DNA from: Firmicutes bacterium HGW-Firmicutes-21
GTDB taxonomy: Bacteria > Bacillota > Clostridia > Oscillospirales > CAG-382
Assembly: GCA_002841455.1 (NCBI GenBank)
Contig: PGZT01000015.1
Coordinates: 1-36,374, forward strand
Length of the DNA: 36,374 bases
Reading direction: 5' to 3'
Under the pieces are notes generated by a model. The model searched no databases. It saw nothing but the letters and a program-made list of their open reading frames with translations, and was not told the origin of the DNA. Every line of letters begins with the position of its first letter. Position 1 is the first letter of the stretch. Below are positions 1 through 36,374 of the stretch, piece after piece. Made by a program: the position numbers and the translations under genes.

Positions 1-216
1 CGCAGACTGTTTGAGCGGGTATACGAAATGCCGCCGGTAAAGTATATAAAAATGCTCAGGATGGAAAACGCAAAGCGACTTTTAGAGACGGGCTTTTATT
101 CGGTCAACGAGGTCGCCTTCCGTTCCGGATTCGCAAGCGCAAGCTATTTCAGCACCGAGTTTAAAAGGGATAGCGGAGTTACCCCCCGTGAATATTATTA
201 TATTTCAAGGCTGTGA
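1..216 (+). CDS. AraC-family transcriptional regulator, C-terminal fragment (5' end outside window)
   Basis: The reading frame is open from base 1 and stops at 214-216. The ATG at 28 in the ORF track is internal, not the start. The roughly 71 visible residues form the end of an AraC/XylS DNA-binding domain: a helix with KMLRMENAKRLLETG, then the second helix-turn-helix with VNEVAFRSGFASASYFSTEFKRDSGVTPREY. This is the usual signature 'A..GF.s.syF...FKr..G.tP..yr'. The family binds DNA as a transcription activator, with an N-terminal sensing domain that is not visible here, so the inducer and target cannot be named. The gene converges on the minus-strand gene that ends at 229. Confidence 0.9.
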   Translation, partial: RRLFERVYEMPPVKYIKMLRMENAKRLLETGFYSVNEVAFRSGFASASYFSTEFKRDSGVTPREYYYISRL

Positions 217-228
217 CGAGGGTAAACA

Positions 229-930
229 TCAATCACAGATAATAAACTCTATTTTATTGTTTTCCGACAAATTGTCTAAATAAAAGGTTCTCGATACATT
301 AACCGAAGGGTTATAGCGAACAGCCTTGTCCGCATAATACTCCGCAATAATCTCGCAAATTATTCCGTTTTCGCTTGCTGTGATAAAAACAGAAAGCTCG
401 ATTGTGGTTATGTAGTACCATTTTTTATTGGAGTATTTAATAGCGATGTGCAAATCATCCTTCATATCCGAGAAAATCTCGTTATCGGTAAATGCATACA
501 GCTCATCCTTATCGAAAGCAAAATCAAGGGTGTATAAGCCCTCCTCACCGCCGGTTGCGGAAAAAGAGCTTCCGATATACTTTGCTCTCAATCGGCTGTC
601 GGACACTACGGACGATTTTTTATTTTTTTTATTGTACGGAACTATATATAACGAATTATCATCCAACGCTGCGGATACCTCGTCTCGGTCATTAAAATAG
701 GCGGTGACAGACGAAGGGTTAAATTCCTTATTATTTACCTCGACAAAAATCTCACCCTTGATTCTGTCTCCGCTATACAGCCTGATACCAATAAAAGCAA
801 ATACACCGTATAAATATAGAATCAAGGCTAATAACAATGCTCCGATAGAGAAGATAATTATCAACCCGATTTTTTCGGATTTTGTTTTTGTTTTTGGAGC
901 GGTAATAATTATCGGTGATTTTTGATTCAT
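229..930 (-). CDS. Hypothetical single-pass membrane protein
   Basis: A 233-residue protein that I do not recognise. It has a short basic cytosolic N-terminus (PKTKTKSEK), one strong hydrophobic segment at about residues 21-50 (IGLIIIFSIGALLLALILYLYG) and a roughly 180-residue, probably extracytoplasmic, acidic domain without cysteine pairs or a known motif. This layout suggests a membrane-anchored surface or sensor protein; that is inference. It lies 58 bases downstream of the sulfur-handling flavoprotein on the same strand and may be co-transcribed. No convincing Shine-Dalgarno sequence precedes the ATG; the upstream bases are AT-rich. Confidence 0.6.
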   Translation of the reverse strand: MNQKSPIIITAPKTKTKSEKIGLIIIFSIGALLLALILYLYGVFAFIGIRLYSGDRIKGEIFVEVNNKEFNPSSVTAYFNDRDEVSAALDDNSLYIVPYNKKNKKSSVVSDSRLRAKYIGSSFSATGGEEGLYTLDFAFDKDELYAFTDNEIFSDMKDDLHIAIKYSNKKWYYITTIELSVFITASENGIICEIIAEYYADKAVRYNPSVNVSRTFYLDNLSENNKIEFIICD

Positions 931-988
931 ATTAAAATCATTATTAAATCATCATTAAAACGATTAATAATTCCTTTCCCGGTAAGTT

Positions 989-3460
989 TTAAATAAACAA
1001 TGTAGTTCCGGCGTTTTCATTGCTTGCGATATAGGTTGCTACACCGCCGTATTCCACCCCGTCAATAAGCTCTTCCTTTGTTATACCCATCAGGTCCATG
1101 CTCATCGTACAAGCGATAAAACGCACGCCTTCCCTCATGGCGGTATTTATCATGGTTTCGATATCATCGACATTCTTCTTTTTCATAATACTCTTTATCA
1201 TTTTTGCGCCGATACCGAGCATATTCATATTCGACAGCGGAAGCCTCCTTGCTCCTCTCGGCATCATAAGGCCAAACATCTTTTCGACAATATTCTTCCT
1301 TACCTTGACACGACCGTTCTTACGCAGCGCGTTAAGCCCCCAGAAGGTAAAGAAAATAGCTACCTTTTTTCCGCTCGCAACCGCACCCTGAGCGATAATC
1401 ATTGAGGCAAGCGCTTTGTCAAGCTCTCCGCTGAACACGACTATTGTAGCGTTTTCCTGAACCGCAGCACAGCTCTGAGCATTTGACTCACGGCTGCCTT
1501 TTTGCAACAGGGCGACATATTTTCCGTTTTCGCTCGTCAAGGACAGCAGGCTATGTCCGTTTGCCTTGCTCCAGCTCTCGACATCCTTTGAAAAACCGAA
1601 ATCGGTCGAGGTAACACGAACCTCATCGCCGGCGGAGGCGTTTTTTATTGCATTATGAGTCGCCATAAGCGGACCGGGGCACTGTAATCCGCTGACATCT
1701 ATGTCAATGATGTTCTTTGGAGCTACTGTTTGGTTATCGGTATCGACAATGGTTTCGACAGGCTTTGCAACACTGTCCGAAACGGCTTTGTAATGTGCCG
1801 TCTTGTAGGTTAAATATCCGCCCGACAGGTTGCAGAGGTCTGTGTAGCCCTTGCCGTGCAGCATCATCAGAGCTACATGCGCACGCAGTCCGACCTGACA
1901 GGTTACGCATATCGGTGTGCTTTTATCGGCGGGAAGCGCCTGCAAGCCGCTCCTCAAATCGTCCACGGCAAGGTTTACAGCGCCCTCGATATGCCCTGCC
2001 GAAAACTCTATCGGGGTGCGTACATCGAGCAGAAAACCGCCGCCTTTTACAAAGGAATCAACCTCGTTATAATGAATGATCTTATATACTTTACTCATTG
2101 CGTTTGAAGCTATATAGCCGAGTATATTAACAGGGTCCTTTGCCGACGAAAAGGGCGGAGCGTAGCAAAGCTCTATGTCGCACAGCTCGTTTACAGTTCC
2201 GCCCAACCTTATTGCCGTGGAAATGACATCGATGCGCTTCTCGGTGCCTTCCTTGCCGACAGCCTGCGCACCGAGGATTTTACCGTCCTCGGGAGAGAAC
2301 AAAAGCTTGAGCGAAATGTTGGTTGCGTTTGGGTAATAGGAGGCATGATTTGTGCGATGAGCGTGAATTGCCGTATATTTTATTCCCTTTGCTTTTAATG
2401 TAGCTTCGTTGTTTCCCGTGGATGCAACCGTAAGGTCAAACACCTTGGCAACGGCGGTTCCCAGCGAGCCGCCGTAGGACACATTAGGTAAGCCGCTGAT
2501 ATGGTCGGCGACAAGCCGTCCCTGCCGGTTTGCGGGCCATGCGAGAGGTATTGCGGTCTCGCCGCCGTTTATTCTGTCCGTAACCTCGACAGCGTCTCCG
2601 ATCGCATATATATCGGTTACTGCTTCACCCGTCTTTTCATCTATAGCCTGTAGGGTTTTTGTTGTTTTTATATGCCCTCTTGCACCGAGTGCAAGACCGG
2701 CGGTTTTTGCCAGGCTGTTCTCGGGAACAACACCGATAGAGAGGATAACCATATCGGCGGCAAGTGTCCTGCCGCTATCAAGACAAACCGTGCGCCCGTT
2801 GTCCTTAAACTCCGAAATACCGTCGCCCAGAATAAGATCCACTCCGTGTATATTTAGCTCCTGATGCAGAAATTGAGCCATCTCAAAGTCGAGCGGACGC
2901 ATTACCTGCGGCAGCTTCTCTACAATGGTTGTCTTTATACCCAAACCGCACAGATTTTCTGCCATCTCAATGCCGATAAAGCCGCCGCCGATAACCACGG
3001 CTGTTTTTGGTTTCATGTTATCGGTATAGTTCTTGATCGCATCGGTATCGGGGATATTGCGAAGGACAAATAGGTTGTCGGCATCCGTAATTCCCGGTAT
3101 ATCCGGTTTAATGGGTTTGGCACCGGGAGAGAGTATGAGTATATCATAACTCTCCTCATAAGCACTGTTCTGCTTTTTATCGAAGGCTGTTATTTTCTTT
3201 TCGGTGCGGTTTATTGAAATAACCTCGGTAAGGTTGCGTATATCAAGATTAAAGCGCGCAGACATACCCTCGACTGTCTGAACAAGCAGCTTGCTGCGTT
3301 CCTTAATAACACCGCCGATATAATATGGAAGTCCGCAGTTGGCGAAGGAGATATGCTCCTCCCGTTCAAACATAATAATTTGTGCATCCTCGTTAAGCCT
3401 GCGAAGCCTTGCCGCAGCAGTCGCTCCGCCCGCCACACCGCCTATAATAATAACCTTCAC
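989..3460 (-). CDS. Four-domain flavoprotein: CoA-disulfide reductase/NADH oxidase-like, rhodanese, TusA and DsrE-like domains
   Basis: An 823-residue fusion. I start it at the GTG at 3460 because GGAGG lies five bases upstream and the FAD-binding sequence VKVIIIGGVAGGATAAARLRR follows at once; the longer ORF-track start runs into the PHP gene. Domains in order: FAD/NAD(P)-dependent pyridine nucleotide-disulfide reductase (about 1-450) with the CoADR/Nox-type cysteine in SFANCGLPYYIGG (C42) and a second nucleotide fold GGGFIGIEMAE; rhodanese with CVTCQVGLRA (cysteine 521); TusA-like with LQCPGP (cysteine 594); and a C-terminal DsrE/DsrF-like domain. In related fusions the reductase reduces CoA disulfides or persulfides while the other domains bind and relay sulfane sulfur. 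Cytosolic sulfur or persulfide homeostasis is therefore likely, but the true substrate is unknown. Confidence 0.88.
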   Translation of the reverse strand: MKVIIIGGVAGGATAAARLRRLNEDAQIIMFEREEHISFANCGLPYYIGGVIKERSKLLVQTVEGMSARFNLDIRNLTEVISINRTEKKITAFDKKQNSAYEESYDILILSPGAKPIKPDIPGITDADNLFVLRNIPDTDAIKNYTDNMKPKTAVVIGGGFIGIEMAENLCGLGIKTTIVEKLPQVMRPLDFEMAQFLHQELNIHGVDLILGDGISEFKDNGRTVCLDSGRTLAADMVILSIGVVPENSLAKTAGLALGARGHIKTTKTLQAIDEKTGEAVTDIYAIGDAVEVTDRINGGETAIPLAWPANRQGRLVADHISGLPNVSYGGSLGTAVAKVFDLTVASTGNNEATLKAKGIKYTAIHAHRTNHASYYPNATNISLKLLFSPEDGKILGAQAVGKEGTEKRIDVISTAIRLGGTVNELCDIELCYAPPFSSAKDPVNILGYIASNAMSKVYKIIHYNEVDSFVKGGGFLLDVRTPIEFSAGHIEGAVNLAVDDLRSGLQALPADKSTPICVTCQVGLRAHVALMMLHGKGYTDLCNLSGGYLTYKTAHYKAVSDSVAKPVETIVDTDNQTVAPKNIIDIDVSGLQCPGPLMATHNAIKNASAGDEVRVTSTDFGFSKDVESWSKANGHSLLSLTSENGKYVALLQKGSRESNAQSCAAVQENATIVVFSGELDKALASMIIAQGAVASGKKVAIFFTFWGLNALRKNGRVKVRKNIVEKMFGLMMPRGARRLPLSNMNMLGIGAKMIKSIMKKKNVDDIETMINTAMREGVRFIACTMSMDLMGITKEELIDGVEYGGVATYIASNENAGTTLFI

Positions 3461-3479
3461 AGCGACCTCCAAATAAAAT

Positions 3480-4172
3480 TTATAGTGTTTCTCGGTGAAC
3501 CTGCGCTCTGCCGTCTCTGACCGCCGATATAAAATCAGATATATCATTAAGCGGTGTATCGAAAACCATTCCGCCTAAATCCTTTTGTTCGGGACCGAGA
3601 TGATTATCGGTTCCGCTTGTTTTCAGCAGTGAATAATTATTGGCGTACTCCAACGCTCTGTCATTCTCGAAATCGGTTCTGTTAGCGTTGTAAACCTCGA
3701 CGGCATCAACCTTTTTTGGCAGAAGACGAATCATTTCTGTCCAACCTAAATCCCTGAAGGGATGTGCGTGTGTTAAAAAGCCGCCCTCGCTCCTTATAAA
3801 ATCACTGTATTCGTTTATGCTCATCGATGAAATCTCCGAATGAGACAGCAGCCAGTCGGCATCAAGCCCATATGTCAAAAAATCTGTTCCTATATGGGGC
3901 ACTCTTGTATATTCCCATGCAAAAAAGACCTGTAAACCGATCTTTTTTCCCAGCTCAAATGCTTTGTTATATCCCTTGCATAACTTGTATACCGCTGCTT
4001 CCCATGCAGAGGAATCCGCCGGGGTATTGTCCCGGCAAGCGAAATGGTCGGTTATAATAATACCGCTGTATCCGATTTCCTTATAAAAGGTTACTACCGC
4101 CTCGGCGGGGGAATGTGCGCAGGGGCTGACCTCGCTCGTATGTACATGTGTGTCATAAATAAATCTACTCAT
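3480..4172 (-). CDS. PHP-domain phosphoesterase-like metal-dependent hydrolase
   Basis: A 230-residue protein of the PHP superfamily. The first metal-binding motif is clear in YDTHVHTSEVSPCAHSP, followed by IIITDHFACRDN, a later H in THAHPFRDLG and a DNH near the C-terminus (SGTDNHLG). Together these supply the His/Asp ligands of a multi-metal phosphoesterase centre. Stand-alone PHP proteins of this size include histidinol phosphatase and nucleotide 3',5'-phosphatases; which applies here cannot be told. The stop lies about 20 bases before the GTG of the flavoprotein, so the two are probably one transcription unit. A promoter with an overlapping palindrome lies just upstream. Confidence 0.8.
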   Translation of the reverse strand: MSRFIYDTHVHTSEVSPCAHSPAEAVVTFYKEIGYSGIIITDHFACRDNTPADSSAWEAAVYKLCKGYNKAFELGKKIGLQVFFAWEYTRVPHIGTDFLTYGLDADWLLSHSEISSMSINEYSDFIRSEGGFLTHAHPFRDLGWTEMIRLLPKKVDAVEVYNANRTDFENDRALEYANNYSLLKTSGTDNHLGPEQKDLGGMVFDTPLNDISDFISAVRDGRAQVHRETL

Positions 4173-4205
4173 TTACAGGGGGTTCCTTTGCATTTATATG
4201 GTGTA

Positions 4206-4265
4206 AAAACTCATCTATGAGTTTTCCACATTGTACCATTATATAACAAAAAACGCAATAGTTAA
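4206..4265 (-). promoter_or_regulatory. Promoter with overlapping palindromic operator for the PHP/flavoprotein unit
   Basis: Reading the minus strand, TTGCGT (4253-4258), 17 bases and TACAAT (4230-4235) make a good sigma-A promoter. TTAACT with TATAAT at 16 bases is an overlapping alternative. Four bases past the -10 begins a perfect inverted repeat, AAAACTCAT-CT-ATGAGTTTT (4206-4225), covering the expected transcription start. A two-base loop is too tight for a good RNA hairpin, so a protein operator is the simplest reading. The binding protein is unknown. Confidence 0.55.
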
Positions 4266-4274
4266 CGATAAAAT

Positions 4275-6788
4275 TCATTCAACGCTTTTCATTGAGGTTA
4301 CAACATCAATCCTTGCGATAAATTTAAGCATAATTAGATTGACAACAACGGCAAAAGCAATGGTTAATACTGCGGAATATAAATAGCTTGCAAAGAATAT
4401 TTCACGACTGAACATTACCAAATCCACTTCCATTGTCGTAATTATATACCTCTGCAGGAGCACACCGAGCCCAAGCCCGAAAACGGTACCGATTATTGTA
4501 AGCACTGCATTCTCACGATACATATATGCAGCCAGCTCCCGATCAAAGAAGCCAAGCACCTTTATTGTAGCAAGCTCGCGTTTTCTTTCCTCAAAATTTA
4601 TGGTGTTCAGGCTGAACAAAACCACGCACACAAGTGTTGCGGACGATGCGATAAGCACAAGAACCACGTAATTAAGCGCATCTGTCATTTTAGAGAAATT
4701 CTCCTCAAGATATTCCGACATAGTAATAGAATTAACCTCGGGATGAGATAAAAGGCTCTCCGCAAGAGCATTTTTATCCGTATCGCTTATAGTGCTAATC
4801 AGAGCCGAATTAGGCAAAAATCGCTTTCCAAACTTTTCCTCAAACACCTCGTGTGTGAGATAAATGTAATGCACTAAATAATTCTCGGTTATGCCGCTTA
4901 CCGTCAGTAATATTACCGCTCCGTCCGAGCTCACGACAGAGAACTCGTCTCCGACAGAAAGGTCATATAACAGAGCAAGCTTCTCCGTAACTATAACTCC
5001 GTTATCGTCGAGGGTGAGAGAGCTTTTGCTCGTTCTGTTACGGAGATTTATATAAGCGTCGAATTCGTCCGCACTCTTTGGGACTATTATATTTACGGAT
5101 GTCTTTTGATTATCGTTAAATATGTCGCAGGTATCGCTTAGGATAAGTGTATGATTCTTAATCAGGTTATTTTCGGTAAAAATACTCTCCGCAGAACCGT
5201 TTCCATTCGTAAAATAGACCTGCATATCATACAGATGAAGCTCGCTGTACTGCTTGTGTACGATTACTGTGATGGAGTCCTGCAAGGCAAAACCCGTGAA
5301 CATCAGCGCAGTACAGCCCGCTACTCCGATAAGAGTCATTATCAAGCGTTTTTTATAACGGAAAAGATTACGAAACGCAACCTTTTGTGAGAAATTAAAA
5401 CGCTTCCACAAAGGAGTAATGCGTTCGATTAATGTGCGTTTTCCGATTTTTGGCGTTATCGGACGCATAAGCTCGGCAGCAGAGGCTCTCATGGACTTGT
5501 AACAGACAAGGTAAGCGGGGAGTGCGGAGCAGAGCACCGCCGCAGCAACCGAAACCGCGCTGTAAAAATTACTGTATATTATTTGAATCGGCGGAAGTGT
5601 GTACATTATCGAATAAGCATTATAAACCACCCGAGGGAAAAGATTGTATCCGACAATCAGCCCAAAGATACTGCCTATCAAGGATGCCGCAACCGCATAA
5701 AGAAGATACCGCATTGCAATGGTTCTGTTGGCATAACCGAGGGCTTTTAGGGTTCCGATAAGGGAGCGGTCGCTCTCCACCAATCTTGTCATCGAGGTCA
5801 TAGTAACCAATATAGCAATCAGGAAGAACATAAGAGGGATAACAAGACTGAGTGCATCCATTCGTTCGGTGTCCTGCCGATAGCCCACAAACCCGAAATT
5901 AGTGTTTATGTCAAGAATATGCCACTCGGCGGGGGTTAATAAGCGTTGCTGTGCTAATGCAGCCTGCTTTTCCGCTTCGTTTTGTGAGAGGTCAATTATC
6001 CCCTGCAGACGGCTAAAGTGCTTATTATATTCGGTCAGACTGCGTTCGTTACCGATAATACGGAGATTATCGCCGACGGGCTTTAAAATATTCTTATAAC
6101 CGTCATCAAAACGGATTGTATTATTGCTGTTTTCGACAATTATATTTATTGAGGTGAAAACGGGAATTTTAAAATCGTCGCAAGGGACTAAAATATACGC
6201 ATCGGTTCTGCCGCTCCCGACATTGTTTGCGCCTCGTTCGTGTGAGATGTACAGCGGATAATCCGCAACCCCGACAATAATATAAGTATCTGTTACAAGG
6301 CTGTCCTCTATCGGTGTGTCCGTACCTGACGAGACGGAAACAGTATCTCCCACAACGCAATCCCTCATCTCAATGAACTTTGGGTCGACCAAGCACTCGC
6401 CGCTCTTTTGAGGGAGTCTGCCCTCGGTCAGTCGGGGGAGGTTGATTCGTGCATTTTCGTCAAAAGAATGCAGCCTAACCGTAAGGCTGCTGTCCTTGCT
6501 CTTGGCAAGCGCATCGAGTGTATAGGCGGCGGTTGCTTCCTTTACTCCCGGAGCGTCTCTGACCGCTTCCAGGTCGTCGTCATTAAAACCATATGGAGAA
6601 ACGAGCTGTATATCCATAAAATTATATTTATTGAAGTAGTCGTTGGCGGTAATCCGCATATCCTCGCCGGTGGTACGCAGTCCGGCAAAGAAAGCAACCC
6701 CCAAAGCGGATATTACAAGTATTGCGGCAAAACGGTGTATGGTTGTCTTAACCTGACGCAGACAATCCTTGATAAAAGCTCTGCTCAT
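4275..6788 (-). CDS. ABC transporter permease with two FtsX/MacB-type domains
   Basis: An 837-residue membrane protein. It has an N-terminal transmembrane helix (about 18-36), a large extracytoplasmic region, a block of three helices (about 315-440, starting VIPLMFFLIAILVTMTSM), a repeat unit beginning SQKVAFRNLFRYKKRLIMTLIGVAG, a second outside domain, and a final block of three helices. This double FtsX layout is typical of Firmicutes exporters of the MacB/LolCDE type, which use ATP hydrolysis to move periplasmic-side domains rather than pass substrates through the membrane. The ATPase gene lies 44 bases upstream. Likely cargo is a peptide, antibiotic or lipid, but nothing in the sequence fixes it. 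Confidence 0.88.
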   Translation of the reverse strand: MSRAFIKDCLRQVKTTIHRFAAILVISALGVAFFAGLRTTGEDMRITANDYFNKYNFMDIQLVSPYGFNDDDLEAVRDAPGVKEATAAYTLDALAKSKDSSLTVRLHSFDENARINLPRLTEGRLPQKSGECLVDPKFIEMRDCVVGDTVSVSSGTDTPIEDSLVTDTYIIVGVADYPLYISHERGANNVGSGRTDAYILVPCDDFKIPVFTSINIIVENSNNTIRFDDGYKNILKPVGDNLRIIGNERSLTEYNKHFSRLQGIIDLSQNEAEKQAALAQQRLLTPAEWHILDINTNFGFVGYRQDTERMDALSLVIPLMFFLIAILVTMTSMTRLVESDRSLIGTLKALGYANRTIAMRYLLYAVAASLIGSIFGLIVGYNLFPRVVYNAYSIMYTLPPIQIIYSNFYSAVSVAAAVLCSALPAYLVCYKSMRASAAELMRPITPKIGKRTLIERITPLWKRFNFSQKVAFRNLFRYKKRLIMTLIGVAGCTALMFTGFALQDSITVIVHKQYSELHLYDMQVYFTNGNGSAESIFTENNLIKNHTLILSDTCDIFNDNQKTSVNIIVPKSADEFDAYINLRNRTSKSSLTLDDNGVIVTEKLALLYDLSVGDEFSVVSSDGAVILLTVSGITENYLVHYIYLTHEVFEEKFGKRFLPNSALISTISDTDKNALAESLLSHPEVNSITMSEYLEENFSKMTDALNYVVLVLIASSATLVCVVLFSLNTINFEERKRELATIKVLGFFDRELAAYMYRENAVLTIIGTVFGLGLGVLLQRYIITTMEVDLVMFSREIFFASYLYSAVLTIAFAVVVNLIMLKFIARIDVVTSMKSVE

Positions 6789-6832
6789 TTATTTCATATG
6801 TCCTTTCATAATCCGATAGCTTGCTTTCTGAT

Positions 6833-7534
6833 TTACCATTCTATTTCATCAACAGACAAAGGAGACGGGTTTTGCAACACCCTGTCCGCTTTTCCGTTAC
6901 GGATGTGAATTACCTTATCCGCCATGGGTGCGATAGCCTGATTATGCGTGATGACAACAACCGTCATATTACGGTCACGGCAGGTGCGTTGTAAAAGGGA
7001 CAGAATAACCTTCCCTGTCGCATAATCGAGCGCTCCTGTGGGCTCGTCGCATAATAACAGCTTCGGGTTCTTGGCTAACGCTCTCGCAATTGCAACCCGT
7101 TGCTGTTCTCCTCCTGACAAGCCGGCAGGGAAGTTGTTCATCCGTTCATGCAGTCCTACCTCCGTCAGCGTTTTTTCGGCATCAAGCGGTTCGGAGCATA
7201 TTTGGGAGGCAAGCTCTACATTCTCAAGTGCGGTAAGGTTAGGAATCAGGTTGTAGAACTGGAAAACAAAGCCGATGTCACTCCGACGGTATTCCGTCAG
7301 CTGTTTTGCGTTGAACGAGCTTATCTCTGCGGAATCGACCACAATTCTTCCGCCGTCGCAGCAATCCATACCGCCGAGCATATTTAACACGGTGGTTTTA
7401 CCTGCGCCGCTCGGTCCCGCCACTACCGCAAATTCACCCTTCTCGATTACAAAGCTTACCCCGTCGGCGGCATTTACGGTAACCGTTCCTGTTTTATATC
7501 GTTTTATAACATTGTCAAAAAGTATGAAGCTCAT
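6833..7534 (-). CDS. ABC transporter ATP-binding protein (LolD/MacB-like)
   Basis: A 233-residue ATPase with all the expected motifs: Walker [10 protein letters not shown] near residue 40, Q-loop FQFYNL, signature [15 protein letters not shown], Walker [13 protein letters not shown] and a switch His in VITHN. The ATG is preceded by TAGGAGAGCTGC, a good ribosome site. It powers the permease encoded just downstream. It is transcribed away from the TetR-family gene, which is the likely regulator of the pair. Confidence 0.93.
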
Positions 7535-7568
7535 GCAGCTCTCCTAATAATTAAAATTAGACATAATG

Positions 7569-7618
7569 TTGATTTATGACCACGAGTATATTATAATATA
7601 ACAAAGGTATATATACAA
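7569..7618. promoter_or_regulatory. Divergent sigma-A promoters sharing one -10 region
   Basis: Plus strand: TTGATT (7569-7574), 17 bases, TATAAT (7592-7597), driving the TetR gene. Minus strand: TTGTAT (7613-7618), 17 bases, TATAAT (7590-7595), driving the ABC operon. The -10 hexamers lie on the self-complementary ATTATAAT, so the two polymerases cannot occupy the site together. Confidence 0.6.
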
Positions 7619-7638
7619 TAATCAATGTGATAGCTCAA

Positions 7639-7654
7639 GTGTATTTATAGACAC
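7639..7654. promoter_or_regulatory. Possible TetR-family operator
   Basis: GTGT-(8)-ACAC is an imperfect palindrome in the 5' leader of the TetR gene, inside a larger ATGTG...CACAT arrangement (7625-7656). TetR proteins usually bind palindromes of this size near their own promoter. Support is only positional. A related pair of motifs, ATTTATGACC (7572-7581) and GACCATAAAT further right, is an alternative. Confidence 0.25.
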
Positions 7655-7707
7655 ATTAGGCATTAATGACCATAAATAATTTTTAACGGAAAAGGAGCAT
7701 ATAATCG

Positions 7708-8265
7708 GTGAAGAACAGTATTGACAGACGAGTCAGAAAAACCAAAAATGTGTTAAGACACAATTTAACCCTTCTGCTATCTCAGAATGATTTGAAGAAT
7801 ATAACGGTTAAGGAGCTGTGCGAGATATGCGACATAAACAGAGGCACCTTTTATCTGCATTATAAAGATATTTATGATCTTTTTGAGCAGATAGAGGATG
7901 AAATTCTGTACGAGTTTATCGGCATTATAAACAAGTATAAGTATCAAAAGGAAATGAGCTGGAAATCGGTATTACTGGATTTGTTAAAGTATATATCCGC
8001 AAACGCAGATATATTTAAGGCATTATTACGGACAAGCGAATCTGTTCTTTTAACCCGAATCATAGATATAAGCAAGCCTAAGAGCAAGAAAGAATGGATA
8101 CTGCTGTTGGGTGACGAAAAAGAACAGTATTACGACTATTATTACGCATTTATAACCGAAGGATGCATAGCTGTAGTTAAAGCATGGGTTCTTGACGGAA
8201 TGAAGGAGACACCCGAGGATATGGCATCGCTAATAGGACGGATGATGACAAATTCAATAAATTAA
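7708..8265 (+). CDS. TetR/AcrR-family transcriptional regulator
   Basis: A 185-residue regulator starting at GTG with AAAGGAG ten bases upstream. The N-terminal helix-turn-helix is clear: LKNITVKELCEICDINRGTFYLHYKDIYDLFEQIE. The C-terminal helical domain with YYYAFITEGCIAVVKAWVLDGM resembles the TetR_C_8 type common in Firmicutes. It diverges from the ABC exporter genes across 173 bases containing overlapping promoters, so repression of the exporter and of itself is the likely role. The ligand is unknown. Confidence 0.9.
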   Translation: MKNSIDRRVRKTKNVLRHNLTLLLSQNDLKNITVKELCEICDINRGTFYLHYKDIYDLFEQIEDEILYEFIGIINKYKYQKEMSWKSVLLDLLKYISANADIFKALLRTSESVLLTRIIDISKPKSKKEWILLLGDEKEQYYDYYYAFITEGCIAVVKAWVLDGMKETPEDMASLIGRMMTNSIN

Positions 8266-8293
8266 AATGTATTATGGCAAAAGGCAATGAAAT

Positions 8294-8335
8294 AAAACAG
8301 GGGGCTGCCGGACTCGGTAGCTCCCTGTTTTTGTT
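8294..8335. terminator. Bidirectional intrinsic terminator between TetR gene and sleC
   Basis: A 16-bp stem, AAACAGGGGGCTGCCG / CGGTAGCTCCCTGTTT, with two G-U pairs and a four-base loop (GACT), flanked by A's on the left and T's on the right. It sits between two convergent genes and can serve both. Confidence 0.88.
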
Positions 8336-8351
8336 GCTCTATATTGTATTA

Positions 8352-9611
8352 TTATGTAAGCTCTGCCATTCTTGTCACAGCCACAAAAATGTTGGAGATT
8401 GAGTACCAGGTGGCAAAGTCAACTATTCCGGTTGTGGGCAGCTTGAAAACTCTCTGAAAGGTCTCCACAGCCTCTCTGGTTCTCGGGCCGAACGCACCGT
8501 CCACCGCAAGCCTGCCGATTGCGGGATAATTATTCGCTATCGCATTCAGCTGCTCCTGAATGGTTCTGACCGCAGGACCTGTCGAACCTGTCTGAAGCGC
8601 TGTACCGGGGTAAGACAACGGTACACCGGTGACTCTCTGTGCCTGCATAAGGAAAATGTCCTGCCCGTAATAATTCTTTAAAATATCGATGGAATTGAAC
8701 CCTCTGTCACCAAGAGCTTTTGAACCCCACTGAGAGAGCCAATTTGGGCAGACAGTCCTGACTCCGTCGCAATACTGGGCAAAAAGAGGCTGACGAATGT
8801 TTGGGCGGGTTATAAAGGTTGTAAAGAGGTCATCGACAACCACGGAGATTTCGTCATAGATATTTCGTTGATACACAAACGCCTGATCGAATGCGGTGGA
8901 ATTTGTAATGGTAAAATCAAAACCTCTACCTCTGTACCACTCGGTGTAAATACGGTTAAGGGTAAAGGAAATTATAGCCAATGCATTAGCCCTGATTGTA
9001 GAAACCGGCCAGGTGGAATATATCTCACAGCTGCATACATTTTTTATGTAATCCTTAAAGGGTATCCATAGATTACGGGCGCTGGCATCGGTTGGAACAC
9101 CCTCGTGTACAATGACAAATTCGGGAACAACAGGGTCGGGCAGCACCACAAAGCCTAATGCGGGCGGAAGTGGTTTTACCTCCTCCTCCGGGATTTTCGG
9201 CGGAAAAATACCGTATAAGGTATGAGGTTCAACATAAATATCCTGCACCTGCGGAATTATATTTACGGACGGTCTTAAACGAACATTCTGTATAGCTGTG
9301 CTGTTGGGCAGAATCTGAGCGTTCTCGATTATTACGGGTTCAAAGCCCTCGAAAAATACATTGATATTATACACCGCATATGGCATCGGCTCACCGGGGA
9401 ACATAGAAAATTCAACCGGCGGCGCAGCAAGTTCTACAATCGGTGTCTGTCCGGATGAATCCGTTATCAACTCATCTATAATTTGTTCCTCGCCGTTTGC
9501 TCCGACCGTGGTTATTCTTACGGTTGCACCGTCGGCGGGTCTGCCGACATCGATGGCATATACACCGGTTATAAGACGACCGAGATCCAAAAACTGATTG
9601 TTACCGTTCAC
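8352..9611 (-). CDS. sleC: SleC-like spore cortex-lytic enzyme (SpoIID-type lytic transglycosylase with peptidoglycan-binding domain)
   Basis: A 419-residue protein. I start it at the GTG at 9611 because AAGGAG lies nine bases upstream; the TTG in the ORF track overlaps that site. N-terminal about 130 residues look like a beta-rich pre/pro region. Next is a SpoIID-like domain with IPFKDYIKNVCSCEIYSTWP, where the Glu (residue 196) aligns with the SpoIID catalytic Glu. The C-terminus is a peptidoglycan-binding domain (GSTGPAVRTIQEQLN...VDGAFGPRTREAVETFQ). This order and length match clostridial SleC, a secreted zymogen cut by CspB at germination to degrade spore cortex. Two Csp-like genes diverge next to it, which supports the assignment. 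No classical signal peptide is visible, as expected for SleC packaged into the spore. Confidence 0.85.
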   Translation of the reverse strand: MNGNNQFLDLGRLITGVYAIDVGRPADGATVRITTVGANGEEQIIDELITDSSGQTPIVELAAPPVEFSMFPGEPMPYAVYNINVFFEGFEPVIIENAQILPNSTAIQNVRLRPSVNIIPQVQDIYVEPHTLYGIFPPKIPEEEVKPLPPALGFVVLPDPVVPEFVIVHEGVPTDASARNLWIPFKDYIKNVCSCEIYSTWPVSTIRANALAIISFTLNRIYTEWYRGRGFDFTITNSTAFDQAFVYQRNIYDEISVVVDDLFTTFITRPNIRQPLFAQYCDGVRTVCPNWLSQWGSKALGDRGFNSIDILKNYYGQDIFLMQAQRVTGVPLSYPGTALQTGSTGPAVRTIQEQLNAIANNYPAIGRLAVDGAFGPRTREAVETFQRVFKLPTTGIVDFATWYSISNIFVAVTRMAELT

Positions 9612-9712
9612 ATGGCATTTCTCCTTCAAAAAATGTATATATAGTAATTATATTAAAGGAAACCTCTTTTTGTACATAATATATGTCAATAACGGTTTAT
9701 AAAATAAACAAT

Positions 9713-9741
9713 GCCATTTTTATATGCATCATACATATAAT
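9713..9741 (+). promoter_or_regulatory. Possible sigma-E-type sporulation promoter for the csp genes
   Basis: GCCATTTT (9713-9720) and CATATAAT (9734-9741), 13 bases apart, fit the sigma-E consensus (GTCATATT and CATACAMT) at 6 of 8 and 7 of 8 positions. No sigma-A promoter as good is seen here. Mother-cell expression would suit csp genes. On the minus strand, CATATATT (9678-9685) is a weaker candidate -10 for sleC. Confidence 0.4.
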
Positions 9742-9807
9742 GTATAAACGGAAAACTATGTTCAAAACAAGCGATAAGTTTACCCATTAAGTTATAGGAG
9801 TGGTTCT

Positions 9808-10086
9808 ATGTCATATAAGCAGTTCAGAAAAGAGAGCAGAAGTAAGTTACCCCTATCACCGCCCCCGCCTGTTATACCCTCTTACTGTGGAATATCGATT
9901 AAGCCTACACCGGAGATACTGAACGCTTACATAAATTTATTCGTTTATGTATGGCTAATAAACGGAAGCGCTTTTTGGATGTTTCCAAAAAAAATACATA
10001 AAAACATACTCTGCGGATATATATGGTCGGGTAAGAGCTGGGAATCGGCATGCTTCAGTCATGTTTTAATTGACAGCATTTATTAA
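9808..10086 (+). CDS. Small hypothetical protein upstream of cspB
   Basis: A 92-residue ORF with a plausible ribosome site (TAGGAG before the ATG). It ends 15 bases before the cspB start, so it is probably the first gene of the csp operon. The N-terminus is basic and proline-rich (KLPLSPPPPVIP). The rest is aromatic-rich (NLFVYVWLINGSAFWMFPKKI, then GYIWSGKSW). I recognise no domain. It resembles, in general style, short aromatic-rich proteins of spore-forming clostridia, which is only an impression. A spore or germination accessory role is inferred from position. Confidence 0.5.
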   Translation: MSYKQFRKESRSKLPLSPPPPVIPSYCGISIKPTPEILNAYINLFVYVWLINGSAFWMFPKKIHKNILCGYIWSGKSWESACFSHVLIDSIY

Positions 10087-10101
10087 GGAGGAAACAGCTT
10101 A

Positions 10102-11808
10102 ATGTCCGTCAGAACAAAGCTCGGTTTATTTAACATTGACGAACTGAATTCGGATTTGATAACCGAAAACGGATTGCTTGAGGTTATTGTTAAATATAAC
10201 GGAGATATATTAAGGGTCGGTCCGGAGCTTGATGCGGTAGTGGAAATATTAAACTCCAATTATGCAATAGTCACTATAAATATAAACCGATTAGGTCAAT
10301 TATACGATTATGACGAGGTCGAATACATAGAATTGCCAAAAACACTGACCTTTGTTTTAAGCGAGTCGCTCGGAAGGGCGTGTATTACCCCGGTGCAGAG
10401 CATTGCACGCTTCGGGCTGATGGGTAACGGAACTATCGTCGGGATTATAGATTCCGGTATTGATTATACTCATCCCGATTTTATAAACGAGGACGGAACC
10501 AGCCGTATCCTTTATATATGGGATCAATCCATACCCGGCTCGCCTCCTGCAGGCTTCAGGGGCGGCACCGAGTATAGCAACGAACAGATAAACAACGCTC
10601 TGGCAAGCACAAATCCGTTTTCAGTGGTACCGAGCAGGGATATAGTCGGTCACGGAACAGCGGTAACCGGCATTGCGGCAGGGAACGGAAGACAGAGCCG
10701 CGGCTTGGAGAGAGGAACGGCTCCGCTCGCTTCGATTGTTGCGGTAAAGCTCGGTCAGACGGGAACACAGGCGTTTGCCCGAACCACCGAAATAATGAGA
10801 GCGATAAAATACATCTCCGATGTAGCGGAGGCGATGAATATGCCTGTCGCAATAAATATAAGCTACGGCACAAACGACGGTTCACATTCGGGGGATTCGC
10901 TATTCGAGACCTACATAGATTCAATGGCGGAGCAATGGAAAACGGTTATTGCGGTCGCAACCGGGAACGAGGGTTCATCCGGACATCACTTTTCCGACAC
11001 GGTAACACAGAACGGTATTGTCGAGGTCGATTTTGTAACCCTCGGCTTCACAAACAGGTTCTATATGACGCTGTGGATGAATTTCGTGGACACTCTGCAT
11101 TTTGAGCTTATTTCACCCAGCGGGAGGTCAAGCGGAGAAATAAGACCCGCACAGAGAACCACACGGATAACGCTTGACGGGACATTGATATCGTTTTTTT
11201 ACGGTCAACCCACGCATTATACCTTGGGTCAGGAGCTGTACATAGTTTTCAGAGCTGTTACGGGTAGTATACCACAGGGGATATGGCGGCTTATTGTGAG
11301 AGGTGTAATGGTTGTTGACGGACGGTTTAATATTTGGCTTCCGACTGTTGAGGATGTCAGCAGAGATACCGCCTTCCTGCGGCCGACCGTAACAACCACG
11401 CTTACCCTGCCGTCAACCGCGTTAAATGTAATATCGGTCGGCGGATATGATGCCGCAATAAACAGCAGTGCGGAATTTTCGGGGAGGGGCTATACACGAA
11501 GCAATGTTTATATAAAACCCGATTTGGTAGCTCCTGCGGTCGGCATTCTGTCGACCCGTACAGGGGGCGGATATGATTCGTTTACAGGAACAAGCATGGC
11601 GGCTCCCTTTGTTGCGGGTTCGGCGGCACTAATGATGGAGTGGGGTATAGTCAGAGGAAATGATCCGTTTCTTTATGGTCAACGGGTTAAGGCTTTTTTG
11701 CAAAAAGGCGCAACAAGACAGCCCTTCCTTGTTTACCCTAACCCTGTCTGGGGCTACGGCGCATTATGCCTTAACAGGAGCATGGATTACTTGGTGGAGT
11801 ATACCTAA
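10102..11808 (+). CDS. cspB: CspB-like subtilisin-family germination protease, catalytic triad intact
   Basis: A 568-residue S8 peptidase with AAGGAGG upstream of the ATG. An N-terminal prodomain of about 95 residues precedes the protease. Catalytic residues are all present: D117 in IIDSGIDYTHPDF, H184 in GHGTAVTGIAAG, oxyanion N289 in ATGNEG, and S498 in GTSMAAPFVAG. A roughly 130-residue insertion between Asn and Ser (about 295-430) matches the jellyroll-type insertion known from Csp proteins. There is no export signal. In clostridia CspB cuts the pro region of SleC when germinant is sensed, and sleC is next door here. The pseudoprotease partner follows 14 bases downstream. Confidence 0.85.
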   Translation: MSVRTKLGLFNIDELNSDLITENGLLEVIVKYNGDILRVGPELDAVVEILNSNYAIVTININRLGQLYDYDEVEYIELPKTLTFVLSESLGRACITPVQSIARFGLMGNGTIVGIIDSGIDYTHPDFINEDGTSRILYIWDQSIPGSPPAGFRGGTEYSNEQINNALASTNPFSVVPSRDIVGHGTAVTGIAAGNGRQSRGLERGTAPLASIVAVKLGQTGTQAFARTTEIMRAIKYISDVAEAMNMPVAINISYGTNDGSHSGDSLFETYIDSMAEQWKTVIAVATGNEGSSGHHFSDTVTQNGIVEVDFVTLGFTNRFYMTLWMNFVDTLHFELISPSGRSSGEIRPAQRTTRITLDGTLISFFYGQPTHYTLGQELYIVFRAVTGSIPQGIWRLIVRGVMVVDGRFNIWLPTVEDVSRDTAFLRPTVTTTLTLPSTALNVISVGGYDAAINSSAEFSGRGYTRSNVYIKPDLVAPAVGILSTRTGGGYDSFTGTSMAAPFVAGSAALMMEWGIVRGNDPFLYGQRVKAFLQKGATRQPFLVYPNPVWGYGALCLNRSMDYLVEYT

Positions 11809-11822
11809 GAAAGGATAGCTGT

Positions 11823-13502
11823 ATGAATAGTTTTGATGATATGTATAATTTTATAAATGATCCCGAAACAGTGGATTTTATTATGAGGGACAACGAATAT
11901 TTTAGAGAATTTGTCAGACGGAGAGCGGATATTTTACTTACTCAGAGAATAGCGGGCAGATATATTATCGGATATGTGAGCAGAGCGAATGTCGAATCGT
12001 TGATAAGGGATTTGGGAACGGGTGTTGTAAGTGCAACACCGCTTATTCTCGGACTGCTCGGTCGTGAGAGTCTTGAAGCGGCAGGCATTCTTCAGGTGCA
12101 GCAGCAGCCGTTCCTTGATTTAAGAGGCAGAGGGGTTTTAATAGGGTTGGTAGATACCGGAATAGACTATACAAATGAATCCTTTATATACGAGGACGGT
12201 AGGAGTAAAATTCAATTCCTGTATGACCAGTCAATAATAGGTACTCCGCCGCAGGGCTTTTTTATAGGTACAGATTACACAAATGAGCAGATTAACCAAG
12301 CGCTTGTGTCGGAAAATCCATATGACATCGTTCCGTCAAGGGATTTAGACGGACACGGAACCTTTTTAGCGTCGGTTGCCGCAGGACGGGATATCGGTGA
12401 AAATATAGGAGCGGCTCCGGACGCAGATTTAATAGTTGTAAAACTTAAGACAGCAAGGAACTATATAAGAGAGAGGTTTTTAATTCCACCCGATCAGGTG
12501 AACGCTTTTGAATCAACGGCGGTTATGGTTGGGATCTTGGGGCGTCCCGTTGCCATCTGTATCGGTATCGGCACGAACTCCGGAAGCCATGACGGCTTTA
12601 CTCTCTTTGAGGAATATCTAAGCTCCATTTCCAACCAAACCGGTGTATGCCTGTGTATAGCCGCCGGGAACGAAAGCGAGGCAAGACACCATACACAGGG
12701 GGTTGTTCCGGAAACAGGTGCGTTTTCAACGATTGAAGTCAGAGCGGGAATGAATGCAGGGGATATATATATTAACATTTGGAACACCGAGGCGGACAGA
12801 TTATCTGTTGCCGTCAGATCTCCGACGGGGGAGCTTGTCAGCAGGGTTCCGGCAAGGAGCGGAACTGTACACACACAGAGATTGGTTCTGGAAAGATCAA
12901 CTGTTATTATTGAATATTATTTTCCCGTTGAGGGCAGCGGAGGTCAGGTTACCATAGTTAAAATACTTAACGCCACTCAGGGAATCTGGACGATACAGGT
13001 TTACGGCGACATTATTTTAGACGGTGTGTTCCATTCATGGTTACCTTTAACCGGTTTCGTGTCACCCAATGTGGAATTCCTTGCTCCCACTCCGTATTAT
13101 ACGGTTGTAGTCCCTGGGACGGCGTTGGGAGTAATTACCGTCGGAGCATATAACAGCTTAACAAACACACTTTACTCAAGGTCGTCATGGGGGCCTACAA
13201 GGCTTCCGATGATGTCGCCCGATTTTGTCGCACCGGGAGCGGATGTAATAGGAGTTTATCCGACGGGAATCGGAGCGATGAGCGGAACGGGAGTAGCGGC
13301 AGCCATCGCAACGGGAGCGGGTGCGTTGATGCTGCAATGGGGTGTTGTCGAGGGCAACGATCCTGCGATGAGTACATATCAGATAAGAGCATTTATTATC
13401 AGAGGAGCCACCCGTGCCTCCGGTCTGATTTACCCGAATACACAATGGGGTTACGGAAGGTTGAATCTTATACAATCTTTCAATTTAATGAGGGGGGTAT
13501 AA
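11823..13502 (+). CDS. cspC: CspC-like subtilisin-fold pseudoprotease (catalytic Ser replaced by Gly)
   Basis: A 559-residue paralogue of the upstream Csp. The Asp (D111 in LVDTGIDYTNESF), His (H178 in GHGTFLASVAAG) and oxyanion Asn (N283 in AAGNES) are kept, but the serine motif GTSMAAP reads GTGVAAA, so the nucleophile position is G490 (codon GGA at 13290-13292). Proteolysis by the normal mechanism should be impossible. In Clostridioides difficile, CspC is also a pseudoprotease with Gly at this place and takes part in bile-acid and co-germinant sensing. The same signalling role is a reasonable inference here. The gene runs in an operon with the active Csp; no third (CspA-like) protein is seen. 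Confidence 0.82.
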   Translation: MNSFDDMYNFINDPETVDFIMRDNEYFREFVRRRADILLTQRIAGRYIIGYVSRANVESLIRDLGTGVVSATPLILGLLGRESLEAAGILQVQQQPFLDLRGRGVLIGLVDTGIDYTNESFIYEDGRSKIQFLYDQSIIGTPPQGFFIGTDYTNEQINQALVSENPYDIVPSRDLDGHGTFLASVAAGRDIGENIGAAPDADLIVVKLKTARNYIRERFLIPPDQVNAFESTAVMVGILGRPVAICIGIGTNSGSHDGFTLFEEYLSSISNQTGVCLCIAAGNESEARHHTQGVVPETGAFSTIEVRAGMNAGDIYINIWNTEADRLSVAVRSPTGELVSRVPARSGTVHTQRLVLERSTVIIEYYFPVEGSGGQVTIVKILNATQGIWTIQVYGDIILDGVFHSWLPLTGFVSPNVEFLAPTPYYTVVVPGTALGVITVGAYNSLTNTLYSRSSWGPTRLPMMSPDFVAPGADVIGVYPTGIGAMSGTGVAAAIATGAGALMLQWGVVEGNDPAMSTYQIRAFIIRGATRASGLIYPNTQWGYGRLNLIQSFNLMRGV

Positions 13503-13503
13503 A

Positions 13504-13527
13504 TTTTGAAAGATAAATCTTTCAAAA
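13504..13527 (+). repeat. Palindrome just after cspC, first partial copy of the repeat
   Basis: TTTTGAAAGAT-AA-ATCTTTCAAAA is a perfect inverted repeat with 11-base arms, starting two bases after the cspC stop. The core AAAGATAAATCTTTCA followed by RAAACGGTTTTG recurs in the two full repeats downstream. It could also work as a weak terminator; no T-run follows directly. Confidence 0.7.
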
Positions 13528-13537
13528 ACGGTTTTGC

Positions 13538-13564
13538 ACATTTTATTTATAGTAAATAAAATGT
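13538..13564 (+). repeat. AT-rich hairpin between repeat copies
   Basis: ACATTTTATTTA-TAG-TAAATAAAATGT is a perfect 12-bp hairpin filling the place that holds a different, GC-rich hairpin in the next unit. Confidence 0.7.
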
Positions 13565-13776
13565 ACAATTCCCGCTCACTACTTGAATGTATGGTTAAAA
13601 GTCTTAAAGATAAATCTTTCAGAAACGGTTTTGTGCCTTGGCTGCAAGAAGTGCAGCCATTTGTATTTCATATTACATATAAAACGGCACAATTCCCGCT
13701 CACTACTTGAATGTATGGTCATAAATCTTAAAGATAAATCTTTCAGAAACGGTTTTGTGCCTTAGCTGCAACAAGT
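13565..13776 (+). repeat. Two tandem repeat units, 124-base period, 88-base conserved block
   Basis: Blocks 13565-13652 and 13689-13776 match at 83 of 88 positions. Each begins ACAATTCCCGCTCACTACTT, holds the palindrome AAAGATAAATCTTT and runs on through AACGGTTTTGTGCC. The first unit also contains a perfect hairpin, GGCTGCA-AGAAG-TGCAGCC (13640-13658), enclosed by TTGTGCC...GGCACAA. This fills most of the 333 bases between cspC and the next gene. No gene is called here. All copies can be read as LKDKSF[K/R]NGF, but each frame breaks soon after. Confidence 0.8.
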
Positions 13777-13808
13777 ATGGTTATATATTAGTTATAAAAA
13801 TAAATTTT

Positions 13809-13828
13809 GGCGGAGTATATACTCCGCC
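13809..13828 (-). terminator. Hairpin downstream of the cytochrome-b5-like gene
   Basis: GGCGGAGTATATACTCCGCC is a perfect 20-base palindrome eight bases past the stop of the minus-strand gene. On that strand it is followed by AAAATTTATTTTTAT, an imperfect T-rich tail, so it is probably the terminator. Confidence 0.55.
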
Positions 13829-13835
13829 ATGCTAT

Positions 13836-14318
13836 TTAACTCGGGTCTACCTCAAGTATTCCAACAGCGGGCATATCTTCCACTCGTGGACGACTCGCGT
13901 GACACGCTCTGTATTCAATAGTATTATCCCGTCCTGCTGGGATACCGAAGTGAGTTCCTTCACTCCACAAAGGGCTTCCGCTTACATCATATACAACACC
14001 TTGATACGCAACATAAGTAGGTCTTCCGTCTCTGCCGTCGTTAAAAGCAAGCTCCTCCTGTGTGATTATCCTATCAGGTACTATTGGAGGTTCGGCATTG
14101 CCGTCGATAATCGGCGGTTGCTCGGGTTCTGCATTATTCGACATCTTTGCTTCGTTGATGATAATTACGTTTATCATTTTTTCAAGCATATTTACTTTTT
14201 CGCCGAGACGCTCGATAACTGTTCTGTTGTTAAAATTAGAGCTTAATAATTTTATGTCTTGTTTAATATCCGCAATTATTTTAAGAATAAGGCTCTTTGA
14301 CATATCGTTTTTATCCAT
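13836..14318 (-). CDS. Protein with N-terminal coiled coil and C-terminal cytochrome b5-like heme/steroid-binding domain
   Basis: A 160-residue protein when started at the ATG at 14318 (MDKNDMSKS). The ORF-track start adds an unlikely hydrophobic leader read through the ribosome-site region (GGAGG). Residues about 10-60 are helical, with heptad-like leucine/isoleucine spacing. The C-terminal 75 residues (ITQEELAFNDGRDGRPTYVAYQGVVYDVSGSPLWSEGTHFG) match the short cytochrome-b5-like domain of clostridial proteins, with the 'YVA..G.VYDVS.SPLW..G.HFG' pattern. The family binds heme or a hydrophobic ligand; the ligand here is unknown. A proline-rich linker joins the parts. No membrane anchor is seen. 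Confidence 0.75.
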   Translation of the reverse strand: MDKNDMSKSLILKIIADIKQDIKLLSSNFNNRTVIERLGEKVNMLEKMINVIIINEAKMSNNAEPEQPPIIDGNAEPPIVPDRIITQEELAFNDGRDGRPTYVAYQGVVYDVSGSPLWSEGTHFGIPAGRDNTIEYRACHASRPRVEDMPAVGILEVDPS

Positions 14319-14438
14319 AACAGTAATTATACCTCCGGAAATAATATATAATATACTATATATTATATTCGCTGTTATCAATAAAAATTACCGCAACCGC
14401 AAGGCGGTATCACCTCAGGACTGCGTTAAAAAACGGTA

Positions 14439-15227
14439 TTAACTATAGATTTTTCCTTCGATACGGTTTACAAGCCCTGCGGGGAGCACTTTTGCAAGCA
14501 GAATAAATAACTTATATGTAAGCCCCGCCGTATACAGCACCTTGGGGCGTTTTTTTAAGGCGGCTCTGTAAATTTGTCTTGCTATTATCTCGGGCTGCAT
14601 ACCGCCTTGCTCATCCTTCTCCATACGGGAAACAGCTCTGTCCTGACTCTCGCTATATACGGTCTCTGAAGTGACACTCTTTTTTCGTGCGGCGGTAAAA
14701 CCGCTTCGAACATCTCCGGGCATAACGGCGCTTACTCTTATTCCAAAGGGCCTTACCTCATTCGCAAGCGCAAGAGTAAGCGAATTTAACGCACTCTTGG
14801 TGCAGGAATAAAAAGCCTGATAGGGGAGCGGTAAAACCGCAGCGACAGAGCTTACATTCACGATACAACCACCTCCGGCTGCACGCATATGGGGCAAAAC
14901 ATACTTTATACAAGTAAATGTGCCGAAAAAGTTTACCTCAAAAAGCCGCTTTGCGTCGTTGACATCAGTCGTTTCCACAGCGCCGGAAATTCCGTACCCT
15001 GCATTATTTACAAGCACGGAGATTCTCCCCTCGGCGGAGATTACTGTATCAATCGCCGATTTGACCGATTCCTCGTCGGAAATATCGGTATGAATATGAA
15101 TAATTCGGTTCTCGGCAGGTCGGCTGCGGCTAAGTGAATAAACAGTATAGCCGTTATCGGCAAACAATACCGCCGTACAAAGCCCGATACCGCTGCTTGC
15201 ACCGGTTATAACAACAACCTTCTTCAT
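14439..15227 (-). CDS. Short-chain dehydrogenase/reductase; candidate 3-ketosphinganine-type reductase
   Basis: A 262-residue classical SDR. The Rossmann motif is TGASSGIG at the N-terminus, NNAGYGISG follows near residue 80, and the catalytic Ser with YxxxK is visible in VSSVAAVLPLPYQAFYSCTKSAL. I use the ATG at 15227, four bases after the stop of the upstream PLP enzyme, which suggests translational coupling; a TTG six codons earlier is possible. SDRs reduce carbonyls with NAD(P)H. The partner gene makes a beta-keto amine, so reduction of that ketone is the natural guess, as in sphingoid-base synthesis. The specificity is inference from the gene pair. Confidence 0.8.
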   Translation of the reverse strand: MKKVVVITGASSGIGLCTAVLFADNGYTVYSLSRSRPAENRIIHIHTDISDEESVKSAIDTVISAEGRISVLVNNAGYGISGAVETTDVNDAKRLFEVNFFGTFTCIKYVLPHMRAAGGGCIVNVSSVAAVLPLPYQAFYSCTKSALNSLTLALANEVRPFGIRVSAVMPGDVRSGFTAARKKSVTSETVYSESQDRAVSRMEKDEQGGMQPEIIARQIYRAALKKRPKVLYTAGLTYKLFILLAKVLPAGLVNRIEGKIYS

Positions 15228-15231
15228 AATC

Positions 15232-16431
15232 TTATGCTTTTGCAACCGTATTTAACAGGTTGTTTTTTGCAAAAACATCCGCAATTATATCCGCCGCTTC
15301 ATCTACAATCTCGTTGGTATGTGTTGCCATACAGCTTACCCTCAGCAAGCACTCGGTTTCAAGTGTTGCGGGTGGCAGAACCGGATTAACATACACGCCG
15401 CCCTCATATATCTCCTTTGCGACAATAAGGGTGGTAAGCACATCATTTGTATATATAGGTATTATAGGAGTTGATGCTCTGAAAATCGGAACATGACGCT
15501 GCTCAAGCGAGGAACGGAGATGCTCTGATACCGCGTTTAATTTTGTGACAAGCTCGGGTTGGTTTTTTAATATACGCAGTGCTGCGAGTGCAGACGCACA
15601 GTTTGCCGGCGTTATCGAAGCGGAGAAAATAAACGGGCGGGAATTATGCTTGACATATTCCACGACATATTTATCCGCCGCCATATATCCGCCTAAGCTG
15701 GCAAGCGACTTTGAGAAGGTACCCATATAAACATCCACTTCATCGGCAAGCCCGAAGTGATCTGCGGTTCCTCTTCCGCCTTCGCCTATAACACCTAACG
15801 CATGAGCGTCGTCCACCATAACCCGTGCGTCGTACTTTTTGGCGAGTGCAACTATCTCCGGAAGCTTTGCCAAATCGCCTCTCATGCTGAACACACCGTC
15901 GGTTATAATTAATTTACAAGCGTTTTCGGGGATATTTTGAAGAATCCGTTCGAGGTCCTCCATATCGCTGTGTTTAAAAAGCAGCTTCTTTCCGTAGCTG
16001 AGCTTACAGCCGTCATAGATGCTTGCATGGTTCTCCTTATCGCATATAACATAATCGCCTATACCGACAAGCGCGCTGATTATACCAAGATTTGTTTGAA
16101 ATCCGGTCGAAAAGGTTATAACGGCTTCCTTATTAAAAAAGTCGGCAAGCTCCTCCTCAAGCTCAAGATGCAATCGCAGCGTTCCGTTAAGAAAACGGGA
16201 ACCCGAACAGCCGGAGCCGTATTGCTCATATGCTTTGATACCGGCTTCGATGACCTCGGGATTTGAGGTTAATCCGAGGTAATTGTTTGAGCCAAGCATA
16301 ATACGCCGTTTACCCTCCATAATAACCTCTATGTCCTGACGGGTCTCAAGAGCGTGAAAATAAGGGTATATCCCTTTCTCACGAACCTCCTCCGCAGCCG
16401 TATAAAGCCTGCATTTCTTAAATATATCCAC
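15232..16431 (-). CDS. Alpha-oxoamine synthase, serine palmitoyltransferase-like (KBL/BioF/SPT family)
   Basis: A 399-residue PLP enzyme started at the GTG at 16431, with GGAG five to six bases upstream. The fold-type I signature is complete: FSTGFQTNLG for cofactor stacking, DKENHASIYDG, VMVDDAHALGVIGEGGRG for the PLP-binding Asp, and the Schiff-base Lys in GTFSKSLASLGGY. The family joins an amino acid to an acyl-CoA or acyl-ACP with loss of CO2: glycine for KBL, alanine for BioF, serine for SPT. From memory, YPYFHALE near the start, GSGCSGSRFLNGTLRLHLELE and the C-terminal PVLPPA...LLRVSCMATHT are closest to Bacteroides-type SPT. An SDR follows directly; no bioB, bioD or tdh is nearby. Confidence 0.8.
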   Translation of the reverse strand: MDIFKKCRLYTAAEEVREKGIYPYFHALETRQDIEVIMEGKRRIMLGSNNYLGLTSNPEVIEAGIKAYEQYGSGCSGSRFLNGTLRLHLELEEELADFFNKEAVITFSTGFQTNLGIISALVGIGDYVICDKENHASIYDGCKLSYGKKLLFKHSDMEDLERILQNIPENACKLIITDGVFSMRGDLAKLPEIVALAKKYDARVMVDDAHALGVIGEGGRGTADHFGLADEVDVYMGTFSKSLASLGGYMAADKYVVEYVKHNSRPFIFSASITPANCASALAALRILKNQPELVTKLNAVSEHLRSSLEQRHVPIFRASTPIIPIYTNDVLTTLIVAKEIYEGGVYVNPVLPPATLETECLLRVSCMATHTNEIVDEAADIIADVFAKNNLLNTVAKA

Positions 16432-16467
16432 TCTTTCTCCATCCCCCAAGTTTTTATCCGATATATT

Positions 16468-16500
16468 AAAAACCGTACGGAATAGCTCGGTACGGTTTTT
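16468..16500 (-). terminator. Intrinsic terminator after the 94-residue protein gene
   Basis: AAAAACCGTAC (16468-16478) and GTACGGTTTTT (16490-16500) form an 11-bp stem, including the A/T ends, around an 11-base loop, with T's at the end of the minus strand. It lies just past the stop at 16507 and about 40 bases before the SPT-like start, so the SPT-like gene either has a very close promoter or depends on read-through. Confidence 0.8.
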
Positions 16501-16506
16501 CGTATC

Positions 16507-16791
16507 TTACTTTTTCAGTTCTCTCTCAAGCCAGATAATACCGATTTCAAAGGCATCATAAAAATTACGCTTCTCGCATTGCTTAACAATTTTATCGTTA
16601 AAGCTAACCTCGTTGTCGGTGCTTTGAATCTGTACCAAAACCTTGGTTGCGATTTCTACACCGCCGACTTTTTTACTTTCGAGAATGTTCATAAACAAAA
16701 TGTATTTTTCGTCCGGAAAGCCGTAAAACAAAAACTGTCCCTGTCGCACAAGCGGCTTACCTTTGTACATGAGTGTCTTAATTTCGCTCAA
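16507..16791 (-). CDS. Small conserved-looking hypothetical protein
   Basis: A 94-residue protein that I do not recognise. It is mixed in character: a beta-rich first half (KTLMYKGKPLVRQGQFLFYGFPDEKYILFMNILES) with later predicted helices and a basic end (WLERELKK). It has no signal, membrane segment or cysteine pair. It starts 22 bases after ireB on the same strand and shares its promoter. Position suggests co-expression with IreB, but no function can be assigned. Confidence 0.65.
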   Translation of the reverse strand: MSEIKTLMYKGKPLVRQGQFLFYGFPDEKYILFMNILESKKVGGVEIATKVLVQIQSTDNEVSFNDKIVKQCEKRNFYDAFEIGIIWLERELKK

Positions 16792-16813
16792 ATGATCAAA
16801 TCCTTTCGTTTTC

Positions 16814-17068
16814 TCAGAGGGTTAAAAAGTTCTCGACTAAAACACGCAAAAGCTCGTCTCTGTCTATTTTACTGATAACCGCTCTTGCGTTATTGTAATT
16901 TGTAATATAAGTCGGGTCCTCCGAAAGAATGTAACCTACTATCTGGTTTATGGGGTTGTAGCCCTTTTCCTTAAGTGAGTTGTAGACGCTCTGCAAGGTA
17001 TCCCTTATTACCAATTGATTCTGGTCCTTGATAGGGAACATAATTGTCTTTTGCTTGTTGTCCTGCAT
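16814..17068 (-). CDS. ireB: IreB-family regulatory phosphoprotein
   Basis: An 84-residue protein of the IreB (DUF965) family, recognised from full-length resemblance: IRDTLQSVYNSLKEKGYNPINQIVGYILSEDPTYITNYNNARAVISKIDRDELL. In Enterococcus IreB is a small dimer phosphorylated by the PASTA kinase IreK and linked to cephalosporin tolerance. A PASTA kinase and PP2C phosphatase are encoded 15 kb away in this same window, so a full kinase/substrate set is present. The neighbours usual in Bacilli (alaS, ruvX) are absent. A strong promoter lies upstream. Confidence 0.92.
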   Translation of the reverse strand: MQDNKQKTIMFPIKDQNQLVIRDTLQSVYNSLKEKGYNPINQIVGYILSEDPTYITNYNNARAVISKIDRDELLRVLVENFLTL

Positions 17069-17103
17069 TCCGAACCCCCCTCGAATTTATATGTTTACAT
17101 TCA

Positions 17104-17132
17104 ATTATACTATACAGACATTTTTTTTGCAA
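17104..17132 (-). promoter_or_regulatory. Sigma-A promoter of ireB
   Basis: On the minus strand TTGCAA (17127-17132), 17 bases, TATAAT (17104-17109). The leader is about 35 bases and holds GAGGGGGG as ribosome site. Confidence 0.75.
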
Positions 17133-17173
17133 TAGTATTTTAGAAAATTTAGAGTTAATTGATTTACGGATTT

Positions 17174-17202
17174 TTGTAAAAAGTCATTGCATTTTATACA
17201 AT
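17174..17202 (+). promoter_or_regulatory. Sigma-A promoter of the HAD gene
   Basis: TTGTAA (17174-17179), 17 bases, TACAAT (17197-17202). Transcription would begin near 17209, giving a 130-base leader before the HAD start codon. Confidence 0.6.
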
Positions 17203-17213
17203 GTTAGTGTAAA

Positions 17214-17340
17214 ATGGGAGAAATACCCGCAAACGACAATGACGCACCGAAAAGAAAATATGGAAGCATATTGTCTTGTCCGATTGCTTGGTATTAATAA
17301 TTTGTCCAACCCCGCGCCTTGCCGGAGAAACGGAAATAAT
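17214..17340 (+). promoter_or_regulatory. Structured leader of the HAD gene with GCCGGAGAAACGG motif
   Basis: The leader contains a small hairpin (AATATG-GAAG-CATATT, about 17255-17271) and, next to the start codon, GCCGGAGAAACGG (17321-17333), nearly the same as the start-proximal motif in the rpoZ and PASTA-kinase leaders. The matching upstream AGCCATT hairpin is not found, so membership in that leader family is uncertain. A 27-codon ORF (17214-17297) also lies here. Confidence 0.35.
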
Positions 17341-17916
17341 ATGAATATGTATGATGTTTTTAATTCGACAAAAGAATATTTTGCGGGCAAGAAGGCAATT
17401 ATTTTTGATATGGACGGAACTCTTGTCGACTCGATGAATTATTGGTACTCAAAGCATTTGTGGTCTATGCCGACAGCGGAGGAACGAGCTGAGAGCATGT
17501 CAAAAAAATATATCGTGAGCATATCCCCAAAGGTATATGCCATTGAGCTTTGCAAAGCGCTGAAGGATGCCGGTATTCCGTTTTGTATAGCTACAAACAC
17601 ATCGTTTGCAATGGCGGAACCTATGCTGAAAAAGTACGGATTTGATAAGCTCTATGATTTCTATATTGACTGTGATGATGTGGGAGCACCTAAAACCAGT
17701 CCCGATATCTATTATGCCGCCGCAGAGCGGTTGGGATGCAATATCGAGGAGATTGTGGTTTTTGAGGATATGCCGCAGAGCGCAAGAACGGCAAAACAGG
17801 CAGGCTTTTGCGTTGTCGGTGTTTACGACGAGATAAGCAAGGACAGTATTCCCGAAATGAGGAAGATGTGCGACGACTTTATATACAACTTTTTGCATAT
17901 TATGAAGCAAAAATAA
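17341..17916 (+). CDS. HAD-superfamily hydrolase, beta-phosphoglucomutase/phosphatase-like
   Basis: A 191-residue protein. I start it at 17341 because the long ORF-track extension overlaps the ireB promoter and lacks a ribosome site. Motif I is IIFDMDGTLVDS with the nucleophile and acid Asp pair; motif II is the Thr in CIATNTS; motif III is the Lys in GAPKTSPDIYYAAAERLG; motif IV is VVFEDMPQSARTAKQAG. This is subfamily IA, which includes phosphoglycolate phosphatase and beta-phosphoglucomutase. The cap is short and the substrate cannot be read from sequence. It is a single-gene unit with its own promoter and terminator. Confidence 0.85.
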   Translation: MNMYDVFNSTKEYFAGKKAIIFDMDGTLVDSMNYWYSKHLWSMPTAEERAESMSKKYIVSISPKVYAIELCKALKDAGIPFCIATNTSFAMAEPMLKKYGFDKLYDFYIDCDDVGAPKTSPDIYYAAAERLGCNIEEIVVFEDMPQSARTAKQAGFCVVGVYDEISKDSIPEMRKMCDDFIYNFLHIMKQK

Positions 17917-17934
17917 ACAGTTTGTGTTTCCGAG

Positions 17935-17966
17935 AGAGTGTTCCTGTGCGGGACGCTCTTTTTTTA
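17935..17966 (+). terminator. Intrinsic terminator after the HAD gene
   Basis: AGAGTGTTCC-TGTGC-GGGACGCTCT with two G-U pairs, followed by seven T's. The T-run reaches the stop codon of the convergent glycosyltransferase gene. Confidence 0.9.
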
Positions 17967-19226
17967 CTTCTCCTGCATTTGCTCAATGGAGGTGCATACG
18001 GTATGCTCTATCGGAGACCATTCGACCTTTTTAAAAATCGCGGTTATCGAGATAGGTATATAGGTCATAATAAAGAACGGGAAGCTGAACATATAAATTA
18101 TCTTCCTTGCCGTAGAGGTGCCTATGCTTCTCCATTCTGTAATAGTTGCGATAAAACCGATAAAGAACAGCATTAAATAACCGAGTGCAAGGAACTGCCC
18201 CATGGATACAAAACCGTGAGTTAACATATTTGTGGACGAATTTGTATATATCAAGCCGTAGATTATTTTGGTAAGGTTAAGCAGTATGCTGAGGACCGTA
18301 AGGAAAATTGCGGGGAAAATTGTCATGAGCATATCATAACAGGAAAAGGATAATCGACCGAACAAATTCTTTGCAAGAGGCACGCCGTATTTACCCAGCA
18401 CCTGGTAAAAGCCCTTTGACCAACGGAGCCTTTGCTTCCAGGATTGACCAAAGGTAATCGGTTGCTCGTCAAAAACGCAGGCATCGGCACAATAGCCGAT
18501 TTTGCCGCCCTTTACTATAGTATCGACGGTAAACTCAATGTCCTCGGTAAGCAGGTGAAAGGGCCAGCCGCCGTTATCGATAACAGTTTGCTTTTTAAGG
18601 CAAAAGCCGGTTCCGGATATGGCACAGCTTGTGTTAAGCCGCATACGGGCGTTATTTAAATATTTCGATTCACGCAGGAACCATAACGAATAACCGGCGG
18701 AAACCCAGTTTGTTCCGTAGTTTTTGGAGTTGCGATAGCAGGTGAACGCCTTATAATCGAGATTAAAGGTCTTGTTCATCTCATGTACAAAGTTCTTATC
18801 GACAAGGTTATCCGCATCGAAAATGATATACCCCTCGCAATCGTCGCCGTTCTTCAGTAAATCCTTAAAAACATAATCTAACGCATAACCCTTGCCGATT
18901 TGCTTATCGTTAAACCGCTCGTAAACAACAGCACCCTTTTCCCTGCAAAGAGCTGCGGTGTCATCGGTGCAGTTATCCGCAACCACAAAAATTTTGATTA
19001 GCTCCTTAGAGTATGTTTGGTTGTTTATTGAATCGATAAGATGACCGATAACGGATTGCTCGTTTCTTGCGGCGATTATAATGCCGAACTTGTGCAGCTT
19101 AAAGTTTTCTACAGTACGCACCTTATCGTTCGAAAACAACATATAGAATGTATAGAAAAATTGATACAGATAGCATATAGCAAAAATAACAGCTATACTG
19201 TTTTCAATCGGAATTATTATTTCCAT
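17964..19226 (-). CDS. Membrane glycosyltransferase, family GT2 (processive/BcsA-like type)
   Basis: A 420-residue protein started at the ATG at 19226 (MEIIIP); the longer ORF reads back through the leader RNA. It has an N-terminal transmembrane helix, a cytosolic GT-A domain (IIIAARNEQSVIGHLIDSI, IIFDADN for the DxD, LTEDIEFT for the catalytic Asp) and the acceptor motif QRLRWSKGF, then about four transmembrane helices at the C-terminus. This combination is typical of enzymes that add sugars at the membrane, such as polysaccharide synthases or glycolipid glycosyltransferases. The acceptor is unknown. It stands alone between a promoter with a structured leader and the convergent HAD gene. Confidence 0.88.
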   Translation of the reverse strand: MEIIIPIENSIAVIFAICYLYQFFYTFYMLFSNDKVRTVENFKLHKFGIIIAARNEQSVIGHLIDSINNQTYSKELIKIFVVADNCTDDTAALCREKGAVVYERFNDKQIGKGYALDYVFKDLLKNGDDCEGYIIFDADNLVDKNFVHEMNKTFNLDYKAFTCYRNSKNYGTNWVSAGYSLWFLRESKYLNNARMRLNTSCAISGTGFCLKKQTVIDNGGWPFHLLTEDIEFTVDTIVKGGKIGYCADACVFDEQPITFGQSWKQRLRWSKGFYQVLGKYGVPLAKNLFGRLSFSCYDMLMTIFPAIFLTVLSILLNLTKIIYGLIYTNSSTNMLTHGFVSMGQFLALGYLMLFFIGFIATITEWRSIGTSTARKIIYMFSFPFFIMTYIPISITAIFKKVEWSPIEHTVCTSIEQMQEK

Positions 19227-19321
19227 TACCAATCCGTTTCCCCGACAGTAAAAGACGCATATCAAATAATATAAGCCATTTTGCTGTCGGTGCAATGGCT
19301 TAAGGTATTATTTTAAAATAC
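19224..19321 (-). promoter_or_regulatory. Structured leader with loop-to-ribosome-site pairing, GT2 copy
   Basis: Minus strand, in order: hairpin GTATT...AATAC (19305-19321); hairpin TAAGCCATT / AATGGCTTA (arms 19294-19302 and 19272-19280) whose 13-base loop holds CCGACAG; an AT-rich linker; CTGTCGG (19242-19248), fully complementary to that loop; then GGAAACGG and the ATG 15 bases after the paired strand. It is the same order as in the rpoZ and kinase leaders but with a different, compensating loop sequence. Confidence 0.6.
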
Positions 19322-19377
19322 TCGAATATAGCTGTGCCAAATGGTTATATAAGGAAAACACCCTTATTTCCTCTGCA

Positions 19378-19406
19378 AGTTTAGCACATAGACACGCAAA
19401 TGTCAA
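19378..19406 (-). promoter_or_regulatory. Sigma-A promoter of the GT2 gene
   Basis: Minus strand TTGACA (19401-19406), 17 bases, TAAACT (19378-19383). It predicts a leader of about 145 bases containing the structured element. Confidence 0.6.
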
Positions 19407-19500
19407 TATAAAATTTATTTTATATATCCCGTGGTTTGTTTAAATAAGTCTTAAAATATAGGCAGGACAGGATTATTATAGCTTCTTTAGGATTTTAATG

Positions 19501-19529
19501 TTGCCTTTTTTATGAAAGTATGATATAAT
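19501..19529 (+). promoter_or_regulatory. Sigma-A promoter of the DUF5685-dnaJ unit
   Basis: TTGCCT (19501-19506), 17 bases, TATAAT (19524-19529), about 45 bases before the DUF5685 start codon. The rest of the 279 bases between the two divergent genes holds the GT2 promoter and leader. Confidence 0.7.
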
Positions 19530-19574
19530 ACTTTGATAAAATGAATGTAAATATATGGAAAGGGTAAACAGCCT

Positions 19575-20468
19575 ATGTTCGGATATATAAGACCCGTACA
19601 GAGTGAGCTTTTGGTCAGGGAATACGAGCTTTACCGAGCTGTTTACTGCGGGTTGTGCCGATATGGAGGTAAGCATATATCGCATTTCACTCGCTTTTTT
19701 CTTAATTATGATTTTGTTTCACTCGCACTTTTAAGGATAGCCGTTACAAACGAAACGGTAACGATCAGCAAGGAGCGGTGTCCATATCGCTTCAGGAAGC
19801 GCAGCACAATGCTTGCGGAGGACTCTTACCGGCTTACCTGTGCCGCTTTTGCTATTTTATTATATTATAAAACGGTTGACGATATAAATGATTCAAGGGG
19901 TTTTAAACGGATTTTTAAAAAAATGGTGTTGCCTTTCTTCTCACATATAAAAAACCGTGTTAAGGGTTACGACGACCTTGATAAATTTATACAGGCTCGT
20001 CTCCTGCAGCTCGGCACAATCGAAAAGGAGATTGGCGGTGTTACCTCGCTTGACAAGGTTGCCCATTGCTTTGCGGGGATAACCGAGTATATTGCGTGCT
20101 ACGGAATGTCAGAAGAGAAGGCACAGATAGCGGCACAATGCGGTTACCATATCGGAAGGTACATATATATTCTCGATGCGCTTGATGATATAATCGAGGA
20201 CAACGAGAAGAGCACTTATAATCCGCTTATAAATAAATACGGAAGCGTTGCGGAGGCATTAGCGCATACCGAGGAGATAAAAACCACGATTACGGACAGT
20301 ATGAACGCATTTTCCTCCGTTTACGGGCTTAATTTAATCGGAGATAATCCGGACAGAATAAAGGATTACGACAATATAATTTTCAACATATGCGATTTAG
20401 GCGGGAAGGCCGCTCTTAACAGGGTTTTGTTTTCACTCGCTGGATATAAAGGAGATATACGAAGGTGA
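19575..20468 (+). CDS. DUF5685-family protein
   Basis: A 297-residue, mostly helical protein. It matches the DUF5685 family by its start [29 protein letters not shown], the [12 protein letters not shown] segment and the helical core with [18 protein letters not shown], reminiscent of the Asp-rich helix of isoprenoid-synthase folds. The biochemical role is not known. Paired cysteines (YCGLC, RCPYR) could bind metal. It overlaps the DnaJ gene by four bases (GTGA), a common pairing in Clostridia, so the two proteins probably work together. Confidence 0.8.
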
Positions 20469-21082
20469 CAGATCCTTATAAGGTTTTGGGAGTACCCCAC
20501 AGTGCGACGGATGACGAGATAAAAAAGGCATACAGGAAGCTTGCTAAGCAATATCATCCCGATAATTATGCAAACAACCCTCTTGCCGACCTCGCCTTGG
20601 ATAAAATGAAAGAGATTAATCAGGCATATGATACATTAATGAAGCAGCGTACCGAGGGTACCTCATCACGCAGAAATGGCAGAAGCAGCTCGGGCTTCCA
20701 CAGCGGCAGAACCGGCGGGAACGATACATTCAGCCGAATACGCGAGCTTATCACCAACCGCAGAATAGGCGAAGCGGAGGTGCTCCTGCAGCGGATGGAG
20801 ACAAGCGAACGCAATGCAGAATGGCATTTTTTGATGGGGCATGTATTGTATCAAAAGGGATGGCTTCAGGATGCCCGCAGCGAGATAGAGACCGCCTGCC
20901 GTCTTGATCCGTATAACGCAGAGTACCGCGCGGCGCTTGACCGTATGAATAACGGTTCCTCATACAGTCCTTACACCCAGACGGGTGATGCGGGAGGCTG
21001 CAACAGCTGTCAGCTTTGCAGCGGATTATTGTGTGCGGATTGCTGCTGCGGATGCTTAGGCGGCAACCGTCTGTGCTGTTAG
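20465..21082 (+). CDS. DnaJ-domain protein with cysteine-rich C-terminus
   Basis: A 205-residue protein starting at GTG within the DUF5685 stop, with AAAGGAG upstream. Residues 1-65 are a J domain with the HPD motif ([13 protein letters not shown]), which stimulates an Hsp70 (DnaK). There is then a Ser/Gly/Arg-rich linker, a TPR-like helical stretch ([44 protein letters not shown]) and a cysteine-rich end ([21 protein letters not shown]) that probably binds zinc or another metal. It lacks the DnaJ Gly/Phe and zinc-repeat domains, so it is a specialised co-chaperone rather than general DnaJ. Confidence 0.87.
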
Positions 21083-21092
21083 TGATATAAAA

Positions 21093-21629
21093 ATGAAAGC
21101 ATATAAAAAAATTGCTCTATCCGGTATGATGTGTGCGCTTGCGGTGCTTATTATGCTCATCGGTTCATTTATACAAATACTGGACCTTACCGCCGCGGCG
21201 GCGGCCGGATTAACCGTGGTTTTTGCGATGATAGAGCTTGGTAAAAAATACGCTCTTTTAGTATATGCCGTTAGCTCGCTCCTTGCTCTTGTTTTATTGC
21301 CATATAAATCACCCGCTGTAATTTTTGTGCTTTTTGCGGGAATATATCCTGTCTTAAAAGAGATTTTGCACAGAATAAAAAACAAAACACTCGCATATAC
21401 CGCAAAACTGCTTGTCTTTAATTTGTTTTTTACGGGAATAATTTATATCGGTAGGAATCTTTTCGGTTTGACAGACGATTTCTATGGTTTTAATACCGAT
21501 ATACTCGGAATCGCAATATATTTATTCGGCAACGCCGTTTTTATTGTTTACGATATAGCGCTCGATAGACTTGTTGTATTCTACAGTGTTAAGATAAAAA
21601 GAATATTTGACAAAAGCTACAAAATTTGA
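21093..21629 (+). CDS. Hypothetical integral membrane protein
   Basis: A 178-residue protein with about five hydrophobic segments, starting KKIALSGMMCALAVLIMLIGSFI. The beginning and helix spacing recall small substrate-binding membrane components of the ECF type, but no diagnostic motif is present and the assignment is not safe. It starts 11 bases after the DnaJ gene. Its last codons contain the promoter of the next operon. Confidence 0.65.
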   Translation: MKAYKKIALSGMMCALAVLIMLIGSFIQILDLTAAAAAGLTVVFAMIELGKKYALLVYAVSSLLALVLLPYKSPAVIFVLFAGIYPVLKEILHRIKNKTLAYTAKLLVFNLFFTGIIYIGRNLFGLTDDFYGFNTDILGIAIYLFGNAVFIVYDIALDRLVVFYSVKIKRIFDKSYKI

Positions 21630-21635
21630 TAAAAT
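21607..21635 (+). promoter_or_regulatory. Strong sigma-A promoter of the yloC-remA-gmk operon
   Basis: TTGACA (21607-21612), 17 bases, TAAAAT (21630-21635). The -35 and spacer lie inside the end of the preceding coding sequence. The ORF-track start of yloC begins at this -35, so it cannot be the true start. Confidence 0.8.
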
Positions 21636-21654
21636 ATTTAATTGGGGAATAGTT

Positions 21655-22533
21655 ATGATAAAAAGTATGACCGGCTTTGGCAGGTATAAAGAGGTTTTGG
21701 ACGGCAGAGACATTCTGTGCGAGGTAAAATCGGTTAACAGCCGTTATCTTGATGCGAACATAAAAATCACAAGGCTTTTTTCACCGTTTGAGGACAGAGT
21801 GAAGCAGCTCGCCTCGGGTTTTATTTCAAGAGGTAAGCTGGACATATATATTTCGGTTGACAGCATTAGCGGTGAAAAGACCAATCTTTCACTCAACAAC
21901 GAGTATCTTGACAGCTATATCAAGCTCTTACAAGAGATAAAAAACGATTACAGTTTGGAAGGCGATATAACTCTTCCGATGATAGCGGCAAAAAACGAGG
22001 TTTTTATAGTTCGTAAGGTTGATGAGGATTTGGAAGCCGTCTGGCAGTCGATTGAAAGGGTAGCCAAGGAAGCGTTCCGACAGTTTCTTGAGATGAGAAT
22101 AAGAGAGGGAACAAAGCTGCAAAAGGATATCCAAAGCAACCTTGCAGAGCTTGAGAGACTATCCGAGTTGATTGCATTGCGTGCGCCCGAATCGGTGCGT
22201 ACGAGCAACGAACGGATAAAAGCGAGGATAACGGAGCTTTTAAACGGTGTGACGGTTGACGAAGCAAGACTGCTCACGGAATGTGCGGTGTTTGCGGATA
22301 AGACAGACATCAACGAGGAACTGGCAAGATTAGACAGCCATTTTTCGCAGTTTAAGGCTGTGTTCTCGGAGGAGCTTCCCGTTGGCAGAAAGCTGGATTT
22401 CTTGGTTCAGGAGCTTAACAGAGAGATAAACACCATAGGCTCAAAGGCTAACGACAGCGAGATTGCAAGACTTGTTATCGACGCTAAATGCGCAATCGAA
22501 CGCATTAGAGAACAGATACAGAATATAGAATAG
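21655..22533 (+). CDS. yloC: YicC/YloC-family endoribonuclease
   Basis: A 292-residue protein started at 21655 (MIKSMTGFGRYKE, the family's hallmark start) with GGGGA upstream. The conserved ends are visible: VKSVNSRYLDANIKI near the N-terminus and RKLDFLVQELNREINTIGSKANDSEIARLVIDAKCAIERIREQIQN at the C-terminus. YicC of E. coli is an endoribonuclease acting on small RNAs and mRNAs, and YloC of Bacillus has related activity. It leads the conserved Firmicutes order yloC-remA-gmk-rpoZ. Confidence 0.95.
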   Translation: MIKSMTGFGRYKEVLDGRDILCEVKSVNSRYLDANIKITRLFSPFEDRVKQLASGFISRGKLDIYISVDSISGEKTNLSLNNEYLDSYIKLLQEIKNDYSLEGDITLPMIAAKNEVFIVRKVDEDLEAVWQSIERVAKEAFRQFLEMRIREGTKLQKDIQSNLAELERLSELIALRAPESVRTSNERIKARITELLNGVTVDEARLLTECAVFADKTDINEELARLDSHFSQFKAVFSEELPVGRKLDFLVQELNREINTIGSKANDSEIARLVIDAKCAIERIREQIQNIE

Positions 22534-22562
22534 CGGCAGTAAAGCGGAGGTGATGTTGTAAT

Positions 22563-22799
22563 ATGAAGCTGGTCGATATCGGCTACGGTAATTTAGTTTC
22601 CGCCGGTCGTGTTGTTGCGGTGGCAAGTCCGGAATCGTTGCCTGTAAGAAGGCTGGTTCAGGATGCGAAAAATATAGGCAGAGTTATTGATGTCAGCTGC
22701 GGAAAAAAAACAAAAGCGGTTATTATCACCGACAGCGAGCATATTATTCTGTCCGCAGAGACACCGCAAGCGCTTGAGGAAAGGTTTAAACAGGAATGA
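22563..22799 (+). CDS. remA: RemA-family DNA-binding regulator (DUF370)
   Basis: A 78-residue protein matching RemA along its length: MKLVDIGYGNLVSAGRVVAVASPESLPVRRLVQDAKNIGRVIDVSCGKKTKAVIITDSEHIILSA. In Bacillus RemA is a ring-forming DNA-binding activator of biofilm matrix and osmoprotection genes. In Clostridia its regulon is not known. It sits between yloC and gmk as in Bacillus. Ribosome site GGAGG lies upstream. Confidence 0.95.
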   Translation: MKLVDIGYGNLVSAGRVVAVASPESLPVRRLVQDAKNIGRVIDVSCGKKTKAVIITDSEHIILSAETPQALEERFKQE

Positions 22800-22802
22800 G
22801 AA

Positions 22803-23417
22803 ATGGGTAAGAAAAAAGGAACGCTCTTTGTAGTATCCGGTTCTAGCGGAAGCGGAAAGGGTACGGTTATAGGTGAGCTGCTTAATATAAGCGATAAATT
22901 CTGCTATTCCGTGTCGGCAACCACAAGGGAGCCTAGAGAGGGTGAGGTTGACGGAGTAAATTACTTTTTTGTATCACGAGAGCGGTTTGAAGCACTGATT
23001 GAGAGCGGTGAGATGCTTGAATATGCGGAGTACTGCGACAACCTGTACGGCACACCAAAGTCCTTTGTATACTCGCAGCTCGAAAAGGGGATAAGCGTTC
23101 TTCTCGAAATTGAGGTTAAGGGAGCGATGCAGATAAAGGAAAAAATGCCGGAGGCAACATTGATATTTGTAACACCCCCGAGCTTCGCCGCACTGCGAAA
23201 GCGTCTGTACGACAGGGGAACAGAGAGCACGGAAGTTATAGAGAAGAGATTGAAAATCGCTCTTGAGGAAATAAACCATGTAAAGGATTACGATTATATT
23301 ATTGTTAACAACGATAACGAAGCGATTAAAGCCGCAGAGGATATAATCTTGATTTCAGAGGGAAAATATAATAAATATACCGATGCGAGACAAATAATAA
23401 AAGACTTTATAAATTAA
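22803..23417 (+). CDS. gmk: Guanylate kinase
   Basis: A 204-residue enzyme that phosphorylates GMP to GDP with ATP. The P-loop is VSGSSGSGKGT, the GMP-binding segment is YSVSATTREPREGEVDGVNYFFVSRERFE, and the lid region has RLYDRGTESTEVIEKRL. Length is normal for bacterial Gmk. It starts three bases after remA, so the two are translationally close. Confidence 0.97.
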   Translation: MGKKKGTLFVVSGSSGSGKGTVIGELLNISDKFCYSVSATTREPREGEVDGVNYFFVSRERFEALIESGEMLEYAEYCDNLYGTPKSFVYSQLEKGISVLLEIEVKGAMQIKEKMPEATLIFVTPPSFAALRKRLYDRGTESTEVIEKRLKIALEEINHVKDYDYIIVNNDNEAIKAAEDIILISEGKYNKYTDARQIIKDFIN

Positions 23418-23438
23418 AGACACATGCTAAAAGAAGAT

Positions 23439-23493
23439 AATAAAAGGTTTACTTCATAAACTTTTTATTATGGAATGCAGTTTATAACTGCAT
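23439..23493 (+). terminator. Two hairpins between gmk and the rpoZ leader (partial terminator?)
   Basis: First hairpin: AATAAAAGGTTTA-CTTCA-TAAACTTTTTATT (23439-23469), 13 bp with one G-U. Second: ATGCAGTT-TAT-AACTGCAT (23475-23493), followed by TTTTAC. Both are weak for classical terminators because the T-runs are short; they could attenuate or act as 3'-end processing sites before rpoZ. Confidence 0.4.
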
Positions 23494-23496
23494 TTT

Positions 23497-23592
23497 ACAA
23501 GGTGCCAGCAGACACCGCAGCCATTTGTCCGGCGACAAATGGTCGTGCGTATTTATTATATTTTTATCGCCGGAGAAATGGGAATTATAATG
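23497..23592 (+). promoter_or_regulatory. Structured leader with loop-to-ribosome-site pairing, rpoZ copy
   Basis: In order: ACAAGGTG...CACC (small hairpin); GC; AGCCATTTGTCCGGCGACAAATGG, whose stem CATTTG/CAAATG closes the loop TCCGGCGA (23528-23535); an AT-rich linker with TTATATTTT; TCGCCGGA (23567-23574), complementary to all eight loop bases; then GAAATGGGA and the ATG at 23590. A competing long stem is also possible: CCATTTGTCCGGCGA (23521-23535) against TCGCCGGAGAAATGG (23567-23581), 14 of 15 paired. Both structures would involve GGAG. Confidence 0.65.
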
Positions 23593-23847
23593 CTTTATCC
23601 AGCATTGGAAAATCTTACGACAGACAGTGTAAACCGTTATAAACTGGTTATTGCTACCGCAAAATGCGCACGCCATGTAACACAAAAGGCAAACGAAGCC
23701 AAGGAAGTTACCGATTCACGCAAGGATCATGACCGTTTCGGTAAGGATTTAAAAATCGAAGTTACCGCTGATGCCGCAAATGATAAAGCGGTTTCTGTTG
23801 CCATCGGACGAATAGCGAACGGTGAGTACAAAATTATAAAAGATTAA
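23590..23847 (+). CDS. rpoZ: DNA-directed RNA polymerase omega subunit
   Basis: An 85-residue protein started at 23590 (MLYPALENLTTDSVNRYKLVIATAKCARHVTQKA), the normal RpoZ opening. An in-frame ATG 12 bases earlier is only two bases from GGAG, too close to be used in the usual way. Omega helps assemble and stabilise RNA polymerase around beta'. The segment RYKLVIATAKCARHV is the conserved helix region. The upstream structured leader is shared with two other genes here, so expression may be controlled at translation. Confidence 0.93.
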   Translation: MLYPALENLTTDSVNRYKLVIATAKCARHVTQKANEAKEVTDSRKDHDRFGKDLKIEVTADAANDKAVSVAIGRIANGEYKIIKD

Positions 23848-23854
23848 GCACAAA

Positions 23855-26338
23855 ATGGAAAAAATATATGCCGCCGTCTATATACTCGATATCTCATACC
23901 GAATAGACCGACGGTATGTCTATTTTATTCCGCCCGATATGCGTCCGTCAACCGAAAAGGGAACATTGTGCGTAGTACCGTTCGGAAACGCAAATAAGCA
24001 GAAAAGTGCTGTTATAGTTGGTTTTTCGGATACAACCGATTACGCCGCTATCAAGCCTGTAACCTCTGTTATGGAATACCCGATCGATATTCCCGAGGAG
24101 CTGGTTGACCTTTGCGTTTTTATGAAGGAGCGCTTTTTCTGTTCCTTCGGCAATGCGATGAAGACGGTGCTGCCTCCGGGAGTAAATCTGGGAACGGTTA
24201 CATATTATACTAATGCGGTGGATTTTTTACCCGACGGCTACAATACGGTCTCCGAGGTGCTTTTTAGGTTTATAAAGAGCAAAAAGAAGGCATACCAAAA
24301 AGATATATTCGCCGAATACGGACAGGAAAGCGAGAAGTTGCTGCGGACTCTCGTAAAAAACGGTATTCTTGAAAAACAGAGTGAAGTTACCGAGAGAATC
24401 AACGAGAAAAGCATAAAATTAGTGCGACTTACCGTTGATGACGAGCAAGCGGAACAGCTGCTGGAGGACTCCGTAAGGCTGACCGAAAAGCAGAAGGAGC
24501 TGGTGCTGCTTTTGCTCGAATATCCAAAAATAAGTGTTAGTGAAATTGAGGAGATAAGCGGAATATCGTCATCGGTCATTTCCGCATTGGTAAAAAAAGG
24601 CATTTGTGAGCGATATGACGACCGTATTGAGAGAGTCCCGTATGAAAACGAATCGTATGCAGTCAACAAGGAGAACGACGAGTACGAGTTATCCGAGGAG
24701 CAGACCACGGCGGTTAATACACTGAACGGCCTGATAATCAGCGGGGAACCCAAAGCGGCTCTATTATTTGGGGTAACCGGCAGCGGTAAAACAAGGGTTA
24801 TTATAGAGACGGTAAAAAAAGCTCTGTTGGAGAACAAAACGGCTATTGTACTTATTCCGGAAATCGGGCTTACCGCACAGGCATTGTCGGGGTATAAATC
24901 GGTCTTTGGTGATAAGCTTGCTGTTGTCCATTCCATGCTGTCGGTCGGTGAACGGGTGGATACATACCGGAGAATCAACGAGGGCGGCATCAGCGTTGTT
25001 TTAGGAACGAGAAGTGCGGTTTTCGCACCACTTAAAAATATCGGCGTTATAATAATGGATGAGGAGCAGGAGACAACCTACAAATCCGACATTACTCCGA
25101 AATATCACACCCGCGACATAGTCCGTTTCCGTTGCAAGCATAACAGCTGTCTGATGGTTTTAGCCTCGGCAACACCGTCCATTGAGAGCTTTTATAAAGC
25201 TAAAAGCGGCGTTTATACACTCATAAGGCTTAACGAGCGGTACGGAGGGGTACAACTCCCGAAGGTTTTGATAGAGGATCTTCGCAACGACGAGAGCATT
25301 TTCCCCGATAAGCTTATAGGAACGCACCTTGAAGCGGAAATTAAAGCAAATATAGAGAATAAAGAGCAGACCATAATGTTTGCCAACCGCAGAGGATATA
25401 ATTCTTACCTTTCCTGCCGCAGCTGCGGATCGGTCTATACCTGCCCGAACTGCTCTGTTTCGCTTACCTATCACGCCTATAACGGTTCGGAGAGGAGCAA
25501 GAGGGCGGAACGACTCAGCTGCCATTATTGCGGGTATGTATGTGAGCCTCCGAAAATGTGTAACGGATGCGGAGGTAAGCATATCGGCTTTTTCGGGTTC
25601 GGAACACAAAAGCTACAGGACGAGATTAGCGAGCGGTTTCCCGATATACAATACATCCGCATGGATACCGACACCACCTCGGCTCGTTACTCGCACGATA
25701 AAATATTAAGGAGCTTCGGCGAGGGTGACGCCGACATACTCTTCGGCACTCAAATGGTCGCCAAGGGACTCGATTTCCCGAGGGTGAGCTTAGTCGGTGT
25801 TATATCGGTGGATACGCTTTTATATATGAACGATTTCCGTGCCGGAGAACGCACCTTCTCGCTGATAACTCAGCTTGTCGGCAGAGCCGGCAGAGCAAAA
25901 AAGCAGGGCAGAGCTGTGCTTCAGACTTATAACCCCGACAACCAGATACTTAAATTAGCCGCATCTCAGGATTATGAGAGGTTCTATGAAAGTGAGATAT
26001 TACTTCGTAAAGCGGTGCTGTTTCCTCCCTTTTGTGCAATTGCCGTTTTCGGTATATCGGGTGAAAACGAGAACACGGTGTGGGAATATGCAAAGCAGTT
26101 TGTAGCCGCTCTGGACGAGACACACAGGAAGGCTCATTCGGGTGTCAGAATAGTTAAATTCGGTCCGTTTAAGGACGGCATTTACAAGCTGGGCGGTCGC
26201 TTCAGACAGCGGATTATTATTAAGTACGGTGATAATTCGAGAGCAAGAGCCTTCCTCGGAGAGATATACTCCGATTCACTTGTAAAGCTACCAAACGGAA
26301 TAAAGCTTGATATAGATATAAATCCGTCAATGATTTAA
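23855..26338 (+). CDS. priA: Primosomal protein N' (replication restart helicase PriA)
   Basis: An 827-residue superfamily 2 helicase that reloads the replisome at stalled forks. The N-terminal 3'-DNA-binding domain (about 1-105) is followed by a winged helix region, helicase lobe 1 with Walker A GVTGSGKTRV and box II MDEEQE, then zinc-binding cysteines (CRSCGSVYTCPNCSVSLTYH, CHYCG, CNGCGG) inserted in lobe 2, and motifs V-VI (FGTQMVAKGLDFPRVSLVGV, QLVGRAGRA). Length is near the family norm. In Bacillus coaBC lies between rpoZ and priA; here only seven bases do. Confidence 0.97.
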   Translation: MEKIYAAVYILDISYRIDRRYVYFIPPDMRPSTEKGTLCVVPFGNANKQKSAVIVGFSDTTDYAAIKPVTSVMEYPIDIPEELVDLCVFMKERFFCSFGNAMKTVLPPGVNLGTVTYYTNAVDFLPDGYNTVSEVLFRFIKSKKKAYQKDIFAEYGQESEKLLRTLVKNGILEKQSEVTERINEKSIKLVRLTVDDEQAEQLLEDSVRLTEKQKELVLLLLEYPKISVSEIEEISGISSSVISALVKKGICERYDDRIERVPYENESYAVNKENDEYELSEEQTTAVNTLNGLIISGEPKAALLFGVTGSGKTRVIIETVKKALLENKTAIVLIPEIGLTAQALSGYKSVFGDKLAVVHSMLSVGERVDTYRRINEGGISVVLGTRSAVFAPLKNIGVIIMDEEQETTYKSDITPKYHTRDIVRFRCKHNSCLMVLASATPSIESFYKAKSGVYTLIRLNERYGGVQLPKVLIEDLRNDESIFPDKLIGTHLEAEIKANIENKEQTIMFANRRGYNSYLSCRSCGSVYTCPNCSVSLTYHAYNGSERSKRAERLSCHYCGYVCEPPKMCNGCGGKHIGFFGFGTQKLQDEISERFPDIQYIRMDTDTTSARYSHDKILRSFGEGDADILFGTQMVAKGLDFPRVSLVGVISVDTLLYMNDFRAGERTFSLITQLVGRAGRAKKQGRAVLQTYNPDNQILKLAASQDYERFYESEILLRKAVLFPPFCAIAVFGISGENENTVWEYAKQFVAALDETHRKAHSGVRIVKFGPFKDGIYKLGGRFRQRIIIKYGDNSRARAFLGEIYSDSLVKLPNGIKLDIDINPSMI

Positions 26339-26352
26339 TATAAGGTGATAAT

Positions 26353-26820
26353 ATGGCAATACTTAACATTATAAAAGAAGGGGACGAAATACTTCGTAAA
26401 AAGTGCCGTCCCGTGGAAAAACCCGACAGAAGGATTTGCACACTGCTCGACGATATGAGGGATACCATGCGTCTCGCAAAGGGTATCGGTCTTGCCGCTC
26501 CGCAGGTCGGAGTAATGCGTCGGATTGTATTGGTTGATAACAGTGAGCAGATACTCGAGCTTATAAACCCCGAAATAATTAAAGAGGAAGAAACGCAGGA
26601 GGGGATCGAGGCGTGTCTTTCGGTGCCCGGCAAATACGGTATTGTAAAAAGACCGATGAAGGTAACCGTCAAAGCGACCGACAGGAACGGAAACGAATTC
26701 ATAACCCACGGAGAAGGGTTGGTAGCCAGAGCGTTCTGCCACGAGATTGACCACTTGAACGGGGTTCTGTATATAGATATAGCGAGCGAGATAATCGATC
26801 AGGACGAGGTTGACGATTAA
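26353..26820 (+). CDS. def: Peptide deformylase
   Basis: A 155-residue metalloenzyme that removes the formyl group from new proteins. Motif 1 is GIGLAAPQVG. Motif 2 is EACLSVPG, where the usual EGCLS has Ala for Gly but keeps the metal-binding Cys. Motif 3 is HEIDHLNG with two His ligands and the catalytic Glu. The ATG follows AAGGTGATAAT. It pairs functionally with Fmt, normally the next gene; here an unrelated gene lies between. Confidence 0.96.
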   Translation: MAILNIIKEGDEILRKKCRPVEKPDRRICTLLDDMRDTMRLAKGIGLAAPQVGVMRRIVLVDNSEQILELINPEIIKEEETQEGIEACLSVPGKYGIVKRPMKVTVKATDRNGNEFITHGEGLVARAFCHEIDHLNGVLYIDIASEIIDQDEVDD

Positions 26821-26843
26821 TGAAACAAACACGGTGACGGAGA

Positions 26844-27392
26844 ATGATTGAAAAAATTTTATCTGTATTATCAGGATTGGCGGTAGCTCTGATGTTAATA
26901 GGAATCCATGAAGCAGGCCATTATTTAGTCGGCTGGTTTTTAGGAATTCCGAGAAAAAGAATGAAAATACGAATTAAAAAAATGATTCCTCAGGTTTTAT
27001 TAATCAGTGATACCGGAAAAAGAGTTTCGTCGGTGGACACGGAGGAATATACAGGGATTTTAGAACAATACATTAATTCAGATAATAAAATATTTCTCTT
27101 TGTCGTTGGCGGACATGTTTTTGAGCTCTTAACCATATCTGCGGCAGTGTCTGTTTCATTATTATTAGATGCAAGTCTTATTACTTATTTTGCAAATGCA
27201 ATAACATGGATTGCGCCCTTAATGATGCTCAATTATTTAATTTTTGATATTATAGGAACAAAACGAAGGAAGGGATCTTCCGGCGGTGATTTTTCTGGTT
27301 CATGGGAGATTTCTCCGATTAAAACGATATTTTTTTATTCAGCATATTTAATCGTTCTTGTCCTAACATTTTTATTGGTCAGGTTAACATAA
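26844..27392 (+). CDS. Membrane protein with HEAGH motif, possible site-2-type metalloprotease
   Basis: A 182-residue protein with about four transmembrane segments. The first (about 8-30) ends in GIHEAGHYLVGWFLGIP, an HExxH zinc motif (H22, E23, H26) placed in a membrane helix as in M50 site-2 proteases. A possible third-ligand region is MMLNYLIFD or SSGGDF, but the usual NxxPxxxLDG is not present. Activity is therefore uncertain. The gene is clearly AT-richer than the neighbours and interrupts the normal def-fmt pair, suggesting later insertion. M50 relatives cut membrane proteins in signalling or sporulation. Confidence 0.6.
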   Translation: MIEKILSVLSGLAVALMLIGIHEAGHYLVGWFLGIPRKRMKIRIKKMIPQVLLISDTGKRVSSVDTEEYTGILEQYINSDNKIFLFVVGGHVFELLTISAAVSVSLLLDASLITYFANAITWIAPLMMLNYLIFDIIGTKRRKGSSGGDFSGSWEISPIKTIFFYSAYLIVLVLTFLLVRLT

Positions 27393-27474
27393 AACAATAT
27401 TGCTAAAACCCAAATTTTAATATTCTTGTGTTTATGTAATGCTATTAATAAATGATAAGGAGTGAAGCAGGGCA

Positions 27475-28401
27475 ATGAAAATAGTTTTTATGGGTACGCC
27501 CGAATTCGCTTCGGTTGCGCTTGAAGCTCTGATTGCGGACGGGCAGGATATAGCGCTTGTTGTCTCCCAATCGGACAAGCCCAAGGGCAGAGGGTATCAT
27601 TGTCAGCAGTCGGAGGTTAAGAGAGTTGCACTTGCCCACGGAATAGAGGTTATCACACCCCGGACGCTTAAGGATGACGCTGTAATCGAGAGATTAAGAA
27701 ATATAGGAGCAGACCTTTTTATTGTAGCCGCATACGGTAAAATCCTTCCGAAATCGGTACTGGAAATACCGCCTCTTGGCTGTATAAATATACACGCTTC
27801 TCTGTTGCCGTTGCTACGGGGAGCGGCTCCCATCAACAGAGCTGTTATGGAGGGACACCGTAGGGGCGGCATAACCATTATGTTTATGGACGAGGGTATA
27901 GATACAGGGGACATTATCCTACAAAAGGTTCTGGATATTCCCGCAGATATGACCGCCGGAGAGTATCACGACAAAATGGCGGTTTTAGGCGGTCAGGCGA
28001 TTATCAGCTTTATGAGGCTTGCGGAGAGCGGGAATATACCTCGAACAGCGCAGGATAACAGCATCGCAACCTACGCCAGAAAGATTGAGAAAAGCGACTG
28101 CTATATATCGTTTAACCAAACAGCGGAGCAGACAGTGAACCATATTCGCGCTCTTAATCCTTGTCCGTGTGCATATTGCTTTTTATGCGGAAAAAGAATC
28201 AAGATTTTTTCGGCTCGTATCGGCAGCGGTACCGGTAAGCCCGGAAGTATTTTATCGGCGGGGAAGACCGGTATCGAGGTTGCTTGCTCGGAGGGAAGTG
28301 TTTTTATAACCGAGCTGTGTCCGGAGGGCAAATGCAGGGTAACCGCAGATGAATATATAAGGGGAAATAAAACGGAAGTTGGTGCTTGCTTCAATGTCTG
28401 A
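27475..28401 (+). CDS. fmt: Methionyl-tRNA formyltransferase
   Basis: A 308-residue enzyme that formylates initiator Met-tRNA. The start MKIVFMGTPEFASVALEAL is typical. The formyl-donor and catalytic core is visible in INIHASLLPLLRGAAPINRAVMEG (Asn, His and SLLP loop) and the Asp in MDEGIDTGDI. The C-terminal OB-like domain follows from about residue 210. AAGGAG lies upstream of the ATG, with 82 bases back to the HEAGH gene and no clear terminator between. It overlaps rsmB by eight bases. Confidence 0.97.
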   Translation: MKIVFMGTPEFASVALEALIADGQDIALVVSQSDKPKGRGYHCQQSEVKRVALAHGIEVITPRTLKDDAVIERLRNIGADLFIVAAYGKILPKSVLEIPPLGCINIHASLLPLLRGAAPINRAVMEGHRRGGITIMFMDEGIDTGDIILQKVLDIPADMTAGEYHDKMAVLGGQAIISFMRLAESGNIPRTAQDNSIATYARKIEKSDCYISFNQTAEQTVNHIRALNPCPCAYCFLCGKRIKIFSARIGSGTGKPGSILSAGKTGIEVACSEGSVFITELCPEGKCRVTADEYIRGNKTEVGACFNV

Positions 28402-29659
28402 CAAGAAGATAGGAACAAGGTATGCTTGTTACGATATTCTTCGTAAAATTCAAGAAAACAAAGCTTATTCCAACCTTATAATGAGCAACCTAAAAGAGAG
28501 CTACGGCTTAGACCAAATGGAACGGCGGTTTGTCAGGTCGTTGGTCTTGGGCGTTTTAGAACGGCAGATGCTACTTGATTACATCCTTTCCTTTTTTATA
28601 AACAAAAAAGCGGATGCCGAAATTCAACTGTTATTAAGAATCGGACTTCATCAACAGCTGTTTATGGAGGTTCCTCCGAGTGCAGCCTGTAACGAAACGG
28701 TTAAGGTGGCAAAGGCGGTGTTTGACAGGAGCAGAGCGGGCTTTATCAACGGTGTACTACGCAATATAGGACGAAGTGAAAAAAAAGTGGCCGATGCGCT
28801 TGAATCGGCGCCCCCGCACATAAAATACTCGGTAAACGAGAGCATATATAAGCTCCTTAACGAGCAATACGGAGATAAGGCGGAAAAAATCCTTGCCGCA
28901 TTTATCGGAAGGAAGCCGCTCCTGCTCCGTGTTAATACATTAAAAATAAACACCATCGACCTGGTGGAAAAGCTGGTTAGACGGGGAGTCGAAGCGGAAT
29001 TCCTTTCGGAAACCACGGTTACAATCGGTAAGGGCAGCAGCCATGTTATCGAAAGACTTAAAAAGGGTGAATATTTTATTCAAGGCTTAGGCTCTCAGAA
29101 AGCGGTTGCCTTACTTGCCGCAGCTAAAGGTCAGACGGTTGTCGATGTTTGTGCCTGCCCGGGCGGAAAGAGCTTCGGCGCGGCAATTGATATGGAAAAC
29201 AAGGGCTTGGTTATAAGCCTTGATATACACGAAAAAAAATTACCTCTGATAGATAGGTATTCCGATTTATTGGGAATAGATATTATTACAACAAGAGCGT
29301 TTGACAGCCGTCAGGTCTACCCCGAGCTGGTCGAAAAAGCCGATAGGGTTATATGTGATGTTCCCTGTTCGGGGTTGGGAGTTATTTCGGCAAAACCCGA
29401 GATACGGTATAAATCCGTGGAGGATTTCGGAGGTCTTTACCAAACGCAGAGACGAATAATTTCCTCAGCTTCCAAATATCTTAAAAGCGGCGGTATAATG
29501 GTTTATTCAACCTGCACCCTGAACAGACACGAAAACGAGGAAATTGTCGCAGGCTTCCTTGCGGATAATAACGGCTTTGAGCTTGTATATGAACGCACCT
29601 ATTTTCCGTTTGATGAGGTTGGAGAGGGCTTTTATATCGCAAAAATCGTAAGAAAATAA
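28394..29659 (+). CDS. rsmB: 16S rRNA (cytosine-5) methyltransferase RsmB
   Basis: A 421-residue protein started at the ATG at 28394 (ATGTCTGA overlap with the fmt stop). The N-terminal NusB-like RNA-binding domain (about 1-135, RYACYDILRKIQENKAYSNL) is joined to a Rossmann methyltransferase. SAM binding is in VDVCACPGGKSFGAA, and the two catalytic cysteines of RNA m5C enzymes are in CDVPCSGLGV and VYSTCTL. It methylates C967 (E. coli numbering) of 16S rRNA. This is its normal place after fmt. Confidence 0.95.
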   Translation: MSDKKIGTRYACYDILRKIQENKAYSNLIMSNLKESYGLDQMERRFVRSLVLGVLERQMLLDYILSFFINKKADAEIQLLLRIGLHQQLFMEVPPSAACNETVKVAKAVFDRSRAGFINGVLRNIGRSEKKVADALESAPPHIKYSVNESIYKLLNEQYGDKAEKILAAFIGRKPLLLRVNTLKINTIDLVEKLVRRGVEAEFLSETTVTIGKGSSHVIERLKKGEYFIQGLGSQKAVALLAAAKGQTVVDVCACPGGKSFGAAIDMENKGLVISLDIHEKKLPLIDRYSDLLGIDIITTRAFDSRQVYPELVEKADRVICDVPCSGLGVISAKPEIRYKSVEDFGGLYQTQRRIISSASKYLKSGGIMVYSTCTLNRHENEEIVAGFLADNNGFELVYERTYFPFDEVGEGFYIAKIVRK

Positions 29660-29678
29660 ACAACAAGGGAGCAACGCT

Positions 29679-31373
29679 ATGAAATTCTCCGATATGAAAT
29701 ACGAGAGATTTGATTTAGACGAATATAAGGCATTTTATACAAGGCTTGCCGAGAATGCAAGGAACGCAAACAGTGCTGAGGATATTATTAAGCTTATAGA
29801 CGAGCATGAAAAGGCATATTCCTATATTATGACGATGGGCACACTCGCTCATATCAGACACACAATAGATACAACCGATAAATTCTATGAGGAAGAGAAC
29901 AAATTCAGAGACGAAAACATGCCGCTCCTTCAGGAGTCGCTCTTAGGCTTTATCCATGCGCTCTTTAATTCTCCCTTCAGACCTGTCCTTGAGGAGAAAT
30001 ATGGCAGCCTTGTTTTTACAAATATCGAGCTGGAGCTAAAATGCTTTTCTCCGGCAATAGTTCCGCTGCTCCAAGAGGAGAATATGCTTGTCTCGGAGTA
30101 TCAAAAGCTGACTGCTTCTGCACAGATTGAGTTTGACGGAAAAACACTGACCACCTCACAGATGGCGCCATATGCGATTCATAAGGACAGGAGCGTCAGA
30201 AAAGCCGCATACGAGGCACTTGCTGCATTCTATAAATCTGTCGGAGAACCCCTTGACGAGCTGTTTGACAAATTGGTTGCGGTCAGAACAAGGATTGCGC
30301 AGACACTGGGATACGCAAGCTTCACCGAGCTTGGTTATATGCGAATGACAAGAAACTGTTATACACCCGAGGATGTTGCCGTCTACCGCAAGCAGGTCGC
30401 CGAGGATATTGTTCCGATTGTAAAAAACCTAAAGGCGAAGCAGGCGGAGCGAATCGGCATTCCCGATATGAAGTTTTATGACGACGGCTTCACCTATAAG
30501 GAGGGCAACCCTAAGCCTAAGGGTACACCGGAGGATATTTTTGCCGCCGGAAAACAGATGTATACCGAGATGAGCGAAAAAACGAGCGAATTCATCGCCT
30601 TTATGTATGAGAACGAGCTGCTCGATTGCTTAGCAAAAAAGGGCAAAGCAAACGGGGGCTACTGCACCTATATTCATGAATACAAATCACCCTTTATCTT
30701 CAGCAATTTCAACGGTACGGCAGGCGATGTCGATGTTCTCACACACGAAGCGGGACACGCCTTCGCATCTTATCTGGCAAAGGATTTTGACCTCGCCGAG
30801 CAGATGAGCCCGACCTTTGAGGCCTGTGAGGTGCATTCAATGTCAATGGAGTTCTTTGCATGGAGATGGCTGGAGCTGTTTTATGGAGAGGATGCGGACA
30901 GAGCAAAGTTCGCTCACCTTGAGAGCAGCCTTACCTTTATACCCTACGGAACAATGGTTGACCACTTTCAGCATATTATATATGATAAGCCGTACCTGAC
31001 CCCGGCGCAAAGACATGAGCAGTGGCAGGCGCTTGAAAAAATTTACAGACCGTATATGGATTTTTCCGAGATTCCCTTCTACAATGAGGGCAGATTATGG
31101 CAGCGGCAGCTCCATATTTATCACTATCCGTTTTATTATATAGATTATTGTCTTGCGCAGACCGTGGCGCTGCAATACTGGGCGTTGTCACAGGATAAAT
31201 ACGACGAGGCTTTTAAAAAGTATATGGATTTTGTTTCGCTGGGCGGTAAAAAGACCTTTGTGGCGCTTTGTGAGGCGGGTGGAGTTGTTCCTCCTTTTGA
31301 GCAGGGCAGCCTTAAAACCATAGTAAAAGCGGCAGAGGAATGGCTTGGTAAATTGGTAGATAATAAACTATGA
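29679..31373 (+). CDS. M3-family oligoendopeptidase (PepF-like)
   Basis: A 564-residue cytosolic metallopeptidase. The zinc motif is LTHEAGHAFASYL, with the third ligand Glu in SPTFEACEVHSMSMEFF; the C-terminal substrate-binding region has YIDYCLAQTVALQYW. M3 oligopeptidases cut short peptides, mostly for peptide turnover. Clostridial members of this length are usually annotated as M3 oligoendopeptidase. It is inserted between rsmB and rlmN and overlaps rlmN by four bases. GGGAG precedes the ATG. Confidence 0.93.
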   Translation: MKFSDMKYERFDLDEYKAFYTRLAENARNANSAEDIIKLIDEHEKAYSYIMTMGTLAHIRHTIDTTDKFYEEENKFRDENMPLLQESLLGFIHALFNSPFRPVLEEKYGSLVFTNIELELKCFSPAIVPLLQEENMLVSEYQKLTASAQIEFDGKTLTTSQMAPYAIHKDRSVRKAAYEALAAFYKSVGEPLDELFDKLVAVRTRIAQTLGYASFTELGYMRMTRNCYTPEDVAVYRKQVAEDIVPIVKNLKAKQAERIGIPDMKFYDDGFTYKEGNPKPKGTPEDIFAAGKQMYTEMSEKTSEFIAFMYENELLDCLAKKGKANGGYCTYIHEYKSPFIFSNFNGTAGDVDVLTHEAGHAFASYLAKDFDLAEQMSPTFEACEVHSMSMEFFAWRWLELFYGEDADRAKFAHLESSLTFIPYGTMVDHFQHIIYDKPYLTPAQRHEQWQALEKIYRPYMDFSEIPFYNEGRLWQRQLHIYHYPFYYIDYCLAQTVALQYWALSQDKYDEAFKKYMDFVSLGGKKTFVALCEAGGVVPPFEQGSLKTIVKAAEEWLGKLVDNKL

Positions 31374-32392
31374 TAGATATTTTGAGCCTTTACCCACACG
31401 AAATTGAGGATTTTATTGTTTCGCTCGGCGAGAAGAGCTTCCGTGCTTCGCAGCTATTCGCCTGGCTATACAAGGGTTCTGACAGCTTTTCCGGAATGAC
31501 CAACCTGCCGAGGAGCCTTATATCAAGGTTAGAAGAGCAAGCTGTTATTAAAAATATCGTTATCGAACAAAAATTAGTCTCGGTCATAGACGGAACCGTC
31601 AAGTATTTGTTCGCACTGGATGACGGCGAAAAAATAGAGAGCGTTTTTATGCGATACAAGCACGGAAACACCATCTGCCTGTCAACACAAGCGGGTTGCA
31701 GGATGGGCTGCTCGTTTTGCGCATCCGCATTGAACGGATTAAAGCGCAACCTGCTCCCGAGCGAGATGCTGCTGCAAATAATTATGGCGGAACGGGATTT
31801 GGGTGAGAAAATATCCAATATAGTTCTGATGGGTATAGGCGAGCCTCTCGATAACTATGATAATGTGATTCGTTTTCTGCGGTTGGTTAACAACAAGGAC
31901 GGACTTAATATAGGAATGAGACATATCTCGTTATCCACATGCGGGCTTGTCGATAAAATCGACCGTTTATCAGAGGAGAACCTGCCTCTTACACTATCGG
32001 TCTCGCTCCATGCGACAGACGACATAAAACGAAGAGCGTTAATGCCGGTTGCCAACCGTTGGTCGATTGATAAGCTGCTCGCCTCCTGCGAGCGTTATAT
32101 AAAAAAGACATCCCGTCGGATATCCTTTGAATATGCGTTAATAGCGGGTGTAAACGATAGTGTTGAGGACGCCAATAAGCTGGGACGGATGCTTGCCGGT
32201 ATGCTGTGTCACCTTAATCTTATCCCGATTAACCCAATTTTGGAGAAAAATCATAAAAAAAGCGAAAAAAGAGCCATAGAGGTATTTACACGGACCATAG
32301 AAACATATAAAATAAGCGTAACGGTACGCCGTAGGCTTGGAAGCGATATAAATGCTTCCTGCGGTCAGCTCAGAGCCGGTCACAGCAATTAA
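31370..32392 (+). CDS. rlmN: Dual-specificity 23S rRNA A2503/tRNA methyltransferase RlmN
   Basis: A 340-residue radical-SAM enzyme that makes 2-methyladenosine at A2503 of 23S rRNA. The cluster motif CRMGCSFCAS is present. The methyl-carrying Cys is in the C-terminal DINASCGQLRAGH, and the other conserved part is LMGIGEPLDNYDNV. Full family length. The ATGA overlap with the M3 peptidase points to coupled translation. The PP2C gene follows. Confidence 0.97.
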   Translation: MIDILSLYPHEIEDFIVSLGEKSFRASQLFAWLYKGSDSFSGMTNLPRSLISRLEEQAVIKNIVIEQKLVSVIDGTVKYLFALDDGEKIESVFMRYKHGNTICLSTQAGCRMGCSFCASALNGLKRNLLPSEMLLQIIMAERDLGEKISNIVLMGIGEPLDNYDNVIRFLRLVNNKDGLNIGMRHISLSTCGLVDKIDRLSEENLPLTLSVSLHATDDIKRRALMPVANRWSIDKLLASCERYIKKTSRRISFEYALIAGVNDSVEDANKLGRMLAGMLCHLNLIPINPILEKNHKKSEKRAIEVFTRTIETYKISVTVRRRLGSDINASCGQLRAGHSN

Positions 32393-32417
32393 TTTGACTT
32401 GCAAGGGGAGTGGATAC

Positions 32418-33170
32418 TTGAAATACAGCGGAAAAACCGATATCGGACTTAAGAGGAAAAATAATCAGGACAGCTTCACGGTAATTTCGCGAGGCGGCTT
32501 TGTAAGTGCGGTCGTATGTGACGGTATGGGCGGAGCAAAGGGCGGGAATGTAGCCAGCAGTCTTGCTGTCAAGGTTTACACCCAGTGCATTAAAACGGAA
32601 ATAGCGAAGGCGGACCCGGACACAATCCCGGCGGCGGAGGCGGAGCGGATTTTAAAAAGTGCCGTAAAGAAAGCAAATTCGGTTGTTTTTGAAGCCGCAA
32701 ACTACGACATCGAGCTTGAGGGAATGGGTACAACATTGGTTTCGGTGTTGATATGCGGCGGCAGAGTTTTTGTCGCAAATGTAGGAGACAGCCGATTATA
32801 TACTTATAAGGACGGTTGCGTAAAACAAATAACCAACGACCATTCCTTTGTACAATATCTGCTTGATAAGGGCAGTATAACTAAAGAGGATGCAAAAAAT
32901 CATCCTAACAGGAACATAATTCTTCGTGCCCTGGGAGTCAATGAGAGTGTGGAACCCGAGCTGTTTAATTTTAACGACGAGGATTACGATATTTTACTTT
33001 TATGCAGCGACGGGCTTACAACGCATCTTTCCGATGAGGAGATTTCCGTGGTTATAGAGGGAGTACAAGGTAAGAAGACATCCTTGAAGAAGAAGGCGGA
33101 TACACTTATAGAACAGGCTAACGAAAAGGGCGGAGTCGATAATATCACCGCCGTCCTTTTAGAAAAGTGA
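32418..33170 (+). CDS. prpC: PP2C-type Ser/Thr phosphatase (Stp/PrpC)
   Basis: A 250-residue phosphatase. I start it at the TTG at 32418 (LKYSGKTDIGLKRKNNQDSF), with AGGGGAG eight bases upstream; the ORF-track start overlaps rlmN. Metal-binding and family motifs: DIG..R..NQDS, VVCDGMGGAKGG, GTTLVSVLICGGRVFVANVGDSRLY, LLCSDGLTTHL and GGVDNITAVLL. It removes phosphate from targets of the PASTA kinase encoded next, possibly including IreB. The pair is adjacent as in most Firmicutes. Confidence 0.94.
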   Translation: MKYSGKTDIGLKRKNNQDSFTVISRGGFVSAVVCDGMGGAKGGNVASSLAVKVYTQCIKTEIAKADPDTIPAAEAERILKSAVKKANSVVFEAANYDIELEGMGTTLVSVLICGGRVFVANVGDSRLYTYKDGCVKQITNDHSFVQYLLDKGSITKEDAKNHPNRNIILRALGVNESVEPELFNFNDEDYDILLLCSDGLTTHLSDEEISVVIEGVQGKKTSLKKKADTLIEQANEKGGVDNITAVLLEK

Positions 33171-33177
33171 TTAGATT

Positions 33178-33274
33178 ACAAGGTTTTTTAGAGACCGCAG
33201 CCATTTATCCGGCGTAAATGAGCTGAGAAAATTATATTTTGTTTTATGTTGCCGGAGAAATGGGACTTTGTATG
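33178..33274 (+). promoter_or_regulatory. Structured leader with loop-to-ribosome-site pairing, PASTA-kinase copy
   Basis: ACAAGGT...ACC; GC; AGCCATTTA-TCCGGCG-TAAATG with an added CAGC/GCTG stem (33198-33201 with 33222-33225, one bulged A); linker with ATTATATTTT; TGCCGGA (33250-33256), complementary to the loop TCCGGCG (33208-33214) with one G-U; then GAAATGGGA and ATG 16 bases after the CGG. The hairpin stem differs from the rpoZ copy (TTA/TAA versus TTG/CAA) but still pairs. Confidence 0.65.
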
Positions 33275-35386
33275 TATAAGTATGAAAATTTTATAGGTAA
33301 GGTGCTTGACGGCAGATACAAGATACTTGAGCTTGTCGGTCTCGGCGGAATGGCGTTTGTGCTTAAAGCTGAGGACCTTGTCATGAACCGTATTGTTGCC
33401 ATTAAAATTTTAAACGACGAATATAACGGCAACGAGCAGGCGGAGGCACGCTTCATAAACGAGTCCAAGGCGGTCGCTATGCTGTCGAATAAAAATATAG
33501 TTAGCATTTACGATGTCGCCATATACCCGGATATGAAGTATATTGTTATGGAGTTCCTCGACGGGATAACCCTTCGGGAGTATCTGGACAATAAGGGTGC
33601 GCTTCCCTGGAAGGAAGCCTGCGTTTATATTCTTCAGATTCTTCGTGCGCTTGAGCATGCGCACAGCAAGGGAGTTATTCACAGGGATATTAAGCCACAG
33701 AATGTAATATTACAAAAGAACGGCGAGATTAAGGTTACCGATTTCGGTATTGCAAAGCTGCCGAACACACCCTCACTTACCCTCACGGAAAAGGCGATCG
33801 GAACTGTTTATTATATCAGTCCGGAGCAGGCAAGCGGCAGAGAGACCGATTATTTCTCTGACATTTATTCTGTCGGAATTATGCTTTACGAGGCTGTAAC
33901 AGGCAGCTTGCCCTTTATGGCGGACAGCCCTCTTTCCATAGCTATGATGCAGGTGGGTCAGTCTCCGCAGCATCCTAAGGAGCTGGTCGACACGCTTCCC
34001 GAGGGAGTATGCCAGATTATTTTAAAAGCGATGGAAAAGGAGACCGATTCCCGTTTCGCTTCAGCTCATTCAATGAGCAAGGCGATTGAGTGGGTGCTTA
34101 GAAACCCCGATGTGGTGTTTTTACTTGGTGCCGGTACAGACGGAGAAGCAAAAAACAACCCCGCCGCCGTTTCGATAGATATGATTGACACGGGTGAAAT
34201 TAACGATTATGCGGAGAGTGAAATAGCCGATGTTGTAAGCAACGGCAAGAAGAAGAAATCTAACAAGAAAAACAAAGATAAACAGGATAACACAAGTAAA
34301 CCTAACCGCACCCTTTTTCCGATAATAACGGCGGTTGCGCTTTCCTTTATTATCGTAACTGTTATTATGGGTTCGATTTTAGTTGTCAATTTTATCGGTG
34401 GTATTATAAACCCGGCAAATACAGGTGACGAGGGAGCTGTTTTCCCGAATATTGTCGGAGAGTTTTGGAACAGCCAGTTTGAATCCAATCTTGCAAACGG
34501 CTCCTATGGGCAGAAGTTCAAGGTGGATAAGGTTGTTCTCGCAGAGAACGATAATTTTAAAGCGGGACAGATAATCTCACAATATCCCGAACCCGGACAG
34601 GAGAAAAAAGAGAAGGATAACAGCGGATTTTATCGTTTTGAATTTATTACCGTCTGCAGTAACCTCACGGATGTTGTTATTCCGAATGTTTCGTATTACA
34701 CGGCAACACAAGCGAGGATTATTCTGCAAAGCAAGGATTACCAATTAAAGGTTGATACGGTAAAAGAGAGCAATTATGGTTATTACGACGGTCAGGTTAT
34801 CAGAACGGAGCCGCCAATCGGAAGCATAGCCACGCCCGGTGAAACGGTTACTCTTTTTATCTGCGAACGCACTCCGTCCGCCGATACGGATTTTATGCCC
34901 GACCTTGTGGGTCTTACAAAAAAGCAAGCGGAAAATCTTATAAAGTATACGCTCTACAATTATGAGTTTGTGATGGAGCAGAGTATAAACGGAACAAACA
35001 GGGTTGTTTCCCAGAGCATTTCACCCGGTGAGAAAAACCCCAGCTCGACATTGGTTACCATAACCGTTTCGATTAAGCTGGATGGAATAGAGATGCCAAA
35101 CCTCATAGGAATGACCTACTCCGAGGCAATACAAGGGATTTTGGATATAGGTATAAAAGTCGGCGATTACAGCATGTTTTATGTTCTTTACGGCGACACC
35201 ACACCGAGGATGGAGACCGTTGGGCTTAATTATTATGACGCAGTATATGTTTTGCAATGGCTCGGTTATAAAAACGCGCCCGACAGCATTGATGCGTATG
35301 TTGTTTACCAGAGTATTCCGGAGGGAACGATTGTTAACAGAAACGACGAGATTTCATTGATTTACGGTGTGGATATTGATGAGTGA
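33272..35386 (+). CDS. prkC: PASTA-domain Ser/Thr protein kinase (PrkC/IreK/Stk type)
   Basis: A 704-residue membrane kinase started at the ATG at 33272 (MYKYENFIGKVLDGRYKIL). An in-frame ATG 12 bases before, right after GGAGAA, is less likely. The kinase domain (about 16-280) has LGGMAFVLKA, catalytic Lys 45 (VAIKIL), HRDIKPQN with D139 and the DFG motif with D157. A basic Lys/Asn linker leads to one transmembrane helix (about 350-380), followed by three to four extracellular PASTA repeats (NIVGEFWNSQFE, NVSYYTATQARIIL, DLVGLTKKQAENLI, NLIGMTYSEAIQGI) that sense cell-wall fragments. It controls cell wall, germination and metabolism in relatives. IreB is a likely target. Confidence 0.95.
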   Translation: MYKYENFIGKVLDGRYKILELVGLGGMAFVLKAEDLVMNRIVAIKILNDEYNGNEQAEARFINESKAVAMLSNKNIVSIYDVAIYPDMKYIVMEFLDGITLREYLDNKGALPWKEACVYILQILRALEHAHSKGVIHRDIKPQNVILQKNGEIKVTDFGIAKLPNTPSLTLTEKAIGTVYYISPEQASGRETDYFSDIYSVGIMLYEAVTGSLPFMADSPLSIAMMQVGQSPQHPKELVDTLPEGVCQIILKAMEKETDSRFASAHSMSKAIEWVLRNPDVVFLLGAGTDGEAKNNPAAVSIDMIDTGEINDYAESEIADVVSNGKKKKSNKKNKDKQDNTSKPNRTLFPIITAVALSFIIVTVIMGSILVVNFIGGIINPANTGDEGAVFPNIVGEFWNSQFESNLANGSYGQKFKVDKVVLAENDNFKAGQIISQYPEPGQEKKEKDNSGFYRFEFITVCSNLTDVVIPNVSYYTATQARIILQSKDYQLKVDTVKESNYGYYDGQVIRTEPPIGSIATPGETVTLFICERTPSADTDFMPDLVGLTKKQAENLIKYTLYNYEFVMEQSINGTNRVVSQSISPGEKNPSSTLVTITVSIKLDGIEMPNLIGMTYSEAIQGILDIGIKVGDYSMFYVLYGDTTPRMETVGLNYYDAVYVLQWLGYKNAPDSIDAYVVYQSIPEGTIVNRNDEISLIYGVDIDE

Positions 35387-36266
35387 TGATTCTAAAACCG
35401 GAAAAATTTTAAAGGGGCAGAACGGTTTATATACTGTGGAAGCCACAGACGGTTTATTTCAATGCCATGCGTCGAGTAAAATCCGGAAAACGGCTGATAT
35501 AAAGCTCTCGGCGGGCGATAATGTGTTTTTTACCGATAACGGAGACGGCAGCGGTTTTATATCCGAGGTGCGGGAACGCAAAAACGCCTTTATACGCCCC
35601 GCTGTGGCAAATATAGATATGCTCGCGATAATAGTATCGGCGGACGAGCCGAAGCCTGTTCCGTATACAATCGATAAGCTGAGCGTTATTGCGGTAAACG
35701 CGGGCGTTGATGTATATATAATAATCACGAAATCAGATATAGCTCAGCCTGAGGTTTTGCTCGATATATATCGAAAAACACCGTTTTTGCTCTCGGTAAC
35801 GAATATTTTGGACAAGGACTGCGTTAATGAGGTCAGGGAAAGGCTGAAGGGTAGGATTACCGTATTAACCGGTGCATCCGGTGTAGGGAAGTCGAGCTTG
35901 ATTAATCTATTGTATCCGGAGCTTGATACCGAGGTGGGCAACCTGTCGGAAAAGATAAAAAGAGGACGGAACACAACAAGGGTTACCGAGCTGTTCTCAC
36001 TCGGAATGCAGACATATATTGCGGATACCCCCGGATTCGGTATGCTGGATTTTGACCGTTGCAGTGAGGTTGAGTTAAAAGAGATAGTTATCTGCTTCCC
36101 CGACATTGTTCCTTTTACGGAGGAATGCAGATATAAAAAATGCACTCATACCAAGGAAGAGGGCTGTGCCGTTATACAAGCGGTAAAAAACGGTTTGATT
36201 GCGGAATCCCGACACGAGAGCTACATACGGCTCTATGACGAAACCAAAAAGATACCACAGTATTGA
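35379..36266 (+). CDS. rsgA: Ribosome small-subunit-dependent GTPase RsgA
   Basis: A 295-residue GTPase started at the ATG at 35379, eight bases inside the kinase gene. It has an N-terminal OB fold (about 5-70), a circularly permuted GTPase domain with G4 TKSD before G1 GASGVGKSSLIN and G3 DTPGF, and a C-terminal zinc region (CRYKKCTHTKEEGC). It helps late 30S ribosome maturation. The prpC-prkC-rsgA order is the Firmicutes standard. Confidence 0.96.
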   Translation: MSDDSKTGKILKGQNGLYTVEATDGLFQCHASSKIRKTADIKLSAGDNVFFTDNGDGSGFISEVRERKNAFIRPAVANIDMLAIIVSADEPKPVPYTIDKLSVIAVNAGVDVYIIITKSDIAQPEVLLDIYRKTPFLLSVTNILDKDCVNEVRERLKGRITVLTGASGVGKSSLINLLYPELDTEVGNLSEKIKRGRNTTRVTELFSLGMQTYIADTPGFGMLDFDRCSEVELKEIVICFPDIVPFTEECRYKKCTHTKEEGCAVIQAVKNGLIAESRHESYIRLYDETKKIPQY

Positions 36267-36304
36267 TTAACGAGATTACGGCAAAGAATAGGGAGAGAAT
36301 GTTT

Positions 36305-36374
36305 ATGTTTATCGGATATTTCAATTTAGCTAATACGGTTACAATGCTGGGGCTTGCATCGTCTATTATGGCGG
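36305..36374 (+). CDS. CDP-alcohol phosphatidyltransferase-like protein, N-terminal fragment
   Basis: Only 23 codons are visible (MFIGYFNLANTVTMLGLASSIMA). I choose the ATG at 36305 because GGGAG is nine bases away; the ATG at 36299 is too close. The sequence matches the first transmembrane segment of the phosphatidylserine synthase/CDP-alcohol phosphatidyltransferase family, which opens with IG..N....T.LGL.SS. The catalytic motif is beyond the edge, so this is provisional. In Bacillus the next gene would be rpe. Confidence 0.55.
   Translation, partial: MFIGYFNLANTVTMLGLASSIMA

Follow-up and report, generated by a model that had tools for sequence, protein, structure and literature searches.

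The window analysed here, a stretch of 36,374 nucleotides (contig PGZT01000015.1) from Firmicutes bacterium HGW-Firmicutes-21, carries three unrelated genes whose leaders look alike, which raises the question of whether these leaders belong to one RNA family and what a single structured element might do in front of such different genes. The original prediction described in each leader a hairpin loop complementary to a downstream strand, the motif GRGAAAYGG and an ATG 15-16 nt past the CGG, and we recovered all of these features before the three genes. The rpoZ leader has a hairpin at 23521..23542 (plus strand; seen in the sequence, scored at 75.4 bits by cmsearch with the model R3, and backed by covariation), composed of a stem P1 (CCATTTG 23521-23527 / CAAATGG 23536-23542), a loop L1 (T 23528) and the 5' strand of a second stem S2 (CCGGCGA 23529-23535). 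The S2 3' strand, TCGCCGG (23567..23573), pairs with 23529-23535 to give a pseudoknot, as indicated by sequence and covariation, and is followed by the conserved RBS block AGAAATGG (23574..23581), whose GG lies 8 nt before the ATG (23590) of rpoZ (RNA polymerase omega, 85 aa; 23590..23847, plus strand; weak TIGR00690 and PF01192 matches just under the cut-offs).

The second leader, also on the plus strand, has its hairpin at 33202..33220 (56.4 bits by cmsearch), with P1 CATTTA 33202-33207 / TAAATG 33215-33220 enclosing the S2 5' strand CCGGCG (33209-33214); the S2 3' strand TTGCCGG (33249-33255) precedes the same RBS block AGAAATGG (33256-33263) and the ATG (33272) of a 704-aa Stk1/PrkC-type PASTA Ser/Thr kinase (33272..35386; NCBIfam NF033483, 463 bits for a cut-off of 450). 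This leader is located inside an operon, between the stop of a PP2C gene (33170) and the kinase start, where it fills the intergenic space 3' of the PP2C gene; in the gene order PP2C phosphatase - PASTA kinase - RsgA GTPase (window 32352-36266), the kinase alone has a pseudoknot leader. The third leader lies on the minus strand, with a hairpin at 19272..19302 (39.1 bits by cmsearch) whose P1 contains a bulge and whose outer P1 pairs TAAGCCATT (19302-19294) with AATGGCTTA (19280-19272). Its S2 5' strand CCGACAG (19290-19284) has a co-varied partner, CTGTCGG (19248-19242), which is followed by the RBS block GGAAACGG (19241-19234) and the ATG (19226) of a 420-aa GT2-family glycosyltransferase (17964..19226, minus strand; Pfam PF13641, 79.5 bits). 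Elsewhere in the window, GCCGGAGAAACGG is found at 17321-17333, 7 nt 5' of the ATG (17341) of a HAD-family hydrolase gene and without a recognisable hairpin; this site is either a degenerate copy or a chance occurrence.

As originally proposed, the three leaders form one RNA family, which is far larger than one window: more than 100 copies were gathered from the window's genome and more than 20 other Clostridia genomes. Its members have the properties of an H-type pseudoknot (pairing of a hairpin loop with a downstream strand, a short L1 and an L2 close to zero), with a P1 of about 5-10 bp, an L1 of 1 nt, an S2 of 7 bp made of the hairpin loop and the downstream strand (mostly CCGGCGA/TCGCCGG), no L2, and a variable AU-rich linker L3 of about 15-30 nt (about 31% G+C). 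The commonest geometry, L1=1 and L2=0, occurs in 46 leaders with a P1 of at least 4 bp, and the second commonest in 14; an L1 of 1 nt with an L2 of zero is classic H-type stereochemistry, and P1 and S2 would be expected to stack coaxially. AGAAAYGGR stands directly 3' of the pseudoknot, before the start codon, which lies mostly 7-9 nt past the GG (an ATG in 75 of the 103 leaders), about the same distance as that between the Shine-Dalgarno (SD) core and the start of ordinary genes in the window's genome. The pseudoknot takes in only the first GG of GGRG and leaves AAAYGGR, in the SD position, free.

We consider the pseudoknot real: its paired bases change together. The covariation seen at first within one genome is supported by two larger alignments. 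The first, A3 (47 rows), was built with the model R1, which, like R2, is effectively a sequence model with a mis-specified P1; P1 and S2 pairs are not encoded in R1, so that A3 was not fitted to either stem. In A3, 92.2% of S2 cells are paired, and both-side changes occur at 6 of the 8 S2 pairs and, as compensatory changes, at all 9 P1 pairs; against controls that ignore phylogeny, the covariation score is 0.351, compared with 0.193 +/- 0.011 when shuffled (0 of 500 shuffles reach 0.351) and at most 0.137 when slid. The second alignment, A4 (110 rows), was built with R3, in which P1 is correctly encoded and S2 is not, and S2 is paired at 95.6%; its middle pair is G-C in 95 rows and A-U in 12, with zero non-pairs, and the adjacent middle pair is G-C in 79, A-U in 23, G-U in 2 and C-G in 1, with two non-pairs. 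When 2098 column pairs were ranked by an APC-corrected G statistic, the top 12 were all P1 or S2 pairs, the S2 pairs 22-119 and 21-120 coming first and fourth and P1 pairs, including three outer ones, taking the other places; ranks 1-11 lie above the highest value that 20 column shuffles produced (26.3), a control that likewise ignores phylogeny, and rank 12 (25.5) is just under it.

The P1 5' arm is also complementary, in register, to the RBS block beyond what shuffles give (z 5.1 in a set found without using P1; z 10.8 with the own genome left out), and no covariation was detected between the variable positions of this arm and those of the block (Fisher p 0.32 and 1.0). We therefore do not claim a switch by pairing of the P1 5' arm with the RBS block: the arms resemble the block without covarying with it, so that an alternative helix giving clean ON/OFF behaviour remains conjecture. 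The copy before deoD (L062:16815-16888) contains a perfect 15-bp inverted repeat, CCATTTCTCCGGCGA/TCGCCGGAGAAATGG, through which a nested helix could form in place of the pseudoknot and hide the RBS block.

The window's own genome, 1.55 Mb in size, has about 30 copies, and in one genome the leader precedes about 2% of genes. In the window's genome the exact 13-mer GCCGGRGAAAYGG occurs 17 times, against 0 for the reversed pattern. In stretches of this genome totalling 1.28 Mb, window included, GRGAAAYGG combined with a start codon and an upstream hairpin with a strand-pairing loop was found 18 times, and the reversed motif only twice. At E <= 0.001, an early covariance model had 30 matches in the window's genome; the two congeneric genomes yielded 13 and 17 and the rest of the window's family few, and a few of these matches are palindromic copies read on the opposite strand. 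What the original prediction counted in the common layout as a small hairpin ending ACC is not a family feature; it is part of an extended 5' cassette outside the family core, found in about 8 copies in this genome only, which share up to about 130 nt upstream. Among the window leaders, the cassette is present before rpoZ (23464..23520, plus strand, upstream of the pseudoknot; hairpins TGCAGTT..AACTGCA and GGTG..CACC), partial before the kinase gene (prkC) and absent before the GT2 gene. Cassette hairpins, some with compensating changes, take the forms GTTTAC..GTAAAC, TGCAGTT..AACTGCA and GGTGTC..GACACC; further cassette loci are L254, L068, L070, L090, L114 and L098, and two tandem copies lie 167 bp apart on contig C6, 5' of an EcfT-like gene.

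Outside the window's genome, a pattern search over 85,462 species returned 80 stretches. Those in Clostridia (Sporobacter, Papillibacter, Acetanaerobacterium, digester and groundwater MAGs) mostly have the hairpin and a start codon; matches in other phyla have neither and were discarded as chance. In the covariance-model search of related genomes that the original prediction had suggested, 27 of the 297 genomes sampled from the order (22 of 146 genera) gave an R3 match at E <= 1e-4. The distribution is patchy, several genomes having a single match and the leader-rich ones of this sample 7-16 or more copies; some Clostridia reach about 10-30 leaders per genome. Phage carriage was rejected, since two loop variants had 0 exact matches in viral contigs.

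Leaders at orthologous genes diverge while keeping their pairing, and such copies recur across genera (fusA x4, topA x3, spoVM x3), the core having spread without the extended cassette. In topA leaders, P1 differs entirely between three congeneric genomes (TGCAG/CTGCA, AGGTC/GACCT and TTTTTA/TAAAAA) and yet is paired in each, with S2 and AGAAACGG kept; topA in other members of the window's family has plain AAGGAG-type sites without a pseudoknot. The fusA leaders of four genomes fall into two pairs, the first with the loop/strand CCGGCGA/TCGCCGG and the second with CAACGA/TCGTTG, where one copy has a final mismatch, and both-side differences are also found between the leader pairs of purA, spoVM, yidC, rnj, the L7Ae-like gene and lon.

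The window and 20 related loci gave 0 matches to Rfam 15 at the gathering cut-off, and only chance-like matches (e.g. eukaryotic miRNA models) at a permissive E-value; in a limited open-access search, no match was found in the structured-RNA discovery literature. By these sources, therefore, both the family and its occurrence in front of many unrelated genes appear new. With matches beyond near-identical strains, in many Clostridia, covariation present and no Rfam family, the original prediction of a new-looking family stands, and compensatory changes together with a consistent place before the start in several lineages are what a structured cis-regulatory leader family would display. Its kind is known, as pseudoknots at ribosome-binding sites have precedents (preQ1, S15, tisB). 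In the E. coli rpsO/S15 and alpha operon/S4 leaders, a pseudoknot before the start codon acts at 30S loading, which resembles what we propose here; however, autogenous leaders of this sort belong to one r-protein gene or operon, whereas the present family precedes dozens of unrelated genes, few of them for r-proteins (rpmJ, rplJ, L7Ae-like). The tisB 5' UTR contains a standby-site pseudoknot required for translation initiation (PMC7708055), but it concerns a single toxin mRNA and lies far upstream of the RBS, whereas our multi-gene leaders adjoin it. The STAXI motif is likewise a pseudoknot-based orphan RNA (PMC2864571); it forms tandem units near genes for DNA-binding proteins, and neither the window nor the sampled loci have a gathering-score match to any Rfam 15 family.

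The genes behind the leaders are unrelated and mostly housekeeping, with no pathway or function in common. They include fusA, topA, rpmJ, rplJ, rpoB, rpoZ, gyrB, dnaB, ruvB, nusB, rnj, clpX, lon, dnaJ, khpA, an L7Ae-like gene, purA, murI, yidC, pgsA, mreB, tmk, tgt, pgk, dapB, cysK, spoVM, flagellar genes, lipoproteins and others, most names being read from N-terminal sequence and EF-G, the KH protein, L36, L7Ae-like and SpoVM being checked with NCBIfam. Moreover, 38 of 75 leaders begin at most 60 nt from the stop of a co-directional ORF, which leaves little room for a promoter; this closeness and the fixed start-codon spacing make it most likely that the element acts on the mRNA at translation initiation and not as a promoter.

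We therefore read the leader, with a probability that we put clearly above even, as a cis-acting element of translational control. An H-type pseudoknot (P1 and S2 with the long AU-rich L3) would be built directly 5' of a weak conserved RBS block, AGAAAYGGR, whose GG would occupy the normal SD position, 7-9 nt before the start codon. The pseudoknot stops 8 nt short of the 3' end of the RBS block, so that its edge would lie about 15-17 nt upstream of the AUG; from ribosome geometry, we take this to be the point, at the platform, where mRNA comes out of the 30S subunit. Folding and unfolding at this exit would gate or tune 30S loading on the downstream cistron. The original prediction had also favoured translational control by the pseudoknot, and this remains the best reading, argued from fixed start-codon spacing, intra-operonic positions and the lack of a shared gene function; its simple occlusion of the GGAG region is less certain than was claimed, because AAAYGGR in the SD position is outside the pseudoknot. 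Since about 10-30 unrelated genes per genome are preceded by this one element, we take a shared input (a single RNA-binding protein, helicase or chaperone, or else a physical condition, e.g. temperature) to be most likely, not a gene-specific ligand. Going further, and more tentatively, the leaders might constitute a global translational regulon, in which a pseudoknot at the 30S exit of about 10-30 core genes (among them those for EF-G, topoisomerase I, RNA polymerase and ribosomal subunits, ClpX, Lon and SpoVM), read by one dedicated factor or signal, would readjust many protein levels at once with no transcription factor involved. A bacterial RNA leader is normally linked to a single metabolite or protein and to a few functionally related genes, whereas unrelated core genes are concerned here; if regulatory, the family would do in translation what a global regulon does in transcription, and would offer a ready-made, testable expression module of about 75 nt. 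It also has a bearing on the way in which structure at the 30S exit affects initiation. One idea is that AGAAA-Y-GGA works as an extended SD by pairing with the 16S 3' end CCUCCUUUCU, Y being bulged; the 16S 3' end is absent from the window's assembly.

S2 is conserved in sequence beyond the needs of a plain gate, which could reflect contact with a protein or rRNA, and one special case of the translational reading is an autogenous or global operator, on which a single RNA-binding protein (e.g. a cold-shock protein) would bind the pseudoknot and AGAAAYGG and repress or activate all the genes. We hold this to be possible but rather unlikely: one motif before many genes and a conserved single-stranded AGAAAYGG adjoining the near-fixed S2 sequence would suit it, and cold-shock domain proteins occur in exactly 5 of 5 leader-bearing members of the window's family against 0 of 20 others (G000:C69:21990-22187 and relatives, in 5 of the 25 sampled members), as well as in 7 of the 11 order-sample genomes that have two or more copies, compared with 52 of the remaining 286. 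However, outside the window's family the association vanishes (5/22 vs 49/250, p=0.45), AS06rmzACSIP_149 has 7 leaders and no cold-shock domain, and co-occurrence within the family may reflect shared ancestry or habitat; we keep the cold-shock link as a lead and not as a result. CsrA, considered for its tandem GGA sites, does not track the leaders and was rejected, since no csrA was found in either the window's genome or genome G014. The mostly housekeeping genes, the many positions inside operons and the weak SD used instead of AAGGAG would also fit an unregulated structure, namely a constitutive enhancer, insulator or mRNA stabiliser in which the pseudoknot keeps a weak RBS open or blocks nucleases; we judge this unlikely, as so elaborate and conserved a pseudoknot is on just a few percent of genes, which in relatives are expressed from ordinary SDs.

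A metabolite riboswitch with a pseudoknot expression platform is not supported and seems to us improbable. The likeness is to translational preQ1 or SAM-II riboswitches, small H-type pseudoknots whose 3' strand abuts or includes the SD region (cf. PMC9410914), but the present family has no Rfam match, a long variable L3 and no conserved unpaired pocket besides S2 and the RBS block, and its roughly 10-30 copies per genome stand in front of unrelated housekeeping genes with no metabolite or pathway in common. That the element is a dispersed repeat or mobile cassette devoid of function is already disfavoured and very improbable: the shared cassette of this genome, its tandem pair and the inverted repeat before deoD could suggest it, whereas the fixed orientation and start-codon distance, the covarying stems, the recurrence at orthologous genes across genera and the spread of the core without the cassette speak against it. 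Least probable of all, and by our estimate nearly negligible, is an inverted repeat acting in DNA (operator, promoter or invertible element); P1 and S2 are indeed palindromic in DNA, but the loop lengths are of H-type, G-U pairs are tolerated, and it is from the start codon, not from a promoter, that the element keeps a fixed distance, with positions inside operons.

Finally, the leader precedes tiny spoVM genes (26-38 aa) in three genomes (L045:2377-2465, L309:276-370 and L299:1501-1565), so that it can help to find unannotated small genes; another copy, at L111:14343-14406, precedes a 31-aa ORF.
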